Assembly: GCA_025449935.1 (NCBI GenBank)
Contig: JANWIJ010000006.1
Coordinates: 1-64,000, forward strand
Source: Chitinophagaceae bacterium
Lineage (GTDB): Bacteria; Bacteroidota; Bacteroidia; Chitinophagales; Chitinophagaceae
Length of the DNA: 64,000 bases
Reading direction: 5' to 3'
Shown here: positions 1 to 64,000 of the stretch, in pieces
Numbering within the stretch: the first letter of the stretch is position 1
How the letters are laid out: every line of letters starts with the position of its first letter
Notes under the pieces: generated by a model
The model's database searches: none
Seen by the model: the letters and a program-made list of their open reading frames with translations, nothing else
Told to the model about the DNA's origin: nothing
Translations under genes and position numbers: made by a program

Positions 1-227
1 ATATAGCCGGCGCCGGTTGCTTTATCCCAATCAAACCGAAATCAATTCTGGGCAGTTATTGTTACTAAATATTTATTAGTCTGCCCGTGAATCGAAGTGA
101 CGGTGAAAGAAGCGACGTGACCGGCACCGAGATCCCTGACATCATACTTGCAGGAGAATTGCAATAACGAAGCAAAAAGAAGAACGGTAAAATATAAGTA
201 AGATCGTTTCTCAATTAACTTTCTCAT
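1..227 (-). pseudogene. SusCD-linked lipoprotein interrupted by an in-frame TGA; continues off the left edge
   Basis: The ORF starts at 227 with a lipoprotein signal peptide (basic start, hydrophobic stretch FTVLLFASLLQFSC, lipobox Cys about residue 26). It is the third gene of the sigma/FecR/SusC/SusD cassette, 43 bases after susD. The frame stops at a TGA (44-42) but stays open after it to the window edge, and the following residues (FRFDWDKATGAGY) look like the start of a PKD-type beta-sandwich domain, as in third genes of SusCD pairs in this phylum. One G-to-A change (TGG to TGA) would explain the stop. I therefore read it as a broken or misread surface glycan-binding or adhesin lipoprotein. 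The alternative is a genuine short lipoprotein of about 61 residues. An in-frame TTG at 248 is a possible but less likely start. Confidence 0.55.
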
Positions 228-270
228 ATTAAAAAGTTGAATTGTCAATAAAATTGTTTTCTGATCCCTT

Positions 271-1797
271 TTAATAATTGGGATTTTGTGGCAGGGCCGC
301 GGTCCTTACATCAAAATCAGGAATAGGCAGCAGGCTATGCTTGTTTTGCTGATAGCCTAATGCAGCTAATTCTGTTGAAGCAGTTCCCCAGCGAACCAGG
401 TCAACATACCGGTAGCCTTCAAATGCGAGTTCCAGTTGCCGTTCTTTTACAATATCACCAAATAAGGCAGTGCCGGAAGAACTCACATCCACCAAACCGG
501 CCCGTTGCCTCACCTGGTTCAGGTATTGCCGGGATTTCAGATCATTACTTGATTTATTGTAAGCTTCAGCCGCCATCAGCAATACATCGGCATAGCGTAT
601 ATGACGCCAGTTGGTTCCATAATTCAATTCACCGATCGGGCCGCCTGTCTGTGGCTGGAAAGAGCCATATTTTCGCTGAAAGAAACCTTCATAATCGTAG
701 GCTGAAGGGTTACTCCAGTTACCGCCGGCTGCTGTCAATTCTCCTACCGACATGATGATTTGCTGCCTCCTGGTAACATCCCCTGCGGCAATAAATGCAT
801 TCCACAGTTTTTGTTTTGGCAAATTAAACCCCCAGCCGCCGATCAATGAATCCGCAGGTGCCTTGGTATAATAATCACTGCGGGGTCCCATTAACTGGAT
901 ATGAATATTACTCTCCGGCGCAGCACCCCAGGGAAAATTACCCCAGTCATAACTGCGGGCATTGGTGTAAGAAATTTCAAACAGGGATTCAGAGCCAAAC
1001 TCAAAAGCTTTTGAAAATGCGGCGCCGACAGAAGGGGCCAGGGTATACTGGTTCGAGGTGATCACGAGCTCGAACTGGGCGGCTGCTTCTGAATATTTTT
1101 GCTGGTACAATAAAGCTTTTCCCAGCATGGCCTGTGCAGAACCCTTCGAAACCCTGAACCTTTCTGCGCCGCTATAGGTGTTTTTCAACGGAAGATCAAT
1201 AATAGCTTCAGCCAGGTCTTTTTCGATTTGTCTGTAGACTTCAGCTTTAGGCTTACGTCCTGTACTGGTATATTGTGCAGGTGGTATATCATCCAGCACC
1301 AGGGGCACATCGCCCCATAATGAAACCAGTTCGAAATAATTGTAAGCACGCAGGAATTTTGCTTCCGCAATGAGCCGTTTGCGGACTTCAGTTTCCGGCA
1401 GGGTCCTGTTGATAACCTTATTCGCACGGTAAATGGTAAAATAGCACATCCGCCACGCATCTCTCACTTTATCGTTGGTGGCGTCGAAATTATAATTGTC
1501 CAGCGTCTGGTAACCGGGCTGGTCACCTGCATCGCTGCCTCCTGCATTGCCTTCATCAGAAAGCAACACTTTCACCATATACAGACTGCCCCAATTATTA
1601 TTGTAATGCGCCTGCATCATATCATACACGGCCGTCACGGCCTGGGTGGCATCCAGGTCGGTTTTGTAAAAATCTTCCTCTGCAAAAGCTCCCGGTACCT
1701 CCTGCTCAAGAAATTTTTTGCAGCCGGTACTCATCAGCAGGGCAGAGAAACAAATTATCGTGGTTTTTATTAAATAATTTTTCATTGTTGTTTCCAT
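271..1797 (-). CDS. SusD/RagB-type outer-membrane nutrient-binding lipoprotein
   Basis: This 508-residue protein has a lipoprotein signal ending at Cys26 (LLMSTGC), then the SusD N-terminal region with TPR-like helices (KFLEQEVPGAFAEEDFYKT, AYNYFELVSLWGDVPLV) and the C-terminal RagB/SusD region (GTNWRHIRYADVLLMAAEA, RQLELAFEGYRYVDLVRWG). Length is normal for the family. SusD proteins sit on the cell surface as the lid of the SusC channel and bind the oligosaccharide or peptide to be imported. It follows susC by 7 bases, so the two are co-transcribed and probably translationally coupled. ATG codons at residues 1 and 5 (1785) are both possible starts. The substrate cannot be told, because no glycoside hydrolase is in view. 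Confidence 0.95.
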   Translation of the reverse strand: METTMKNYLIKTTIICFSALLMSTGCKKFLEQEVPGAFAEEDFYKTDLDATQAVTAVYDMMQAHYNNNWGSLYMVKVLLSDEGNAGGSDAGDQPGYQTLDNYNFDATNDKVRDAWRMCYFTIYRANKVINRTLPETEVRKRLIAEAKFLRAYNYFELVSLWGDVPLVLDDIPPAQYTSTGRKPKAEVYRQIEKDLAEAIIDLPLKNTYSGAERFRVSKGSAQAMLGKALLYQQKYSEAAAQFELVITSNQYTLAPSVGAAFSKAFEFGSESLFEISYTNARSYDWGNFPWGAAPESNIHIQLMGPRSDYYTKAPADSLIGGWGFNLPKQKLWNAFIAAGDVTRRQQIIMSVGELTAAGGNWSNPSAYDYEGFFQRKYGSFQPQTGGPIGELNYGTNWRHIRYADVLLMAAEAYNKSSNDLKSRQYLNQVRQRAGLVDVSSSGTALFGDIVKERQLELAFEGYRYVDLVRWGTASTELAALGYQQNKHSLLPIPDFDVRTAALPQNPNY

Positions 1798-1804
1798 TTA
1801 ATAA

Positions 1805-4800
1805 TTAAAAATTAAATGTCAGGCCTACGATGGCTTTTCTGGGAATGGGATAACCCCCGCGGTCAATTCCTATACTATTCTGGCCGTTGCTTCCTCCTTC
1901 CGGATCAACACCGGGGTATTTCGTAAAGGTGAAAAAGTCATCAAGAGAAACATAGATACGGGCCCTGGTGATCTTCATCCTGTTCAGGATGCTTTCCGGT
2001 AATGTATATCCCAGCTGTAATTGCCTGATTTTGGTGTAAGCACCATCAAAGATCATCAGGTCACTGTTATAGATATAGGGATTGGACGTATTGGAAGCAA
2101 ACCAGGTATTGGTGCTCCCGGGTCCTGTCCAGCGATTGGTATAAAAGAATAGGGGTTTGTTGGCAGTTCCCCGGTCAGTCCGGTTGAAACCCATCAGGAT
2201 GTCGTTGCCTGTCTGACCCTGTACGAATACCAGCATGTCAAATCCTTTCCACGAAACACTTGCCCTTGCTCCAAACGTAAGATCCGGGTGAGGGCTGCCG
2301 ATAAATGTCATATCAGCAGGAGATATCTGTTTGTCACCGTTTACATCCACTACGATTGGTTCACCCGGTTTAGGAGAATACCCGGTAATACCGGTTTTGG
2401 TTAAGTAATCAAATACATCAGCCTGGGTCTGGAAAATTCCAGCCGTTTTATATCCATTAAAATACCATAAAGGTTGACCAACCTGCATGGCTGTCGCAGA
2501 CCAGCCCGTACCAATACCGGCTCCGAAAATAATCGGTGAATTAGGATCCAGGAAAGTGACTTCATTGTTCAGCGTAGACAGGTTACCGCTTATTTCGTAA
2601 TTCAATGCTCTCTTTGAAGCAGGCCTGTTATTGTAAGACAATTCAAATTCCCATCCTTTATTAACCACGTTTCCCGCATTCTTGGTGCGCAATGTGTTTC
2701 CGGCAATTAACGGTGCATTACCGTCGGTCAGTAAGTCCTTTGTTGTTTTCTTGTAATAGTCAACTGTCAGGTTGAACCGGTTATTCAGGAAAGCCAGGTC
2801 AGCCCCGATATCGAATTGTTCGCTGGTTTCCCAGGTCAGGTCAGGATTTGCCAGGCTGGTAGGAGCCGCTCCCACCACCAGGTTACCATTGGCATCGGGA
2901 TAAAGCATACCGGCCCCGATCGCATTTTTCCATTCGCCAATGCCGATGGAAGAAACATTCCCGTTCTGTCCCCAGCTTCCACGCAGTTTCAGGTAATTGA
3001 CCTTACCGGAAACATTTTTAAAGAAATCTTCATTTGAAACGATCCATCCTGCAGAAACAGCAGGATATAATTTCCACTGGTTACCCGGCGCCAGTTTGGA
3101 ACTGCCATCCCGGCGGACCGATGCATTTAACAAATACCTGTCCTTGAAACCATAATTCACTCTTCCAAAGAAAGAAGCCAGTGTATAATCAAAAGCATTG
3201 CTGCCGATCCGGTCCACAGCATCCGGAACATAGTCAGCATAGGAGAAGCGGTCATCTTCCTTGAATAAACCTGAATAGCTTCCCCCGATATGATACTCGT
3301 GTGTTTTGATCGCTGATACACCACCCAGTAATGTTACATTGTGATCTCCAAAATTTCTTTTGTAGGTAGCAAAATTTTCCCATTGCCAGGTGTACCAGTT
3401 ATTATTGTAATCGTAACCGGTGGCTATTGTATTGAGGCTCTCGCTGGAATACCAGAAGGTGGGAGTCCAGCCATGTCCTGTCTGGAACGCCGCGTCAATA
3501 CCAAATCTCGACGTGAATGTAAATCCTTTGAATGGCTGGATCTCTGCATATACATTTCCGACAATTTTATTCTGAATATTCTCTCCTTTAGCCAGTTCAA
3601 TTCTTGAAATGGGGTTACCATACTCTCCCCGCAGGAAATTTGAAATCCCATACAGGTTTCCATTCGGATCTCTCCTCAACAATTTAGCGATTGGTGTTCC
3701 ATCCGGGGTAAACCCGTTCAGTGCAGACTGTACGTGTACCGGTAAAGTGCCTGTATAAGTCACCGGGGTAACAGGGTCCATGACCAGTGCAGAAGAAAGG
3801 ATTGACCCAAATTCGTTATTATCGGATATCGCTCTTCTTTTATGATGAGAATACGATAGCCTGTTACCGATCGTTAACCATGGTTTTATTTTATGGTCGC
3901 CATTGAACCGGACCGTATACCGGTTGAATCTTGCTTTATCGCCACCAACGATTCCTTCCTGTGTAAAGAGGGTTCCGCTAACGAGGTAAGTAGACTTGTC
4001 GGAACCACCACTGAACTGCAAGGAATGATGTTGCTGCGGCGCGGTTTGAATAACTTCCTTTAACCAGTTGGTACCGGCACCGATATTCGCAACATCTGCG
4101 GGTGTTGGCGCGCCAGCCACCCCCGCTTCCTGCAGGTATTGCTGGTATTGCTGTGCATTCATCATTTCAATGAAATTGTCTTTCAGTGATTGTTGGGAAT
4201 ATTGACCACTGTAAACAATTTCTGATGAATTCCTTTTTCCTGTTTTTGTCGTGATAATTATTACTCCATTGGCACCTTCCGCACCATATATCGCGGCGGA
4301 GGCAGCATCCTTAAGGATCTCAATAGAAGCAATCTCGGAAGGGTCGATGTATTCAATGCCTCCTGCCCTTACTCCATCAATAATATAAAGCGGGTTTGAA
4401 TTGCGGTTCGAACCGGCCCCACGGATGCGTATGTTCAGCCCGGCACCTGGTTGACCCGAGGTTGGCAGGACAACCACACCAGCTGTTCTTCCCTGGAGCG
4501 CCTGGTCGATACGCGTGGATGATACCGTAGTAAGCTGTTCCGCCCTGACGGAAGAAATAGAGCCGGTAACAAGAGTTTTTCGTTGCTGGCCATAACCCAC
4601 CACCACTACTTCGGAAATGGTGCGGTTGAGTGATACCAGTGATATGCTCATCGTTGTTTGATTCTCCACCTTGATTTCCTGTGTCGCAAAACCAACATAG
4701 CTGACAATCAGCGTGGCATCCGGACCGGAAACATTTATTACAAATAACCCGTCATCCCTGCTGGAGACACCGTTATTGGTTCCTTTTTCCAGGATACTGA

Positions 4801-5257
4801 CCCCTCCCAGCGGTTCGCCTTTATCGTCAGTGACTTTTCCGCTGATGATAGCAAACGGAGGCGGACTCGGGTCGCTTTTCCTCCCGGCAGCCGGGTCACT
4901 GGTGATTACCACCAGGTTGCCATTCATCCGGGTATAGACCAGCGAAGTATTGTGAAGCATTTTGTCCAAAACCTCGTTTAAAGGCCTGTCCTGTACATTA
5001 ATGCTGATGCGGAGCTCCTTGGGCAGAATCTCATCTTTGTAAACAAACCGGAAAACACCCTGTTCCTCAATGGTTTTAAAAGCCTTTTTTAAATGGGCTT
5101 TTTCCAGCCGGAGACTGATGTTTTCCTGTCCATAGCCACGGCCAAAGGACTGAAGCGAAAGCACAACAAGCAGCAGAATGGTAAATTTCATCATCAGCAA
5201 GCATTTGATGATTTGATGAGCTACGTCAGCAGACATAGCCTGTCCATTTTTTTTCAT
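1805..5257 (-). CDS. SusC/RagA-type TonB-dependent outer-membrane transporter with N-terminal STN domain
   Basis: The protein has 1150 residues. After a signal peptide (about residues 22-44) comes an STN domain (about 50-115, LKKAFKTIEEQGVFRFVYKDEIL), which in this family contacts the FecR anti-sigma factor. A carboxypeptidase-like domain follows (about 137-215, SGKVTDDKGEPLGGVSI), then the TonB plug (VVVVGYGQQRK, RIRGAGSNRNSNPLYIIDGV) and a long beta-barrel. The STN domain marks it as a transducing SusC that both imports a ligand and signals to the FecR/sigma pair encoded just upstream (6543-5431 and 7218-6625). The first 21 residues look like the extended N-terminus common in this family; ATGs at 5194 and 5191 start directly at the signal peptide. 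The 5' leader contains two hairpins. Confidence 0.96.
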   Translation of the reverse strand: MKKNGQAMSADVAHQIIKCLLMMKFTILLLVVLSLQSFGRGYGQENISLRLEKAHLKKAFKTIEEQGVFRFVYKDEILPKELRISINVQDRPLNEVLDKMLHNTSLVYTRMNGNLVVITSDPAAGRKSDPSPPPFAIISGKVTDDKGEPLGGVSILEKGTNNGVSSRDDGLFVINVSGPDATLIVSYVGFATQEIKVENQTTMSISLVSLNRTISEVVVVGYGQQRKTLVTGSISSVRAEQLTTVSSTRIDQALQGRTAGVVVLPTSGQPGAGLNIRIRGAGSNRNSNPLYIIDGVRAGGIEYIDPSEIASIEILKDAASAAIYGAEGANGVIIITTKTGKRNSSEIVYSGQYSQQSLKDNFIEMMNAQQYQQYLQEAGVAGAPTPADVANIGAGTNWLKEVIQTAPQQHHSLQFSGGSDKSTYLVSGTLFTQEGIVGGDKARFNRYTVRFNGDHKIKPWLTIGNRLSYSHHKRRAISDNNEFGSILSSALVMDPVTPVTYTGTLPVHVQSALNGFTPDGTPIAKLLRRDPNGNLYGISNFLRGEYGNPISRIELAKGENIQNKIVGNVYAEIQPFKGFTFTSRFGIDAAFQTGHGWTPTFWYSSESLNTIATGYDYNNNWYTWQWENFATYKRNFGDHNVTLLGGVSAIKTHEYHIGGSYSGLFKEDDRFSYADYVPDAVDRIGSNAFDYTLASFFGRVNYGFKDRYLLNASVRRDGSSKLAPGNQWKLYPAVSAGWIVSNEDFFKNVSGKVNYLKLRGSWGQNGNVSSIGIGEWKNAIGAGMLYPDANGNLVVGAAPTSLANPDLTWETSEQFDIGADLAFLNNRFNLTVDYYKKTTKDLLTDGNAPLIAGNTLRTKNAGNVVNKGWEFELSYNNRPASKRALNYEISGNLSTLNNEVTFLDPNSPIIFGAGIGTGWSATAMQVGQPLWYFNGYKTAGIFQTQADVFDYLTKTGITGYSPKPGEPIVVDVNGDKQISPADMTFIGSPHPDLTFGARASVSWKGFDMLVFVQGQTGNDILMGFNRTDRGTANKPLFFYTNRWTGPGSTNTWFASNTSNPYIYNSDLMIFDGAYTKIRQLQLGYTLPESILNRMKITRARIYVSLDDFFTFTKYPGVDPEGGSNGQNSIGIDRGGYPIPRKAIVGLTFNF

Positions 5258-5285
5258 ACCTTAGTTTTGATTTGATGACTGGAAT

Positions 5286-5348
5286 TTGCTCACGCTTGAG
5301 CAAGTTTTCTTCATTTTTTAACGGGGAATGCCGCAAACATTCTCCGTT
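5286..5348 (-). promoter_or_regulatory. Two hairpins in the susC 5' leader
   Basis: The 173-base gap between fecR and susC holds two inverted repeats close to the susC start. One is TTGCTCA/TGAGCAA (5286-5303). The other is an 11-base arm pair, 5320-5330 with 5338-5348 (AACGGGGAATG pairing with CATTCTCCGTT, one G-U). On the minus strand neither hairpin is followed by a U-run, so they are not terminators of the fecR transcript. They are more likely structure in the susC leader RNA. I see no TAnnTTTG box in this gap, as expected if the cognate ECF sigma factor uses its own promoter. Confidence 0.4.
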
Positions 5349-5430
5349 TCTTTTTTACGTCAGGTTTCTCTTTTCATAAGCATACAATTTTTTAGTTACG
5401 CAATCGTATATTATTACAGACAGTTTATGG

Positions 5431-6543
5431 TTATTTACCACTGATAGTCACATCTTTCTTATTGATTGAATACCGGAATCCGCCGCTTGCCTGCAAGGCT
5501 TCCATCACCTCCCCCAGTGTCTTATCCTCGAAAGTGGCGGTATAGGATTCCTTTTTCAGTTTTTCGTCTGCGATGATCAATCTCACATCATACCAGCGTT
5601 CGATCTTCAGGGCAATTTCTTCGAGCGTCTCTTCATCAAAAGCCAGTTTATTACTGATCCATAAGGTTTCCACCGCGCTGCTGTCTTTTTTCTTGTAATT
5701 GATTTTCTCCAGTTTCAGTACATTATTATTCGCTTTTACGTGGCCGCCTTCCTCTACCAGGGTGCCTTCATTATTGGTTACGATCAGCTTATCGTTTGGT
5801 TTCAGGATAATCTTTTTCTTGTCGGGGCTTTTAACCAGGGTAATCTCTACCGAACCCCTGATCAGGGAGGTTTCCGTATTTTTTTCCTCGGCATAGGAAC
5901 GTACATTGAACGCGGTTCCGAGCACTTTCACATCGATAGCGGAGGTATGAATGATAAAGGGACGGGTTTCATCCCTGACCACATCGAAAAATGCTTCACC
6001 AGTCAGTTCAACTTCCCGGATAACTCCCTGGAAATTTTCATTATAAGTAATACGGCTGTCGGCATTTAACCATACCTGTGAACCATCAGGCAGGGTTACT
6101 TTTGACTTTGACCCCCGTTTTGTACTTACCGTATTCCGGGCATTGGATTTGGTATCTTTTTTATCGGCTATTATGTTGGAAAAAAGGAAGAATCCAAGGA
6201 CCAGGGAGGCCGCTATCCCCGACACCCACATTAATTTCCTGAATGCAGAGCGTGGGCTCACTTTCTTTTCTCCATACCCATTTTCTTCCTCGGTATCTGC
6301 ATTCTCATATTGCAAAACAGGTTCAGAAAGATGGTTACTAAGCCGCTGCATATGCCTGTTAAAAGCTTCTTTCTTCTGTATCGTGGTGGGTTGCTGCGAG
6401 TTCCAGACAGCCATAAGTGTTTCAATACGTAAGCTTTCCCCCGGGTTTTGTTGTAGAAAACTTTCCAGCTCGGCCAACTCTGGTGGCAGCGCTTCTCCTG
6501 ATAATTTCAGGCTTATCAATTCATAAAAACGATCCTGGTTCAT
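5431..6543 (-). CDS. FecR-family anti-sigma factor with DUF4974
   Basis: The ATG at 6543 (MNQDRFYELISLKLSGEA) is chosen over the upstream open frame to 6597, because FecR proteins of this phylum begin with this kind of cytoplasmic helical region. That gives 370 residues. Order: cytoplasmic anti-sigma segment, one transmembrane helix (about residues 116-138), the periplasmic FecR beta domain (KVTLPDGSQVWLNADSRITYNENF) and a C-terminal DUF4974 domain (LEEIALKIERWYDVRLIIAD), which receives the signal from the SusC STN domain. It holds the sigma factor encoded 81 bases upstream inactive until SusC binds its ligand. Confidence 0.93.
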   Translation of the reverse strand: MNQDRFYELISLKLSGEALPPELAELESFLQQNPGESLRIETLMAVWNSQQPTTIQKKEAFNRHMQRLSNHLSEPVLQYENADTEEENGYGEKKVSPRSAFRKLMWVSGIAASLVLGFFLFSNIIADKKDTKSNARNTVSTKRGSKSKVTLPDGSQVWLNADSRITYNENFQGVIREVELTGEAFFDVVRDETRPFIIHTSAIDVKVLGTAFNVRSYAEEKNTETSLIRGSVEITLVKSPDKKKIILKPNDKLIVTNNEGTLVEEGGHVKANNNVLKLEKINYKKKDSSAVETLWISNKLAFDEETLEEIALKIERWYDVRLIIADEKLKKESYTATFEDKTLGEVMEALQASGGFRYSINKKDVTISGK

Positions 6544-6624
6544 AATTCCTGGTTGGTATATAGCCCTAAGACAGGAAGAAGAAAGGAAATGTACCAACCG
6601 AAGGGGGAAAATAGTTAAACCGGT

Positions 6625-7218
6625 TCAGGAAACTGAAAACCGGCTGATGGAAGGAATGGAAGGCTGTACAGCGTCGGGTAATACGGTTGCGATTTTCCGG
6701 ACAGCGATGGCAAGCTGGTTACGGACAGTTAATACGGAAAGGTTCAGGATTTCAGCCGCCTCCTTATACTTCATACCATCCTCTTTAACTAACTGGAAGA
6801 TAACCTTGCATTGGGGAGGCAATTCCCGGATAGCCTGTTTTATCCGGCTCACAATCTCAGCTGATATGCATAATTCTTCGGGATTCCCCATACCTACTAC
6901 CGGCTGTATATCAATGTCATCGATGCAATAAGGAACGTTTTTGTAATTCTTGTGTATATAATTGATGGAAAAATTTTTCGCAATGGTGAAAAGATACACT
7001 TTTAAGTTTCCGATTTCAGCCAGCCTTGAACGGATCTGCCATAGTTTAATAAAAACATCAGACACAATTTCCTCAGCGGCTTCATTTGATTTTACGATGG
7101 AAAAAGAAAATTTGTGGAGATGATCAAACATATGATGGTAAAGGCTTTCATATGCTTTCATGTCTTCATATAAAGCAATGCGGGTTTGCAGTTCTTGTAT
7201 CGCAGTATGTGGTAACAA
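6625..7218 (-). CDS. ECF RNA polymerase sigma-70 factor of the SusCD/FecR cassette
   Basis: Up to 197 residues, with sigma region 2 (SFSIVKSNEAAEEIVSDVFIKLWQIR) and region 4 helix-turn-helix (LPPQCKVIFQLVKEDGMKYKEAAEILNLSVLTVRNQL). The only start codon that keeps the full region 2 is a TTG at 7218. The first ATG (7161) would cut into the conserved N-terminus. A TGA lies 10 codons upstream, so no ATG start is available further out. It is the first gene of the cassette and should direct transcription of the downstream susC/susD pair. No TAnnTTTG box is visible upstream. Confidence 0.92.
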   Translation of the reverse strand: MLPHTAIQELQTRIALYEDMKAYESLYHHMFDHLHKFSFSIVKSNEAAEEIVSDVFIKLWQIRSRLAEIGNLKVYLFTIAKNFSINYIHKNYKNVPYCIDDIDIQPVVGMGNPEELCISAEIVSRIKQAIRELPPQCKVIFQLVKEDGMKYKEAAEILNLSVLTVRNQLAIAVRKIATVLPDAVQPSIPSISRFSVS

Positions 7219-7361
7219 TGCAGGCAGTTTGTGAGCAATCGCATTTCAATGTTATACTTTTTTATTGAAATAAAAAAATGTCCGGTGTTTTTCTGCAAAG
7301 CAAAATCATGCATTCCGGCCAGCGGTTACGTTTGTATGACAAATCAAAAAGATTTTCAGCA

Positions 7362-8588
7362 TTACCGAACTCTGCGTTCTAATTCTTTTTTGATGAGTCC
7401 CAGTTCCCGGCCTGTCTGTCCTTTCACGGATGTGTTTTCCTGCGCCCGGCGCATCAGGTAAGGGATGACATCTTTGATGGGACCAAACGGAAGATACTTG
7501 CTTACTGAACAACCGGCATGCGCCAGGTTGAAAGTGATGTTATCGCTCATCCCGTATAACTGGCTCCAGTGAATATGCCGGTGATTGAACGGGAGTCCTT
7601 TTTGTTTAATCAATTCTGTTGCGTAAAGGTTGCTGTATTCATTGTGCGAGGCCACAATCAATGCGATTTTGTCGAGATGCTGGATGCAAAATTCAACACC
7701 GGTGTTGTAATCCCTGTCCGTGCTTTCTTTATCCGGTTGTATCGGTGAGGGATACCCAAGTTCTGCCGCCCTTTTTCTTTCTTTTTCCATATAAGCGCCG
7801 CGGACAAGCTTGGCCCCGAGAACAAACCCCCGTTCGGCTGCAGCAGCATAAGAGTCTTTCAGGAACGAAAGCCGGTCATGGCGGTAATGCTGGATGGTAT
7901 TGTACACCACGCATTTCCCTTTATTAAACGTATCCATCATCAGGATCGTTAATGCATCCACGGGGTCCTGTATCCAGGTTTCTTCAGCATCCACCAGGAC
8001 CCCAACTTTATTTTGATCGGCAGCTTCACAAATGCGCATCATGCGGTTACGGACACGATGCCATTCTTCTTTTTCCTCAGCGCCCAATTCTGTAATCGTT
8101 TTCAAAAATCGCTTCATCAGGGTTCCCTGTGCCTGGTGCATGGCTGCATCCAGCTTTTCCAGCAATCCAAACCGGGCTATGCCGGTCACCTTAACACTCA
8201 TAAAAGGTACATTGGGTTCCGACCCTGCATAATTAATTACCCGGATGAACTCATCACAGGCATGGTCAAAATTTTCCTCTCCTTCCTTCCCTTCCACGCC
8301 ATAATCCAAAATGACCTGAACATGGTATTTTTCCAATAGTTCCGCCACTTTGGTGGTTTCCGCCAGGGTTTCCCCGCCGACAAACTGAACAAAAATGGTA
8401 TCGCGGATGATTCCGTTAACCGGTAGTCCTGCTTTAATAGACCAGGGGGCCAGCCTGGTACCCAGTTTCACCAGCCATGGTTTACCCATCAGCGAAAAAA
8501 GAAACCGCGCTTTCTTGAGTTGCCTGTCTGATTTATACTCAAAAGCAAATTCAGTATTATCAAAAGAGATAGGGGGATATGATTTCAT
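7362..8588 (-). CDS. Proline dehydrogenase (monofunctional)
   Basis: 408 residues from ATG 8588, chosen because the open frame to 8702 runs through the promoter box at 8612-8619 and the divergent gene's promoter. The sequence shows the PRODH TIM barrel (VQVILDYGVEGKEGEENF, VGVLVDAEETWIQDPVDALTILMMD) and the FAD/proline-binding motif region near the C-terminus (GAKLVRGAYMEKERKRA, ASHNEYS). The enzyme oxidises proline to pyrroline-5-carboxylate and passes electrons to quinone at the inner membrane. It lacks the P5C dehydrogenase half of PutA, so a separate enzyme must finish the pathway. It is divergently transcribed from the thioesterase gene at 8693. Confidence 0.93.
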   Translation of the reverse strand: MKSYPPISFDNTEFAFEYKSDRQLKKARFLFSLMGKPWLVKLGTRLAPWSIKAGLPVNGIIRDTIFVQFVGGETLAETTKVAELLEKYHVQVILDYGVEGKEGEENFDHACDEFIRVINYAGSEPNVPFMSVKVTGIARFGLLEKLDAAMHQAQGTLMKRFLKTITELGAEEKEEWHRVRNRMMRICEAADQNKVGVLVDAEETWIQDPVDALTILMMDTFNKGKCVVYNTIQHYRHDRLSFLKDSYAAAAERGFVLGAKLVRGAYMEKERKRAAELGYPSPIQPDKESTDRDYNTGVEFCIQHLDKIALIVASHNEYSNLYATELIKQKGLPFNHRHIHWSQLYGMSDNITFNLAHAGCSVSKYLPFGPIKDVIPYLMRRAQENTSVKGQTGRELGLIKKELERRVR

Positions 8589-8611
8589 ATAGCAATTGTA
8601 AATAAACCGGG

Positions 8612-8619
8612 CAAAGATA
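8612..8619 (-). promoter_or_regulatory. -7 promoter box for proline dehydrogenase
   Basis: On the minus strand the sequence is TATCTTTG, an exact match to the Bacteroidota -7 consensus TAnnTTTG, 23 bases before the chosen ATG at 8588. No TTTG -33 box is seen at the usual distance. Confidence 0.65.
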
Positions 8620-8669
8620 GGGTGAAGATTATCATATAATACTGACCCCGCTCTTGCCGTCGCATGCCT

Positions 8670-8677
8670 TAACTTTG
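8670..8677 (+). promoter_or_regulatory. -7 promoter box for the thioesterase gene
   Basis: TAACTTTG matches TAnnTTTG exactly and ends 15 bases before the ATG at 8693. It lies about 50 bases from the oppositely oriented box of proline dehydrogenase, giving a compact divergent promoter region. Confidence 0.65.
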
Positions 8678-8692
8678 ACCCAAATTTTTGCC

Positions 8693-9208
8693 ATGGAACC
8701 AAAAAAAGCAGCAGCCAGTATCACCATTATGACCGAACTAGTTTTACCCAATGATACCAATCTATTCGGCAACCTGATGGGAGGTAGATTGATGTACTGG
8801 ATGGATATCGCAGCTGCCTTATCTGCTCAAAAACATTCCAATGCACCCGTGGTAACAGCTTCCGTCGACAATATTTCTTTTGAAAATTCGATCAAACTCG
8901 GCAACGTGGTGCATATTGAAGCGAAAGTGACCCGGGCATTTACCACCTCAATGGAAATTCATATAAAAGTATGGGGAGAAGACCTGGCGCAGCAATACCG
9001 GTATAAGAGTAATGAAGCTTATTACACGTTCGTGGCGCTGGATCCTCACGGCAAGCCTAAAGCCGTTCCCCAACTTACTGTAGGCAACGAGGAAGAGAAG
9101 AAACTCTTCGACGGAGCATTAAGAAGAAGACAACTCCGCCTGATACTGGGTGGAAAGATGAAACCCGATGACGCGGCTGAGTTGAAAGCTTTGTTTGTTA
9201 AAGATTAA
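8693..9208 (+). CDS. Hotdog-fold acyl-CoA thioesterase
   Basis: 171 residues. The start at 8693 lies just after the -7 box; the longer frame from 8654 would begin upstream of it. The sequence has the YciA/BACH-type hotdog signature: PNDTNLFGNLMGGRLMYWMDIAAALSAQKHS, with the catalytic Asp in the following helix, and VVTASVDNISFENSIKLGNVVHIEAKV. Such enzymes hydrolyse acyl-CoA to free fatty acid and CoA in the cytoplasm. The chain-length preference cannot be read from sequence. Confidence 0.9.
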   Translation: MEPKKAAASITIMTELVLPNDTNLFGNLMGGRLMYWMDIAAALSAQKHSNAPVVTASVDNISFENSIKLGNVVHIEAKVTRAFTTSMEIHIKVWGEDLAQQYRYKSNEAYYTFVALDPHGKPKAVPQLTVGNEEEKKLFDGALRRRQLRLILGGKMKPDDAAELKALFVKD

Positions 9209-9233
9209 AGTGGTCACTAGTGAATCCTGAATA

Positions 9234-9263
9234 ACTAGAAACTACAGACTACAGACTACAAAC
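9234..9263. repeat. Short tandem ACTACAG-type repeat
   Basis: Between the convergent thioesterase and acyltransferase genes lie two perfect ACTACAG units (9241-9254) followed by a degenerate third (ACTACAA), preceded by a related AACTAGAA. The gap holds no gene. Confidence 0.5.
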
Positions 9264-9269
9264 CATAAA

Positions 9270-10037
9270 TTATTTGTCTGTCGTCTGCCAGTGATGTTTC
9301 CCCATCATCATGAATTTCTTACTCTGTTCAATGGCATCCATGAGCTGCGATAAAATCATTTCAGCGGGGGCTTCATAGTCTATGACAAGTGGTTCTTTAA
9401 AGGTGATCGTTAGTATGGAGCCCTTTTTCTTAAGCCTGAGTCCCTTTTTATTAAAGGCTCTCCAGAAACCGTTTATGACAACAGGAATTACAATGGGTCT
9501 TACTTGTTTAATAATAAGTGCAGTTCCTTTTCTTCCCGGTGCAAAAGGCTTGGTGGTTCCCTGCGGAAAAGTGATCACCCAATTTTTTTCCAGCGCACGG
9601 GTAATCTTCCGGGTGTCGGATGGATCAAGACCTCTCCTCACCTCTTTTCCCTCTGCCCGCCAGGTTCGTTTCACCGTCAATCCCCCCGCCAGTAAAAATA
9701 AACGGCTGATCCAGCTACCCTTCATGGTTTCTTCCGCGGCCACGTAATTCACCCGGGTAAAAGGGTTCAACAGGTAATAAGGCACACCAAGGCCTTTCGT
9801 CTTGCCCCATTTCACCGCGCAAAAAATATGAAGAAAGGTGATCACATCGGCAAAATAGGTTTGATGATTACTCACAAAAAGCACTTTCTCGCGGGGCAAT
9901 TTTTTGAGATGCTCCATGCCGGACACCTGGAGTTTGTTAATGATGGCAAGACCGGGATAGGAAAATAGCCCCACCAGGAAATAAATGATCTTACGAACGG
10001 GATTAAATGTCTTTACTCGTTCAATGATTGAAGCCAT
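9270..10037 (-). CDS. 1-acyl-glycerol-3-phosphate acyltransferase-like protein (PlsC family)
   Basis: 255 residues with one N-terminal hydrophobic segment (IIYFLVGLFSYPGLAI). The acyltransferase motif I is SNHQTYFAD, with His58 and Asp64, so the spacing is HX5D rather than the classical HX4D. Motif III reads FPQGTTKPF with Gln where FPEGT is usual. The rest (PFAPGRKGTALI, IVIPVVINGFWRAF) fits the family. It probably acylates a lysophospholipid or related acceptor at the inner membrane. The two motif changes make the exact reaction uncertain. Confidence 0.8.
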   Translation of the reverse strand: MASIIERVKTFNPVRKIIYFLVGLFSYPGLAIINKLQVSGMEHLKKLPREKVLFVSNHQTYFADVITFLHIFCAVKWGKTKGLGVPYYLLNPFTRVNYVAAEETMKGSWISRLFLLAGGLTVKRTWRAEGKEVRRGLDPSDTRKITRALEKNWVITFPQGTTKPFAPGRKGTALIIKQVRPIVIPVVINGFWRAFNKKGLRLKKKGSILTITFKEPLVIDYEAPAEMILSQLMDAIEQSKKFMMMGKHHWQTTDK

Positions 10038-10137
10038 GCAAAATATTTAGTCGGGCAATGACGGCTCAAATTAAGGAATTGTAGAAGAAAACAACAGGAT
10101 GTTGAAGGTTCATTAATGCCTGTATTTTGCCGGGCAA

Positions 10138-10167
10138 TAAAAAAGCCCCTTTAGTGGAAGGGGCTTT
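10138..10167 (-). terminator. Rho-independent terminator of rpsA
   Basis: A 10-base perfect stem (10142-10151 with 10158-10167, arms AAAGCCCCTT and AAGGGGCTTT) is followed on the minus strand by a T-rich run. It lies 18 bases after the rpsA stop. Confidence 0.9.
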
Positions 10168-10184
10168 AAATTATCGGTCATTGA

Positions 10185-12104
10185 TTATTCAGGCTTCGCC
10201 TCTTCTTTACCGGCTTCCTCATTCCCACTTTCCATTTTCTTCTTCAGGTCGGCCAGCACGCCCAGGTCACCAAGGGTTGCTTTCTCTACTTTGCTCTGCA
10301 CATTCTTCACGGCTTTGCGGGTAGTCTCGGCATCACTTCTTGCTTCCTTTTTAGCCGCTTCTGCTTCTTCTACCTTGCCCTGTTCCCAGATGCGGGTGTG
10401 AGAAACCACGATGCGTTTTTCATTGCGGTCGAACTCGATCACCATGAATTGGGCCGTTTCATCAGCGCCAATGCTTTTCCCATCTTCCTTTGTCAGGTGA
10501 CGGTTAGGAGCAAATCCTTCGAGGCCATAAGGTAACTGAACCGTAGCGCCTTTATCATCGCGGCGGCTAACTGTTCCTTCATGAATACTGCCGATAGCAA
10601 ATGTATCCTGCAGGGTATTCCAGGGATCTTCTTCCAGTTGCTTATGTCCTAATTGCAATTTGCGGTTCTCTTTATCGATCCCAAGTATAGCGACATCAAT
10701 ATTCGCACCCACTTTCGTGTACTCGGTCGGGTGATTGAAACGCTTTAACCAGCTCAGGTCGCTGATATGGATCATACCACCGATACCGGGAGCAAGTTCA
10801 ACAAACACCCCGTAGTTAGTAATATTCTTTACCAAACCGGTATGGCGGCTGCCTTCTGCAAATTTTGTTTCGATATCGTTCCAGGGATCAGGTGAAAGCT
10901 GTTTGATCGACAAGCTCATCTTACGGCTGGCTTTGTCCAGTGTAACGATCTTGGCTTCATGCTCATCACCCAGTTTGAAAAATTCCTTGGCATTGATCGG
11001 GGTATTGGCCCAGGTAATTTCAGAAACGTGAACAAGACCTTCCACACCCGGCTGAATTTCCAGGAAAGCGCCATAATCTTCAATGTTCACCACTTTGCCT
11101 TTCACTACATTGCCTTCTACGATATTTTCGCCAAGTACATCCCATGGATGGGGGGTCAGTTGTTTCAAACCAAGGCTGATACGTTTTTTCTCATCGTCGA
11201 AATCCAGCACCACCACGTTGATCTTCTGGTCCAGTTTCAGCACCTCTGTCGGGTGCGTGATACGTCCCCATGAAATATCGGTGATGTATAATAATCCATC
11301 GAGTCCGCCGAGGTCCATAAAGGCACCGAAGTCGGTAATGTTTTTCACCGTTCCTTCCAGTACCTGGCCTTTCTCGAGTTTGCTCATGATCTCGGCACGC
11401 TGTGCTTCGATATCACTTTCGATAAGAGCTTTGTGAGATACCACGGCATTCTTAATGGTCTCGTTGATCTTAACCACTTTGAAGTCCATTGTTTTTCCAA
11501 CAAATTGGTCGTAATCAGTTACCGGCTTCACATCAATTTGTGAACCAGGTAAGAATGTTTCCATTCCAAAAACGTCCACGATCAATCCGCCTTTGGTCTT
11601 GGAGGTAACGGTTCCGGTGATCACTTCACCAGTCTTGTGCACTTCCACAATTCTTTCCCAGGCACGTGTAATTCTCGCCTGTTTGCGGCTCAGGTTCAGG
11701 TGACCTTCGCGGTCTTCTTTCTCCACAATCATCACTTCTACTTCGTCGCCGATCGCGAGATTTGGGATGTCACGGAATTCATTGAGAGAGATCAAACCAT
11801 CGCTCTTAAATCCAATGTTCAGCACTACGTCGGTTTTTGTCAACCCAACCACGAGGCCTTTCATCAGTTCTCCGTCATTCAGCTGAACAAATGTATTGTC
11901 ATACACCTGGTCATACTTTTCTTTTTCTTCTTTGCTGTAAGAGGTAAGGTTGCGTTTATCAACGCTCCAGTCAAAATCATCATGAGCAGTAGCTACTGCT
12001 TCCACAGGTGCAGTTATTGTCGCTGTAGTTGCGTCGCCGTTATCGGCAGCCGCAGTCTCCTGTGCATCAGCGTTTAATTGTTTCCGAATGATGTTTTCAA
12101 ACAT
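10185..12104 (-). CDS. rpsA: 30S ribosomal protein S1
   Basis: 639 residues with six S1 RNA-binding repeats. Clear repeat cores are GELMKGLVVGLTKTDVVLNI, KGQVLEGTVKNITDFGAFMD, GNVVKGKVVNIEDYGAFLEI, GSRHTGLVKNITNYGVFVEL and SIHEGTVSRRDDKGATVQL. A low-complexity acidic/Ala N-terminus and a charged C-terminal tail (EEAEAAKKEARSDAETTRKA) extend it beyond the E. coli length, as usual in Bacteroidota. S1 recruits mRNA to the 30S subunit and is especially important in this phylum, where most genes lack Shine-Dalgarno sequences. It has its own promoter and terminator and is monocistronic. Confidence 0.97.
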   Translation of the reverse strand: MFENIIRKQLNADAQETAAADNGDATTATITAPVEAVATAHDDFDWSVDKRNLTSYSKEEKEKYDQVYDNTFVQLNDGELMKGLVVGLTKTDVVLNIGFKSDGLISLNEFRDIPNLAIGDEVEVMIVEKEDREGHLNLSRKQARITRAWERIVEVHKTGEVITGTVTSKTKGGLIVDVFGMETFLPGSQIDVKPVTDYDQFVGKTMDFKVVKINETIKNAVVSHKALIESDIEAQRAEIMSKLEKGQVLEGTVKNITDFGAFMDLGGLDGLLYITDISWGRITHPTEVLKLDQKINVVVLDFDDEKKRISLGLKQLTPHPWDVLGENIVEGNVVKGKVVNIEDYGAFLEIQPGVEGLVHVSEITWANTPINAKEFFKLGDEHEAKIVTLDKASRKMSLSIKQLSPDPWNDIETKFAEGSRHTGLVKNITNYGVFVELAPGIGGMIHISDLSWLKRFNHPTEYTKVGANIDVAILGIDKENRKLQLGHKQLEEDPWNTLQDTFAIGSIHEGTVSRRDDKGATVQLPYGLEGFAPNRHLTKEDGKSIGADETAQFMVIEFDRNEKRIVVSHTRIWEQGKVEEAEAAKKEARSDAETTRKAVKNVQSKVEKATLGDLGVLADLKKKMESGNEEAGKEEAKPE

Positions 12105-12142
12105 GTTAAAATAGTCCCGAAGGGTTTAAAAATTCGGGGCAG

Positions 12143-12150
12143 CAAAGATA
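12143..12150 (-). promoter_or_regulatory. -7 promoter box for rpsA
   Basis: TATCTTTG on the minus strand, exact TAnnTTTG, 38 bases before the rpsA ATG at 12104. No clear -33 box. Confidence 0.65.
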
Positions 12151-12305
12151 GGAATTTCAGCCGGTAATCCGGCGGTCAGCCGAAGGAGATTTGAGGCCCG
12201 GGAGGTGAATATAACACGTTGATTAGGAAATTTTTGCAAGCATCCGGGAAAGGCCATTTGCCGTCTCATCTGTCAATTCTTATTATATTCACCAAAATTA
12301 CCTGT

Positions 12306-13271
12306 TTGTTCTACCATTTCCTGAAGATGATAGCCCGGCTTGGAATCAAAATATTCTGCCGGAACATCATAATAAATAAGCCGGAATTATTGAGAGAACA
12401 AGGGCCCCTGTTACTGGCCTGTAACCATCCTAACTCATTCCTCGATTCTGTAATACTCGATACTTTATTCCGAGAACCGATCTGGTCACTGGCGCGGGGT
12501 GACGTTTTTAAAAAACCCTTTTACATTAAACTGCTTACGGCGCTGAAAATTCTACCGGTGTACCGGACGAGTGAAGGCGTTGAGAACCTGTCAGAAAACT
12601 ATAATACATTCACAGCCTGCATCAATATTTTTAAACAGGATGGAGTGGTGATGATCTTCAGCGAAGGCAAATGTGTTAACGAGTGGCATCTCCGCCCGCT
12701 GAAAAAAGGAACCGCCCGGCTCGCTATGAAAGCCTGGGAAGAAAACATTCCGCTAAAAGTCTTACCAGCCGGGATCAACTACAGCTCCTTCCGGCGTTTT
12801 GGGAAAAATATGTTCATCAACTTCGGCGACCTCATCCTCAAAGAAGAATTTGATATGACAGTACCGGATGGACTCAAACATCAATCCTTCAACAACAGGT
12901 TACAGCAACAACTGGAACAATTAGTGTTTGAAATACCTGCAGGTGATAAGCAGCAACAAGAAAAAATGCTGGAAATAAAGCCATCATCTTTAAAAAAAAT
13001 AATTCTTTTTTTTCCGGCATTGCTTGGGTGGCTGGTTCACCTGCCCCTTTATCTTCCCATCCGCAATTTTACCTGGAAGAGAACCTACCAGAACGATCAT
13101 TACGATTCAGTCATGACGGGAATTTTGTTCGTGGCATACCCGATCTACCTCCTGTTGCTAACATCGCTCCTGGTTGGTGTAACCCAATGCTGGTGGTTTG
13201 TATTTCTTTTGCTGGTTCTTCCGTTCACCGCATGGTCTTATGTACAATTAAAGCCGCAACTGGACAACTGA
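12306..13271 (+). CDS. Lysophospholipid acyltransferase-like membrane protein (PlsC family)
   Basis: The frame is open from 12219, but its early codons do not look conserved. A TTG at 12306 gives MFYHFLKMIARLGIKIFCR, which resembles family N-termini; the first ATG is 12327. Motif I is CNHPNSFLD (HX5D) and motif III is FSEGKCVNEWHLRPLKKGTARLA, both fitting a PlsC-domain subfamily of Bacteroidota. The C-terminal third carries two or more membrane helices (IILFFPALLGWLVHLPLYLP, GILFVAYPIYLLLLTSLLV). The likely role is acylation of a glycerophospholipid or another lipid at the inner membrane. Its stop codon abuts that of the convergent BaiN-like gene with no spacer. Confidence 0.85.
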   Translation: MFYHFLKMIARLGIKIFCRNIIINKPELLREQGPLLLACNHPNSFLDSVILDTLFREPIWSLARGDVFKKPFYIKLLTALKILPVYRTSEGVENLSENYNTFTACINIFKQDGVVMIFSEGKCVNEWHLRPLKKGTARLAMKAWEENIPLKVLPAGINYSSFRRFGKNMFINFGDLILKEEFDMTVPDGLKHQSFNNRLQQQLEQLVFEIPAGDKQQQEKMLEIKPSSLKKIILFFPALLGWLVHLPLYLPIRNFTWKRTYQNDHYDSVMTGILFVAYPIYLLLLTSLLVGVTQCWWFVFLLLVLPFTAWSYVQLKPQLDN

Positions 13272-14525
13272 TTATTTTGATATCTCACCGATCGATTTAG
13301 CCGCAATAAAACCACTGGTCCATGCATGCTGGAAATTATACCCACCGGTAATTCCATCCACATCCATTACTTCACCGGCAAAAAAAAGACGCGGCACTTT
13401 TTTGCTCATCATTGTATTGTGGTCAATTTCGGCCAGCCTGATACCGCCGGCAGTTACAAACTCTTCTTTGAATGTGGTTTTTCCTTTTACAGTGAATTCC
13501 CCGTTGCAAAGATTTTTCACCAGCCTGTTCTGTTCCCTGGCCGGCAAATCGGCCCATCTTACTTCTTTATTGATCCCGGCCTGATCCAGGAAATACTCCC
13601 AAAGCCGTTGAGGCAGCCCAAAAGGGTTTTTAAAAAATATTTTTTGTCCCGCTTTAGCTGATCTTAATGACTGAAATCTTTCTGTTAACGTTTGTTCATT
13701 AAAAGCAGGTAGCCAGTTAACCGTAATGCCAAAATCATAGTTTTTAACTGCCAGTTCTTTTGCACCCCAGGCACTCAGTTTAAGAACAGCAGGGCCACTG
13801 AATCCCCAATGCGTTATTAATAGCGGTCCCTCCTGTGCCAGTTTAGTGCCGGAAATTTTTATCCTGGCCTTCTCAATACTGATCCCCATCAATTTGCAGA
13901 TAGGATGAACGGCCAGGCCCGCCTGGCCGGCCGGCAGGTTAAAAGTAAATAAGGAAGGTACCGGGTCTTCGATGGAATGTCCCAGTTCCTTCAGCCATTG
14001 AAACATGGAAGATTTAGGATAACCCCCGGAAGCTACACACACGAAATCCGCAGTCAGCATGCTGGCATCAGATAAGCCGATGGTAAATTTTTCTTTTCCC
14101 GGTTTGAGGCTGCTGACCCCGGCATTTAAAAGAATCTTCACATGATACCGGTTCGCTTCCTTCATCAAACAGTCAATGATCGTCTGCGATGAATTGGTAA
14201 CGGGAAACATCCTTCCATCCTCCTCTGCTTTCAGCGGCACTGCCCTTTCTTCAAACCATTTAATGGTATCGGTGGTAAAAAACTGGTGCAATGCTTTCTT
14301 CATAAAGCTGCCGCCCCGGGGATACCGCCGGCTCATTTCCATGAGATCAAAACACGCATGAGTAACATTACAGCGCCCGCCCCCGCTCACTTTTACTTTT
14401 GCTAAAAGCTTGCTGGTCTTCTCTGCCAGTACTACATCCAGTGCCGGGTTCAGCCTGGCTGCATTAACCGCGCAAAAAAAACCAGCAGCACCTCCGCCGA
14501 TTACAAGTAATTTTTTTTGTGACAT
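13272..14525 (-). CDS. BaiN/HI0933-family NAD(P)/FAD-dependent oxidoreductase
   Basis: 417 residues with a dinucleotide-binding start (LLVIGGGAAGFFCAVNAARL), the family motif KVSGGGRCNVTHAC, the central PSLFTFNLP region and the C-terminal FAD motif (FFAGEVMDVDGITGGYNFQHAWTSGFIAAKSIG). The family is a widespread group of cytoplasmic flavoproteins, often annotated as aminoacetone oxidase or BaiN-like; the physiological substrate is unclear. About residues 199-206 contain an extra AGQAGLAV between NLP and HPICKLMG. These residues are encoded by a GC-rich palindrome, so they look like an in-frame repeat insertion. Confidence 0.92.
   Translation of the reverse strand: MSQKKLLVIGGGAAGFFCAVNAARLNPALDVVLAEKTSKLLAKVKVSGGGRCNVTHACFDLMEMSRRYPRGGSFMKKALHQFFTTDTIKWFEERAVPLKAEEDGRMFPVTNSSQTIIDCLMKEANRYHVKILLNAGVSSLKPGKEKFTIGLSDASMLTADFVCVASGGYPKSSMFQWLKELGHSIEDPVPSLFTFNLPAGQAGLAVHPICKLMGISIEKARIKISGTKLAQEGPLLITHWGFSGPAVLKLSAWGAKELAVKNYDFGITVNWLPAFNEQTLTERFQSLRSAKAGQKIFFKNPFGLPQRLWEYFLDQAGINKEVRWADLPAREQNRLVKNLCNGEFTVKGKTTFKEEFVTAGGIRLAEIDHNTMMSKKVPRLFFAGEVMDVDGITGGYNFQHAWTSGFIAAKSIGEISK
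13911..13934. repeat. GC-rich palindromic element inserted in frame in the BaiN-like gene
   Basis: The arms GGCCAGGC (13911-13918) and GCCTGGCC (13921-13928) are perfect inverted repeats with a 2-base loop, followed by GGCCGG. The DNA encodes the AGQAGLAV segment that interrupts a conserved NLP-HPI stretch. It resembles the intergenic palindrome at 24995-25016 in its CCTGCC/GGCAGG vocabulary. Confidence 0.55.
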
Positions 14526-14543
14526 ACATTAACAATATACCCT

Positions 14544-14580
14544 GTCTGCCTTCATCCGGAAGGCAAACCGGCGGGCAGAC
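14544..14580. repeat. Imperfect GC-rich inverted repeat after map
   Basis: GTCTGCC (14544-14550) and GGCAGAC (14574-14580) flank an inner CCGG-rich segment. The repeat sits 2 bases past the map stop and fills most of the spacer before the BaiN-like gene. It has no U-run, so it is not a standard terminator. It is similar in composition to the other palindromes in the window. Confidence 0.45.
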
Positions 14581-14582
14581 TC

Positions 14583-15404
14583 TCAGGTGAGTGGCTGAAC
14601 AATTTTGCCTGTAGTAACGAGGTGGGGATTGGCTTCTTCTGCTTTTTCAATCGCACTATAATCAGAAAGGATATCTGCTTTATCTTTCCGCACACACACA
14701 TCATGTTCAAAATGGACCGATGCTTTTCCATCTTTAGTTCTTACTGTCCACCCATCCTCCTCTGTATAAACTTCTTTTTTTCCCAGGTTGATCATGGGTT
14801 CTATTGCCAGCACTAATCCTTCTTTTAATTTAGGGCCGCTCCCTCTTTTCCCGTAATTGGGCACCTGCGGATCCTCGTGCATGTTTTTTCCCAGGCCATG
14901 TCCTACCAGTTCCCTGACCACGCCATACCCATGTTTTTTTTCGGTATGTTCCTGTACCGCGAAACCGATATCTCCTACCCTGTTACCCGCCACCGCCCGC
15001 TCGATGCCTTTATACAAAGATTCCTTGGTTACCCTGATCAATTGCAATATTGCCTGCCCCGGATCGCCAATAGCGAATGTATAAGCATGATCGCCATGCC
15101 AGGCATTTAGTATAACACCAATATCAACCGAAATGATATCTCCTTCCCGTAATTCATTTTTACCTGGAAAACCATGCACGACCACGTCATTTACGGAAAG
15201 ACAGGAATTAAAAGGATAACCATGATAATTCAGGAACGAAGGTGATGCGTGGTGATCACCGATGAAATCACCGATCATTTTATCGATGGATAATGTCGTT
15301 ATCCCTGGTTTGAGTATTTGCGCCACCGCGGTCAGTGTCTTGCTTACCAGTAAAGCGCTCTGCCGCATCAGCTCTACTTCGTCATTTGTTTTACAGATCA
15401 TCAT
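14583..15404 (-). CDS. map: Type I methionine aminopeptidase
   Basis: 273 residues. It removes the initiator Met from nascent proteins in the cytoplasm. The metal ligands of the family are visible: ISVDIGV (Asp), WHGDHAYTF (Asp), GHGLGKNMHE (His), IEPMIN (Glu) and FEHDVCV (Glu before the buried His), with the substrate His in VVVHGFPG. It follows secY, as in many bacteria, but is separated from it by a strong terminator and has its own -7 box. The genes usually found after map (infA, rpmJ, rpsM, rpsK, rpsD, rpoA, rplQ) are not here. Confidence 0.96.
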   Translation of the reverse strand: MMICKTNDEVELMRQSALLVSKTLTAVAQILKPGITTLSIDKMIGDFIGDHHASPSFLNYHGYPFNSCLSVNDVVVHGFPGKNELREGDIISVDIGVILNAWHGDHAYTFAIGDPGQAILQLIRVTKESLYKGIERAVAGNRVGDIGFAVQEHTEKKHGYGVVRELVGHGLGKNMHEDPQVPNYGKRGSGPKLKEGLVLAIEPMINLGKKEVYTEEDGWTVRTKDGKASVHFEHDVCVRKDKADILSDYSAIEKAEEANPHLVTTGKIVQPLT

Positions 15405-15414
15405 GGTAAAACTG

Positions 15415-15422
15415 CAAATTTA
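15415..15422 (-). promoter_or_regulatory. -7 promoter box for map
   Basis: TAAATTTG on the minus strand, exact TAnnTTTG, 10 bases before the map ATG at 15404. It lies just after the secY terminator, so map is probably transcribed separately from the ribosomal operon. Confidence 0.6.
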
Positions 15423-15424
15423 GC

Positions 15425-15466
15425 TTTTAAAAACAAAAACCCGGCAAGTGATACTTACCAGGTTTT
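15425..15466 (-). terminator. Terminator at the end of the S10-spc operon, after secY
   Basis: On the minus strand a 14-pair stem (two G-U pairs) forms between AAAACCTGGTAAGT and ACTTGCCGGGTTTT with an ATC loop, followed by TGTTTTT. It starts 22 bases after the secY stop. Confidence 0.85.
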
Positions 15467-15487
15467 GTCTGTCTTAAAAATATCATT

Positions 15488-16825
15488 TTACATCTGGACC
15501 GCCGAGGTTGTTTGTCTTCCCTGGATACGCCCGCTTTTCATCAACCCGTCGTATTGTCTCATTAGCAATTGTGTCTCGATCTGCTGTAATGTATCCAGTA
15601 CCACACCCACCATGATCAGTAATGATGTACCGCCAAAGAAGGTGGAGAACTGCTGGGTAACACCGAGCCGCTCCGCTATACCGGGTAGAATACCCACAAA
15701 GGCCAGCAGAATTGCACCCGGGAGTGTAATCTTATCCATGATGGCTCCAATATAATCGGCGGTCGGCTGCCCGGGTTTTACACCCGGAATAAAACCATTA
15801 TTCTGTTTCAGGTTTTCGGCTATTTGTTTCGGATTAAAGATCAAGGCCGTATATAAAAAGGTAAACCCTATTACCACGATGGAATAGATCAGCATATACC
15901 ACAAATTCTTGTGGTCATTCAATACCAGTAAAAAGCTTCCGCTGGAGGGATTGAAGTTGGCGAATATGGTAGGTATAAAAATAATCGCCTGGGCAAAGAT
16001 GATTGGCATTACACCCGCACTGTTTACTTTCAGCGGGAGGAATTGCCTGGCACCGCCAAACTGCCGGTTACCTACAATTTGCTTGGCATAATTCACGGGG
16101 ACTTTCCGAACCCCCTGGATCAGCAAAATACAACCCATGATGATTGCAATGAGTATGGCGATTTCTATGATAAATACCAGGATCTGGCCATTACGAACTG
16201 ACTTGGCACTCAGTTCCTGCAGGAAAGACTGCGGCAACCGGGCCAGGATCCCGATCATGATAATAAGTGATGTTCCGTTTCCAAGCCCTTTATCTGTTAT
16301 CTTTTCACCCATCCACATTACAAACATGGTACCAGCGGTGAGCACGGTTAAAGAAGATATCCAGAAATAAGCGGAAAACGCAGGCATAATAGCGCCCGTC
16401 TGTGCGTACATACCACGGAGATAGGATACATAGGCGGAAGCCTGCAGTAACGTTACGATAACCGTTAGATACCGGGTGTACTGGTTGATTTTTTTCCGGC
16501 CGCTTTCACCTTCTTTCTGCATTTTCTGGAAACGGGGTACCAGCACAGTCATCAGCTGCATAAAGATAGAAGCAGAGATATAAGGCATGATACCCAATGC
16601 AAAAATGGAGGCGTTGTTGAATGCACCTCCGGAAAATGCGTCGATCAGTCCCAGGATACCTGTACCGTTATCACCACTGGTATCGATCCTGTTTGGATCG
16701 ATACCGGGTAAGACAATATGGGAGCCAACACGATAGAGAGCAATCATCATCAGGGTAAAAAGAATTTTACCTCTCAGTTCTTCGATGCTCCAGATATTTT
16801 TGAGTGTCTGTATTAACTTCTTCAC
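15488..16825 (-). CDS. secY: Protein translocase subunit SecY
   Basis: 445 residues with ten predicted membrane helices. It is the channel of the Sec translocon. Recognisable parts are the N-terminal IWSIEELRGKILFTLMMIALYRVGSHIVLPGID, the plug-region GGAFNNASIFALGIMPYISASIFMQL, and the C-terminal IQTFG-equivalent segment with TLQQIETQLLMRQYDGLMKSGRIQGR. Translation begins at GTG 16825. It follows rplO as in most bacteria, with a hairpin in the 74-base spacer that could reduce read-through. Confidence 0.97.
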   Translation of the reverse strand: MKKLIQTLKNIWSIEELRGKILFTLMMIALYRVGSHIVLPGIDPNRIDTSGDNGTGILGLIDAFSGGAFNNASIFALGIMPYISASIFMQLMTVLVPRFQKMQKEGESGRKKINQYTRYLTVIVTLLQASAYVSYLRGMYAQTGAIMPAFSAYFWISSLTVLTAGTMFVMWMGEKITDKGLGNGTSLIIMIGILARLPQSFLQELSAKSVRNGQILVFIIEIAILIAIIMGCILLIQGVRKVPVNYAKQIVGNRQFGGARQFLPLKVNSAGVMPIIFAQAIIFIPTIFANFNPSSGSFLLVLNDHKNLWYMLIYSIVVIGFTFLYTALIFNPKQIAENLKQNNGFIPGVKPGQPTADYIGAIMDKITLPGAILLAFVGILPGIAERLGVTQQFSTFFGGTSLLIMVGVVLDTLQQIETQLLMRQYDGLMKSGRIQGRQTTSAVQM

Positions 16826-16850
16826 GGGGGTTAAAAAAATTTAAAGCACT

Positions 16851-16881
16851 TAAAATATAAAAGACGCATTATCAATGCGTC
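16851..16881 (-). terminator. Possible internal terminator between rplO and secY
   Basis: A perfect 8-base stem (GACGCATT 16863-16870, AATGCGTC 16874-16881, loop of 3) is followed on the minus strand by TTTTATATTTT. It is weaker than the operon-end terminator and may only lower transcription into secY, since I see no TAnnTTTG box between it and secY. Confidence 0.55.
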
Positions 16882-16899
16882 GCTGCAATTTAGCGAAAT

Positions 16900-17349
16900 T
16901 TACTTTACTATTTCCACCGATCCGCCAGCCGCTTCAATAGCTGATTTGGCTTTTTCACTCACGGCATTTACTTTAAAGACAAATTTACCTTTCAGTTCAC
17001 CGTTCCCTAAAATCTTTATCCTGTCAGTCTGATTCACCAGGCCGTTGATATAAAGATTTTCTAACGTGAATTCCTGGATACCATATTTCTCAGCCAGGTG
17101 CTCCACTTGCCCGAGATTGATAACTTTATATTCAACCCGGTGCGGGTTATTGAATCCGCGTTTGGGAATACGGCGCTGGATCGGCATCTGTCCGCCTTCA
17201 TGAGCCATTTTGTTTTTAAACCCGGTACGGCTTTGAGCTCCTTTGGTTCCTTTTGTGGATGTTCCGCCATGTCCTGAACCATCACCACGTCCAATTCTTT
17301 TTACTTTGTGTGTTGCACCTTTAGCAGGTCTTAATTCGTGTAGTTTCAT
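16900..17349 (-). CDS. rplO: 50S ribosomal protein L15
   Basis: 149 residues. The glycine-rich N-terminal extension typical of L15 (RIGRGDGSGHGGTSTKGTKGAQSR) and the globular C-terminal domain (LKGKFVFKVNAVSEKAKSAIEAAGG) are both complete. L15 binds 23S rRNA late in large-subunit assembly. Ordered rpmD-rplO-secY as in the standard spc operon; the 97-base spacer to rpmD is longer than usual and contains no gene. Confidence 0.97.
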   Translation of the reverse strand: MKLHELRPAKGATHKVKRIGRGDGSGHGGTSTKGTKGAQSRTGFKNKMAHEGGQMPIQRRIPKRGFNNPHRVEYKVINLGQVEHLAEKYGIQEFTLENLYINGLVNQTDRIKILGNGELKGKFVFKVNAVSEKAKSAIEAAGGSVEIVK

Positions 17350-17446
17350 TTCTTTTGCTTTTATTTTTGACTTAACGCCCCGAAAGCATCCGGAGCTCGC
17401 TTGTTATTACTATGGGTGTCCAGCCGTTAACAAAGCCGGCCGGTTA

Positions 17447-17632
17447 TTAACCTTTCACTTCTTCTACAGATAACAGGTGGTTCACTTTACGTACCATGCC
17501 CAACACCTGCGGAGTAGCTTCCACTTCCCTGGTTGAATTGGTTTTATTCAGTCCCAGCGCTTTCAGCGTCAGTTTTTGCCTTTCGGGTCTGTCGATAGGA
17601 CTTTTTACCAATGTGATCTTTATCTTTTTCAT
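17447..17632 (-). CDS. rpmD: 50S ribosomal protein L30
   Basis: 61 residues, full length for L30. It shows the typical start IKITLVKSPIDRPERQKLTLKALGL and the C-terminal MVRKVNHLLSVEE. Lies between rpsE and rplO, its canonical place. Confidence 0.95.
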   Translation of the reverse strand: MKKIKITLVKSPIDRPERQKLTLKALGLNKTNSTREVEATPQVLGMVRKVNHLLSVEEVKG

Positions 17633-17657
17633 AATTCAATTCGTTTGTAGTCCGGAA

Positions 17658-18176
17658 TTATCCGTTAAATACTTTCTTCAAACCCAAATTACGGGTCTTC
17701 GCCACCTGGACGGGTTCACGCAACAAAGCCAGTGCTTTAAATGTTGCTTTTACCACGTTGTGCGGGTTAGCAGAACCGAGTGATTTCGCCAGTACATCTG
17801 TCACACCGGCGCTTTCCAGCACGGCACGCATAGACCCACCCGCGATTACACCTGTACCATGGGCAGCCGGCTTGATCAATACCTTAGCAGCGCCTTCTTT
17901 GGCCCACTGGTCATGCGGTATTGTGCCTTTCATAACGGGAACTTTGATGAGATTTTTCTTAGCATCCTCAATTCCCTTGGTAATGGCTTCCTGGACTTCT
18001 TTGGCTTTACCCAAACCATGACCCACCACCCCGTTCTCATTTCCTACCACAACGAGTGCAGAGAAACTGAATGCACGGCCCCCTTTGGTAGTTTTCACTA
18101 CCCGGTTGATGGCAACTACTTTATCTTTCAGTTCAAGGTCTCCGGCTTTTACCCTGTTTACGTTAAACTTTGACAT
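17658..18176 (-). CDS. rpsE: 30S ribosomal protein S5
   Basis: 172 residues, with the N-terminal double-stranded RNA-binding domain ([31 protein letters not shown]) and the C-terminal S5 domain ([34 protein letters not shown]). S5 takes part in decoding accuracy and mRNA unwinding on the small subunit. Standard place between rplR and rpmD. Confidence 0.97.
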
Positions 18177-18212
18177 TTATGCTTGTAATTAAAAGTTTGA
18201 ATGTTGTTTCTT

Positions 18213-18575
18213 TTAAAATTTAAGACCGCCTTCCCTTGCCCCGTCAGCTACAGATTTCACACGACCATGATAGAGATACCCACCCCGGTCAAAGGTTACA
18301 TCCTTTATACCCAGTTCAACCGCTTTTTTCGCGATCGCTTCCCCGACCATCTTGCTTTTCTCTACTTTATTAGCCTTCTGGGCCTGGATGGCCTTATCCT
18401 TTGAAGATGCGGCAGCCAGTGTTTGCCCGTTTGCATCATCGATCAGTTGCGCATAGATATCCGAATTGCTCCTGAACACCGAAAGCCTGGGCTTCTGGGC
18501 TGACCCTTCACCAATTTTCCGGCGAATGCGGTAGCGGATATTTTTCCTTCTTTGTGACTTAACTTTTGGATTCAT
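18213..18575 (-). CDS. rplR: 50S ribosomal protein L18
   Basis: 120 residues, normal length. Basic N-terminus ([19 protein letters not shown]), then [17 protein letters not shown] and the C-terminal [24 protein letters not shown], which bind 5S rRNA. A 125-base spacer separates it from rplF. Confidence 0.97.
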
Positions 18576-18700
18576 CTTTTTCTATTTTTATTTTCCTGAT
18601 TCTGCCAGGAAATCGATTTGAAAATTTCTCGATTTAATGATTTGATGATTTGTACAAGCCGTCATTTCGAAACCAGCTATTTATCAAATTTTCAACTCAA
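18576..18700. repeat. rplR-rplF spacer with ATTTGATGATTTG repeats
   Basis: The spacer contains a degenerate run of ATTT-ATGATTTGATGATTTG type. The same word ATTTGATGATTTG also appears near 5205-5217 in the 5' end of susC. No gene, promoter box or terminator is seen. Confidence 0.35.
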
Positions 18701-19255
18701 TTATTTACCGGCCGCTTTACCAGCTTTCTTACGCACCACTTCACCTACATACCGCACACCCTTTCCTTTGTAAGGCTCCGGTTTCCGGAGACCACGCAAT
18801 TTCGCAGCCACCTGGCCGATCAACTGCTTGTCAATGCCTTCCAGTGTGATGGTCGGGTTCTGACCTTTTTCCTGGGCTGTAGCAACTTTGATTTCCTTAG
18901 GTACTTCAAAAACGATGTTGTGAGAATAACCTAATGAAAGATCGAGCACATTTCCCTGGTTGGCGGCTTTGAAACCCACACCGATCAGTTCGAGTTTTCG
19001 CTGGTAACCATCTGTTACTCCTTTTACCAGGTTAGAAATCAAAGAACGATACAGGCCATGCAGGGCACGGTGACGTATCTGGTCAGTCGGACGGGCAAAT
19101 GTTATGTTTCCGTCTTTAACCTCCACGGTAATATCGCGATCAATCGCCTGCTTCAATTCTCCTTTGGGTCCTTTTACAGTAACCACATTATCCTTGTTCA
19201 CAGAAATAGTGACACCACTGGGAGCGATTACCGGTTGTTTTCCTATACGAGACAT
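18701..19255 (-). CDS. rplF: 50S ribosomal protein L6
   Basis: 184 residues, two L6 repeats (N-terminal KQPVIAPSGVTISVNKDNVVTVKGPKGEL and C-terminal EGIDKQLIGQVAAKLRGLRKPEPYKGKGVRY) followed by a Lys-rich tail. It binds 23S rRNA near the sarcin-ricin loop and factor-binding site. Between rpsH and rplR as usual. Confidence 0.97.
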   Translation of the reverse strand: MSRIGKQPVIAPSGVTISVNKDNVVTVKGPKGELKQAIDRDITVEVKDGNITFARPTDQIRHRALHGLYRSLISNLVKGVTDGYQRKLELIGVGFKAANQGNVLDLSLGYSHNIVFEVPKEIKVATAQEKGQNPTITLEGIDKQLIGQVAAKLRGLRKPEPYKGKGVRYVGEVVRKKAGKAAGK

Positions 19256-19344
19256 AAAATAATTTTATAGTTTGTTGTTCCTTGTTTGTTGCAGACCGGT
19301 CAGCTTAGTATAGTTTCGGCTTAATGTATCGGCAACGTTTATTA

Positions 19345-19378
19345 CCCGGCTTCTGGCTAACTGCCAGCAGCTTTCTAT
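19345..19378. repeat. AGCTGCTGGC-type spacer repeat after rpsH
   Basis: Directly after the rpsH stop the minus strand reads AGAAAGCTGCTGGC and then AGTTAGCCAGAAGCC. Nearly the same string follows the rpsC stop (22598-22612). This marks a short dispersed repeat at the 3' ends of two operon genes. Confidence 0.45.
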
Positions 19379-19777
19379 TTAATATACATAGCAAAGCACC
19401 TCACCCCCAACGTTCTGCACCTTGGCTTCTTTATCTGTCATTACTCCTTTGGAAGTAGACAGGATGGCCACACCCAGCCCGTTCTTTACACGACGGAAAT
19501 CAGCCGGCTTGGCATACTGGCGCAAACCCGGGCGACTTACCCTTTCCATGTTCTGAATGGCGGGTTGCTTGGTGGAAGGATCATACTTCAGGGCGATCTT
19601 GATAACGCCTTGTTTGTTATCATCTTCAAATTTGTACTTCAGGATATATCCCTGGTTGTACAAAATCTCTGTCATACGCTTCTTTAAATTAGAAGCCGGA
19701 ATGTCAACAACACGATGACCCGCCATCTGTGCATTACGAATTCTGGTCAGGAAATCTGCTATAGGATCTGTTACCAT
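19379..19777 (-). CDS. rpsH: 30S ribosomal protein S8
   Basis: 132 residues. N-terminal TDPIADFLTRIRNAQMAGHRVVDIPASNLK and the C-terminal rRNA-binding motif GVAILSTSKGVMTDKEA are intact. S8 organises the central domain of 16S rRNA. Unusually for this phylum an AGGAGG stretch (19792-19787) lies 9 bases before its ATG, inside a palindromic element. Confidence 0.97.
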   Translation of the reverse strand: MVTDPIADFLTRIRNAQMAGHRVVDIPASNLKKRMTEILYNQGYILKYKFEDDNKQGVIKIALKYDPSTKQPAIQNMERVSRPGLRQYAKPADFRRVKNGLGVAILSTSKGVMTDKEAKVQNVGGEVLCYVY

Positions 19778-19786
19778 ATTTTTTGC

Positions 19787-19813
19787 CCTCCTACGTCCCC
19801 CGCCACGGCGGGG
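19787..19813 (-). repeat. Palindromic element with an embedded AGGAGG before rpsH
   Basis: In the rpsN-rpsH spacer, CCCCGCC (19798-19804) and GGCGGGG (19807-19813) form a perfect stem with a 2-base loop. Next to it, on the minus strand, GACGTAGGAGGG leads to the rpsH ATG with 9 bases between AGGAGG and the start. The element resembles the GC-rich palindromes elsewhere in the window and may incidentally supply a Shine-Dalgarno sequence. Confidence 0.5.
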
Positions 19814-19850
19814 AATAATTGGAAAAGTTTAGTTTAATAATTTAATTGTC

Positions 19851-20120
19851 TTACCAGCTTGCTTTTTTCAATCCCGGGATCTTTCCGTTCAGGGCCATGT
19901 CTCTCAGCATGATCCTTGATAACCCGAAATAACGAACGTATCCTTTCGGACGCCCCGTAATCTGGCAGCGGTTCTTCAAACGAACTTTCGAAGAATTCTT
20001 CGGCATTTCGTCCAAAGCTTTCCAGTCGCCGGCTTTTTTCAGCTCTTCCCGCTTAGCTGCATGCTGGGCCACCATCTTTTCTCTTTTTCGCTGCCTGGCT
20101 TTTACTGATGTTTTAGCCAT
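19851..20120 (-). CDS. rpsN: 30S ribosomal protein S14 (zinc-independent form)
   Basis: 89 residues, the longer S14 type. The region that carries CXXC pairs in the zinc form has only one Cys ([29 protein letters not shown]). S14 helps assemble the 30S head. Between rplE and rpsH as usual. Confidence 0.97.
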
Positions 20121-20138
20121 AATTGTTTATTCTTTTTT

Positions 20139-20717
20139 TTAGTTTGAACTGTTTTTTGTTGCGTTTCTGAAAGGCATTCCCAGCTCTTTCAATAACTCGT
20201 ATGCTTCTTCGTCTGTATTCGCTGTAGTAACAAACGTGATATCCAGGCCGGTGATCTTATTCACTTTGTCGATATCGATTTCCGGGAAAATGATCTGCTC
20301 GGTTACACCCAGTGTATAATTACCGCGGCCATCAAATGCCTTTTCGTTCACGCCTTTGAAATCACGAACCCGGGGCAATGCCACTGCAATCAACCGATCC
20401 AGGAATTCGTACATCTTCACACCACGCAGTGTCACCCTGGCACCAATCGGCATGTTCTTACGCAGTTTAAAATTCGAGATATCTTTCTTTGACATGGTTG
20501 CAACTGCCTTCTGTCCTGCAATGGTTGTGAGTTCATCCAGGGCGATATCAACCAGCTTTTTGTCGGTTACAGCACCATTCACGCCGCGGTTCAGGCAGAT
20601 CTTCTCCAGCTTGGGAGCCTGCATCACCGTGTCGTAGCTAAACTTTTTTACCAGGGCAGGTACCACATCGTTTTTGTACTTATCTGCCAGTCTCGGGGTA
20701 TATTTCTTTGTTGCCAT
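20139..20717 (-). CDS. rplE: 50S ribosomal protein L5
   Basis: 192 residues, full length. It contains [21 protein letters not shown], the [19 protein letters not shown] core and [35 protein letters not shown]5 binds 5S rRNA and contacts P-site tRNA. Its ATG overlaps the stop codon of rplX by one base (TAATG), so the two are translationally coupled. Confidence 0.97.
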
Positions 20718-21073
20718 TATTTTTTACCTCCCTGAGTTTTTTTTGTTTTAAAAACCCGTTCAGTTTTTCCGTCTTTTCTTACTCTTGTTACTTTCGCGCC
20801 GGCTTTCTGCGCCGCATCCCAAAGCATTACATTGCTGATGTGGATCGGGGCCTCCCGCTTGATGATACCACCTTTGGTATTCTGCGCCGAGGGTTTACTG
20901 TGCTTGGTAATGATGTTCACACCTTCCACGATCACTTTTCCTTCCTCCACCAATACTTCTTTGACCGGGCGGGGTTTTGATAAATCTTTATCATCACCGG
21001 TAATCACCACCACACTGTCTCCTTTCCGGATATTGTACTTGGGTTTAAATCTTGCTTTCATTTTATCTGTCAT
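20717..21073 (-). CDS. rplX: 50S ribosomal protein L24
   Basis: 118 residues with the N-terminal KOW motif ([16 protein letters not shown]) and [37 protein letters not shown]24 starts large-subunit assembly. A second Met at residue 5 ([10 protein letters not shown]) is also a possible start. Confidence 0.97.
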
Positions 21074-21099
21074 TAATGGGTTTGAACCCTTTTAATCAA

Positions 21100-21468
21100 T
21101 TATAATACTTCCGGGGCCAGGGAAATGATTTTCATATAACCTTTATCCCGCAATTCTCTCGCCACCGGTCCGAAAATACGCGTACCGCGGGGCTCATCCG
21201 ACTGGTTCAAAATCACCACCGCGTTATCATCAAAGCGGATATAAGAACCATCTTTGCGACGCAACTTGTTCGTGGTGCGTACGATTACTGCTTTGGCAAC
21301 TGTCCCTTTTTTAATGCCCCCCTGCGGTAAGGCGTCTTTTACCGTTACCACAATCTTATCGCCGATCCTGGCATAACGCTGGCCGCTGTTGCCGAGTACC
21401 CGGATACAAAGCACCTCTTTGGCACCGCTGTTATCCGCTACATTTAACCGGCTTTCTTGCTGAATCAT
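21100..21468 (-). CDS. rplN: 50S ribosomal protein L14
   Basis: 122 residues, the standard length. Starts [26 protein letters not shown] and ends in [31 protein letters not shown]. It forms an intersubunit bridge with 16S rRNA. Confidence 0.98.
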
Positions 21469-21574
21469 CTTTTTGCTTTTAGCTTTTAGCTTCGAGTTTC
21501 GAGCTCTTCGCCTAAATTTTGTTATCTACTATTATTATCCCGCAGCCCGTAGCTCATCGCCCGTAGCTTATTTT
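21469..21574. repeat. rpsQ-rplN spacer made of AGCTA/GGGC micro-repeats
   Basis: On the minus strand the 106 bases contain AAGCTACGGGCGATGAGC, then TACGGGCTGCGGG, and AGCTAAAAGCTAAAAGC next to rplN, as well as a CGAAGAGCTCGAAACTCGAAG palindromic patch (GAGCTC core). No ORF or promoter box is seen. Confidence 0.4.
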
Positions 21575-21832
21575 TTACTTCACTTTTTCCACTACTTCCA
21601 CCAGTCTCCAACGCTTGGTTTTGCTCAGTGGACGACTTTCCATGATCTTGACCACATCACCGATGCTGCACTCATTCTTATCATCATGCGCATGGAATTT
21701 AGTCGTCTTTTTTACGAACTTACCGTAGATCGGGTGTTTTACTTTTCTTTCGACTTCCACCGTGATGGTTTTGGTCATCTTATTGCTGGTTACCACGCCA
21801 ATCCGGGTCTTTCTTAAATTTCTTGCTTCCAT
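21575..21832 (-). CDS. rpsQ: 30S ribosomal protein S17
   Basis: 85 residues, full length ([44 protein letters not shown]). An OB-fold protein binding the 5' domain of 16S rRNA. 13 bases after rpmC. Confidence 0.97.
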
Positions 21833-21845
21833 TTTATTCGCTTTA

Positions 21846-22055
21846 TTATGCTTGCTGTTGCTTTAACTTCAATTCCGTTTTCAACCGGGCAATCTCGCGG
21901 CGCAATCCGCGGATGGTCATAGGATTCTCCAGGGGAGAAATCGTATGCGCAAACTCCAGCTTCTTCAAACGCTGCTTGTCTTCTTCCAGCCGGGCAGTAA
22001 GATCCTGCTCGTTCATCCCGTGAATACTTTTTACAAAATCAGATTTCTTTGACAT
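21846..22055 (-). CDS. rpmC: 50S ribosomal protein L29
   Basis: 69 residues, two-helix protein near the exit tunnel ([46 protein letters not shown]). Between rplP and rpsQ as usual. Confidence 0.96.
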
Positions 22056-22075
22056 CGCTTTCGATTTATTAATAA

Positions 22076-22498
22076 TTACGCAGTCATTAAATCACGGCGT
22101 ATAACAAATTTTGTTTTAATCGGCAGTTTACCGGCAGCCAGTGCTAATGAAGCCCGGGCCACTTTTTCATCCACGCCATCTACTTCAAACAGGATACGTC
22201 CGGGTTTTACCACGGCAGCCCAGAACTCCAGGTTACCTTTACCCTTACCCATCCTCACTTCAGCCGGCTTCCTGGTAATGGGTTTGTCAGGGAAAATGCG
22301 TATCCATACATTACCTTCTCTTTTCATTTCACGGGTCAATGCCTGGCGGGCTGCTTCGATCTGGCGGTCAGTGATCCAGTGCTGGTCCAGTGCCTTTAAG
22401 CCATATGAGCCAAAGGCAATGGTAGTACCTCTTTTCGCATCACCTTTCATGCGACCCTTCTGCATCTTCCTGTGCTTTGTTCTTTTCGGTTGTAACAT
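22076..22498 (-). CDS. rplP: 50S ribosomal protein L16
   Basis: 140 residues. Typical start [24 protein letters not shown] and conserved core ([48 protein letters not shown]). It contacts the A-site tRNA elbow. Confidence 0.98.
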
Positions 22499-22612
22499 AT
22501 TTCTGAGCTTTTAGCTACCGGCTCCCAGCTTCTGGCTGCGGCTTATAGCAAATGAAACCATTTTTATTAATGAACTGCCAGTAGCTAATAGCCAGCGACC
22601 AGCAGCTTTCTT
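22499..22612. repeat. rpsC-rplP spacer with AGCTA/CTGGC micro-repeats
   Basis: The 114-base spacer is largely built from variants of AGCTACTGGC and TATTAGC, for example CGCTGGCTATTAGC and TACTGGCAG on the minus strand, and AGCCAGAAGCTGGGAGCC nearer rplP. The start AGAAAGCTGCTGG directly follows the rpsC stop and repeats the sequence after rpsH. No gene is seen. Confidence 0.45.
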
Positions 22613-23392
22613 TTAATTTCTTCTTCCTCCTCCACCGCCACCCCGGCGGTCTCCACCACCCCTGCGGTCATCCCGGCGATCACCACCGCGGTCATCTCTT
22701 CTTTCCCGCCGGTCTGTCACTTCGCTTTTTCCACCCACGAAGTTGGGATTGAGATCTCTTTTCGTTAACACTTCACCTTTACAGATCCAAACTTTGATAC
22801 CAATTTTGCCATAAACAGTTTGGGCAAATACATTGGCATAATCAATATCCATCCGGAATGTATGCAGTGGCACACGTCCCTGCTTAAACTCTTCGCTACG
22901 GGCAATCTCTGAACCACCGAGACGTCCGCTTAATTTTACTTTAATACCCTCAGCACCCATGCGCAATGCAGAGGCAATCGCCATCTTGGTGGCTCTTTTA
23001 AAGTTGATGCGGTTCTCGATCTGGCGGGCAATGGTATCGCCCACGATCATCGCATCCAGTTCAGGACGGCGGATCTCCAGGATGTTGATCTGCACATCAT
23101 CTTTACCGGTCAGTTTCTTTAATTCTTCCTTGATACGGTCTACTTCACCACCACCTTTACCAATGATAATACCCGGCTTGGAAGTATGAATCGTAATGAT
23201 CAGCTTTCCCAGTGTTCGCTCAATAACAATTTTTGAGATACCACCTTTGTTAATACGGGCATTCAGGTAGGTCCTGATCCTGTTGTCTTCGATCAGCCTG
23301 GTTGCGTACGTCTTTTTATCGGCATACCAGTTGGATTCCCAACCACGGATGATACCAAGCCTGTTACCAATCGGATTTGCTTTTTGACCCAT
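22613..23392 (-). CDS. rpsC: 30S ribosomal protein S3 with an RG-rich tail
   Basis: 259 residues. The N-terminal region ([22 protein letters not shown]), the KH domain ([28 protein letters not shown] loop) and the C-terminal S3 domain ([25 protein letters not shown]) are complete. From about residue 225 a disordered tail of Arg, Gly and Asp runs to the end ([19 protein letters not shown]). The encoding DNA is low-complexity and GC-rich. S3 shapes the mRNA entry channel. Confidence 0.97.
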
Positions 23393-23397
23393 TGTTG

Positions 23398-23811
23398 TTA
23401 TGCGTTATTCGTTAATTTATTTGTTTTCGGACCTTGCTTAACCGCTTTTTTGCCGGTAGTCGTTTCAGCCGCTGCTGCTTTGGCATCCACGATCACGGTC
23501 ACATGGTTGCTGCGTTTACGAACACGATAACCACGACCCTGTGGAGCCGGGCGCATTCTTTTCAATGTTCTTGCCCCGTCCACGAAAATGGTTTTAACCA
23601 CCAACTCGCTTTCATCACCGCCTTCATTTTTCTGCTTCCAGTTATTGATCGCACTCAATACCAGTTTGCGCAGGGGAACGGCCGGGTGTTTGGGATTATG
23701 CTCCAGCTCAGCCAGCACTTTTTCTACTTTCTGACCGCGGATGAGGTCAGCCAGCAAACGCATTTTGCGGGGTGAGGTGGGATAATTTCTCAGTTTAGCT
23801 ACTGCTTCCAT
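23398..23811 (-). CDS. rplV: 50S ribosomal protein L22
   Basis: 137 residues. It contains [32 protein letters not shown] and the tunnel-lining hairpin region [29 protein letters not shown], followed by an Ala/Thr/Lys-rich extension. 5 bases before rpsC. Confidence 0.97.
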
Positions 23812-23828
23812 TGTTATTAATTTCTTTA

Positions 23829-24098
23829 TTAACCTTCTTTTTTAGAGTGTCCTTTGAACTGCCGGGTTGGTGCAAACTCGCCCAATTTATGGCCAACCAT
23901 AAACTCGGTTACATACACCGGGATAAACTTGTTGCCATTATGAACAGCAAAAGTGTGTCCCACGAAATCAGGTGAAATGGTAGAGCGGCGGCTCCATGTC
24001 TTGATAACACCTTTTTTATTTTTCCCTTCGTTAATAGCCAGCACCTTTTTTTCAAGATGAGAAGCTATATAAGGACCTTTTTTAATCGAACGAGCCAT
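23829..24098 (-). CDS. rpsS: 30S ribosomal protein S19
   Basis: 89 residues, normal. [18 protein letters not shown] start and [37 protein letters not shown] end are conserved. It binds the 16S head with S13. Confidence 0.98.
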
Positions 24099-24127
24099 GT
24101 TTATGACGTTGTTTTATTAACAGTTAT

Positions 24128-24964
24128 TTACTTGGATATTTTGCTTCCGTTCTTTCTTTGAATAATCAGCTTGTCACTTCCTTTTCCTCTTGTTCTTGTT
24201 TTCAGGCCTCTTGAATACTGGCCATTCCTGCTCCGGGGCTGTCCACCGGAAGCTTTACCTTCACCACCACCCATCGGGTGATCAACCGGGTTCATGGCTA
24301 CACCACGGGTTCTTGGTTTGATTCCTTTCCACCTGTTACGCCCAGCCTTACCCATGCTTTGCAGGAAGTGGTCGCTGTTGCTCACCACACCAACGGTTGC
24401 ATAGCAATTGATCAGCACTTTTCTTAATTCACCGGAAGGCATTTTTAATACCGCGTACTTTTCTTCTTTGTTGGTCAGCTGTGCAGAAGATCCTGCACTG
24501 CGGGCCAGCTTTCCACCCTGGCCGGGCTGCATCTCAATATTGTGCACATTGGTACCCAACGGCATATTCTTCATCGGCAACGCGTTCCCGATTTCAGGGG
24601 CTACGTCTGCACCGCTTTCCACTTTAGCGCCTACCTGTAATCCCTGGGGAGCCAGGATATAACGCTTTTCGCCATCGGCATAATTCAATAAAGCGATAAA
24701 CGCGGTACGGTTTGGATCGTACTGAACTGATTCTACGGTTCCAACCCCTGCTTTATTTCTCTTAAAATCAATGATTCGATACTTCTTCTTGTGACCACCA
24801 CCCCGGTAGCGCATAGCCAAATGACCAGAGGAGTTACGGCCACCGGTTCTCGGCTTTGCTTCTACCAGGCTCTTTTCAGGAACATTGGTAGTAACTTCAG
24901 CATAGGCATTACCGATTCTCCAACGGGTACCGGCTGTAATAGGTTTAAATTTTCTTAGTGCCAT
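24128..24964 (-). CDS. rplB: 50S ribosomal protein L2
   Basis: 278 residues. It contains the RNA-binding domain ([32 protein letters not shown]) and the C-terminal peptidyl-transferase-near segment ([26 protein letters not shown]) with its conserved His. L2 is needed for subunit association and peptidyl transfer. Confidence 0.98.
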
Positions 24965-24994
24965 TTTTCAATTTCTTTTAGTTCAACATTAGCG

Positions 24995-25016
24995 GCCTGC
25001 CTGCCGGCAGGCAGGC
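24995..25016. repeat. Perfect 22-base GC palindrome in the rplW-rplB spacer
   Basis: GCCTGCCTGCC (24995-25005) is followed directly by its reverse complement. No U-run follows on either strand, so a terminator is unlikely. The CCTGCCGGCAGG core recurs in modified form in the BaiN-like gene (13911-13937), pointing to a REP-like dispersed element. Confidence 0.6.
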
Positions 25017-25040
25017 TGTTGAAGCCATTCGTTTTGAGGG

Positions 25041-25340
25041 TTAAATATTTGAATAGAGATCAATTGTTTCTCCCTCGGCTACGGTTACATAAGCTTTTTT
25101 ATAGCCGGGCTTGCGACCCTTGATAATACCTGCTTTGGTAAACCGTGACCTGTCTTTTGCCGGAACCACAGCCGTATTGACGGCCGTTACGGTAACACCA
25201 TAAAAACCCTCAATAGCTTTTTTGATTTCCAGCTTGTTTGCCTTTTTTGCCACTTTGAAAGCATAGCGACGCAGTTTGTCCTGCTGTCCATTGGCTTTTT
25301 CTGTCAAAATCGGCTTTATCAATATTTCAGAAACTCTCAT
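25041..25340 (-). CDS. rplW: 50S ribosomal protein L23
   Basis: 99 residues (ILIKPILTEKANGQQDKLRRYAFKVAKKANKLEIKKAIEGFYGVTVTAVNT). It lies at the exit tunnel and docks SRP and trigger factor. 25 bases after rplD. Confidence 0.97.
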   Translation of the reverse strand: MRVSEILIKPILTEKANGQQDKLRRYAFKVAKKANKLEIKKAIEGFYGVTVTAVNTAVVPAKDRSRFTKAGIIKGRKPGYKKAYVTVAEGETIDLYSNI

Positions 25341-25365
25341 TGCGCTCTCTTTAGAATGTTTTTAA

Positions 25366-26001
25366 TTAAGCTTCCGCTTTTTCTTCGTCTGTAAATACTT
25401 TAGCAGCACTTTCCGTGAGGATCAGCACTTCAGAATTTACAATATCATACGTATTGATGTCACTCAGCAATACGCCCAATACAGATGGCACATTGCGGAT
25501 AGACAACTCAACATTGTTGTTGCCCTCCGGCATAATGAACATGGCCTTTTTGTCTGCAATTTTCAGGCTGCCCAGTATGTTCATAAAGTTCTTTGTGCCG
25601 GGAGTATCCAGGGTAATATCTTCTATTACCACGATGGCGTTTTCCTTTGCTTTATACGACAGCGCCGAAATCTTGGCGAGGTCTTTTACCTTACGGTTCA
25701 GTTTGATATCATAACTGTGGGGCTTGGGTCCGAAGATCGTACCACCACCCTTGTATAACGGGTTACGGATATTACCCTTACGGCTTCCACCCGTACCTTT
25801 CTGGCGGTGCAGTTTACGGCTCGCACCCTGGACTTCAGCACGGGTCTTCACTTTGTGAGTACCCTGGCGCTGGGCAGCGAGGTATTGTTTTACTGCCAGG
25901 TAAATGACATGATCGTTAGGTTCTGTACCGAAGATGTCTTCGGGCAGTTCTACCGTCCTGCCGGTTTTCTTTCCTTTTGTATTTAAAACTTCAACTTGCA
26001 T
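25366..26001 (-). CDS. rplD: 50S ribosomal protein L4
   Basis: 211 residues. It has the tunnel loop (RKLHRQKGTGGSRKGNIRNPLYKGGGTIFGPKPHSY) and the globular Rossmann-like part. In E. coli L4 also represses its own operon; whether that happens here is unknown, but the rpsJ-rplC gap upstream contains structure worth checking. Confidence 0.97.
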   Translation of the reverse strand: MQVEVLNTKGKKTGRTVELPEDIFGTEPNDHVIYLAVKQYLAAQRQGTHKVKTRAEVQGASRKLHRQKGTGGSRKGNIRNPLYKGGGTIFGPKPHSYDIKLNRKVKDLAKISALSYKAKENAIVVIEDITLDTPGTKNFMNILGSLKIADKKAMFIMPEGNNNVELSIRNVPSVLGVLLSDINTYDIVNSEVLILTESAAKVFTDEEKAEA

Positions 26002-26042
26002 TTTGTTTCTTTTTTAATAACGGAACTGGGTTCCGTTGTCCG

Positions 26043-26660
26043 TTATTTCTGAATTAAAACAATTGAACCGTTATGACCAGGTACCGAACCACTGACAAGA
26101 ATGTAATTTTTATCAGCGAAAATCTTTACCACTTTCAGTCCTTTCAGTTTCACACGGTCGGTTCCGGTGCGACCGGCCATCTTCATACCTTTCATTACAC
26201 GGGCAGCATCGGAAGAGTTACCCAATGAACCCGGTGCACGCTGACGGTCATGCTGGCCGTGAGATTGCTGACCCACACCATGGAAACCGTGACGTTTAAC
26301 AACGCCCTGGAAACCTTTACCTTTTGTAGTACCAACTACTTCAACAGCATCGCCTTCAGCGAAAATGTCAACTGTAATTGTTTCACCTATATTTTTTTCT
26401 ATTGAGAAATCCCTGAATTCCTTAGAGAATTTTTTGGGAGCTGTAGAAGCTTTTGCGAAATGGTTTGTTTCGGCTTTGGTAGCGTGCTTTTCCTTTTTAT
26501 CGCCGAAAGAAAGCTGGAGAGCGCTGTACCCGTCAGACTCTTTAGTCTTTACCTGGGTAACTACGCAGGGACCCGCCTCGATGATCGTACAGGCGGTCTG
26601 TTTGCCCGAGGGATCGAAGATGCTGGTCATCCCAATCTTTTTCCCAATAATACCTTTCAT
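26043..26660 (-). CDS. rplC: 50S ribosomal protein L3
   Basis: 205 residues ([38 protein letters not shown]; central [34 protein letters not shown]). It is one of the first proteins bound to 23S rRNA. The 263-base gap to rpsJ is the longest inside the operon, and its ATG lies in the loop of a 10-base inverted repeat. Confidence 0.97.
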
Positions 26661-26694
26661 GTTTGTACAATTTATGCCTGCAGGATTATTGGGA
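26642..26694 (-). promoter_or_regulatory. Inverted repeat enclosing the rplC start codon
   Basis: On the minus strand TCCCAATAAT (26694-26685) is perfectly complementary to ATTATTGGGA (26651-26642), which is codons 4-6 of rplC plus the next base. The ATG (26660-26658) lies in the 33-base loop. The stem is A/T-rich except at its base. If formed, it would limit ribosome access, as in translational autoregulation of ribosomal protein operons. It could also be chance. Confidence 0.4.
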
Positions 26695-26718
26695 CATCCT
26701 TCGTTGCTGTTGTGACAT

Positions 26719-26745
26719 TGTCACCCTGAGCAAAGCGAAGGGTCA
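26719..26745. repeat. CCCTGAGC-type palindromic repeat in the rpsJ-rplC gap
   Basis: The sequence GTCACCCTGAGC AAA GCGAAGGGTC forms an imperfect inverted repeat (ACCCT with AGGGT outside, GC with GC inside). This is a widespread type of intergenic palindrome in environmental bacterial genomes. It lies in the gap of 263 bases that otherwise contains no supported gene. The 70-codon open frame over the gap has no conserved look. Confidence 0.5.
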
Positions 26746-26923
26746 ATCCCCGTTTGCCACCGACCTTTTCCTTTCTGGGGAAGTACCGGTAGTAAACAAA
26801 CCCTGAATGGCTTGTTTTATGTTAATGCGCCAGAGCTCTTTTCTGCTGCCCCTTACGGGAACATTTTTGAGAGATGGCAATAATTTATTTATAAGAACTA
26901 CAGGAAGTTTACACTCCCGGTTT

Positions 26924-27229
26924 CTACGCTTTGATCTCCACTTCCACACCACTGGGTAAATCCAGTTTGCTCAACGCATCCACCGTCCGGCTTGAAGACG
27001 TGTAAATATCCAGCAAACGCTTATGCGTAGCCAGCTGGAACTGCTCACGGCTCTTCTTGTTTACGTGGGGTGAACGCAACACAGTAAAAATTTTACGGCG
27101 GGTTGGCAGGGGAATAGGACCTGTTACCACGGCACCGGTGCTGCGTACTGTTTTTACGATCTTTTCGGCAGATTTATCCACCAGGTTGTGATCGTAAGAC
27201 TGTAATTTGATTCTGATTCGCTGGGACAT
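26924..27229 (-). CDS. rpsJ: 30S ribosomal protein S10
   Basis: 101 residues from ATG 27229 ([24 protein letters not shown]). The open frame extends to 27262 but would start inside the promoter. It contains the typical [38 protein letters not shown]10 is the first gene of the operon. It is not preceded by fusA/tuf here but by an unrelated divergent gene pair. Confidence 0.98.
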
Positions 27230-27259
27230 GTGTGAAAACCCAATTTTCTTTTGGGAGTG

Positions 27260-27291
27260 CAAAGGTAGGGTTGTGAGCCATATCCTCCAAA
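27260..27291 (-). promoter_or_regulatory. Promoter of the S10-spc operon
   Basis: On the minus strand TTTG (27291-27288) is separated by exactly 20 bases from TACCTTTG (27267-27260). This matches the full Bacteroidota consensus TTTG-N19-21-TAnnTTTG and is the best promoter in the window. The rpsJ ATG lies 30 bases further on. Confidence 0.85.
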
Positions 27292-27346
27292 TAGTTGCGA
27301 AAGAATTTTGCTGCCTGTGGACAACCTCAGGACAGCTCTATTCAAA

Positions 27347-29539
27347 TTACTCTGCGGGCCTTAATTTCAGGCTTAAGGTTGCAAATCCACCCAGCTCGAG
27401 ATGTTCCACCCTAAAGTAATGATTTCCACCCAGGTTCACCCGAATTCTCCGGTGTGGTGACTCGTCAAATTTATAGAGGGAGGGATTCCATTCGTTTATC
27501 ACCAGTTTGTTGTCAAAATAGACCCGAACCGCATCATCCCATGTTACCGAAAGTTCATACAGTCCCGCAGGGATGGTGAAGGTGGTCTCGGCAAGGGTGA
27601 TAAAGCGGGTATATTGCTCATTCCCCACTTTTATTCCACCCCACCAGGCATAATCCAGCCGGTCCGTCTTTTCTGTTTTAAAAGGGGCTTTCCTTTCCAG
27701 CGGGGAGAAAAGTGTACCGGTCGCCAGGGGGTTATGACCGGAAGTGTCCAGCGAATAAAATAATACTAGCCAATCCATGGGCTGGAAGAATTTCTTAAAG
27801 AAAAATTTATATGGCTTTCCGGGCTGAATAGTTTCTCCGTAAGCTGTTGTGATTGAACCACCGGTATATTCCAGCTCAATCATGATATCAGTTCTTGTTC
27901 CTTTCTCTTTAACGGCTGTAAGGGAAGCCGGAAAATTTCCTTTCTTCAGCGAAAAATTCTTAACTCCCCTAGCGTTTTTAATCAGCCATTTTCCGGTTGG
28001 TCCCAGCAGATCAAACTTAACCGTATCGCTTTTCTCTGCAGGGTTTGTGTGCCAGATAAGCGGCGAACGAAAATCATAAGGTCCCCACTCCGTCATTAGA
28101 ATATTTTTTCTTCCCGCAAACTTTCCTGTGCCGGCAAACGCATCCATTGGAGCAGGAACAACGGGCACTGCCACATCGGGTGCCGTTGAAAAATAATCTG
28201 TCCATTCCTGGGAAAAACTTGTATCCAGGTGAGAAACGCTTGAATCTGTTTTAAATACCTGCTTCGTATTTTGAGAATAGGTGTTGTTGAATATATGTAA
28301 TGAATCAGTTCGCGTGATATTAAAAACAAGGCCGTTATCGTTGAAACTGTTTGACACGATCGCATAACCTGCACTTCTTGTATCCCTGTACCTGGCATAT
28401 CCCCAGTCTGAAGGCTGTTGCTGGCGTGACCAGAGTTTGATCGCCTCTTTATCCTTTATAAAAAGATTGTTGTAAACCTGGTTTTGCTGCCCATGCTCGA
28501 TGGCTATTGCAATGCGGTTATTGCGGAATTGATTGTTGGAAATATTTGTATTATAGCTGTATCCTCCCCATATTCCATGATCGCATTCAAAAATCCGGTT
28601 GGAAGAAATGATGTTACGGCTGAAAGTGGCTTCCACCCCGTTGGTGGGTGCGTAAGAAAAATCATTGTTCATGATGATATTATCATTACACCCGCCCTTG
28701 CCGCTATCCATGGTTGTTTGCCCGGCCCACAAAAAGAAACCATCCCCGCCATGAGTTACATTGTTTTTATAAAAAAGGTTGTTGTTGCTTTGTTCGTACA
28801 CCAGTATGCCTGCACTGTCCTGCCCGCGGTTGTACACGCCATGGCTATAACCGCGAACATTAAAGATGACCCGGTTGTGCATAATACTGTTCCGGCTGCT
28901 GCGGTACATGCCAATACCAATGCCTGAGTTAAAGGAGAAATCATTATTGTAAACCATCCCGTCATTACATTCAACCAGCATCAGCGCATTTTGCCCGCCT
29001 GTTACTTTACAGTTCCTGATAGTTACAAAATTGCAACCCCGTAAGTACATGGCAGCGCCGTAACGAAGCCACTCATCGCTTTCATTATGATGATAGCTCA
29101 TCCAGTCGGAGATATCCTCCTTCTCCTGGGTACTGTTGAGCCGGGGCCTGTAATTATAACTGAAATCACAGTTCTCCAGGGAGAGTTTTTCGACATTAAT
29201 TGCACGCAATGCTACTTTGTAGCCGCTTGCTTTCAGGTTTTTAACTACCACGTTTTTACTTTTCCGGATAAGGATGGCCACCCCGGAAAATTCATCGGGC
29301 TTTTTATTCTTATTACTGCCCCTGAGTTCCGCATTATTGAAATCGATGACCAGGTTATTTCCCTCAATTATTATGACCGCCCGGGCTGTATCTGCCGGGG
29401 CGTCGATCCGGTAAAGACTTTTTTTGATGGTAACCGGTTTGCCGATCATCATCCCGGCCACCAAAGGTTTTTCCTGGCCACGGAGACCAGTAATGAAAAA
29501 AAACAACAGCGCCGGGGCCAAAATTCTTTTTATCATCAT
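27347..29539 (-). CDS. Secreted right-handed beta-helix protein with a C-terminal PA14-like domain
   Basis: 730 residues with a signal peptide (RILAPALLFFFITGLRGQ). From about residue 60 to 420 it is a parallel beta-helix of NosD/CASH type with many N-x-x-x-N rungs (NSIMHNRVIFNVRGYSHGVYNRG, NTNISNNQFRNNRIAIAIEHGQQNQVYNNLF). The end (about 600-728) looks like a PA14-type carbohydrate-binding domain (GLYELSVTWDDAVRVYFDNKLVINEW). Such proteins are usually polysaccharide lyases, glycan-binding or surface proteins in the periplasm or outside. No catalytic triad can be named. It sits alone between rpsJ and fusA and is divergent from the flippase-like gene. Confidence 0.8.
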   Translation of the reverse strand: MMIKRILAPALLFFFITGLRGQEKPLVAGMMIGKPVTIKKSLYRIDAPADTARAVIIIEGNNLVIDFNNAELRGSNKNKKPDEFSGVAILIRKSKNVVVKNLKASGYKVALRAINVEKLSLENCDFSYNYRPRLNSTQEKEDISDWMSYHHNESDEWLRYGAAMYLRGCNFVTIRNCKVTGGQNALMLVECNDGMVYNNDFSFNSGIGIGMYRSSRNSIMHNRVIFNVRGYSHGVYNRGQDSAGILVYEQSNNNLFYKNNVTHGGDGFFLWAGQTTMDSGKGGCNDNIIMNNDFSYAPTNGVEATFSRNIISSNRIFECDHGIWGGYSYNTNISNNQFRNNRIAIAIEHGQQNQVYNNLFIKDKEAIKLWSRQQQPSDWGYARYRDTRSAGYAIVSNSFNDNGLVFNITRTDSLHIFNNTYSQNTKQVFKTDSSVSHLDTSFSQEWTDYFSTAPDVAVPVVPAPMDAFAGTGKFAGRKNILMTEWGPYDFRSPLIWHTNPAEKSDTVKFDLLGPTGKWLIKNARGVKNFSLKKGNFPASLTAVKEKGTRTDIMIELEYTGGSITTAYGETIQPGKPYKFFFKKFFQPMDWLVLFYSLDTSGHNPLATGTLFSPLERKAPFKTEKTDRLDYAWWGGIKVGNEQYTRFITLAETTFTIPAGLYELSVTWDDAVRVYFDNKLVINEWNPSLYKFDESPHRRIRVNLGGNHYFRVEHLELGGFATLSLKLRPAE

Positions 29540-29571
29540 TTTGAATTTACTTGCAACAATTTACATCAATA

Positions 29572-30474
29572 ATGGAAGACAAATCCAGGCCGGTATCCAA
29601 AACCAGTCAACTACTGAAGTTGTTACTGAAAATAGCCGTAACGGTTGCCTGCCTCTGGTATGTTTCAGGTAAAATTGATTTTGCAAAAGCCGGCCAGGCA
29701 CTAAAAACTGCCAATTGGTTTTATCTTTTTCTTGCGCTGCTGATGTTTGTGGCGTCCAAATTATTGTCCGCATTCAGGCTGAATATCTATTTCAGGGATA
29801 TTGGTATCCATTTGTCAGGGTGGCAAAATATAAAGCTTTACTGGTTAGGTATGTTCTATAATTTATTCCTGCCCGGTTCTATCAGCGGGGATGCTTACAA
29901 GGTAATTGTGCTGACAAAAAAATATCATGTTGCGTATAAGAAAACCACGGCAGCTGTTCTACTGGACCGCATCAGCGGATTGCTTGGTCTCGGGTTAATC
30001 CTGGCGGTATATAGCCGGATAGTATTGCATAATGATCTCTATACAGGCATCATCACAGGGGGAGCTGTTGCTGCGGTGGTTGCCTTGTACCTGCTCACCA
30101 GGTTTTACCTGAAAGATTTCGCCCGTAATTTTTTCCTTACCCTGTTACTGGGCATCCTGGTGCAGGCCTCGCAGGTGGTATGTGCATACCTGATCATGGC
30201 ATCGCTGGGCATACCGGCCCATATAAGCGAGTATGTTTTTATATTCCTTGTCTCCTCCATCGTTGCCGTATTACCGTTAACCATAGGCGGGCTCGGAGCA
30301 AGAGAGGTTGTTTTCCTGGAAGGCTCAAAATATTTTGGCCTGGCCCAGGAGACCTCCATCGTTATCAGTATTCTATTCTACCTGATTACCCTGTTTACTT
30401 CTGCGTGGGGGTTGATATATGTATTCCGGGATCCCTTCAACCAAAAAGTAAAGGACCCATTGCTGAGTCCTTAA
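29572..30474 (+). CDS. Flippase-like integral membrane protein (LPG synthase TM / YbhN family)
   Basis: 300 residues from ATG 29572, with about eight membrane helices. The family landmarks are KLLSAFRLNIYF, the LFLPGSISGDAYKVIVL segment, LLDRISGLLGLGLIL and PLTIGGLGAREVVF. This corresponds to the membrane part of lysylphosphatidylglycerol synthase (UPF0104/YbhN), thought to move lipids or lipid-linked molecules across the membrane. The synthase domain is absent. A short inverted repeat AAGGAC/GTCCTT overlaps its stop codon. Confidence 0.87.
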   Translation: MEDKSRPVSKTSQLLKLLLKIAVTVACLWYVSGKIDFAKAGQALKTANWFYLFLALLMFVASKLLSAFRLNIYFRDIGIHLSGWQNIKLYWLGMFYNLFLPGSISGDAYKVIVLTKKYHVAYKKTTAAVLLDRISGLLGLGLILAVYSRIVLHNDLYTGIITGGAVAAVVALYLLTRFYLKDFARNFFLTLLLGILVQASQVVCAYLIMASLGIPAHISEYVFIFLVSSIVAVLPLTIGGLGAREVVFLEGSKYFGLAQETSIVISILFYLITLFTSAWGLIYVFRDPFNQKVKDPLLSP

Positions 30475-30614
30475 CCTTTGAACATAGTGTTTTTCATAAA
30501 TTGGCTCTTCGGCCTTAAATAGGAATCCTAAAAACGGAGTGATTTCGCCACAATGTACAGCAAACACAATGCCATATAGCTCATTTTCAATTGATTTAGG
30601 TTAAGTATTTATGC

Positions 30615-30651
30615 ACAAAATAAAATACCCCGCTCGTAATGACCGGGGTAT
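30615..30651 (-). terminator. Rho-independent terminator of fusA
   Basis: On the minus strand ATACCCCG and CGGGGTAT (30651-30644 and 30632-30625) form an 8-base stem followed by TTTATTTTG. It lies 28 bases after the fusA stop. Confidence 0.85.
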
Positions 30652-30679
30652 ATATAAGAAAAACTTGAATCCAGGCTGA

Positions 30680-32824
30680 TTATGCCGTCACCTTTCCTTT
30701 CACTTTTGCTATTACTTCTTCCGCAATATTCGTTGGTGCGGGGTTATAATGAGAGAATTCCATGGTTGAGGAGGCACGACCGGATGACAGGGAACGAAGC
30801 TGGGTCACGTAACCGAACATTTCGCTCAACGGCACTTTGGCCTTAATTACCTCTGCACCTGCCCTTGTATCCATTCCTTCCATCATACCACGGCGGCGGT
30901 TCAGGTCACCGGTAACATCACCCATGTATTGAGCAGGTGTAATGACTTCAACTTTCATAATAGGTTCCAGTAATACCGGTTTAGCCTTCCTGGCTGCTTC
31001 ACGGAATCCCTGTTTGGCACAAAGCTCGAAAGACATGGAGTCTGAGTCAACCGCGTGGAAGCTACCATCAAATACACGGATCTTCATGTTATCAACCGGG
31101 TAGCTGGCCAATACACCTGTAGTCATTGATTGCTCAAATCCTTTCTGGATGGCAGGAACAAATTCACGTGGAATGGATCCGCCGAAAAGATCGTTTACAA
31201 ACTGGTAATTCTTATCAGGGTTCTCCGCTTTCCATTCAGCATCGATTGGTCCAAGGCTGAATTGTATATCCGCAAATTTACCCCGCCCACCGGTTTGTTT
31301 TTTCAGTGTCTCACGATGTTCAATTGTAGCCTGGAATGCTTCTTTGTAAGCTACCTGGGGTGCACCCTGGTTCACCTCAACTTTAAATTCCCGGCGCATA
31401 CGGTCAATAATGATTTCCAGGTGAAGCTCTCCCATACCGCGGAGAATGGTTTGCCCTGTCTCTTCATCTGTATTTACTCTCAATGTAGGATCTTCTTCTA
31501 CGAGTTTGGCAATGGCCATACCCATTTTATCTACGTCAACCTGGGTCTTTGGTTCAATGGCAACTGCAATAACCGGTTCAGGAATAAACATGTTTTCCAG
31601 GGTGATCGGGTGATCTTCATCACATAAAGTGTCCCCGGTTTTTATCTCTTTAAATCCAACCGCGGCACCGATATCTCCTGCTTCGATAAAATCAATCGGG
31701 TTTTGCTTATTGGCGAACATTTTCATGATACGGCTGATACGTTCTTTTTTACCACTTCTTACGTTCAATACATAAGAACCTGCATCCAGGTGACCAGAGT
31801 AACACCGGAAGAAAGCCAGGCGGCCAACAAACGGGTCGGTCATGATTTTAAAAGCCAGGGCTGCAAAGGGTGCTTTCGGATCCGCTTTGCGGGTTTCTTC
31901 AGCTCCGGTGTCAGGATTGGTTCCCACGGTATCAGGAATATCAACGGGTGAAGGCAGGTAACGGCAAACCGCATCCAGTGCAGTCTGCACACCTTTATTT
32001 TTGAAGGATGACCCGCACATCATCGGAACAATGCTGAGGTCAACTGTTGCTTTGCGTATCGCCTCATGCATCTCATCTTCTGTAATGCTGTTGGGATCAT
32101 CAAAAAACTTCTCCATCAGCCTGTCATCATATTCCGCGACGGCTTCCACCAGGCTGGCTCTCCATTCTTTTGCTTCTTCCAGCATATCTGCAGGAACTTC
32201 TATTTCATCAAAAGTCATCCCTTCTGTTTCCATATGCCAGATGATACCTTTCATTTTGATAAGGTCAACGACTCCTCTAAAATCATCTTCCGCACCAATG
32301 GGTAACTGCAGCGGAACAGCTTTTGACCCAAGCATATCTTTTACCTGCTTAACCACCATCAAAAAGTCAGCCCCGGCCCGGTCCATTTTATTTACAAAGC
32401 CAATACGGGGCACGCCGTAACGGTTCGCCTGGCGCCACACTGTTTCAGATTGTGGCTCCACACCATCAACCGCAGAAAATAAAGCGATCAAACCATCCAG
32501 GACACGCATAGACCGTTCCACTTCAACGGTAAAGTCAACGTGGCCGGGTGTGTCAATAATGTTGAATGCATACTTCTTGCTGTCAGCTGTTACTTTCCCC
32601 TTATCGGTGGGGAAATTCCAATGGCAGCTTACTGCAGCGGACGTAATGGTAATACCTCTTTCTTTCTCCTGCTCCATCCAGTCGGTAGTAGCTGCACCAT
32701 CATGCACTTCCCCGATCCGGTGGATCATTCCTGTATAACGGAGTATCCGCTCCGTTGTCGTGGTTTTACCGGCATCGATGTGCGCCGCGATACCAAAGTT
32801 CCTTTGAAGTTTTAAGTCTGCCAT
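30680..32824 (-). CDS. fusA: Elongation factor G
   Basis: 714 residues with the full GTPase motifs ([24 protein letters not shown]), domain II, the [17 protein letters not shown] domain IV region and the C-terminal domain V ([24 protein letters not shown]). It drives translocation on the ribosome. It is monocistronic, with its own promoter and terminator. rpsL and rpsG are not upstream and tuf is not downstream, unlike the classical str operon. Only one fusA lies in the window; a second EF-G copy elsewhere cannot be excluded. Confidence 0.97.
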
Positions 32825-33128
32825 GACTGCTTTATTTTCAGATGTTTAATTCAATAATAAAACCTTTCGGTTTTGGAGGCGCAAAGGTAAGGAAAAATAG
32901 CTTAAAATAAAGGGGAAGCTGTTTCCCGCAAGCCCCTGTGGATAAATAGGCCCGCACTAATCCATAACCTTCCTGGTTGAAACTCCTCAAAACCTAATAA
33001 ATGACTCCCAAAAGTCCTAATTGGACCAATTCTGTCCTGCCACAAAGCCGCAATGACAATCTTTTATATTTTTATAACCTCTTTTCAGGCTGTAAATTAA
33101 TTTGGTTGATGGTCTAAATATTTAATAA
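32825..33128. other. Gene-free gap between fusA and the cupin gene
   Basis: This 304-base divergent spacer holds the fusA promoter box near its left end. The rest is AT-rich with no ORF, tRNA or hairpin that I can support, and no exact TAnnTTTG box for the cupin gene. Confidence 0.6.
32882..32889 (-). promoter_or_regulatory. -7 promoter box for fusA
   Basis: TACCTTTG on the minus strand, an exact TAnnTTTG, 57 bases before the ATG at 32824. The same box drives rpsJ. The -33 region is A/T-rich but lacks a clear TTTG. Confidence 0.65.
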
Positions 33129-33671
33129 ATGGAAAGAAGAATTTACAACCCTATACAAAAGGACAGGGTCCTGTTCCTGAAAACCCATGAAGATACCCAT
33201 GGCGAATACACACTTGTAGAAGTGGAACTGGCTGATGGCGGGGGTGTAGGTCTGCATTACCATAAAACCTATTCAGAAAAATTTGAATGCATGGAAGGAG
33301 AAATGCAGGTACGCTTAAATAAGAAGATACATATTTTAAACCCCGGAAGCACTGCCATCGCTGCCCCGCATGTCAATCATTTCTTTCGTAACCGGAGTGG
33401 CAAACCCTGCAAATTCACCGTGGAATTAAGACCGGCCAGCCGCGGTTTTGAACAATCTCTTCAAATTGGTTACGGTCTTGCCAATGACGGGCTGACCAAA
33501 TCAAATGGCTTTCCAAAGGACAAACTGGCCCTTGCCTGGTTATTTGACATCAGCGAAAGTAACCTCCCGGGATGGATGAGCTTCTTTGAATTCATCCTGA
33601 GAAAACAGGCCAAAACCGCCAGGAGAAAAGGGATTGACCAGCAACTGATCAGCCGGTACGTGAAGTTTTAA
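33129..33671 (+). CDS. Cupin-domain protein
   Basis: 180 residues with one cupin_2 beta-barrel. Motif 1 is GVGLHYHKTYSEKFECMEGEM (two His and a Glu as metal ligands) and motif 2 PHVNHFFRN carries a further His. The C-terminal half (about residue 115 on) is helical with a basic end. It is probably a small metal-binding cytoplasmic protein; the substrate is unknown. No conserved partner sits beside it. Confidence 0.8.
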   Translation: MERRIYNPIQKDRVLFLKTHEDTHGEYTLVEVELADGGGVGLHYHKTYSEKFECMEGEMQVRLNKKIHILNPGSTAIAAPHVNHFFRNRSGKPCKFTVELRPASRGFEQSLQIGYGLANDGLTKSNGFPKDKLALAWLFDISESNLPGWMSFFEFILRKQAKTARRKGIDQQLISRYVKF

Positions 33672-33690
33672 ACCAGTAAGTTTCCGATAA

Positions 33691-33726
33691 TAAAAAATGT
33701 CCCCCGCTTATTCAACGGGGGACATT
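33691..33726 (-). terminator. Terminator of the OmpA-family gene
   Basis: An 11-base perfect stem (33696-33706 AATGTCCCCCG with 33716-33726) is followed on the minus strand by TTTTTTATTA. It lies 20 bases after the gene's stop. It could also stop transcription of the convergent cupin gene, but the plus side lacks a U-run. Confidence 0.9.
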
Positions 33727-33746
33727 GATCTATGAGAACGGTTCAC

Positions 33747-35081
33747 CTATTTATAATAACTCAATGTCAGTTCTGAACGGCGATTTTTTTGGCGACCGGC
33801 AGCCGTTTTATTATCTGCTATCGGTGTTGTTTCACCATGACCCGTTGCACTGATACGGCTTTCATCAATGCCTTTGCTGACCAGGTATGTTTTAACAGAA
33901 GCAGCACGGTTATCGCTGAGGGTTTGATTATAGTCGTCCTTACCCACGTTGTCGGTATGGCCATCAATGGCCAGGCTCATACCTGGATTTTCAGTCATGA
34001 TTCTTACAACATCATCCAAACCTTTGAAGGAAGATTTTTGCAACTTGGCGCTTCCGGTAACAAATAAGATGTTCTTGGCAGCCAGGTTAACCCGCTTCTT
34101 CACTTCTTCAGATATAACAGGGCAACCAAAGTTTTCTTTTGGACCGGGAATGGTAACACACCTGTCCTCTTCATCATTTACTCCATCGCCATCTGTATCG
34201 GGAATCGGGCATCCCTGGTAACGCGCCAGACCCGGAACTGTAGGACATTTATCCTCCTCATCATTGATGCCATCTTTATCTGTATCGGGGATCGGGCAAC
34301 CCTGGTAACGGGCAAGACCCGGAACAGTAGGACACTTATCTTCTTCATCATTGATGCCATCTTTGTCCGTATCCGGAATCGGGCAACCTTCATATTTTGC
34401 GAGCCCGGGTACGGTTGGGCATTTATCCAGGCTATCAATAATACCATCACCATCCGTATCAGGTGGTGGCTTGGGTGGTTCAATAATCTTGGGTTCTTTC
34501 TTTTTACCCAGTCTTCCGGCAATTCCGATGCTGTGCTGAAAATGGTAATTGGCTGTTTCGGTCGTAACCGGAACCCGGTATGTAGAAGTTATAAAGAGAT
34601 GCGCTTCATCAAGTATGTTCACCTTAAGGCCCAGACCCAGCGGCATAAAAGCTCCGTAATAACTGCGATACTTGTGTCCGCCAACCCCGAGTATTATGTA
34701 CGGCTGAACCCAATATTTTTCTGTCGTCATCTTAAGATTTACAGCAGCATTGGCCTCCAGTAATAAACTATTGCCGGAAAAAGATTTATTGGGCATAGGG
34801 TATCTCAGGAATGCACCACCGATGCTGGCTGCGATATCCACATGCTTCCGGATTCCTTTAAAGTAAGTAATAGCTAAACCCGGTGACATCTCTCTAAGTT
34901 TCGCAAACCCCTTATCACTGAACACCTGGCTAAGCGAACTGTTACGTATTCTTTGCGCAGACAAGAAATCATTGAGGTAAAAACTAACGCCAAGTGCTTT
35001 TGGTCTTATTTCGTCATCCTGCCCATAAGAAGCGGGTACAAGAAGGCATAGCGTTATCAATACTGATAGTATCTTCTTCAT
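33747..35081 (-). CDS. OmpA-family outer-membrane protein with thrombospondin type 3 repeats
   Basis: 444 residues from ATG 35081 (MKKILSVLITLCLLVPASYGQ signal). The N-terminal part is a beta-barrel-like domain (about 20-210). Then four TSP3-type repeats with DxDxDG motifs follow (DTDGDGIIDSLDKCP, DTDKDGINDEEDKCP twice, DTDGDGVNDEEDRC), which bind calcium in this family. The C-terminus is the peptidoglycan-binding OmpA domain (LAIDGHTDNVGKDDYNQTLSDNRAASVKTYLVSKGI). It anchors the outer membrane to the cell wall. The repeats are nearly identical at DNA level. Confidence 0.94.
   Translation of the reverse strand: MKKILSVLITLCLLVPASYGQDDEIRPKALGVSFYLNDFLSAQRIRNSSLSQVFSDKGFAKLREMSPGLAITYFKGIRKHVDIAASIGGAFLRYPMPNKSFSGNSLLLEANAAVNLKMTTEKYWVQPYIILGVGGHKYRSYYGAFMPLGLGLKVNILDEAHLFITSTYRVPVTTETANYHFQHSIGIAGRLGKKKEPKIIEPPKPPPDTDGDGIIDSLDKCPTVPGLAKYEGCPIPDTDKDGINDEEDKCPTVPGLARYQGCPIPDTDKDGINDEEDKCPTVPGLARYQGCPIPDTDGDGVNDEEDRCVTIPGPKENFGCPVISEEVKKRVNLAAKNILFVTGSAKLQKSSFKGLDDVVRIMTENPGMSLAIDGHTDNVGKDDYNQTLSDNRAASVKTYLVSKGIDESRISATGHGETTPIADNKTAAGRQKNRRSELTLSYYK
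34180..34470 (-). repeat. Tandem TSP3-encoding repeat, about 87 bases per unit
   Basis: Four consecutive units of about 29 codons inside the OmpA gene. The middle two are almost identical in DNA (PDTDKDGINDEEDKCPTVPG followed by LARYQGCPI), a sign of recent duplication or gene conversion. Copy number may vary between strains. Confidence 0.8.
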
Positions 35082-35108
35082 AAAGAGATAGTTTGGTTTA
35101 AATCTGAA

Positions 35109-35116
35109 CAAAAATA
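35109..35116 (-). promoter_or_regulatory. -7 promoter box for the OmpA-family gene
   Basis: TATTTTTG on the minus strand (exact TAnnTTTG) with TTTA 19 bases further upstream (35139-35136) as a near -33 box. The ATG is 27 bases downstream. Confidence 0.6.
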
Positions 35117-35234
35117 ACAGGTAAGTTCAATATCCTAAAATAAATTATTTCCCTCATATTCACCACTTTGGGGCTGGTTCTTTTTCCCCATTTTCAGGAT
35201 TCAAAGAACCGCGTTTATGGCATATTCCGGGGGC

Positions 35235-36932
35235 TTACTTTGCTGCAAAATATTTTTCACGCAAAAGCTGGTCATCGCCATACGGATCGTCATAAAAAAC
35301 GATGCCCCCGTTTTTCCCTTGGCAGGTGATATACCTGATATAAACCGGCAATTTGTTTTTCACGGCGATATTCCTTTTCTGTTTTTTCTGCAGCCAGGTT
35401 TTTACAGAATCGATCTTTGATCCGCCGCCGCTGGTCAGGCTGTCGTAGCGGAGAATATAATAAGCCAGTTTCTCCCATTCTTGTACCCGCACGCAGCCGT
35501 GGCTGAGCGACCTCCTGGAACTGGCAAATAAGTACCGCTGGTTCGTGTCATGCAGGTATACGGAATATTTATTATCAAAATGAAATTTCATAATCCCCAG
35601 GGCATTCGCATCGCCACTTCCCTGCACCACCCGGTAAGGAATGCTGTTGTTGTATTTTGACCAGTCTACACTGTAAGGATCCACTTCTTCTCCCTTACTG
35701 TTAACCAGGCTGAACCCTTTGCGGGCAAGATAACCCGGGTTCTTTTTAACCGCGGGGAGGATCTCCTTGCGGACAATACTTGGTGGGGGAACCCATTGCG
35801 GGTAAGTAATCAAAATGGAAATGGCGCTATTGAGTAACGGAGTTTTTGTTTTAGGTTTTCCGCAAATAACCCTGGAGGAAAATTTTACAGAGTCACCTTC
35901 GACCACATCCATATAATACCCCGGCACATTTACCCAAATATACCTGTATGGCATTTTTTCGGGTAATTGTTTGTATTTGTCGAGGCTGATCGCAATGCGG
36001 ATAAATTTTTCCCGGTCAGACATATTTAGCAAGCGGAGCGTGCCTTCCCCGGCTACCCCATCCACGGCAATATCCTTTTCATGTTGAAATTTTTTTACCG
36101 CTTCTGCTATGTGGGCGGAATCTGCCTGTACGCTGTCTGAGCCGATATAGCCTCCTTCAAACAAGCGCTTTTGAAGAAGCCGTTTAAATTGCCCCGGTTC
36201 TTTTTTTGGAGATGGTACCAGGGTGAAGACCCGGTAATCTGCGCTGTCTAAAAATTTCTGGATGCCTTCTTTAATCAGATGATACCCTCTTTCTTTGGGC
36301 TCCAGCAATTCCACCAGTTTTACCAGCGAACCTGCTTTCTTCAGTGATTCAAATTGTTGCTGGTAAAATTCCGGCATCAACACAGAATCTTTTCGCAGGG
36401 TGATGCTGTCATTGGGTAACCGGCCAAGCTTGATGTCTTTGATGATCCCGACAAATGCATCGGTGAGCATCATATCGGCTTTCGACCACAATAAAGCATC
36501 GTTCCTGTCTTTCTTCGCTAAAGTGTCCGCCGCAATCCTTTCACGGATACCTGTCAGTTCTGCCAGGTGATAATCTTCCGGGAATAGCCCATACAGGCGC
36601 GATGAGCGGATGAATTCGAATAATGAATCCGCAGCACGGAACCAATCCTGTTTATTAAACCACAACGGAACATAAGAATTGTTTTCATAAATAAATTTAG
36701 CAAGCTGCGGCTCCCCGAGTAATAAGGAATCTTCTGTAATCCCATTATGTGAAACAGCATGATTGATGGCAGTCCCGATTAATTCAGTTGCAGTCACTTT
36801 CATTTCTTCGGGCGAATGCACAATAGTAGTATCGTGCCGTTTGTTCTTCTTACTCTGACAGCCGGGCAGCATAAACAGGAAAAACAAAAACAGACCCGGG
36901 AGGATAGGGTACAATGATCTTTTTACAGTCAT
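35235..36932 (-). CDS. L,D-transpeptidase with peptidoglycan-binding domain (lipoprotein)
   Basis: 565 residues with a lipoprotein signal (LFLFFLFMLPGCQSKKNK). Order: scaffold domain (about 65-260), peptidoglycan-binding domain (AEAVKKFQHEKDIAVDGVAGEGTLRLLNM, about 288-316) and YkuD catalytic domain with the SHGCVRV motif (Cys nucleophile) near residue 478. The architecture matches YcbB/LdtD-type enzymes that form 3-3 cross-links in peptidoglycan or attach proteins to it, in the periplasm. It is divergent from a VanX-type dipeptidase, which suggests related cell-wall roles. Confidence 0.93.
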   Translation of the reverse strand: MTVKRSLYPILPGLFLFFLFMLPGCQSKKNKRHDTTIVHSPEEMKVTATELIGTAINHAVSHNGITEDSLLLGEPQLAKFIYENNSYVPLWFNKQDWFRAADSLFEFIRSSRLYGLFPEDYHLAELTGIRERIAADTLAKKDRNDALLWSKADMMLTDAFVGIIKDIKLGRLPNDSITLRKDSVLMPEFYQQQFESLKKAGSLVKLVELLEPKERGYHLIKEGIQKFLDSADYRVFTLVPSPKKEPGQFKRLLQKRLFEGGYIGSDSVQADSAHIAEAVKKFQHEKDIAVDGVAGEGTLRLLNMSDREKFIRIAISLDKYKQLPEKMPYRYIWVNVPGYYMDVVEGDSVKFSSRVICGKPKTKTPLLNSAISILITYPQWVPPPSIVRKEILPAVKKNPGYLARKGFSLVNSKGEEVDPYSVDWSKYNNSIPYRVVQGSGDANALGIMKFHFDNKYSVYLHDTNQRYLFASSRRSLSHGCVRVQEWEKLAYYILRYDSLTSGGGSKIDSVKTWLQKKQKRNIAVKNKLPVYIRYITCQGKNGGIVFYDDPYGDDQLLREKYFAAK

Positions 36933-37005
36933 ATAGTGGTGTAGTGGCGGCAGAATCAGTATCCTTGTTTTACAGTATGTTTACCAGCCTAAAAGCATAC
37001 CGCAG

Positions 37006-37734
37006 ATGTATTACAATATAAGCAAACGTTTCAATATTGCCCGGCCAGTTACGCTTATTTTTTCTATAATACTGCTGAGCCGCGGTACTGCCCAGGAAAC
37101 CGCATATTCACCGCCACCTGTAACCAGTAACTGGGACAATTACCGTGAGCAGGTGCTCGCAGATTCCACGAAAAGAATGGTGGAATTAAAAGACCTGGTA
37201 CCTGGTATCATCTATGATCTCCGGTATGCCACTGCAAATAATTTTATGAACCGGGTTATGTACTCCGGGAATAACCATACCACTTTTTTGCGCCTGCCTG
37301 CCGTACGTGGACTGGAAAAAATCCAGGCAGTATTAAATCAAAAAGGACTGGGATTGAAAATATTTGATGCTTACCGGCCTTATTCGGTGACAGTAAAATT
37401 CTGGGAACTGGTAAAAGATGAAAACTATGTAGCTCATCCGGCAAAGGGAAGCGGGCATAACCGCGGTATTGCCGTGGACCTAACCCTTATCAATCTCGGA
37501 TCAGGCCAAGAACTGGATATGGGAACGGGATTTGATAATTTTTCTGACACGGCGCATCATTCGTTTCGTCAATTGCCGCCGGCAATTTTACAGAACAGGT
37601 TGTTGCTGAAATCAACAATGGAAGATCATGGTTTCAAATCTTATGAAAAAGAGTGGTGGCATTACTTCATTCCCGGTGGAGGTCAATATGAAATACTGGA
37701 TATTGATTTCAGGAAACTGAAAATGGATTTATAA
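37006..37734 (+). CDS. D-alanyl-D-alanine dipeptidase (VanX/DdpX-type, M15D)
   Basis: 242 residues with an N-terminal signal/anchor (VTLIFSIILLSRGTAQ). The zinc-site motif SGHNRGIAVDLTL (SxHxxGxAxD), the catalytic Glu and last His ligand in KEWWHYF, and the Arg in DAYRPYS are all present, along with DMGTGFDNFSDTAHH. The enzyme cuts D-Ala-D-Ala in the periplasm, for wall turnover or recycling. There is no vanHA ligase pair here, so a vancomycin-resistance role is not indicated. A 7 of 8 match to the -7 box (TATGTTTA) lies about 20 bases upstream. Its end overlaps the convergent DUF952 gene by 6 bases. Confidence 0.93.
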   Translation: MYYNISKRFNIARPVTLIFSIILLSRGTAQETAYSPPPVTSNWDNYREQVLADSTKRMVELKDLVPGIIYDLRYATANNFMNRVMYSGNNHTTFLRLPAVRGLEKIQAVLNQKGLGLKIFDAYRPYSVTVKFWELVKDENYVAHPAKGSGHNRGIAVDLTLINLGSGQELDMGTGFDNFSDTAHHSFRQLPPAILQNRLLLKSTMEDHGFKSYEKEWWHYFIPGGGQYEILDIDFRKLKMDL

Positions 37735-38028
37735 CTCCAGTACATCAATCACGGCCTCCGTATTGATCTGCCCGTAAACATGCGGAAATGTATCAGCGGT
37801 AGACGGCGACCAGTCAAACACATACTTGCTCGTGAGTTTATCCGTATCAATTACCAGTTTAACCAAACTGGTTTGACCGGCGAAATACCTTTCGAGTACG
37901 CCCGCTACCTGCTGCTCCTGTGAGCAATGAATAAAACCTTCCTCTTTTAAGGAAGGATGCTCATAAAATCCTCTTTCCTTCGCTGCATTCCATGCGTCCG
38001 CAGTTGTTACATGATAAATAACCGGCAT
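37729..38028 (-). CDS. DUF952 domain protein at the end of the aromatic operon
   Basis: 99 residues (MPVIYHVTTADAWNAAKERGFYEHPSLKEEGFIHCSQ with GFIHCS motif; FPHVYGQINTEAVIDVLEL). The family is of unknown function with a fold related to ADP-ribosyl-like small domains. Its ATG overlaps the aroC stop by one base (TAATG), so it is translationally coupled to aroC and must be made from the operon mRNA. A longer upstream open frame lies inside aroC and is rejected. Confidence 0.85.
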   Translation of the reverse strand: MPVIYHVTTADAWNAAKERGFYEHPSLKEEGFIHCSQEQQVAGVLERYFAGQTSLVKLVIDTDKLTSKYVFDWSPSTADTFPHVYGQINTEAVIDVLEL

Positions 38029-39020
38029 TATAAAACTCTTTTGATTTTCTGTTCCAGTATGAGTAAATCTGCCAGCACGATGGCAGTGACCGCTTCCAGC
38101 ACCACGGGTACCCGCAGCGCAATGCAAAGATCATGGCGCCCTTTTACGGACACGGTTTCAACTTTTTCAGTTTCCCAGTTCAGGGTGCGCTGTTCCCTGG
38201 GTGTGGAGGATGTTGGTTTGATCGCGATGCGGAAAACCAGTTCATTTCCATTTGTCAATCCTCCCACTACACCACCCGCGTGATTGGTCGTGGTTTTACC
38301 GAGCATATCTTCGATTGCATCGTTATGCCCGCTGCCAAACATTTTTGCAGCAGCAAAACCGGTTCCGAATTCAATGCCCCGTACAGCGGGAATGGCAAAC
38401 ACGATATGACTCAGCAAGGACTCAGCCGAATCAAAAAATGGTTCTCCCAGTCCAACCGGCAAATCATTCACCCGGCATTCAATAATGCCCCCGATGCTGT
38501 CCTTATTATCAATTGCTTTTTGGAGTCCTTTCTCCAGGTCACCCTCCCCGCCTATTTCCAATATTTTCGTGGCTACCTGAACCTGTCCAAGCAATTTTTT
38601 TGCAATAACCCCGGCAGCCACCAGCGCCACCGTTAACCTCCCGCTGAAATGGCCACTGCCCCGGTAGTCTTCGAAACCACCTGCCTTGGCTTTTGCCACA
38701 AAGTCTGCATGACCAGGTCTTGGGATGGCCCTTTGTTTTTCATAATCGCTGCTGCGAACATTCTTATTCTCAAAAAAAATAGCAATGGGCGCCCCGGTTG
38801 TTTTATCGTTGAAGAGGCCGCTCCTGAAAACAGGCAAGTCTTCTTCCTGCCTGGGTGTGGTTCCTTTCTGCGTTCCCCCTTTTCTCCTTTCAAGATCGGG
38901 AAGGAAATCCTCAACGGTCAAGGATAAACCCGCAGGACATCCGTCGATAACAATACCCACTGACTCGCCATGCGATTCACCAAAAATGGATATGCGGAAT
39001 ATGCGTCCAAAACTATTCAT
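38028..39020 (-). CDS. aroC: Chorismate synthase
   Basis: 330 residues. Family motifs: MNSFGRIFRISIFGESHGESVGIVIDGCPAG, SDYEKQRAIPRPGHADF, YRGSGHFSGR, and ATTNHAGGVVGGLTNGNELVFRIA. It converts EPSP to chorismate with reduced FMN, the last common step. It is a little shorter than the E. coli enzyme but lacks no core motif. It overlaps aroA by 8 bases. Confidence 0.97.
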   Translation of the reverse strand: MNSFGRIFRISIFGESHGESVGIVIDGCPAGLSLTVEDFLPDLERRKGGTQKGTTPRQEEDLPVFRSGLFNDKTTGAPIAIFFENKNVRSSDYEKQRAIPRPGHADFVAKAKAGGFEDYRGSGHFSGRLTVALVAAGVIAKKLLGQVQVATKILEIGGEGDLEKGLQKAIDNKDSIGGIIECRVNDLPVGLGEPFFDSAESLLSHIVFAIPAVRGIEFGTGFAAAKMFGSGHNDAIEDMLGKTTTNHAGGVVGGLTNGNELVFRIAIKPTSSTPREQRTLNWETEKVETVSVKGRHDLCIALRVPVVLEAVTAIVLADLLILEQKIKRVL

Positions 39021-40350
39021 GCCACCTGAACTTTTTATTTAAAGATACATCAGCACCCAGCTTTTTCAAATCTTCATAAAAATCCGGGTATGACTTATTA
39101 ACGGCTTCTCCTTTCCTGATGATGGTTTCTCCATCAGCCCTGAGGGCAGCCACCGCACAAGCCATGGCAATGCGGTGATCGTGATTGGAATGAACGCTGG
39201 CACCCCTGACGGTATTGCCTCCATGAATTACCATGACATCATCCTTCAAATCAATCTTCACATCCATTTTAGCAAATTCCTGCTGTAGTGTAATGGCGCG
39301 GTTACTTTCCTTATGCGTGAGGCGGCTTACTCCTGTTATTGTTGTCTCCCCTTTACAATAAGCAGCCAACGCCACAAGCGGCGGGAACAGATCCGGGCAA
39401 TCAGTGGCATCAAAATCAAAGGCATTCATCTCAGCAGGACGCACTTTTATTCCTTTTGCCTCCACCGCGATACCCGCGTTGGCAGACATTAACACATCCA
39501 CAATGGCTTTGTCAGCCTGGGAAGAAGTGAGATCCAATCCCCGCACCGTTACCGGACCGGCGATAGCACCGGCGACCAGGAGAAATGCCCCGCTGCTCCA
39601 GTCACTTTCAACAACATAAGCCCTCCCTTCTCCGGATGAGTGGGTTTGCAGGGAGCCGGGACGAAAAATAAATTCTTCATAGTTCCTGTACTCAGGCACC
39701 ATTAAACCAAACTGTTTCATCACATCCAATGTGAGGTCGATATAAGGCTTGCTTTTCAGGTTACGGACTTTTATAGAAACCGGCACGTGAATGGCGTTTC
39801 CAAAAGTATCTCCCGCTGAAAAATTCAGGGAGGCTCCATAGGCCATTAGCAAACCCGTAAGGAACTGCGAACTCAATGAACCATCTATTTCAATATTTGC
39901 GGGTAATAAAGGGCCCCGGATAATCAATGGCAGCCTTCCCTTATTGCTTTTCACTTTAACCCCCAGCCCCGGCAAAATCTCATCAAAAAAATCCATGGGT
40001 CTTTTTGCCAGGCTTCCGGAACCGGTGAGTGTTATTTCTTTATTACTCACGGCGGCGATGGGGGTGAACATCCGGATACTCAAGCCCGATTCCCCGCAAT
40101 TAATTTCCTTATCCCGGGGAATAACTCCTGCACTATTTATGACCAGGGATTCAGCTGTCATTACGACCTGCGCCCCCAATGCTTTAATTATTTCAATAGC
40201 CGCCTGATCATCATCCGAGTGACCGGGATTTTTAATCACAGTTTCTCCATTGGATAATAATGCCGCTGCACAAGCCCGCTGCATCGAACTCTTGGAAGCC
40301 GGTGCCTGAACAATTCCGTTTAACGGCGATGGATGAATGGTTACTTTCAC
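39013..40350 (-). CDS. aroA: 3-phosphoshikimate 1-carboxyvinyltransferase (EPSP synthase)
   Basis: 445 residues. PSPLNGIVQAPASKSSMQRACAAALLSNG (N-terminal substrate loop with Lys/Ser), GNAIHVPVSIKV region, and SNHDHRIAMACAVAALRADGETII at the C-terminus identify it. The N-terminal NPGHSDDDQAAIEIIKALGA and LTGSGSLAKRPMDFF fit the family. It forms EPSP from shikimate 3-phosphate and PEP. 3 bases after aroB. Confidence 0.96.
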   Translation of the reverse strand: MKVTIHPSPLNGIVQAPASKSSMQRACAAALLSNGETVIKNPGHSDDDQAAIEIIKALGAQVVMTAESLVINSAGVIPRDKEINCGESGLSIRMFTPIAAVSNKEITLTGSGSLAKRPMDFFDEILPGLGVKVKSNKGRLPLIIRGPLLPANIEIDGSLSSQFLTGLLMAYGASLNFSAGDTFGNAIHVPVSIKVRNLKSKPYIDLTLDVMKQFGLMVPEYRNYEEFIFRPGSLQTHSSGEGRAYVVESDWSSGAFLLVAGAIAGPVTVRGLDLTSSQADKAIVDVLMSANAGIAVEAKGIKVRPAEMNAFDFDATDCPDLFPPLVALAAYCKGETTITGVSRLTHKESNRAITLQQEFAKMDVKIDLKDDVMVIHGGNTVRGASVHSNHDHRIAMACAVAALRADGETIIRKGEAVNKSYPDFYEDLKKLGADVSLNKKFRWHE

Positions 40351-40353
40351 GAG

Positions 40354-41373
40354 TTATAATTCCTGAATGATTTTTTCCAGCTGTTTCAACGAAATGGTTT
40401 TCACAATCCCCTTCCCGATTTTATTCAGCAAAACATAATTCATTTCTTTCAGCTCGCGTTTCTTATCCATTTTCATCACATCAAATACCTGCCGTTTGTT
40501 AAATGAAGCATAAGTGGGCAGATGATATTTTTCTAACACGCTCACTACTCTCCCAGCCTGTTTAAACCCGGCAAGTTGTTCGGATAGATGACAGGCATAG
40601 GTCATCCCGATGGAAATGGCCTGCCCGTGCAATAATTCGTATTGATTTTCCAGTGCGTGACCCAATGTGTGCCCGAAATTCAGTAACCGTCTCTCTCCCT
40701 TTTCAAATTCATCCCGCTGCACCAGCTTTGTTTTTAATAAGGCATTCCGCAGGACGAGCTCAGAAACAGGTTTTTTTTTGCCCTGGTACGTTTTCAATGT
40801 ATTTCTTTCCAGTTCAGTAAACATCGCTGCATCTTTTATGCAGGCATGCTTGATGATCTCCGCAAACCCGTTTTCCCATTCCACCTGCGGCAGGGTATTA
40901 AGAAAAATCATATCGTGCAGGATAAAGGCCGGCTGGCGGATAAGACCTACCATATTTTTGAACAGGCCCACATCAATACCATTCTTTCCGCCGATTGAAG
41001 CATCCACCATTGCCAATAAAGAAGTGGGAACAAATCCAAAACGCACACCGCGCAAATATATGGAAGCCACATAGCCGGTAATATCTGTAACAACCCCGCC
41101 CCCGACACCCACCAGCGTGGTTGTTCTCCCGGCTTCCATCCCGACCAGGCTCTCAATGACCGCATCAACGGTTGCCTGTATTTTAAATTCTTCCCCGGGT
41201 TTTAATACAATGGTATTCCATCCCCGAAACCGCCTGGAATGTGCATTATATACATTTTCATCGGTGATCAGCACGGTTGATTTCTGGTCAGTTACCTGCT
41301 TCAGGTAAGTCATGCCCTGCGACAGGTAATAATCTGTGGAGGTATGGGAAAACTTGAAGGAAAGCTTTTGCAT
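40354..41373 (-). CDS. aroB: 3-dehydroquinate synthase
   Basis: 339 residues. GVGGGVVTDITGYVASIYLRGVRFGFVPTSLLAMVDASIGGKNGID is the NAD/metal core, and LLNFGHTLGHALENQ and GQAISIGMTYACHLSEQL carry the zinc-binding His/Glu residues. It converts DAHP to dehydroquinate. Its start overlaps the previous stop by one base (TGATG). Confidence 0.97.
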   Translation of the reverse strand: MQKLSFKFSHTSTDYYLSQGMTYLKQVTDQKSTVLITDENVYNAHSRRFRGWNTIVLKPGEEFKIQATVDAVIESLVGMEAGRTTTLVGVGGGVVTDITGYVASIYLRGVRFGFVPTSLLAMVDASIGGKNGIDVGLFKNMVGLIRQPAFILHDMIFLNTLPQVEWENGFAEIIKHACIKDAAMFTELERNTLKTYQGKKKPVSELVLRNALLKTKLVQRDEFEKGERRLLNFGHTLGHALENQYELLHGQAISIGMTYACHLSEQLAGFKQAGRVVSVLEKYHLPTYASFNKRQVFDVMKMDKKRELKEMNYVLLNKIGKGIVKTISLKQLEKIIQEL

Positions 41374-42458
41374 CAGGAATCCATGATTTTCTTCTGGTGA
41401 TTGATACTCTCCATGTGAACGGCATCAAAATACCGGGTGATAAATTCTTTACTCAGGCCGAGCTTATCGCCTTTTAAAAAAGCCCGTTCAATGATTTCAT
41501 TCCACCGGTTGGTTTGCAAAATGGTAATATTATTTTCTCTTTTGTAGTTACCGATCTGTTCTGCAACCTTCATGCGCTGGCCAAGGATCTGCATCAATTC
41601 GTCGTCGAGGTGATTGATCTGCTGCCGCAATTTTTCCAGTGCAGCGTGGTACTCGTCAGAATTAATGTCTTCCTTTCGCCATATAATACTATCCAGTATC
41701 TCTTTGAGCCGCTCGGGTGTCACCTGCTGGCTTGCATCACTCCAGGCATGATCCGGGTCTATATGACTTTCGATCATCAACCCATCGTAGTCAAGATCAA
41801 TCGCTTTTTGCGCCACTTCCAGCAATATATCACGGCGGCCGCAAATATGCGAGGGATCATTAATTATCGGCATACCCGGATGCTTCAGTTTCATTTCAAT
41901 CGCGAGGTGCCACATCGGTGCATTCCGGTATTCCGTGTTCCCGTACGACGAAAACCCGCGGTGAATCAAACCGATTTGTCTTACACCTGCCCGGGCGATT
42001 CTTTCAACAGCTCCGGTCCACAATTCCAGGTCAGGGTTAATGGGATTCTTTACCAGCACGGGTACATTTGTTCCTCTTAATGCATCCGCTACTTCCTGTA
42101 CGCTGAAAGGGTTTACGGTGGTCCGGGCCCCGATCCATAACACATCTACATCAAATGTAAGCGCATCCTGTACCTGCTTCGCGGTGGCTACCTCCACCGT
42201 GGTGGGCAATCCGGTTAGCTTTTTGGCCTGTTGCAACCAGGGTAATCCTTTAGCGCCAACACCCTCGAACATGCCGGGCTTGGTCCTGGGTTTCCAGATG
42301 CCCGCCCGCAGCATGTCCACCCTCCCGGTTGCAGCTAACCGTTGTGCAGTTTCCAGGACCTGCTCTTCGGTTTCTGCACTGCAGGGCCCGCTGATGATGA
42401 GCGGCCGTTTGTTCCATGTCGCCTGCGCCGTTTCGTTTATTGCCTCTGTTGCTTGCAT
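41373..42458 (-). CDS. Bifunctional DAHP synthase / chorismate mutase
   Basis: 361 residues. The N-terminal domain is a type I-beta (KDO8P-like) DAHP synthase (KRPLIISGPCSAETEEQV, MLRAGIWKPRTKPGMFEGVG, LWIGARTTVNPFSVQEVADAL, NDPSHICGRRDILLEVAQKAIDLDYDGLMIESHIDPD). The last 90 residues are an AroQ-type chorismate mutase (LEKLRQQINHLDDELMQILGQRMKVAEQIGNYKRENNI). It thus holds both the entry step and the branch step to prephenate, and the mutase part may act as the allosteric sensor. A near -7 box (TATCTTTA, 42471-42464) lies just upstream, so a secondary promoter is possible. Confidence 0.95.
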   Translation of the reverse strand: MQATEAINETAQATWNKRPLIISGPCSAETEEQVLETAQRLAATGRVDMLRAGIWKPRTKPGMFEGVGAKGLPWLQQAKKLTGLPTTVEVATAKQVQDALTFDVDVLWIGARTTVNPFSVQEVADALRGTNVPVLVKNPINPDLELWTGAVERIARAGVRQIGLIHRGFSSYGNTEYRNAPMWHLAIEMKLKHPGMPIINDPSHICGRRDILLEVAQKAIDLDYDGLMIESHIDPDHAWSDASQQVTPERLKEILDSIIWRKEDINSDEYHAALEKLRQQINHLDDELMQILGQRMKVAEQIGNYKRENNITILQTNRWNEIIERAFLKGDKLGLSKEFITRYFDAVHMESINHQKKIMDS

Positions 42459-42519
42459 AGTTGTAAAGATAATTTTTTATGTGATCACCGTCCTCATCTT
42501 TGCACATCGCCTGTCGCGG

Positions 42520-43368
42520 CTATTTTATTATTCTTCTAATCTTATTCGCATCCTCAATCAACCGCAGCAGGTACTCGTAGTCCTCTTTCTCAATACTTTC
42601 CTTAAATCGCGACAACTGCGCAATATGCTCTTTTAAAACATCCAGGACGTTTTCTTTATTCTGCATAAAGATCGGCACCCACATGGCCGGGTTGCTTTTT
42701 GCCAGCCGCACTGTACTTTCAAAACCCGCCGAGGCTAATTCAAAAATGGCCTGCTCTTCTTTTTCTTTTTCCAGTACGGTATTGGCCAGCGCGAACGAGG
42801 TGATATGCGATATATGGCTGACATAAGCCGCATGCAGGTCATGCGCTTTTGCCTCCATTTCCAGGATATGCATGCCGATCTTCTTATACATCCCTTTCAC
42901 CCATTCCAGAGCATCAGCATCACTTTCTTCCGCATTGCAGATGATTACCGCTTTGTTTTCAAATGCCCCCCGTACCGCCGCCTCCGGACCGCTGTATTCA
43001 GTGCCCCACATGGGATGGGTAGCCACATACCTGCCGCGTTTCGGGTGGTTTTTAAGTAATTCAATCACCTGGCTCTTCGTAGAGCCAAGATCAACTACGA
43101 TCTGCTGTCCAACCTGGTCAATAATCGAAGGTAACAGCTCAACCAGTTTATCAACCGGTATTGCCAGTACAATTACATCGGACTGTTCAATGGCTTCTCG
43201 CAAGGGCAGTATCTCATCCACCAGGTCAAGTTTGATGGCTTGCTGTGCATGAAGTGAATTGGCTTCCACGCCAACCAGCTTTGCAGACAATTTTTTTTCG
43301 TGCAACTGGATGGCGAGTGAGCCGCCGATTAAACCAACCCCGACTATGGCAATTCTCTTCCGTTCCAT
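42520..43368 (-). CDS. tyrA: Prephenate dehydrogenase
   Basis: 282 residues. RIAIVGVGLIGGSLAIQLHEKKLSAKLVG is the NAD-binding start; LGSTKSQVIELL and YVATHPMWGTEYSGPEAAVRGAF are TyrA landmarks with the catalytic His. It converts prephenate to 4-hydroxyphenylpyruvate for tyrosine. No ACT domain is seen, so feedback must come from elsewhere. 3 bases after the aminotransferase gene. Confidence 0.95.
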   Translation of the reverse strand: MERKRIAIVGVGLIGGSLAIQLHEKKLSAKLVGVEANSLHAQQAIKLDLVDEILPLREAIEQSDVIVLAIPVDKLVELLPSIIDQVGQQIVVDLGSTKSQVIELLKNHPKRGRYVATHPMWGTEYSGPEAAVRGAFENKAVIICNAEESDADALEWVKGMYKKIGMHILEMEAKAHDLHAAYVSHISHITSFALANTVLEKEKEEQAIFELASAGFESTVRLAKSNPAMWVPIFMQNKENVLDVLKEHIAQLSRFKESIEKEDYEYLLRLIEDANKIRRIIK

Positions 43369-43371
43369 TTC

Positions 43372-44523
43372 TTATTGTTTTTTAATTCGTTGAATGACCT
43401 CTTCCATCTTTTCCTCCGGGCTGCATAAACTCACCCGTACATATTTCCGACCGGCACTTCCAAATATTCCACCGGGGGTTATGAAAACATTTAATTTATA
43501 TAGAATTTCATCACTCATCACATATGCATCCTTATAGGTTGCCGGTATGGCCGCCCACACAAATAAACCGGCCTGTTCTTTAGAATATTCACATTTCAAA
43601 AGATCCAGCAACTCAAATACTTTTTCCCTTCTTGCCTTATACACCAGGTTCAATTCTGCCTGCCATTCCTTTCCCAGGGTCAAAGCTCTTGCCGCCGCCA
43701 GTTGTACCGGCAAAAACATGCCGCTGTCCATATTGGTTTTGAACCGCAGCACCTGGTCTATCCTTTCTTTGGCACCGCATAGCATGCCCACCCGCCAACC
43801 GGCCATGTTATGACTTTTACTCAGGGAGTTCAATTCAATCACACAGTCTTTTGCTCCCTTAATGCTTAACAAACTCAGCGGGGATTCATTTAAAATAAAA
43901 GAATAAGGATTGTCATGTACAATAAGAATGTTCTGCTTCCTGCCAAACCTGGCCAGTTTTTCAAACAGCTGTTTGGTGGGTAACTGCCCCGTGGGCATTT
44001 GGGGATAGTTCACAAACATCAGCTTTACTTTTTTCAGTTTGCGCTTACCCAGTTTATCAAAATCAGGTTCATAATTATTTTTTGCCCTTAGTTTATATGG
44101 CACACACTTTCCACCGGCCAGTTGAACGGCTGCATTGTAAGTTGGGTAGCCCGGGTTGGGCACCAATACCTTATCTCCTTTATCCAGGTAGGTCATGCAG
44201 ATATGCATAATCCCTTCCTTGCTTCCTATGAGGGGTAAAATTTCTGTAGCAGGATCAAGGTCCACCTGGTACCATCGCTTATACCATTCGCTTATCCCCT
44301 TCCTCAATACCGGCGAACCTTTATAAGATTGGTAAGCATGAGCCGCCGGTTTCGCAGTTTCTTCCTGCAAAACCTGTATCACTCCGGGATGTGGTGGCAG
44401 GTCCGGACTGCCAATACCAAGATTGATGACATTCTTCCCTGCCTTATTCAGTTCCTCGATCTCTCTCAGCTTGTGAGAGAAATAGTACTCTCCGATTCCG
44501 TTTAATCGTTTGGCTACTTCCAT
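43372..44523 (-). CDS. Class I/II PLP-dependent aminotransferase (aromatic operon)
   Basis: 383 residues of fold type I. LGIGSPDLPPHPGVIQ, YQSYKGSPVLRKGISEWYKR, VLVPNPGYPTYNAAVQLAGG, VHDNPYSFI and the PLP-lysine stretch LNSLSKSHNMAGWRVGMLCG are present. Position between pheA and tyrA suggests that it makes Phe and Tyr from phenylpyruvate and hydroxyphenylpyruvate, although prephenate or another oxo acid is possible. Start overlaps pheA by 10 bases. Confidence 0.92.
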   Translation of the reverse strand: MEVAKRLNGIGEYYFSHKLREIEELNKAGKNVINLGIGSPDLPPHPGVIQVLQEETAKPAAHAYQSYKGSPVLRKGISEWYKRWYQVDLDPATEILPLIGSKEGIMHICMTYLDKGDKVLVPNPGYPTYNAAVQLAGGKCVPYKLRAKNNYEPDFDKLGKRKLKKVKLMFVNYPQMPTGQLPTKQLFEKLARFGRKQNILIVHDNPYSFILNESPLSLLSIKGAKDCVIELNSLSKSHNMAGWRVGMLCGAKERIDQVLRFKTNMDSGMFLPVQLAAARALTLGKEWQAELNLVYKARREKVFELLDLLKCEYSKEQAGLFVWAAIPATYKDAYVMSDEILYKLNVFITPGGIFGSAGRKYVRVSLCSPEEKMEEVIQRIKKQ

Positions 44524-45344
44524 AATCCTTTTTTATAAACACCATAAATCTTAATTGCAGCTGTTAGTCCTTTCAACTGGCTAATCACTTTATAGAATTT
44601 TCCCGGGGAATCGAATTCCATATCTGCATGAAAACTGTATTTAAAGTTGGTCCCGGGAACAGGAAAGCTTTGCAGCTTACTTAAATTGATGCCGCCGGCC
44701 GAAATTTTTGCCAGCACTTTTGCCAGGCTTCCGCGGGAATGGTCTGTGAGGAAGCTTACCGATGCTTTATCAGGCTGCTCTGCTTTGAATGCGGCCTCCT
44801 GCCGCTGCAACACAAGGAACCGGGTATAATTTTTCTTTAAGGTATGAATGTCAGGGACAATTATTTTCAGCCCGTATAACCGGGCGGCAACCTTACTGCC
44901 GATAGCGGCCAGGTGTTTACTCCCGGTCCGGTGAATTTGCCGCGCACTCAGGGCGGTATCATCGGTTTCTACCAGTTTCCATTTGTATTTATCCAGGAAA
45001 TCATCGCATTGCTGCAAAGCCATAGTATGGGAATGAATCTCTTTTATATCCCCGAGTTTTACCCCGGGATTCACCAGCAGGTTTTGACGGATCTGCAAAT
45101 AGATTTCCCCGGTTACAGCTAAATTGCTTTTCCGTAAAAGATTATAATTTGGCAGGATACTTCCGGCGATAGAATTCTCAATGGCCATGATACCGCCATC
45201 ACTTTTCTTATTAATTGCTGTTCGCTTCACGACATCTTTAAAAGTGGCGCAGGGAATTACTTCGACATCTTTTCCAAAGAACCGCTGCGCAGCCTCCTGG
45301 TGGAAGCTGCCGGGATATCCCTGTATATGTATGTTCCTGCTCAT
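44514..45344 (-). CDS. pheA: Prephenate dehydratase
   Basis: 276 residues. The PDT domain (IHIQGYPGSFHQEAAQRFFG, ATFKDVVKR, GGIMAIENSIAGSI, LVETDDTALSARQIHR, KKNYTRFLVL) is followed by a C-terminal ACT domain (about 190-275, SVSFLTDHSRGSLAKVLAKISAGGINLSKLQSFP), which binds Phe for feedback inhibition. It converts prephenate to phenylpyruvate. First structural gene of the operon, behind a Phe/Tyr leader peptide and a terminator (45498-45351), so it should be attenuated by charged tRNA-Phe/Tyr. Confidence 0.95.
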   Translation of the reverse strand: MSRNIHIQGYPGSFHQEAAQRFFGKDVEVIPCATFKDVVKRTAINKKSDGGIMAIENSIAGSILPNYNLLRKSNLAVTGEIYLQIRQNLLVNPGVKLGDIKEIHSHTMALQQCDDFLDKYKWKLVETDDTALSARQIHRTGSKHLAAIGSKVAARLYGLKIIVPDIHTLKKNYTRFLVLQRQEAAFKAEQPDKASVSFLTDHSRGSLAKVLAKISAGGINLSKLQSFPVPGTNFKYSFHADMEFDSPGKFYKVISQLKGLTAAIKIYGVYKKGLWK

Positions 45345-45350
45345 AGTTTG

Positions 45351-45381
45351 AAAACAAAAATCCCGGCCTGTCTGGCCGGGA
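45351..45381 (-). terminator. Attenuator terminator in the leader of the pheA operon
   Basis: On the minus strand TCCCGGCC (45381-45374), loop AGACA, and GGCCGGGA (45368-45361) form an 8-base perfect GC stem followed by TTTTTGTTTT. It ends 7 bases before the pheA ATG, so unrestricted termination would shut off the whole operon. The 5' arm can instead pair with GCCGGGA (45439-45433) inside the leader ORF. Confidence 0.88.
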
Positions 45382-45408
45382 CTCTTTATGTTGATTTTTA
45401 GTTGTTCG

Positions 45409-45498
45409 TTATACCGCGTTCAACAAAAGCATTCCCGGCTTCCTGTTAAAAAAGAAGTAATAAAAATAAAATCCGGAATATGTTCTTGCGATTGTCAT
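45409..45498 (-). CDS. Phe/Tyr-rich leader peptide of the pheA operon (attenuator)
   Basis: A 29-codon ORF read from ATG 45498 to TAA 45411-45409. Residues 7-17 read YSGFYFYYFFF, with eight consecutive aromatic codons (ttt tat ttt tat tac ttc ttt ttt, 45471-45448) and no Trp. It lies directly upstream of a terminator and of the operon that makes Phe and Tyr, exactly like E. coli pheL in layout but with both amino acids sensed. The start lies 7 bases after a -7 box, so the mRNA is nearly leaderless. Function inferred from composition and position. See the findings for the pairing scheme. Confidence 0.85.
   Translation of the reverse strand: MTIARTYSGFYFYYFFFNRKPGMLLLNAV
45433..45479 (-). promoter_or_regulatory. 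Antiterminator/anti-antiterminator segments in the leader
   Basis: Segment 1 (ATTCCGG, 45479-45473) sits 2-8 bases before the aromatic codons. It can pair with segment 2 (CCGGGAAT, 45438-45431) with one bulged G. Segment 2 (GCCGGGA, 45439-45433) is also perfectly complementary to the terminator 5' arm TCCCGGC (45381-45375). A ribosome stalled on the aromatic codons would cover segment 1 and release segment 2 to block the terminator. Confidence 0.7.
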
Positions 45499-45505
45499 GT
45501 GTAAA

Positions 45506-45513
45506 CAAATATA
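45506..45513 (-). promoter_or_regulatory. -7 promoter box for the pheA leader
   Basis: TATATTTG on the minus strand, exact TAnnTTTG, with a T-rich stretch (TTTT near 45536-45533) in place of a clean -33 TTTG. Leader-peptide ATG starts 7 bases downstream. Confidence 0.7.
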
Positions 45514-45546
45514 AGTTTCCCGCCGAGTAAAAAAAATTTTTATTTG

Positions 45547-47220
45547 TTATTTTCTTCCGCCCCCAGTTTCTGCATCATTCATCCGGATCTTCCGGCCACG
45601 GTAATTTTTGCCATCCATGGCCTTGATCATTTTCTTGCCGGATGAAGGCTCAATTTCAATCCAACTGGTCATTTCCTTCATATCAATACGGCCCAGCACT
45701 TCTTTTTTCAGGTCGCTCATATCCAGGATAAACTGGAGGAAACTGGCTTTATAAAAACCATCTTTGGTACCCAGGTTAACAAACAGTCGTTGATAATTTC
45801 CATTCCCGCCAAAACTTCTTCCTTTTGTATCCCTGTCGCGGGCGGTCGTTCTTTCCGCTCTATCCCCGCGGCGGTCTGTTCTCCGGTCATCCCCCCTCAT
45901 ATTCAGGTCGGCGGCGTTTTCGTAATATTTAAGGAAGCGGTCAAATTCGAGTGCCGCCACCCGCTGCAATATTTCTTCTTTGTTGATATCGGCAAATTTT
46001 TCCTTCAGGGTTGGCAAATACGCTTCATATTCCCCGTGGCTGATATCAGCCTGTAACATTTTATCAATGAAGTGAAAGAACTGTTTGCGGCAAACATCCT
46101 TACCACTCGGAATATCCATCTTATGTACGCGGGTATTCACCAGTCTTTCGATCTGTCTGAGCCGGTAGGTTTCTTTGGGTGTTACAATTGAAACCGATAC
46201 ACCACTTTTCCCTGCCCTGCCGGTACGGCCACTCCGGTGTGTGTATACTTCCACATCATCCGGCAATTCATAATTAATAACATGAGTGATACCCGTTACA
46301 TCAATACCGCGGGCGGCCACATCGGTCGCTATTAATAATTGTATACTTTTATCCCGGAACAGCCCCATCACTTTGTCCCGTTGCTGCTGGGTCAGATCTC
46401 CATGTATGGCATCAATATCATACCCTTCCCTGGTCAGCCGTTCCGCGATATCCTGCGTGTCGGCCTTGGTGCGGGCAAATACAATTCCGTAAATACCCGG
46501 GTTGAAGTCAATGATCCTTTTTAAAACCTCGTAGCGGTTGTGATGCTGGGTAGCGTAATACTGGTGGTCAATATTTGCAGCACCCGCATTTGTTTTACCA
46601 ATAGTGATCTCGAAAGGTTTGTCCATGTACCTTTTGCTCACCTGTCTTATTTCCGCCGGCATCGTCGCACTGAACAGCCAGGTGCTTTGGCGGTTGGGTG
46701 TGTTCTTTAAAATAAATTCAATGTCTTCCTTAAACCCCATGTTCAGCATTTCATCCGCTTCATCCAATACCACATAATGAATCTTTTCGAGGTTGATGGC
46801 TTTCCTTTCGATCAGGTCTATTAACCTGCCCGGGGTGGCGACGACTACATGTGTTCCTTTTTTTAAATCCCGGATCTGCAGGGTGATGGAAGTACCTCCA
46901 TACACGGCCGTAACGAAAACACTTGCTTTTTTGTTTTTGAATTTTTCCAGGTCGCTGGTGATCTGTAAGCAAAGTTCCCGGGTGGGGCAAACGATGAGGG
47001 CCTGGGGGAAACGATCCTCTTTTTTTATCAGTTGCAGCAGGGGCAATCCAAAAGCTGCAGTCTTACCCGTGCCCGTTTGTGCAAGGCCTATGAAATCCTT
47101 GGTTCCCTGGAGCAAAACGGGAATAGCTTTCTCCTGGATCGGCGTAGGCTGGGTAAATCCTAACGTTTTAATTGAATGAAGCAATCCTTCTTCAATTCCC
47201 AGCGCCTCAAATGTATTCAC
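45547..47220 (-). CDS. deaD: DEAD-box ATP-dependent RNA helicase with C-terminal RNA-binding domain
   Basis: 557 residues. All core motifs are present: Q motif (FTQPTPIQEKAIP), AQTGTGKTAAF, PTRELCLQ, VATPGR, VLDEADEM, LFSATMP, VFARTKAD, ATDVAARGIDV and HRSGRTGRAG. A linker with RGDDRRTDRRGDRAERT follows about residue 440, then a DbpA-type RNA-binding domain (RLFVNLGTKDGFYKASFLQFILDMSDL, WIEIEPSSGKKMIKAMDGKNYRGRKIRM). Such enzymes remodel rRNA and mRNA, often at low temperature. The gene is monocistronic. Confidence 0.95.
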   Translation of the reverse strand: MNTFEALGIEEGLLHSIKTLGFTQPTPIQEKAIPVLLQGTKDFIGLAQTGTGKTAAFGLPLLQLIKKEDRFPQALIVCPTRELCLQITSDLEKFKNKKASVFVTAVYGGTSITLQIRDLKKGTHVVVATPGRLIDLIERKAINLEKIHYVVLDEADEMLNMGFKEDIEFILKNTPNRQSTWLFSATMPAEIRQVSKRYMDKPFEITIGKTNAGAANIDHQYYATQHHNRYEVLKRIIDFNPGIYGIVFARTKADTQDIAERLTREGYDIDAIHGDLTQQQRDKVMGLFRDKSIQLLIATDVAARGIDVTGITHVINYELPDDVEVYTHRSGRTGRAGKSGVSVSIVTPKETYRLRQIERLVNTRVHKMDIPSGKDVCRKQFFHFIDKMLQADISHGEYEAYLPTLKEKFADINKEEILQRVAALEFDRFLKYYENAADLNMRGDDRRTDRRGDRAERTTARDRDTKGRSFGGNGNYQRLFVNLGTKDGFYKASFLQFILDMSDLKKEVLGRIDMKEMTSWIEIEPSSGKKMIKAMDGKNYRGRKIRMNDAETGGGRK

Positions 47221-47252
47221 TATTAAATATTTTTAAATGTATAATAAAGCGG

Positions 47253-47260
47253 CAAAGTTA
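47253..47260 (-). promoter_or_regulatory. -7 promoter box for deaD
   Basis: TAACTTTG on the minus strand, exact TAnnTTTG, 32 bases before the ATG at 47220, downstream of the preceding gene's terminator. Confidence 0.6.
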
Positions 47261-47309
47261 ACTTTAAATGGCAGGAAAGGCTAATGTATTTTCTACGCAG
47301 GTATAGCTG

Positions 47310-47340
47310 TAAATAAGAAAGCCCTCCCTGACGGGAAGGC
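47310..47340 (-). terminator. Terminator of the small lipoprotein gene
   Basis: GCCTTCCC/GGGAGGGC on the minus strand (47340-47333 and 47328-47321, loop GTCA, one G-U) followed by TTTCTTATTT. Confidence 0.75.
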
Positions 47341-47412
47341 CTCTAACGATTGCTTGCCATATGAAAAATTTATGCCGGACTTCAGCAAACCTGCCTGGTC
47401 CAATGGCAAAAA

Positions 47413-47628
47413 TTACATTTTGCTTTTTAAAGAATCTTTGGCAGCAGCAGCAGCAGAATCCACAACATTCTTTAAAGAATCTGAAGTAACTTCAATTGAA
47501 TCGGTTACTGCATTAGCTGTTGAGTCGATTACGTTTGTAACGCTGTCTGTTGTTTCTTTCTTGTCAGAAGAGCTGTTACAAGCCACTGCGAAAGAGGCGA
47601 TAGCGACGATTGCGAGGAATTTTTTCAT
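47413..47628 (-). CDS. Small Ala/Ser/Asp-rich lipoprotein
   Basis: 71 residues. Signal and lipobox (AIASFAVAC, Cys17), then a short low-complexity helix of D, S, V, A and T with heptad-like spacing (SVTNVIDSTANAVTDSIEVTSDSLKNVVDSAAAAAKD). It has its own terminator and is divergent from a sigma factor gene. I do not recognise a family with certainty; it resembles entericidin-like or stress-linked small lipoproteins of this phylum. A 7 of 8 -7 box (TACCTTTT) lies about 55 bases upstream. Confidence 0.75.
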   Translation of the reverse strand: MKKFLAIVAIASFAVACNSSSDKKETTDSVTNVIDSTANAVTDSIEVTSDSLKNVVDSAAAAAKDSLKSKM

Positions 47629-47764
47629 TTTTCGATTTTTTGGGATTTTTTGAAATATTTCGATGTTAATACCTGGAAGGGAAAAAGGTAACCCGGGTTT
47701 TAATATTTTTTTTCAGGTGGCTTAGGGTTACTATTTTTAAAATAATGTATTAAATAACGGAATA

Positions 47765-48340
47765 GTGAAACCAGAGCATACCGAAAGAATTCTATTGCAG
47801 GGATTAGCCGCCAGTGATAAAAAGGCCATCGAGACCATATATAAAGAGAATTACAATATGGTTCAGGCGTTGATAATCAACAATAACGGATCAACAGACG
47901 ACGCCAAAGACATATTCCAGGAAGCGATGATTGTGCTCTATGAAAACGTGAGATCGGGGACTTTTGAGCTAAACTGCCAGATCAAAACATACGTTTATTC
48001 GGTCAGCCGGAGGCTATGGCTGAAAAAGTTGCAGCAATTGAACCGGTATTCGGCCCCGGTGGAAGCGCTTGAGGCGGAAATCCCGGTGGAAGAGGAGATT
48101 GAAGAGCATGAAAAAAGGAACGCGGAATTTGAAATGATGGATAAGGCAATCAGCAGCCTTGGTGAACCCTGCAAAAGCTTATTGGAAGCCTACTACCTCC
48201 AAAAAAAGAGCATGCAGGAAATATCTGTCAACTTTGGATATACCAATGCTGACAATGCGAAAAACCAGAAGTACAAGTGCCTGATGAGACTGAAGAAAAT
48301 ATTTTTTGCTCACTACAAAAATGGGAATGGTGATGGATGA
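47765..48340 (+). CDS. ECF-type RNA polymerase sigma factor
   Basis: 191 residues starting at GTG 47765. Region 2 is recognisable (DKKAIETIYKENYNMVQALIINNNGSTDDAKDIFQEAMIVLYENV) and so is region 4 (AISSLGEPCKSLLEAYYLQKKSMQEISVNFGYTNADNAKNQKYKCLMRLKKIF), with an acidic linker (EAEIPVEEEIEEHEKR). The variant helix-turn-helix differs from the SusCD sigma factors at 6625-7218. It overlaps by 8 bases an anti-sigma/protease gene, so the two products are made together. No standard -7 box upstream, consistent with self-activation. Confidence 0.9.
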   Translation: MKPEHTERILLQGLAASDKKAIETIYKENYNMVQALIINNNGSTDDAKDIFQEAMIVLYENVRSGTFELNCQIKTYVYSVSRRLWLKKLQQLNRYSAPVEALEAEIPVEEEIEEHEKRNAEFEMMDKAISSLGEPCKSLLEAYYLQKKSMQEISVNFGYTNADNAKNQKYKCLMRLKKIFFAHYKNGNGDG

Positions 48341-49439
48341 CATAAAAATTCTGGACGCGGTTGAACGATATATCAGGGGCGAAATGAATCCTGATGAGCG
48401 TCTCCATTTTGAGAATCTTCGCAAAACCAATACGGAAATTGACCAGCTCGTGGTCGAGCATACCCTCTTCCTGCAGCAGATGAACCGTTTCGGTGAGTGG
48501 AAAAAATTCCGTTCTTCCCTGAACATTGTTCATACCGACCTGGCTGAACAGGGCAGGATTAATTCGGTGAGGTTAAAAGGCAAATCCAAAATTGTCTATT
48601 TATGGAATCGCTATAAAAGAGTGGCCGCCATTGCCGCGTCTATTGCCGGGATTACCGCAATTACCATCAGCGCATTGGTTTGGACCATATCTCCCAAACC
48701 ACCTTCTACGGGTGAACTTGAAAAATTGAGCCGCAAGGTGGATGAAACCAAAAACAAGGCTGACCGGCTGGAAAAGGACCTGAACATTGTAAAAACTATT
48801 AAGAACAATACCCCGGCTATTCCTTATAAAACGGGGGGTACTGGATTTATCATCGACGTGAAAGGATACCTGGTAACCAATTCACACGTTATAGCCGGTG
48901 CCAGGAATATCGCCGTACAGAATAGTAAGGGCGAATACGTGGCCCGGGTGGTTTATAACGATATCCAGAAAGACATTGCCATCCTTAAAATTGAAGACGA
49001 AAGTTTTAAACCTTTTACCTCTGTTCCTTATGCCATCAGCAAATCATCCGGTAACCTCGCTGAACCGGTTTTTACACTGGGTTATCCCCGGAACGATGTG
49101 GTTGTTTACGGGCAAGGCTATTTAAGTGCTAAAACCGGCTATGACGGGGATACACTTAGTTGCCAGATTGAAATAGCAGCTAACCGCGGAAATAGCGGCA
49201 GTCCTATACTGAATAAAAACGGGGAAGTGATTGGTATACTCAATGGCAGGCAAACCAACACAGAAGGTTTTGTATTCGCTATCCAGGGCAAACATATCTA
49301 CAAAGTGCTTGGCGAACTTAAAAAAGACACTTCCTTTCAGCGAATAAAACTTACTGCTAAATCCAGTATTGCCGGCCTGGACAGAACCCAACAGGTGGAA
49401 AAACTGGAAGATTATATTTTCATGGTAAAAGTGAACTGA
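48333..49439 (+). CDS. Membrane anti-sigma-like protein fused to a trypsin-like (HtrA-type) protease
   Basis: 368 residues from ATG 48333. Residues 1-92 form a cytoplasmic helical domain of the type seen in anti-sigma factors (ILDAVERYIRGEMNPDERLHFENLRKTNTEIDQLV). One membrane helix (97-119) and a short coiled coil (about 124-155) follow, then a chymotrypsin-fold protease with the triad His185 (VTNSHVIAG), Asp214 (DIQKDIAIL) and Ser288 (NRGNSGSPIL). There is no PDZ domain. It overlaps the sigma gene by 8 bases. I infer a self-contained envelope-stress module in which a periplasmic protease controls the sigma factor. A trypsin-like protease without a regulatory role is the alternative. Confidence 0.88.
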   Translation: MDDIKILDAVERYIRGEMNPDERLHFENLRKTNTEIDQLVVEHTLFLQQMNRFGEWKKFRSSLNIVHTDLAEQGRINSVRLKGKSKIVYLWNRYKRVAAIAASIAGITAITISALVWTISPKPPSTGELEKLSRKVDETKNKADRLEKDLNIVKTIKNNTPAIPYKTGGTGFIIDVKGYLVTNSHVIAGARNIAVQNSKGEYVARVVYNDIQKDIAILKIEDESFKPFTSVPYAISKSSGNLAEPVFTLGYPRNDVVVYGQGYLSAKTGYDGDTLSCQIEIAANRGNSGSPILNKNGEVIGILNGRQTNTEGFVFAIQGKHIYKVLGELKKDTSFQRIKLTAKSSIAGLDRTQQVEKLEDYIFMVKVN

Positions 49440-49467
49440 ATGAATAATATCCCTATTGAATAAAACT

Positions 49468-49493
49468 GCCCCGCTTTTTTGCGGGGCTTTTTT
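49468..49493 (+). terminator. Terminator of the sigma / anti-sigma-protease operon
   Basis: GCCCCGC (49468-49474), loop of six T, GCGGGGC (49481-49487), then TTTTTT. It lies 28 bases after the stop. The convergent nucleotidyltransferase gene may share it, as A-rich sequence flanks the other side. Confidence 0.92.
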
Positions 49494-49514
49494 ATGCAGT
49501 TCACTATTGGGTGA

Positions 49515-50411
49515 TTATGTCCACAGGCTGGCAGGATACTCCCCGGCTTTAATAAGTTGCTGCAGGCTTTGTTCCACGAAGGGCGCATCTTCTTTGTAGG
49601 TAACTCCAAACCATAATGAACTGGTTGGGATAACTTCGATTTTACCACCTGCTTTAATAAACTGGTCGGCTACGATGGGTATAAAAAACTCGGACTTAAG
49701 CTCCTGCCCGTGCTGATCTAAAAATTCAGCAAAAAGTTTCTGTGTATAGGAGAAGAAGGAGGTATCAAAACACCAGAAGTTCATGGAAACCTTTGTTTGC
49801 AGTGCGAGGACGGCCGGCTCCAGTCCATCATCACAAACTATCTTATCTCCTTTTTTTGAAATATTGATTCTTTCCGTAATCGTTGCCAGGTTTCCATCCC
49901 GGTTCAACCCGCAAACCCCCCGGTTGACAGTGCCATAATCAGATAATGTCTTCACTAAATCATAACCGACAATGGCATAGGTTTTATCATTACAGCCGGT
50001 ATTCAAAAAATCAAACGCATTGTCAAAGGCATTTCTCCCGTAAAAATCATCTGCATTGATAACAGCGAACGGTTCTTTAACCACATCTTTTGCGCAAAGG
50101 ACAGCATGGGCTGTTCCCCAGGGCTTGGTTCTTTCTGCCGGCCCTGTGTAACCTTCGGTAAAGGAATCGATTTCCTGGTATACATAGGCCGTCTGAATCC
50201 GGCCTTTTAGTTTGGGTTCGAAAATAGCCCTGAAGTTTTCCGCGAATTCCTTGCGGATTATAAAAACAACTTTACCATAACCTGCCCTGATAGCATCAAA
50301 AATGGAATAATCCATAATGGTTTCGCCCGAAGGTCCAAAGCCCTGCACCTGCTTCATGCTGCCATAACGGGAAGCCATGCCTGCTGCCAAAATCACGAGA
50401 GTGGGTTTCAT
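49515..50411 (-). CDS. Sugar-phosphate nucleotidyltransferase-like protein
   Basis: 298 residues. The start VILAAGMASRYGSMKQVQGFGPSGETIMDYSIFDA has the nucleotide-binding GxGxR/K-like loop (LAAGMASRYGSMKQ). PWGTAHAVLCA and VINADDFYG are the sugar/metal-binding motifs of NTP-transferases. The product is likely an NDP-sugar or nucleotide-choline type precursor, but the acceptor cannot be chosen. It is transcribed alone. No exact -7 box found upstream. Confidence 0.85.
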   Translation of the reverse strand: MKPTLVILAAGMASRYGSMKQVQGFGPSGETIMDYSIFDAIRAGYGKVVFIIRKEFAENFRAIFEPKLKGRIQTAYVYQEIDSFTEGYTGPAERTKPWGTAHAVLCAKDVVKEPFAVINADDFYGRNAFDNAFDFLNTGCNDKTYAIVGYDLVKTLSDYGTVNRGVCGLNRDGNLATITERINISKKGDKIVCDDGLEPAVLALQTKVSMNFWCFDTSFFSYTQKLFAEFLDQHGQELKSEFFIPIVADQFIKAGGKIEVIPTSSLWFGVTYKEDAPFVEQSLQQLIKAGEYPASLWT

Positions 50412-50444
50412 AATAACTATTCAAATTGCGGCACGAAATTAAAG

Positions 50445-50452
50445 TAATTTTG
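50445..50452 (+). promoter_or_regulatory. -7 promoter box for the PLP enzyme gene
   Basis: TAATTTTG, exact TAnnTTTG, 24 bases before the ATG at 50477. Confidence 0.6.
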
Positions 50453-50476
50453 TTATGCGGCTCAGCCTATTTTACC

Positions 50477-51367
50477 ATGGAGGAAATAAATCCAGCAAAC
50501 ATTTCAATTGATAAAATATCGGTTCCGCTGTTCGTTAAGAAAGAAGTGGAAGTCGCCGTGCTCCGGCTGGATAAAATACACCCGCAGGTATCGGGTAACA
50601 AATGGTTCAAACTTCGTTATTACCTCGAGGATGCAAAAAAAGAAAACAAAAAGACCATCCTGACTTTTGGCGGGGCCTGGTCCAATCATATCCTCGCCAC
50701 TGCTGCTGCCTGCAGGATTCACCAGCTGGAATGCATCGGTATTATCCGGGGTGAGAAGCCGGCCGAACTATCGGATACGCTGCTACAGGCGAGAGAATCG
50801 GGAATGAAGTTATTTTTCGTGAGCCGGGAGGATTACCCCCATCAAACTATTCCTCAACAATTTCATCAGGAAGACTATTACCTTATCCGTGAAGGAGGAT
50901 ATGGGATGAAAGGAGCCACGGGGGCAGCAACCATCCTGGATCATTGTAATAAGGAAGAGTACACCCACATCTGCTGCGCAGTTGGTACAGGCACCATGAT
51001 GGCCGGTTTGATACGGGGTGCAGCACAGTCCAACGCGATTATTGGCATCAGCGTGTTAAAGAATAATCTGGACCTGGAAGGAAATATAAAATTATTGCTG
51101 GGAGATCAACCGGCAGACCCCACAATTATACATGATTATCATTTCGGCGGGTATGCAAAGTATAAACCCGGGCTGATCGAATTCATGAATGAGTATTATT
51201 CCCAGACAAATATCCCATCCGATTTTGTTTATACGGGTAAATTATTCTTTGCCGTTAATGATCTCGTTGAGAATAATTATTTTCAACCCGGGAGCAGGCT
51301 GCTGATCGTTCACAGCGGCGGTTTGCAGGGGAATAATTCATTGAAAAAGGGAACGTTAATATTTTAA
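50477..51367 (+). CDS. PLP-dependent enzyme of the D-cysteine desulfhydrase / ACC deaminase family
   Basis: 296 residues from ATG 50477; the frame is open from a TTG at 50426, but that would lie upstream of the promoter box. The PLP-binding Lys is in SGNKWFKLRYYLEDA, and the phosphate/substrate region is TFGGAWSNHILATAAACRIHQLECIGIIRGE. The VGTGTMMAGLIRG glycine loop fits as well. Family members deaminate D-cysteine or 1-aminocyclopropane-1-carboxylate; which one cannot be told. Monocistronic. Confidence 0.88.
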   Translation: MEEINPANISIDKISVPLFVKKEVEVAVLRLDKIHPQVSGNKWFKLRYYLEDAKKENKKTILTFGGAWSNHILATAAACRIHQLECIGIIRGEKPAELSDTLLQARESGMKLFFVSREDYPHQTIPQQFHQEDYYLIREGGYGMKGATGAATILDHCNKEEYTHICCAVGTGTMMAGLIRGAAQSNAIIGISVLKNNLDLEGNIKLLLGDQPADPTIIHDYHFGGYAKYKPGLIEFMNEYYSQTNIPSDFVYTGKLFFAVNDLVENNYFQPGSRLLIVHSGGLQGNNSLKKGTLIF

Positions 51368-51386
51368 GATTTCCGTATTGCTCCCC

Positions 51387-51394
51387 TATCTTTG
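51387..51394 (+). promoter_or_regulatory. -7 promoter box for the 51440 gene
   Basis: TATCTTTG, exact TAnnTTTG, starting 19 bases after the preceding stop codon. Confidence 0.6.
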
Positions 51395-51439
51395 TCACAA
51401 CCCATGAGAAGAATCCAATACTCTTTTCGTTCTAAAAGC

Positions 51440-52201
51440 ATGCAAAAACTAACCCTCTTACTTTTGCTATTCAGCTTTGCCGTGTCGCCGGCCCTGCAGG
51501 GGCAGGACACGCTTCCAAAATTTTCCCTGAAAAATGCCGGCAATAACAGGATCATCATCGGTTGGACCAATAATTTCCAGGATATCCGGCAGATAAGTAT
51601 CCAGCGTTCATTTGACAGTCTTACGGGATACAAAACAATCCTTACCGTTCCGGATCCTACTACCCCCCAGAATGGATACGTAGATGCCAAAGCTACCAAT
51701 GACCATATGTTCTACAGGTTATATATCATGCTGGACAAAGGCATCTTTTTATTCAGTAACCCAAAAAGACCCTACAAAGACAGCCTGCAACCAGCAACTG
51801 GCGCCATAGCCCCGGATACTATACGGATGGGTGATACTTTTATTATCGCCAAACCCTTTGGGGTTCGATTGGATAAGTTTCCCGGGACCGATTCGGTGGC
51901 TGTGCCGAATGTAAATAACAACAAAACCCGGCCCAATGCATTCACTCCTTCGCTGTATGTTTATACATACCGGGACGGCTATGTACGCATCAACCTGCCC
52001 GATGAAGAAAAGACAAAAAAATATTCCATCAAATTCTTTGAAGACGACGGAACTTTTCTTTTCGAATTAAAGGATATCAAAGAACGTGATTTCAAAATAG
52101 ACAAAGCCAATTTCTACCATGCGGGCTGGTTCAGGTTTGAATTATACGAAGACGGGAAATTGCTCGAGAAACATAAGTTTAACCTGGAAAAAGATTTCTG
52201 A
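51440..52201 (+). CDS. Secreted protein of unknown function
   Basis: 253 residues from ATG 51440, chosen because it begins exactly at a signal peptide (KLTLLLLLFSFAVSPALQGQ). ATG 51404 in the same frame is also possible. The first domain (about 25-100, IIIGWTNNFQDIRQISIQRSFDSLTGYKTI, MFYRLYIMLDKGIFLFSNP) has a fibronectin-III-like pattern. The rest is beta-rich with charged turns. No enzyme motif is seen. Genes of this type are common and uncharacterised in Bacteroidota. Confidence 0.75.
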   Translation: MQKLTLLLLLFSFAVSPALQGQDTLPKFSLKNAGNNRIIIGWTNNFQDIRQISIQRSFDSLTGYKTILTVPDPTTPQNGYVDAKATNDHMFYRLYIMLDKGIFLFSNPKRPYKDSLQPATGAIAPDTIRMGDTFIIAKPFGVRLDKFPGTDSVAVPNVNNNKTRPNAFTPSLYVYTYRDGYVRINLPDEEKTKKYSIKFFEDDGTFLFELKDIKERDFKIDKANFYHAGWFRFELYEDGKLLEKHKFNLEKDF

Positions 52202-52206
52202 CAGGT

Positions 52207-52950
52207 TCAAATCAATTCGGCGTTGAATACGATTTCAAAATTCTTCCTCACTTTCTCTTTCACTTCATTTATGTCCGCTTTGTACCCTAATTCCTTTTCG
52301 AGCGACGTAACCTGCTTATTGCTGATACCGCAGGGAATAATATGATTGAAATAGGACAGATCAGTATTTATATTGAATGCGAATCCATGCATCGTGATCC
52401 AGCGGCTGCAGCGTACCCCAATAGCACAGATCTTTCTTTCGCGGCCCGGAACACCAGGTTCGATCCATACACCGGTTTCACCGGCTGAACGTTCTCCCTT
52501 TACCGCGTACCCGTCCAGGGTCAATATGATTACTTCTTCGAGGTTTCGTAAGTATTTGCCGATATCCGTGTAAAATTTTTCAAGGTCAAGGATGGGATAG
52601 CCCACCAGCTGGTTTGGCCCATGAAAAGTAATATCCCCTCCCCGGTTAGTATTAAAGAACTGGATTCCCCTTTCCAACAACCCGTCATTATCCAGCAACA
52701 CATTTTCTTTCTTCCCGCTTTTTCCAAGGGTATATACCGGTGGGTGTTCTACGAAAAGAAGATAATGCTCCGTATTGTTGTCTTCCTGCAGAGGTTCAGC
52801 ATCTGCTGCTAAAGCCGTGACCCCGGAACCAGCATTGCTGCGTTTTGCCTTCTTCCGGACATTTTCCTGCAACAGGTTTTCCTGGTAGTTCCAGGCTGCG
52901 CCGTATTCCAGGCTACCCATGTCTTTAAATATCACTTTTTGTTTTATCAT
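52207..52950 (-). CDS. lipB: Octanoyltransferase LipB
   Basis: 247 residues. FVEHPPVYTLGKSGKKENVL, GGDITFHGPNQLVGYPILDL, KICAIGVRCSRWITMHGFAFNIN and the catalytic Cys in HIIPCGISNKQVTSLE are clear. It transfers octanoyl from ACP to lipoyl-domain lysines. Residues about 31-60 (KRSNAGSGVTALAADAEPLQ and following) form an insert before the first motif not seen in the shorter family members. lipA is not adjacent. The gene shares a compact divergent promoter region with rluD. Confidence 0.93.
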   Translation of the reverse strand: MIKQKVIFKDMGSLEYGAAWNYQENLLQENVRKKAKRSNAGSGVTALAADAEPLQEDNNTEHYLLFVEHPPVYTLGKSGKKENVLLDNDGLLERGIQFFNTNRGGDITFHGPNQLVGYPILDLEKFYTDIGKYLRNLEEVIILTLDGYAVKGERSAGETGVWIEPGVPGRERKICAIGVRCSRWITMHGFAFNINTDLSYFNHIIPCGISNKQVTSLEKELGYKADINEVKEKVRKNFEIVFNAELI

Positions 52951-52960
52951 GCAGGGGTGG

Positions 52961-52968
52961 CAAAATTA
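52961..52968 (-). promoter_or_regulatory. -7 promoter box for lipB
   Basis: TAATTTTG on the minus strand, exact TAnnTTTG, 10 bases before the ATG at 52950. Confidence 0.65.
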
Positions 52969-52987
52969 CCAACAAATATCCAACCTT

Positions 52988-52995
52988 TACCTTTG
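52988..52995 (+). promoter_or_regulatory. -7 promoter box for rluD
   Basis: TACCTTTG, exact TAnnTTTG, with the in-frame ATG at 53000 only 4 bases later. The two divergent -7 boxes are 19 bases apart. Confidence 0.65.
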
Positions 52996-52999
52996 CGCC

Positions 53000-54064
53000 A
53001 TGAAGAACGGGGATTCAGAAAAAGATAATAGCGGGATACAGGACAGCAATGATGAACTATATGAACGGTTCAGCATGACCATCGACAAGGGCCAGGAGCC
53101 TTTACGGATAGATAAATTCCTGATGAGACGTATAGAGGGGGCTACCCGTAACAAACTGCAACAGGCCATTAACCTGGGCATGGTACTGGTCAATGGCAAA
53201 GAGATCCGGCCAAACTATAAAATAAAGCCGCTGGATTCCGTCATTGTCTATTCTGACATGCATCCCGATGAAACGGATGTGGTGCCGGAGAAAATGGACC
53301 TCAATATCGTTTATGAGGATGCCGACCTTATGCTCATCAACAAACCGGCAGGGATGGTCGTACATCCGGGAAGTGGTAATTATTCCGGCACACTTTTAAA
53401 TGGCGTGGCTTATTACCTGCAAAAACAGAACCCGGCTATCTCAGAAGATGTCCTGCCAAGATTTGGTCTTGTTCACCGGATTGATAAAAATACAAGTGGG
53501 CTGCTGGTACTTGCCAAAACTGATAACGCCATGCGCCAGCTGGCAAAACAATTTTTTGACCATTCCATTAAGCGCCAGTATGTAGCACTGGTCTGGGGAG
53601 ATGTGGAAAAAGATTCAGGAACAATCGTTGCACATGTAGGCCGCCATCTCCGTTTCAGGAAATTATTTGAAGCATACCCGGAAGGCGATCACGGGAAAGA
53701 AGCCATCACTCATTATAAAGTGCTGGAAAGATTCGGCTACGTTACCCTCGTTCAATGTGTATTGGAAACCGGCCGCACTCACCAGATCAGGGTACACATG
53801 AAATATATCGGGCATCCATTATTTAATGACGATTTCTATGGGGGAGATAAGATTTTGAAGGGCACGGTCTTCAGCAAATACAAGCAATTTGTTGAAAATT
53901 GCTTTGTTATCTGCCAGCGCCAGGCCTTGCATGCAAAAACACTCGGCTTTATTCATCCTGCCACCGGGAAAGAAGTTTTTTTTGAGGCGGACTTGCCGGA
54001 AGATATCTCCCAAGTGATAGAAAAGTGGAGGAACTATGTATCCTCAATTGGTAAAGTCAAATAA
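53000..54064 (+). CDS. rluD: RluA/RluD-family 23S rRNA pseudouridine synthase
   Basis: 354 residues from ATG 53000. An S4 domain (RIDKFLMRRIEGATRNKLQQAINLGMVLVNGK) is followed by the catalytic domain: INKPAGMVVHPGSGN, GLVHRIDKNTSGLLVLAKTD (catalytic Asp), GRTHQIRVHMKYIGHPLFND. If transcription starts about 4 bases after the -7 box the mRNA would be leaderless; an alternative start is ATG 53075 at MTIDKGQEPLRIDKF. It converts specific 23S uridines to pseudouridine. Its end overlaps the convergent gene by 21 bases. Confidence 0.93.
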   Translation: MKNGDSEKDNSGIQDSNDELYERFSMTIDKGQEPLRIDKFLMRRIEGATRNKLQQAINLGMVLVNGKEIRPNYKIKPLDSVIVYSDMHPDETDVVPEKMDLNIVYEDADLMLINKPAGMVVHPGSGNYSGTLLNGVAYYLQKQNPAISEDVLPRFGLVHRIDKNTSGLLVLAKTDNAMRQLAKQFFDHSIKRQYVALVWGDVEKDSGTIVAHVGRHLRFRKLFEAYPEGDHGKEAITHYKVLERFGYVTLVQCVLETGRTHQIRVHMKYIGHPLFNDDFYGGDKILKGTVFSKYKQFVENCFVICQRQALHAKTLGFIHPATGKEVFFEADLPEDISQVIEKWRNYVSSIGKVK

Positions 54065-54982
54065 AGTGGCGGTAAACATCCCCCGCTCTCTTTTCTTCAA
54101 TACCACATCCCAGTTCCCGATATAACGGAGCAAACGCGGTACGAGGTAGTTGCCAAATTTTGTCATCTGGACCTCCATGTGCACATTAAAATCATAAACG
54201 CCGGCATCGTAACTCATGTCGTAATTCCGGGCCATCACCTCCATGGTTTTGGTATTAAACCAGGTAACCATACTGTCAATGACAATACTGTTTTTTCTAC
54301 CCCCCTGCTCTTTACTTTTTGCCTTAATGGAAAAAATATAACAGGACTGGCCTTCATAGTCGCCATAATCAATCCCGAATTCATAATAGGCGGCCCGGTC
54401 GGGATCAAAAATATCTATCTTATCGCCGATAAAAGGAATGCCCGGAATCCTTTTGCCTGGATTAAAAAAAAGCATTTTTAGTTGTTCCTTATGTTTGGCC
54501 ATCCCCTTTTGCGATTTGGGGCGAAAATCAATCCCCTTTACAATATTGTTTTCACCACAAACCTTTCCCCGGGTAAAAAAAAGACCGGCATAAAGTTCAC
54601 CCGTATAGTAATGATTAGCCCCATCCTCTTCATAAAAATCACCCGTTGTATGTTCATCGAGTACCTCCATCGTCCGGCAACCACCCAGACGTAACTGCCT
54701 GGTTTTACTCTGCAGGGAGGCTTTTACTTTCCCTTTTTTATCCTTTAGCTGTATATAATTCCAGGAAGTAAACCCCAGTACATGCAAATTGCGGAAAGCT
54801 TTATAGAAAGTGGTATCATTCTTTACCTGGTTCATGAACTTTGCCACGTTGAGGTCTGTCCGTATTACAACTTCTGACAGGCTGACCATTTTAGCAAGGC
54901 GTTCATTATCCAGCGAGTCGTCCTGGGCATTACTATAAGCGACGGGAATAAAGAGGGAGGATATAAAGAGTATCCTTTTCAT
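54044..54982 (-). CDS. Exported protein of unknown function
   Basis: 312 residues with a signal peptide (ILFISSLFIPVAYSNAQ). It has alternating hydrophobic and charged segments with conserved-looking beta-strand stretches (AAYYEFGIDYGDYEGQSCYIFSIKA, LVPRLLRYIGNWDVVLKKRERGMFTATLF). I do not recognise a named domain. It lies 5 bases after def and is probably in the same transcript as ruvX and def. Confidence 0.7.
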   Translation of the reverse strand: MKRILFISSLFIPVAYSNAQDDSLDNERLAKMVSLSEVVIRTDLNVAKFMNQVKNDTTFYKAFRNLHVLGFTSWNYIQLKDKKGKVKASLQSKTRQLRLGGCRTMEVLDEHTTGDFYEEDGANHYYTGELYAGLFFTRGKVCGENNIVKGIDFRPKSQKGMAKHKEQLKMLFFNPGKRIPGIPFIGDKIDIFDPDRAAYYEFGIDYGDYEGQSCYIFSIKAKSKEQGGRKNSIVIDSMVTWFNTKTMEVMARNYDMSYDAGVYDFNVHMEVQMTKFGNYLVPRLLRYIGNWDVVLKKRERGMFTATLFDFTN

Positions 54983-54987
54983 ACTAC

Positions 54988-55566
54988 TCAGCCAGGGAAC
55001 ATCATTTTATAATCTACACTTACTTTTCCTTTGGAGATATCATTCAACTTACCTTTCATGAGCTTTCTTTTCAGGGGAGAAATATAGTCGATGAACAGCT
55101 TTCCCTCAATATGATCATATTCATGCAGGATGACACGGGCAGAAAGACCTGTAAAGGTTTTTTTATGTGCCTGGAACCCGGCATCCAGGTATTGTAGTGT
55201 TACACTCTCCTGCCGGTAAATATCCTCCCGGATTTTGGGAATACTGAGGCACCCTTCATTATAAGGCCATTCATCACCTTCAAGTTCTGCGATATGGGCA
55301 TTGATAAAAACTTCTTTCACACCCGGCGCATCGGGGTATTCAACCTTGTCTTCTTCATCCATGCTGAGGAACATTTGTTCGGTGTCCACTACAAAAAGCC
55401 GGATATCTTTATTTACCTGCGGGGCAGCTAACCCTACCCCACTGCTGGCATACATGGTCTCCCACATATCTTCAATAAATTTCTCCAGCTGGGGATAGCC
55501 GGGCTTGATGTCTTTTGCCACTTTTCTGAGAACCGGATGCCCATAGGCTACAATTGGTAAAATCAT
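54988..55566 (-). CDS. def: Peptide deformylase
   Basis: 192 residues from ATG 55566 (MILPIVAYGHPVLRKVAKDI). Three motifs are intact: SGVGLAAPQV, EGCLSIPKI and HEYDHIEGKLF with the zinc-binding Cys and two His. It removes the formyl group from new proteins, the step before methionine aminopeptidase. 38 bases after ruvX. Confidence 0.97.
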   Translation of the reverse strand: MILPIVAYGHPVLRKVAKDIKPGYPQLEKFIEDMWETMYASSGVGLAAPQVNKDIRLFVVDTEQMFLSMDEEDKVEYPDAPGVKEVFINAHIAELEGDEWPYNEGCLSIPKIREDIYRQESVTLQYLDAGFQAHKKTFTGLSARVILHEYDHIEGKLFIDYISPLKRKLMKGKLNDISKGKVSVDYKMMFPG

Positions 55567-55604
55567 TCGATTAGGTCTTTCGGGTTTTATCTGCAAATTT
55601 ACGA

Positions 55605-56018
55605 TTATCTGGCAGATCGCAGGTACTCCTGTAACATGATCGCCGCAGCTATTTCGTCAACCAATGCCTTGTTACGACGGTCCTTTTTTTTCATTCCCAT
55701 CTCCAGCATGGCATCTTTGGCCATTTTAGAGGTGTAACGTTCATCCACTTTTCTGATGGGCAATGCGGGGAATGCTTTTTCCAGGTCTTTGATACATTTG
55801 GTGACCAGCGGCGTGGCGTGCGTGGCCGAATCATCCCAGTTGGTCGGCCAGCCAATAATGATCATTTCCACCTGCTCTTTCATAAAATAATCTTTCAAAA
55901 AAGGGATCAGCTCTTTTGAATGTAGCGTGGTCAGTCCTGTAGCAATAATCTTCAGGGGGTCCGTAACGGCGATGCCTGTTCGTTTGAGTCCGTAATCTAT
56001 AGCGAGTATGCGGGCCAA
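55605..56018 (-). CDS. ruvX: Holliday junction resolvase-like RuvX (YqgF)
   Basis: 137 residues starting at TTG 56018, needed to keep the conserved start ARILAIDYGLKRTGIAVTD. The RNase H fold is completed by QVEMIIIGWP and VDERYTSKMAKDAML, and ALVDEIAAAIMLQEYL carries the last acidic residue. Such proteins act in 16S rRNA 5' end maturation and possibly recombination. 13 bases after the prenyltransferase gene. Confidence 0.93.
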   Translation of the reverse strand: MARILAIDYGLKRTGIAVTDPLKIIATGLTTLHSKELIPFLKDYFMKEQVEMIIIGWPTNWDDSATHATPLVTKCIKDLEKAFPALPIRKVDERYTSKMAKDAMLEMGMKKKDRRNKALVDEIAAAIMLQEYLRSAR

Positions 56019-56031
56019 TTAAGGAGAGCTA

Positions 56032-56958
56032 TTAAGGGTGAATAAATAAATCAGTGATAACAAAGATGGCAAAAACAACTGACGCAATACCGTTGGCAGT
56101 CATAAACGCGAGGTTAACTTTCCTGAGATCATGGGGTTTGATGATGAGATGCTGGTAAACCAGCATGACCAGGAAAACCGCCACACCTGCCCAATATATC
56201 CAGCCAAAGTTTCCACAAATCCCGGCAATGACAACTGCCGCCGCGCTTAGCAGGTGCAAAACTTCTGACACCCTGAGTCCTTTACTTTTTCCCAGCCATA
56301 CTGGAATAGAATATAAACGTTGGGATTTATCAAATTCCTCGTCCTGCAATGCATAAATAATATCAAATCCGCTCACCCAAAATAACACGACCAGTGAAAA
56401 CAGGATAGGCAACCAGTGGAAAACTCCTGTCACAGCCAAATAGGCACCGATGGGTGCTAATGACAACCCCAGTCCCAGTATTAAATGACAAAGCGGCGTA
56501 AATCTTTTGGTATAACTGTACCCAAGCACTATAGCTAATGCAACAGGAGATAAATAAAAACAAATCCTGTTGATGAAAAAAGTACAAGCTATAAAAAGCA
56601 AACTGCTGATGAGGGTAAAGGTCAATGCGTTTTTAGCCGGAATAACTCCCGCGGGGATCTCCCGTACCGCAGTCCTTGGATTTTTTGCGTCGAATGTCCT
56701 GTCTAAATAACGGTTGAATGCCATAGCGGCGCTACGGGCAAAAATCATACAGAGTATTACTAAGCCCAGTAGTTTTACCCCCTGACTGATATATAACACG
56801 TCGCGGGTTTCAGCATCTATGCCCGGGTGTGATGCCTTGATATTTGACTCAAACCAACCTGATTTCAGTCCTAAAAAAAAACCAATCAACGCAAAAGGCA
56901 TGGCAAAAATGGTGTGAGAAAACTTTATCAGGCTCAAATAACTCTTAAATCTGTTCAT
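56032..56958 (-). CDS. UbiA-family prenyltransferase
   Basis: 308 residues with about eight membrane helices. The two Asp-rich motifs are AFNRYLDRTFDAKNPRTA (NxxxDxxxD) and FDIIYALQDEEFDKSQRLYSIP. The protein attaches a polyprenyl chain to an aromatic acid in quinone synthesis, in the inner membrane. It is closest in look to 4-hydroxybenzoate or MqnP-type enzymes. Bacteroidota usually make menaquinone, so the MqnP role is the more likely of the two. Distinguishing them needs comparison with characterised sequences. Confidence 0.88.
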   Translation of the reverse strand: MNRFKSYLSLIKFSHTIFAMPFALIGFFLGLKSGWFESNIKASHPGIDAETRDVLYISQGVKLLGLVILCMIFARSAAMAFNRYLDRTFDAKNPRTAVREIPAGVIPAKNALTFTLISSLLFIACTFFINRICFYLSPVALAIVLGYSYTKRFTPLCHLILGLGLSLAPIGAYLAVTGVFHWLPILFSLVVLFWVSGFDIIYALQDEEFDKSQRLYSIPVWLGKSKGLRVSEVLHLLSAAAVVIAGICGNFGWIYWAGVAVFLVMLVYQHLIIKPHDLRKVNLAFMTANGIASVVFAIFVITDLFIHP

Positions 56959-57086
56959 GGTTCATTGTTCATGGTAGATAATCCATAACGCTTAAACGGA
57001 ATCTCCCGGTTTTGTAATCATTTTACATAAAATTTTATATCCCCGATACTTCCTGTAAATAGCTGCTGTTATCCAGGAACCATGAA
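56954..57086. repeat. Spacer with inverted TTCATGGTTCA-type repeats
   Basis: TTCATGGTTCATTGTTCATGG (from 56954) and, inverted, CCATGAACTATGCACCATGC (57080-57099) lie on either side of an otherwise featureless AT-rich stretch between the prenyltransferase and methyltransferase genes. The second copy covers the last codons of the methyltransferase gene. No other gene is seen. Confidence 0.4.
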
Positions 57087-57626
57087 CTATGCACCATGCA
57101 TTATCCTCTTCCTGACCAGTTCCCACAGCACGACGCCCGCGGCCGTGGCAATATTCAGTGAATGCTTCATACCCAGCTGTGGTATTTCTATACACGCGTC
57201 ACATAAAAGAATGGTTGACTGCTCCACTCCTGTCACTTCATTGCCGAAAATTACCGCTACCTTTTCATTTTTAGCAGGCTCAACCTGCTGGAGCAATTGG
57301 CTGTTAAGGGCCTGTTCTACTGCATACACCCGGTACCCTTCATGCCGCAACTCTTCAATAGCCTCTCCGGAAGTTTTAAAATACTTCCAGGCCACTGTTT
57401 CTTCGGCGCCTAACGCTGTTTTTTTAATTTCCTTATGGGGAGGTTTGGCAGAATAGCCGATGATATAAATTCCTTCCACGAGGAAAGCATCCGCGGTACG
57501 GAATACACTGCCCACATTATAAGCGCTGCGGATATTTTCCAGGACCACCATCACCGGCATCTTATCCGATTGCCGGAACTCCTCTACAGACTTCCGTCCC
57601 AGTTCATCCATGCTTAATTTTCGCAT
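57087..57626 (-). CDS. SpoU/TrmH-family RNA 2'-O-methyltransferase
   Basis: 179 residues from ATG 57626, or 174 from ATG 57611 (MDELGRKSVEEFRQ). SPOUT motifs: motif 1 VVLENIRSAYNVGSVFRTADAF, motif 2 VAVIFGNEVTGV, motif 3 IPQLGMKHSLNIATAAGVVLWELVRKR. The fold methylates a ribose in tRNA or rRNA using SAM in a trefoil knot. The -7 box starts 5 bases before the first ATG, so a leaderless mRNA or the second start is likely. Confidence 0.92.
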   Translation of the reverse strand: MRKLSMDELGRKSVEEFRQSDKMPVMVVLENIRSAYNVGSVFRTADAFLVEGIYIIGYSAKPPHKEIKKTALGAEETVAWKYFKTSGEAIEELRHEGYRVYAVEQALNSQLLQQVEPAKNEKVAVIFGNEVTGVEQSTILLCDACIEIPQLGMKHSLNIATAAGVVLWELVRKRIMHGA

Positions 57627-57630
57627 CCCG

Positions 57631-57638
57631 CAAATTTA
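57631..57638 (-). promoter_or_regulatory. -7 promoter box for the TrmH-type gene
   Basis: TAAATTTG on the minus strand, exact TAnnTTTG. Its last base is 4 bases before ATG 57626. The box lies in a run of TAGCTATTAGC micro-repeats. Confidence 0.6.
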
Positions 57639-57668
57639 GCTATTAGCATTTAGCTAAGAGCTAACAAC

Positions 57669-59393
57669 TCATTTTAAGTTGACGATCTTTTTATCCTTCG
57701 GGTATTTTACGCTGTAGCTGAACCGCACTTTTTTACTTTCCCCGGGTTTGAGATCAATTTTCCAGGTCAGCACACCGGTTTCCGCATTCACCGTCGCCAT
57801 ACCTTCTTCTTCCAGTTTAACTTCCACTTCCTTGATGGTACTGAGGGGAAACTGGTCCTTCAATAAAAGATTGACATCAGTGAGTTTGTTGTTTTTCACA
57901 ATAATCTCGTAGGTAAAAGTTTGCCTGCTTTCCTTTCCCGTTGTTTTGATACTGCTCTGTTCTTTTACCAGGGACCGCTTCACGGCAATTCGCTTATCCC
58001 TCCCCAATGAAAGGTTCAGGGTATCCGCCGTTGTATTGGGGTCAATCACGGATTTACCGATATATGTATCATCCATGATGATATTGGCATCCCCGGGCAA
58101 CAGGTCAAGGTTTTGCCAGTCGGCCACCTCCGCCATTAAGTAAGCTTCTTTGTCAACCCGCGGGACAGCATAGTTTTTCAGTATACAGCTGATCTCCTGG
58201 TCTTTGATGGTCACGCTGTGGAGCTGACCATCACTTTCAATATCGTACGGAAGATCGATTTCAAAATTTGTATTCAACTGCCCTTCGTTGAGGGTGGTGT
58301 ATTGCTGCAGCGTGCTGGGGTCAATGGTCTCTTCATTTTCTTTCTGTTGCTTTAGCTGCCCGTACGCGTCTGCCACCACCACTTCTGATAAAACCTTATC
58401 ATCTTTATAAGATTGTACCATGTTCCGCGCTGCATTACCCTGGGCCGCCCTGCGCTGGAGGTCTGTGTACAAACCAGGCACATATAACTGCAAATACCAG
58501 GGCGTCAGTACAGGAGCCGTTACACCAAAGCTGGGTGTTCCGGTGCTTAATGTAAGTTTTGTTTTTTTCCAGTCTATCCCGCTTGTCTGTGTTAAGGAAG
58601 CCTTATACACCATTTTTACTTTATTGGTTTTTGAATTCACCCGGATGTCATAAATAGCGGTCCAGCCGGCATGCGCCGTGTAGTAAGAAAGATCAACCGG
58701 GATTTCGCCTGCCCTCTTACACATCACCTGGAGGATTACCTGTCCGAATGGTTTTTGCTTTACCGGACTGACCGTGGTGACCAGGTCAATCTTTTTCTGC
58801 AAAATCTCCATTCGCTTCTGCAGCAGTTTAATACCCTGGTTGTGATTATATATGTTAGTCTTTGACCTGTCAATCTTCGCATTATAATACTCAAGCAGCT
58901 TCAGTAATTCATCACTGGTGATTGTCTTGTTACCGCTGGTTTTAATGGTTGTTTCTATCAATAAGCCGGTTTTGGTCAACACTTCCTGTTCAATGACGAT
59001 GAGGTTATCGATCCGCCCGATTTCTTTCTGTACAATTTCAATACTATCCTCGAGTCTTTCCACTTCTTTTATTTTGACCACGGTGGGTGCGACCGGGTAA
59101 AACACTTGGTATTTATGTGATAAAAGCGCCACATCTTCCGGCACACTTATTTGCAGGCTGTTAATATCAATGGCCGTACTGAGCTGGCTGATCACGATGG
59201 TTTTAGTATCAGCATTTACTTTTACTTTGGATTGATGGGTCAGTTCAGCGCCGTAACCAAAATACACGGTGGCGTTGGGAATGCTGGCATTGGCCCGCGC
59301 TGTATCCGCGCTTCCGGGAGAAATACTTTGGGCAGCTGGTTTCACCAGGGGACAAACCACTATCATCCCGAAAAACAGGAAATATTTTTTCAT
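57669..59393 (-). CDS. MuiA-like protein (DUF4140/DUF4139)
   Basis: 574 residues with a signal peptide. The N-terminal DUF4140 (ATVYFGYGAELTHQSKVKVNADTKTIVI), a central coiled coil (about 110-200, VERLEDSIEIVQKEIGRIDNLI) and the DUF4139 beta domain (GWTAIYDIRVNSKTNKVKMVYKASLTQTSGIDWKKTKLTLSTGTP) match the mucoidy-inhibitor MuiA family. Cellular role is unknown; family members are secreted or outer-membrane-linked. It is divergent from mutS and not linked to it functionally. Confidence 0.87.
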   Translation of the reverse strand: MKKYFLFFGMIVVCPLVKPAAQSISPGSADTARANASIPNATVYFGYGAELTHQSKVKVNADTKTIVISQLSTAIDINSLQISVPEDVALLSHKYQVFYPVAPTVVKIKEVERLEDSIEIVQKEIGRIDNLIVIEQEVLTKTGLLIETTIKTSGNKTITSDELLKLLEYYNAKIDRSKTNIYNHNQGIKLLQKRMEILQKKIDLVTTVSPVKQKPFGQVILQVMCKRAGEIPVDLSYYTAHAGWTAIYDIRVNSKTNKVKMVYKASLTQTSGIDWKKTKLTLSTGTPSFGVTAPVLTPWYLQLYVPGLYTDLQRRAAQGNAARNMVQSYKDDKVLSEVVVADAYGQLKQQKENEETIDPSTLQQYTTLNEGQLNTNFEIDLPYDIESDGQLHSVTIKDQEISCILKNYAVPRVDKEAYLMAEVADWQNLDLLPGDANIIMDDTYIGKSVIDPNTTADTLNLSLGRDKRIAVKRSLVKEQSSIKTTGKESRQTFTYEIIVKNNKLTDVNLLLKDQFPLSTIKEVEVKLEEEGMATVNAETGVLTWKIDLKPGESKKVRFSYSVKYPKDKKIVNLK

Positions 59394-59450
59394 GGCAACT
59401 TTATTTTGTCAACAGATGCGGAATAAAGAAAGGTTACATAAACACTTTCT

Positions 59451-59458
59451 TATTTTTG
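59451..59458 (+). promoter_or_regulatory. -7 promoter box for mutS
   Basis: TATTTTTG, exact TAnnTTTG, 30 bases before ATG 59489 and 45 before ATG 59504. Confidence 0.55.
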
Positions 59459-59503
59459 TCATCCACGGCGATATTTCGCCGGGCCAGCATGACAAAATCC
59501 TTA

Positions 59504-62107
59504 ATGGCAAAGACGACTACTTCCGATACACCCATGATGCAACAGCACCGGGCTATTAAACAGAAATACCCGGATGCTATCCTGCTATTCCGGGTCGGGG
59601 ATTTTTACGAAACATTCGGCCAGGATGCTGTGCTGGCTTCACAAATACTGGGCATTACGCTGACCAAAAGAAATAATGGTGCAGCCGCATCTTCCGATCT
59701 CGCGGGATTTCCACATCATGCACTCGATACCTATTTGCACAAACTGGTAAAAGCGGGTCACCGGGTGGCTATTTGTGATCAGCTGGAAGATCCAAAGCAG
59801 GCCAAAGGCATCGTGAAAAGAGGTGTAACAGATATGGTGACCCCGGGTACTACCGTAAACGATAAACTGCTGGAACATCACAGCAATAATTTTTTAGCCG
59901 CTATACATTTCGCCGCGAATGAACAATATGGGCTGGCATTCCTGGATATTTCCACCGGTGAATTTTTAGTTGCCGAAGGCGACCGGGAATACGCAGATAA
60001 ACTCATTCAAAGTTTCAAACCTGCAGAAGTAGTGTTTCAACGGCACCTGCAAAAGAAATTTAAAGAATATTTCAGCAGCAAGATCTATACCTATACCCTG
60101 GACGAATGGATATTTGATTCCGGCTATGCCGAAGATACCCTCCTGAAACACTTCCAGACCCACTCCTTAAAAGGGTTTGGAACTGACGAACTGCGAAATG
60201 GACTGATTGCCGCCGGCGCTATCATTCATTATTTAAAAGATACGGAACACCCGAACCTGCAGCATATTACCTCGCTGCAGCGGATCGACAAAGACGATTT
60301 CCTGTGGATGGACCGCTACACTATCCGGAACCTCGAATTGGTTTATGGAAATTCCGAGGGCAATCATACGCTACTGAGTGTGCTTGATAACACCGTTTCC
60401 CCGATGGGAGCCCGGTTAATGAAACGCTGGATTGTCTTCCCCTTGAAAGACATCCAGAAAATCAATGAACGGCTGGATACCGTTGAGTTCCTGATAAAGG
60501 AAACAGACCTGAGAAACCGGGTCAGCCAGCATATCAAACAATGTGGTGATATTGAAAGACTGGTTTCCAAGATCCCCTTAAAAAAAATTAATCCCCGGGA
60601 AGTTCTTCAATTGGCAAGAGGGTTGAAACAGGCCGACGCAGTGAAACAACTCTGTAATTCTTCGTCCAGTGAATACCTCAAAAGACTGGGTGATGCATTA
60701 AATCCCTGTCCCTATATTGCTGATAAAATATTTAAGGAGATTGTTGACAATCCTCCTGCCTTAGCGGTGAAAGGAGGCATGATGAACAGCGGTGTGAACA
60801 AAGACCTGGATGAATTACGCAAGATATCCTCTTCCGGAAAGGAATACCTCGCCCAGTTGCAACAGCAGGAAGCGGAAAGAACCGGTATCAGTTCACTTAA
60901 AATCGGTTTTAATAATGTATTCGGCTATTACCTGGAGGTCACCAATTCACATAAGAACAAAGTGCCCGCGGAATGGATGCGCAAACAAACGCTGGCAAAT
61001 GCGGAACGCTATATAACTGCGGAGCTAAAGGATTATGAAGAAAAAATCACGGGCGCCGAAGAAAAAATCCTGAAGATAGAACTGGAGTTATTCGAAATAC
61101 TGCTGAACGAATTGGTTGACTACCTGGCCCCGGTGCAGGCCAACGGGAATATTCTTGCCATACTCGACTGTTTGAGTTGTTTTGCAAATAATGCCATTCA
61201 TTACCAGTATAAAAAACCCCTTCTGCATACCGGGCATGAAATGTTGATCCACGGGGGGCGTCACCCGGTAATAGAAAGAAACCTGCCTATAGGGGAAAGC
61301 TATATCAGCAACGACCTGGAATTAAATAAAACTGACCAGCAGATCATCATCCTGACAGGTCCGAATATGAGCGGCAAATCGGCATTATTGCGCCAGACAG
61401 CTTTGATTACCCTGATAGCGCATACTGGTTCCTTTGTCCCAGCCACAGAAGCAAAGATTGCCTTGACCGACAAAATTTTCACGCGGGTGGGTGCTTCAGA
61501 TAACCTGAGTGGCGGGGAATCCACTTTTATGGTAGAAATGAATGAAACCGCTTCGATCATAAATAACATTACAGACCGGAGCCTTATCCTGCTCGATGAA
61601 ATTGGCCGTGGTACTTCTACCTATGATGGTATTTCCATCGCGTGGAGCATTGCAGAACATTTACATAACTCTCCTCACCAGCCTAAAACTTTATTCGCCA
61701 CTCACTACCATGAATTGAACGAACTGGAAGTAAAGTTTCAGCGGGTTAAGAACTACCATATCACCAATAAAGAAGCCGGCAATAAGATTATTTTTTTACG
61801 GAAACTGGCCCTGGGTGGAAGCACCCACAGTTTTGGTATACACGTAGCCCGCATGGCCGGTATGCCCCCGTCACTGATTGACCGGGCCAATGACATCCTG
61901 AAACAACTGGAGACCAAACATGTTGATGAGGAGACCGGGGATGCGGTAAAAAAACTCAATTCGCCCAAAATGCAGCTCTCCATTTTTGATGCTCATACCG
62001 AAACATTTGATGAAATCAGGAGATTGCTGGAAGGTCTTGACATTAATCGCCTCACCCCGGTGGAAGCATTGCTTAAACTGCAGGAAATCAAAAACAGGCT
62101 GAAATAA
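59504..62107 (+). CDS. mutS: DNA mismatch repair protein MutS
   Basis: 867 residues from ATG 59504 (MAKTTTSDTPMMQQHRAIKQKYPDAILLFRVGDFYETFGQD). ATG 59489 is also possible; the open frame from TTG 59456 overlaps the promoter. The mismatch-binding GDFYE motif is in place. Connector, lever and clamp domains precede the ATPase: Walker A TGPNMSGKS, GASDNLSGGESTFMVEM, Walker B LILLDEIGRGTSTYDG and FATHYHEL. Length is normal. It recognises mispairs with MutL. Confidence 0.97.
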   Translation: MAKTTTSDTPMMQQHRAIKQKYPDAILLFRVGDFYETFGQDAVLASQILGITLTKRNNGAAASSDLAGFPHHALDTYLHKLVKAGHRVAICDQLEDPKQAKGIVKRGVTDMVTPGTTVNDKLLEHHSNNFLAAIHFAANEQYGLAFLDISTGEFLVAEGDREYADKLIQSFKPAEVVFQRHLQKKFKEYFSSKIYTYTLDEWIFDSGYAEDTLLKHFQTHSLKGFGTDELRNGLIAAGAIIHYLKDTEHPNLQHITSLQRIDKDDFLWMDRYTIRNLELVYGNSEGNHTLLSVLDNTVSPMGARLMKRWIVFPLKDIQKINERLDTVEFLIKETDLRNRVSQHIKQCGDIERLVSKIPLKKINPREVLQLARGLKQADAVKQLCNSSSSEYLKRLGDALNPCPYIADKIFKEIVDNPPALAVKGGMMNSGVNKDLDELRKISSSGKEYLAQLQQQEAERTGISSLKIGFNNVFGYYLEVTNSHKNKVPAEWMRKQTLANAERYITAELKDYEEKITGAEEKILKIELELFEILLNELVDYLAPVQANGNILAILDCLSCFANNAIHYQYKKPLLHTGHEMLIHGGRHPVIERNLPIGESYISNDLELNKTDQQIIILTGPNMSGKSALLRQTALITLIAHTGSFVPATEAKIALTDKIFTRVGASDNLSGGESTFMVEMNETASIINNITDRSLILLDEIGRGTSTYDGISIAWSIAEHLHNSPHQPKTLFATHYHELNELEVKFQRVKNYHITNKEAGNKIIFLRKLALGGSTHSFGIHVARMAGMPPSLIDRANDILKQLETKHVDEETGDAVKKLNSPKMQLSIFDAHTETFDEIRRLLEGLDINRLTPVEALLKLQEIKNRLK

Positions 62108-62192
62108 ACAGTTTGCCCACAGTCATTTATATATTTCCTGAAAAATGTGGTCATTTCCAAAAACTTCTTATTTTTACTCCAAATCACCAAAA

Positions 62193-62690
62193 ATGAAATT
62201 GCTCAAACTAACTGCTTTACCCTTAGCATTCTTCATAACCCTACTGGCATTATCATCCTGTGAGTCTGATGTGGAGATGAAGAAGATAACTGAATATCAA
62301 AAACTGGGAATCGTGCTTAGCGGAGCCCAGGAAACTCCGGCCACCACCACGGCCGCATTGGGCACAATGGACGTATTTTATACAAAAGAAACACGCATGC
62401 TTAGTTATACGGTTAGTTGGTTAGGACTTACCGGCCCGGTTACGGCCATGCACATTCATGGACTCGCACCAACTGGTTACCCAGCCGGTATTATTCAAAC
62501 TTTTTCTTTGACAGCCATTGTAAAATGCCCGACTATTTCAGTCACAACCTGCGGAACATATAAAGGAACATTCCTGGCGGACGGGGTAGTGGTAAAAGAA
62601 GAAGACATCCTGAATGGTGTCTATTATGTAAATATTCACACGGCTGCTTTCCCCGCAGGAGAAATAAGAGGACAAATCAGGTTTGATTAG
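62193..62690 (+). CDS. CHRD-domain lipoprotein
   Basis: 165 residues from ATG 62193. Lipobox ALSSCESD (Cys22 or so), then a CHRD domain (LSGAQETPATTTAALGTMDVFYTKETRMLSYTVSWLGLTGPVTAMHIHGLAPTGYPAGIIQTF; AAFPAGEIRGQIRFD). CHRD domains occur in extracellular proteins of varied role. It follows mutS by 85 bases with a near -7 box (TATTTTTA) between, and ends at a good terminator. Confidence 0.87.
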   Translation: MKLLKLTALPLAFFITLLALSSCESDVEMKKITEYQKLGIVLSGAQETPATTTAALGTMDVFYTKETRMLSYTVSWLGLTGPVTAMHIHGLAPTGYPAGIIQTFSLTAIVKCPTISVTTCGTYKGTFLADGVVVKEEDILNGVYYVNIHTAAFPAGEIRGQIRFD

Positions 62691-62716
62691 TCTTCCAATA
62701 AGCTTTCAAAATTATT

Positions 62717-62745
62717 ACCCATCCTGTTCACAGGGTGGGTTTTTT
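62717..62745 (+). terminator. Terminator of the CHRD gene
   Basis: ACCCATCCTG and CAGGGTGGGT (62717-62726, 62731-62740) form a 10-pair stem with one G-U, followed by TTTTTATTT. The T-run overlaps the stop codon of the convergent SET gene. Confidence 0.9.
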
Positions 62746-63127
62746 ATTTGGGCTCAAACCAAACGGGTTTGCTGTCATCCCAATTACCATTATAATTAAT
62801 AAACAATTCTTCCCCGGCTTTGATAAAATGAACAGCCCGGATGCTTATCTGCTCCTGGTCAAAATCCATCTCGTACTCGCAATTGCTGCGATAGGAATGA
62901 TTGTAAACCGGTACATAACCCAACGCCATACAACACTGGTCTTTGTTTCCTCCCCATTCAAATATATAATCATGGAGCAGCGTCTGGTCAAGGTGCTTTC
63001 TTTCGCCGTTGCTCATAACGAGAACCGGCGAAACCTCTACAACCGTACCCGCCTCAATATTTTCCGACGTAAACACGCCCCGCCCCATTTTTTCTGTACC
63101 TGCAATGAATAGTACCGGAAGGATCAA
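62744..63127 (-). CDS. Small SET-domain protein (putative lysine methyltransferase)
   Basis: 127 residues starting at TTG 63127 (ILPVLFIAGTEKMGRGVFTSENIEAG). The only other early start, MGRG at residue 14, cuts off part of the conserved SET start, so TTG is preferred. It has SET motifs YVPVYNHSYRSNCEYEMD (NHxxxxN) and GEELFINYN (GEELxxDY-like, with Asn instead of Asp). No pre- or post-SET domain is seen. SET proteins are lysine methyltransferases; small bacterial ones have little-known targets. It is convergent with the CHRD gene and not clearly in an operon. Confidence 0.82.
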   Translation of the reverse strand: MILPVLFIAGTEKMGRGVFTSENIEAGTVVEVSPVLVMSNGERKHLDQTLLHDYIFEWGGNKDQCCMALGYVPVYNHSYRSNCEYEMDFDQEQISIRAVHFIKAGEELFINYNGNWDDSKPVWFEPK

Positions 63128-63204
63128 TACAATAAGTTTAGTTCTGCGAAGTAAATAAATATTAATTAATGCAAGGCAGCATGGCGGGCCTGCCGCATAC
63201 TTCG

Positions 63205-63212
63205 TAAATTTG
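63205..63212 (+). promoter_or_regulatory. -7 promoter box for mgtE
   Basis: TAAATTTG, exact TAnnTTTG, with ATG 63217 just 4 bases later, so the mRNA may start at or near the ATG. Confidence 0.6.
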
Positions 63213-63216
63213 AAAT

Positions 63217-64000
63217 ATGTCTTTGGAACTGGAACAACTTACCTTACAGGAACAATTTGAAGCGGTCATCAAAACAGAAGATAAGCTCCAGATCAGGAAT
63301 TTCCTGGACGACCAGAATATCAGCGATGTGGCCGACCTGGTATATGAATACCCGGAATATGAAGGTAATATTATCGCTCATATGTCGGTACACCGCGCCG
63401 CCAGCGTGTTTAAGATCCTGGATCTCTCTACCCAAAAAACAATTATCCATGAGTTACCTGCCAATACAACCGCGTCGCTGCTGAATGAACTGCCACCTGA
63501 TGACCGGACCGATTTCCTGGAGGAATTGCCCAGTAACGTGGTCAGGGAATTAATTAAACTGCTGGACCCGGAGGAAAGAAAGATTACGTTATCTCTGCTG
63601 GGTTACCCCGAAAACAGCATTGGACGGCTTATGACGCCTGATTATGTATATGTCTACCCTGATAATACCATTGAAGAAGTATTTGCCACGATCCGGAAAT
63701 ACGGAAAGGACAGTGAAACTATCAATGTTATTTATGTCATCAATAATAAAGGAGAATTGCTCGATGATATCCGCATCCGGGATTTTATCTTAAATACGCC
63801 TGACAGAAAAGTGGCGGAACTGATGGATGACCGCTTTATTGCCCTTCACCCCGAAGACGACCAGGAGACAGCAGCTGATGTTTTTAAAATGAATAACCGG
63901 GTCGCTTTACCGGTAATCAGCAAAAGCAATAAACTCCTTGGTATCATCACCATTGACGATATTCTATGGGTAGCCAGTGAAGAATTCAGTGAAGACATGC
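63217..64000 (+). CDS. mgtE: Magnesium transporter MgtE (partial, runs off the right edge)
   Basis: The first 261 codons from ATG 63217 are present. The N-terminal superhelical domain (SLELEQLTLQEQFEAVIKTEDK, HELPANTTASLLNELPPDDRTDFLEELPSNVVRELIKLLDPEERK) and the CBS pair (SIGRLMTPDYVYVYPDNTIEEVFATIRKYGK; ELMDDRFIALHPEDDQETAADVFKMNNRVALPVISKSNKLLGIITIDDIL) are intact and typical of MgtE gating domains. The membrane domain lies beyond the window. It takes up magnesium under control of cytosolic magnesium. Confidence 0.93.
   Translation, partial: MSLELEQLTLQEQFEAVIKTEDKLQIRNFLDDQNISDVADLVYEYPEYEGNIIAHMSVHRAASVFKILDLSTQKTIIHELPANTTASLLNELPPDDRTDFLEELPSNVVRELIKLLDPEERKITLSLLGYPENSIGRLMTPDYVYVYPDNTIEEVFATIRKYGKDSETINVIYVINNKGELLDDIRIRDFILNTPDRKVAELMDDRFIALHPEDDQETAADVFKMNNRVALPVISKSNKLLGIITIDDILWVASEEFSEDM

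Follow-up and report, generated by a model that had tools for sequence, protein, structure and literature searches.

A probable leader-peptide attenuator with phenylalanine and tyrosine codons ahead of the pheA operon of Chitinophagaceae

In the enteric Phe leader, a short ORF with Phe codons and a terminator precede pheA, and in the enteric thr and ilv leaders one peptide carries the control codons for several end products. The dependence of enteric attenuators on timing is accepted. The authors of a 2010 survey stated that they knew of leader-peptide systems demonstrated in Proteobacteria and Actinobacteria alone, to which their survey added the Firmicutes (PMC2965389). In the portions of a report dealing with trpL of Sinorhizobium meliloti, the 5' end of the attenuator RNA is given as the ATG of the leader ORF (PMC7298713). 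As for the Bacteroidota, little seems to be in print, at least in the open-access literature, on the control of amino acid synthesis. The sections of a 2021 report concerned with Flavobacterium psychrophilum and other Flavobacteriaceae describe structured 5' elements before pheA and hisG, together with "strong clues" for leader-peptide attenuation at amino-acid operons of F. psychrophilum (PMC9723704); in those sections, the pheA element is described without codons, a mechanism for pheA or a distribution beyond the family. The Rfam family RF01692 (Bacteroid-trp) is presented, in the relevant part of its source, as a Bacteroidetes RNA with a candidate cis-regulatory role and a name taken from trp (PMC2864571).

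The leader described herein is very probably a ribosome-mediated transcription attenuator, which would sense the supply of Phe and Tyr together. It is encoded on the minus strand of the window (the whole stretch of 64,000 nucleotides of Chitinophagaceae DNA that was analysed), where it separates pheA from a DEAD-box helicase gene (45547-47220). As in the Phe_leader family of Rfam (RF01859), pheA is preceded by a terminator and by a leader ORF containing Phe codons; the differences are the Tyr codons beside the Phe codons, an operon that also holds tyrA and aroB, aroA and aroC, the predicted near-leaderless start and the phylum. By score our leader is not a member of that family, which gave the best sub-threshold Rfam match (30.5 bits against a cut-off of 55, E 0.0021 in a 301-base search). 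While the thr and ilv leaders sense Thr/Ile and Ile/Leu/Val, respectively, the end products here would be Phe/Tyr; RF01692 and RF00513 (Trp_leader) represent a kindred leader type for another amino acid. With the F. psychrophilum pheA element, as far as its description goes, our leader shares the phylum, the gene and the lack of an Rfam match, and with trpL of S. meliloti, according to the part of the report on that RNA, the start near the ATG, the latter differing in being an alphaproteobacterial leader for Trp. The attenuator was first proposed in a sequence-only reading, which knew of no described case in the family. For Chitinophagaceae this stands, since neither a leader from this family nor a joint Phe/Tyr leader from anywhere was found described in the open-access literature, most subscription papers being outside the scope of the search; the claim has to be narrowed, however, by the pheA element and the leader-peptide clues that the cited sections on F. 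psychrophilum had published in 2021 (PMC9723704).

The features of the locus are collected in Table 1. The pheA-tyrA-aroBAC operon of the sequence-only reading was found, the last gene being one that we take to be aroC; to be added are an aminotransferase gene after pheA and a DAHP synthase/chorismate mutase fusion after tyrA. As judged from their spacing, the seven genes are likely co-transcribed.

Table 1. Positions in the window of the leader elements and of the genes that follow them
Feature	Position	Strand	Basis
-7 box TATATTTG, putative Bacteroidota sigma-A-type promoter	45506..45513	minus	sequence and TAnnTTTG conservation
Leader ORF, 29 aa, MTIARTYSGFYFYYFFFNRKPGMLLLNAV	45409..45498	minus	base-by-base sequence check; counterpart in 97/103 family pheA loci, own included
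Control codons 10-17, F Y F Y Y F F F	45448..45471	minus	sequence check
Segment 1, core ATTCCGG (45479-45473)	45473..45491 (approx.)	minus	fold and partner-swap analysis
Segment 2, GCCGGGAATGCTTTTGTTG	45421..45439	minus	fold and partner-swap analysis; core in differing reading frames among relatives
Segment 3, CAACATAAAGAGTCCCGGC	45375..45393	minus	antiterminator partner of segment 2; partner-swap analysis
Predicted intrinsic terminator (segments 3:4) and U-run	45351..45381	minus	sequence, fold; hairpin and U-run in 94/97 family leaders
pheA, prephenate dehydratase, first gene	44514..45344	minus	PF00800, E 4.4e-56
Class I/II aminotransferase	43372..44523	minus	PF00155
tyrA, prephenate dehydrogenase	42520..43368	minus	PF02153 + PF20463
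DAHP synthase/chorismate mutase fusion	41373..42458	minus	PF00793 + PF01817
aroB, 3-dehydroquinate synthase	40354..41373	minus	PF24621 + PF01761
aroA, EPSP synthase	39013..40350	minus	PF00275
Presumed aroC, chorismate synthase	38028..39020	minus	translation

A base-by-base check confirmed that the 29-codon ORF contains eight consecutive Phe/Tyr codons exactly where the sequence-only reading had placed them. For comparison, a PheA protein search was run in 147 genomes of the family, 103 of which gave a match, our own included, and 44 none. Upstream DNA was examined at all 103 loci, taking up to 320 bases before pheA and ORFs of 8-70 codons. Setting aside six loci with fewer than six Phe/Tyr in eight codons and three without a recognised hairpin left 94 leaders, which were reduced to 82 non-redundant ones after removing sequences at least 85% alike.

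In every one of these 82 leaders, both Phe and Tyr are present in the run, with a total of 428 Phe and 248 Tyr codons. The two residues tend to alternate, as 367 changes between Phe and Tyr were counted within runs vs. 303.9 under within-run shuffling (z 5.9, a value inflated by the non-independence of related sequences), and the first Phe and the first Tyr both fall within the first three run codons in 63/82 leaders. These mixed runs suggest a joint response of the operon to Phe and Tyr, which fits the fact that the operon holds both branches and the common pathway. Trp is found in the densest Phe/Tyr stretch, or at most three codons before it, in 13 of the 97 family leaders. Across the 3.5 Mb genome, the codon pattern TWYx7 was matched three times at two separate sites, one being this leader and the other lying antisense within a gene that reads, from its translation, as ribonucleotide-reductase-like. 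Since the reversed control pattern likewise gave three matches in the same genome, the pattern is not significant by itself, and the argument has to be made from position and conservation.

Downstream of its start, the leader RNA offers alternative pairings. As claimed in the sequence-only reading, the core of segment 1 pairs with CCGGGAAT of segment 2 (45438-45431), with one bulged G, and GCCGGGA (45439-45433) is the perfect complement of TCCCGGC (45381-45375). Both pairings are longer than had been noted: segment 1 takes in about 45491-45473, and segment 2 goes on with CTTTTGTTG (45429-45421), which pairs also with CAACATAAAG (45393-45384). The 3' part of segment 3 is the 5' arm of the terminator, and a CAACAT block of the leader consensus lies at this segment. 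The terminator stem, TCCCGGCC-AGACA-GGCCGGGA (45381-45361), has 8 pairs and reaches 13 in the fold through A-U and G-U pairs; it is followed by the U-run TTTTTGTTTT (45360-45351), with six bases left before the pheA ATG at 45344. The z score of the whole-leader fold was -3.49, none of 200 dinucleotide shuffles being equally stable, and a consensus scan put the terminator stem on the + strand only, not on the minus.

The pairing was further assessed by calculating duplex energies for the segments of each of the 82 leaders with their own partners and with those of all the others, using 1000 permutations. Own partners gave a mean of -17.2 kcal/mol for 1:2, against -13.5 when swapped, and of -21.4 kcal/mol for 2:3, against -17.3; in both cases, 0/1000 permutations reached the observed value. 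The 1:3 control showed no such difference (-5.6 kcal/mol both with own and with swapped partners, 430/1000 permutations). Segments 1, 2, and 3 therefore change together, and we take the pairings to be functional. Three mutually exclusive pairings were thus found, the own-partner test covering 1:2 and 2:3 and the fold covering 3:4. In the search for column covariation, RNAalifold on a MAFFT alignment (A1, 81 rows, L094 excluded) gave six terminator pairs only, in our opinion because there are two leader types one base apart in segment 2. The partner-swap test stands in here for column covariation.

In the proposed mechanism, the polymerase would start a few bases before the leader ATG, giving a near-leaderless leader mRNA. 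With both charged tRNAs plentiful, the ribosome would pass the Phe/Tyr codons and 1:2 would pair, leaving segment 3 free for the 3:4 terminator, so that transcription would stop before pheA. With charged tRNA-Phe or tRNA-Tyr scarce, the ribosome would instead stall at the start of the run and cover segment 1; 2:3 would then pair before segment 4 is made, no terminator would form, and the operon would be transcribed from pheA to aroC.

These states were modelled by folding the 82 leaders, the ribosome being represented by an assumed 30-base footprint masked at the first run codon. Without a ribosome, the full leader formed 1:2 in 77/82 cases and 3:4 in 78/82 (at least five pairs). When the ribosome was at the start of the run and the polymerase just past segment 3, 2:3 formed in 79 leaders; with the ribosome at the stop codon and the RNA ending at segment 3, this number dropped to 43, and the complete leader then had the terminator in 81. 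At equilibrium, however, the full leader with a stalled ribosome had the terminator in 69 leaders and 2:3 in 13, and the RNA up to segment 3 without a ribosome showed 2:3 in 71 and 1:2 in 15. Because equilibrium folds favour the terminator despite the stall, and the naked RNA favours 2:3, the switch has to be kinetic. With this caveat, folding places the control codons so that a ribosome stalled there would mask segment 1 but not segment 2. A stall at the last run codons would no longer cover segment 1, which is why the early position of the first Phe and the first Tyr matters.

The same hairpin could also hide the start of pheA, in which case the leader peptide would switch translation of this gene instead of, or besides, terminating transcription. 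In many leaders the hairpin is indeed near the ATG: the end of the stem is 6 to 148 nt from the nearest in-frame pheA ATG (median 19 in the 82 leaders, the starts being nearest-ATG guesses), and 16 bases separate it from the 8-pair stem in the window. In a quarter of these leaders, however, stem and ATG are about 46 nt or more apart, which makes hiding of the start less likely there, and a hairpin followed by a U-run lies between leader and pheA in 94 of the 97 family leaders. A translational switch is unlikely.

An ORF with at least six Phe/Tyr in eight codons was detected at 97 of the 103 family loci, compared with 2/103 reverse complements and 20/2060 shuffles; for at least seven in eight, the numbers were 91/103, 0/103, and 3/2060. 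In a named collection whose genomes are partly shared with this set (Chitinophagaceae MAGs, Terrimonas, Lacibacter, Ilyomonas, Puia, and others), at least seven of eight were Phe/Tyr in 80/80 loci, these being the best 80 of 526 relatives. The short ORF rich in TTY/TAY codons that the sequence-only reading had expected upstream of the relatives' pheA is therefore present, and the conservation in close relatives of aromatic codons and of pairing, on which that reading had staked itself, was observed for both, in the 97 loci, the own-partner pairing and the 94 hairpins. The upstream gene, on the other hand, differs: in a search covering about 0.9 to 1.5 kb upstream, less at contig ends, a DEAD-box helicase was matched at only 20/103 loci and not at the other 83. 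The element thus goes with pheA. For this reason, it is very improbable that an ordinary terminator of the helicase gene is accompanied by a Phe/Tyr ORF that arose by chance from a T-rich stretch. The region is T-rich, and five or more of eight codons are Phe/Tyr in 151/2060 shuffles, but the excess at six of eight and the preference of each segment for its own partner both argue against chance.

A strong Phe/Tyr leader was absent at six of the 103 loci (L083, L091, L095, L102, L103, and L104). In at least two of these, the leader is weakened or altered, not lost outright, as L103 has YYYWYF and L095 has FYFYGY. The same kind of leader was also seen on a contig titled Williamsia sp. (L203, JADCRZ010000042.1), whose PheA is 72% identical to that of the window. 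Williamsia is an actinobacterial name, and the name of this MAG is probably wrong or the bin mixed.

The reading frame of the segment-2 core differs among the 82 leaders, being frame 2 in 40, frame 1 in 17, and frame 0 in 10, while in 3 the core lies past the stop codon and in 12 it was unrecognised by a simple pattern. As segment 2 is kept across all three frames, it is the RNA that is conserved, not the peptide. The C-terminal PGMLLL common to several leaders could point to a conserved small protein that acts in its own right, yet in other leaders the equivalent bases are translated in a different frame (SRVVFAKA, ECFC) or come after the stop codon, and what persists is the RNA pairing and the aromatic codons, so that such a protein is scarcely to be believed. 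A role of the peptide in trans, besides attenuation, is possible, as for peTrpL of Sinorhizobium in the passages devoted to that peptide (PMC7298713).

The promoter suggested by the -7 box is consistent with a start close to the leader ATG. Of the 82 non-redundant leaders, 72 have the motif TAnnTTTG no more than 45 nt from their ATG, vs. 8/976 control windows, and the motif ends 4-10 nt before the ATG in 71/94 leaders vs. 4/51 long ORFs of the window. A TTG 21-23 nt further up from the box was counted 63 times over 83 loci; in the window, where there is a run of T, the upstream TTG of many relatives is not obvious, and the upstream promoter element is poor. In the description of F. psychrophilum promoters, the -7 box spans -12 to -5 (PMC9723704), so that transcription would begin about 0-6 bases ahead of the leader ATG; for the window, the start is predicted at about 45501, some 3 nt before the ATG. 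The leader mRNA is probably almost leaderless, a class to which only 5.5% of the mapped mRNAs of F. psychrophilum belong in the figures given there (PMC9723704). Each of the attenuator features examined was found, that is, the run of end-product codons, the exclusive pairings, the terminator, the placement of the control codons and the promoter.

The position ahead of a biosynthetic operon with a terminator would also suit another sensor of Phe/Tyr (a T-box, a riboswitch or an RNA-binding protein), but neither the window nor the loci of 20 relatives gave an Rfam match at or above the gathering score, and the aromatic codons would be left unexplained, so that this is hardly credible. A T-box, in particular, gave no covariance match at gathering and was not among the 11 matches at E<=10, of which the sole riboswitch was a 10-bit partial SAM-SAH on the opposite strand.

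The Phe/Tyr leader has a counterpart at trpE. In our genome, the trpE leader (L172, C21:24500-25400) encodes MKQQTIKLWWWPATLKGL, with WWW, and has a terminator, a CCCCG/CGGGG hairpin followed by T8 before trpE; the box TATATTTG stands 7 nt before its ATG. The anthranilate synthase family was matched in 45 of 60 genomes of the family, and 30 trpE loci were examined, own included. With a single exception, these had a leader in which two or more Trp fall within five codons (29/30). The strict motif TAnnTTTG ended 4-10 nt before the ATG in 8/30, a count from which we conclude nothing, the Trp ORF being picked anywhere in the locus. RF01692 had no match at E<=1 in 8 trpE loci, and RF00513 had sub-threshold matches in 3 of the 8. 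At other amino-acid loci of our genome, inspection by eye of the stretches before the homoserine dehydrogenase and IlvD genes revealed no obvious leader. HisG (PF01634) had no match in this genome, given as 100% complete, while 13/14 control genomes matched; histidine auxotrophy or a divergent enzyme are both possible.

A similar Phe/Tyr ORF is also present elsewhere in the class Bacteroidia. In a class-wide draw of 247 genomes, PheA was matched in 64, 60 of them outside Chitinophagaceae, and up to 420 bases were searched (at L167, where the match begins at residue 50, the pheA start is approximate, and less sequence was available for L133 and L159). At the 6-of-8 cut, 32 of the 60 loci had an ORF and 28 did not, vs. 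1/60 reverse complements and 6/1200 shuffles. The 5-of-8 cut gave 36/60 loci, from 13 of 24 family-level groups; 27 of these 36 leaders had a recognised terminator and 9 had none. One group (f13) showed no Phe/Tyr leader in 8/8 genomes. Trp codons stand beside the Phe/Tyr run in L112, L120, L121, L144, L145, L146, and others outside the family (for example, YFWFYYYFF), and Trp occurs anywhere in 16 of the 41 upstream ORFs counted there. From their codons, such Trp-bearing pheA leaders may sense all three aromatic amino acids.

Taken as a whole, the comparison strongly supports a classical mechanism in a new form, with a joint Phe/Tyr leader that appears nearly leaderless, in a phylum where little of the kind is documented. 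We lean, if only slightly, towards a wider view in which a single, almost leaderless ORF of alternating Phe and Tyr codons would be the general aromatic sensor of Bacteroidia, of deep ancestry within the class; together with the sister Trp leader of trpE, it would make peptide-leader attenuation the chief means by which the three aromatic branches are controlled, in a phylum whose ribosomes dispense with Shine-Dalgarno pairing, with some lineages adding Trp codons. A joint leader on one seven-gene operon, at 97/103 loci of the family and about half of those elsewhere in the class, would amount to a simple sensor with swappable codons. It would be an example of classical attenuation operating from an almost leaderless start, and it opens to direct test the question of how ribosomes that do not use Shine-Dalgarno pairing can keep up with the polymerase.
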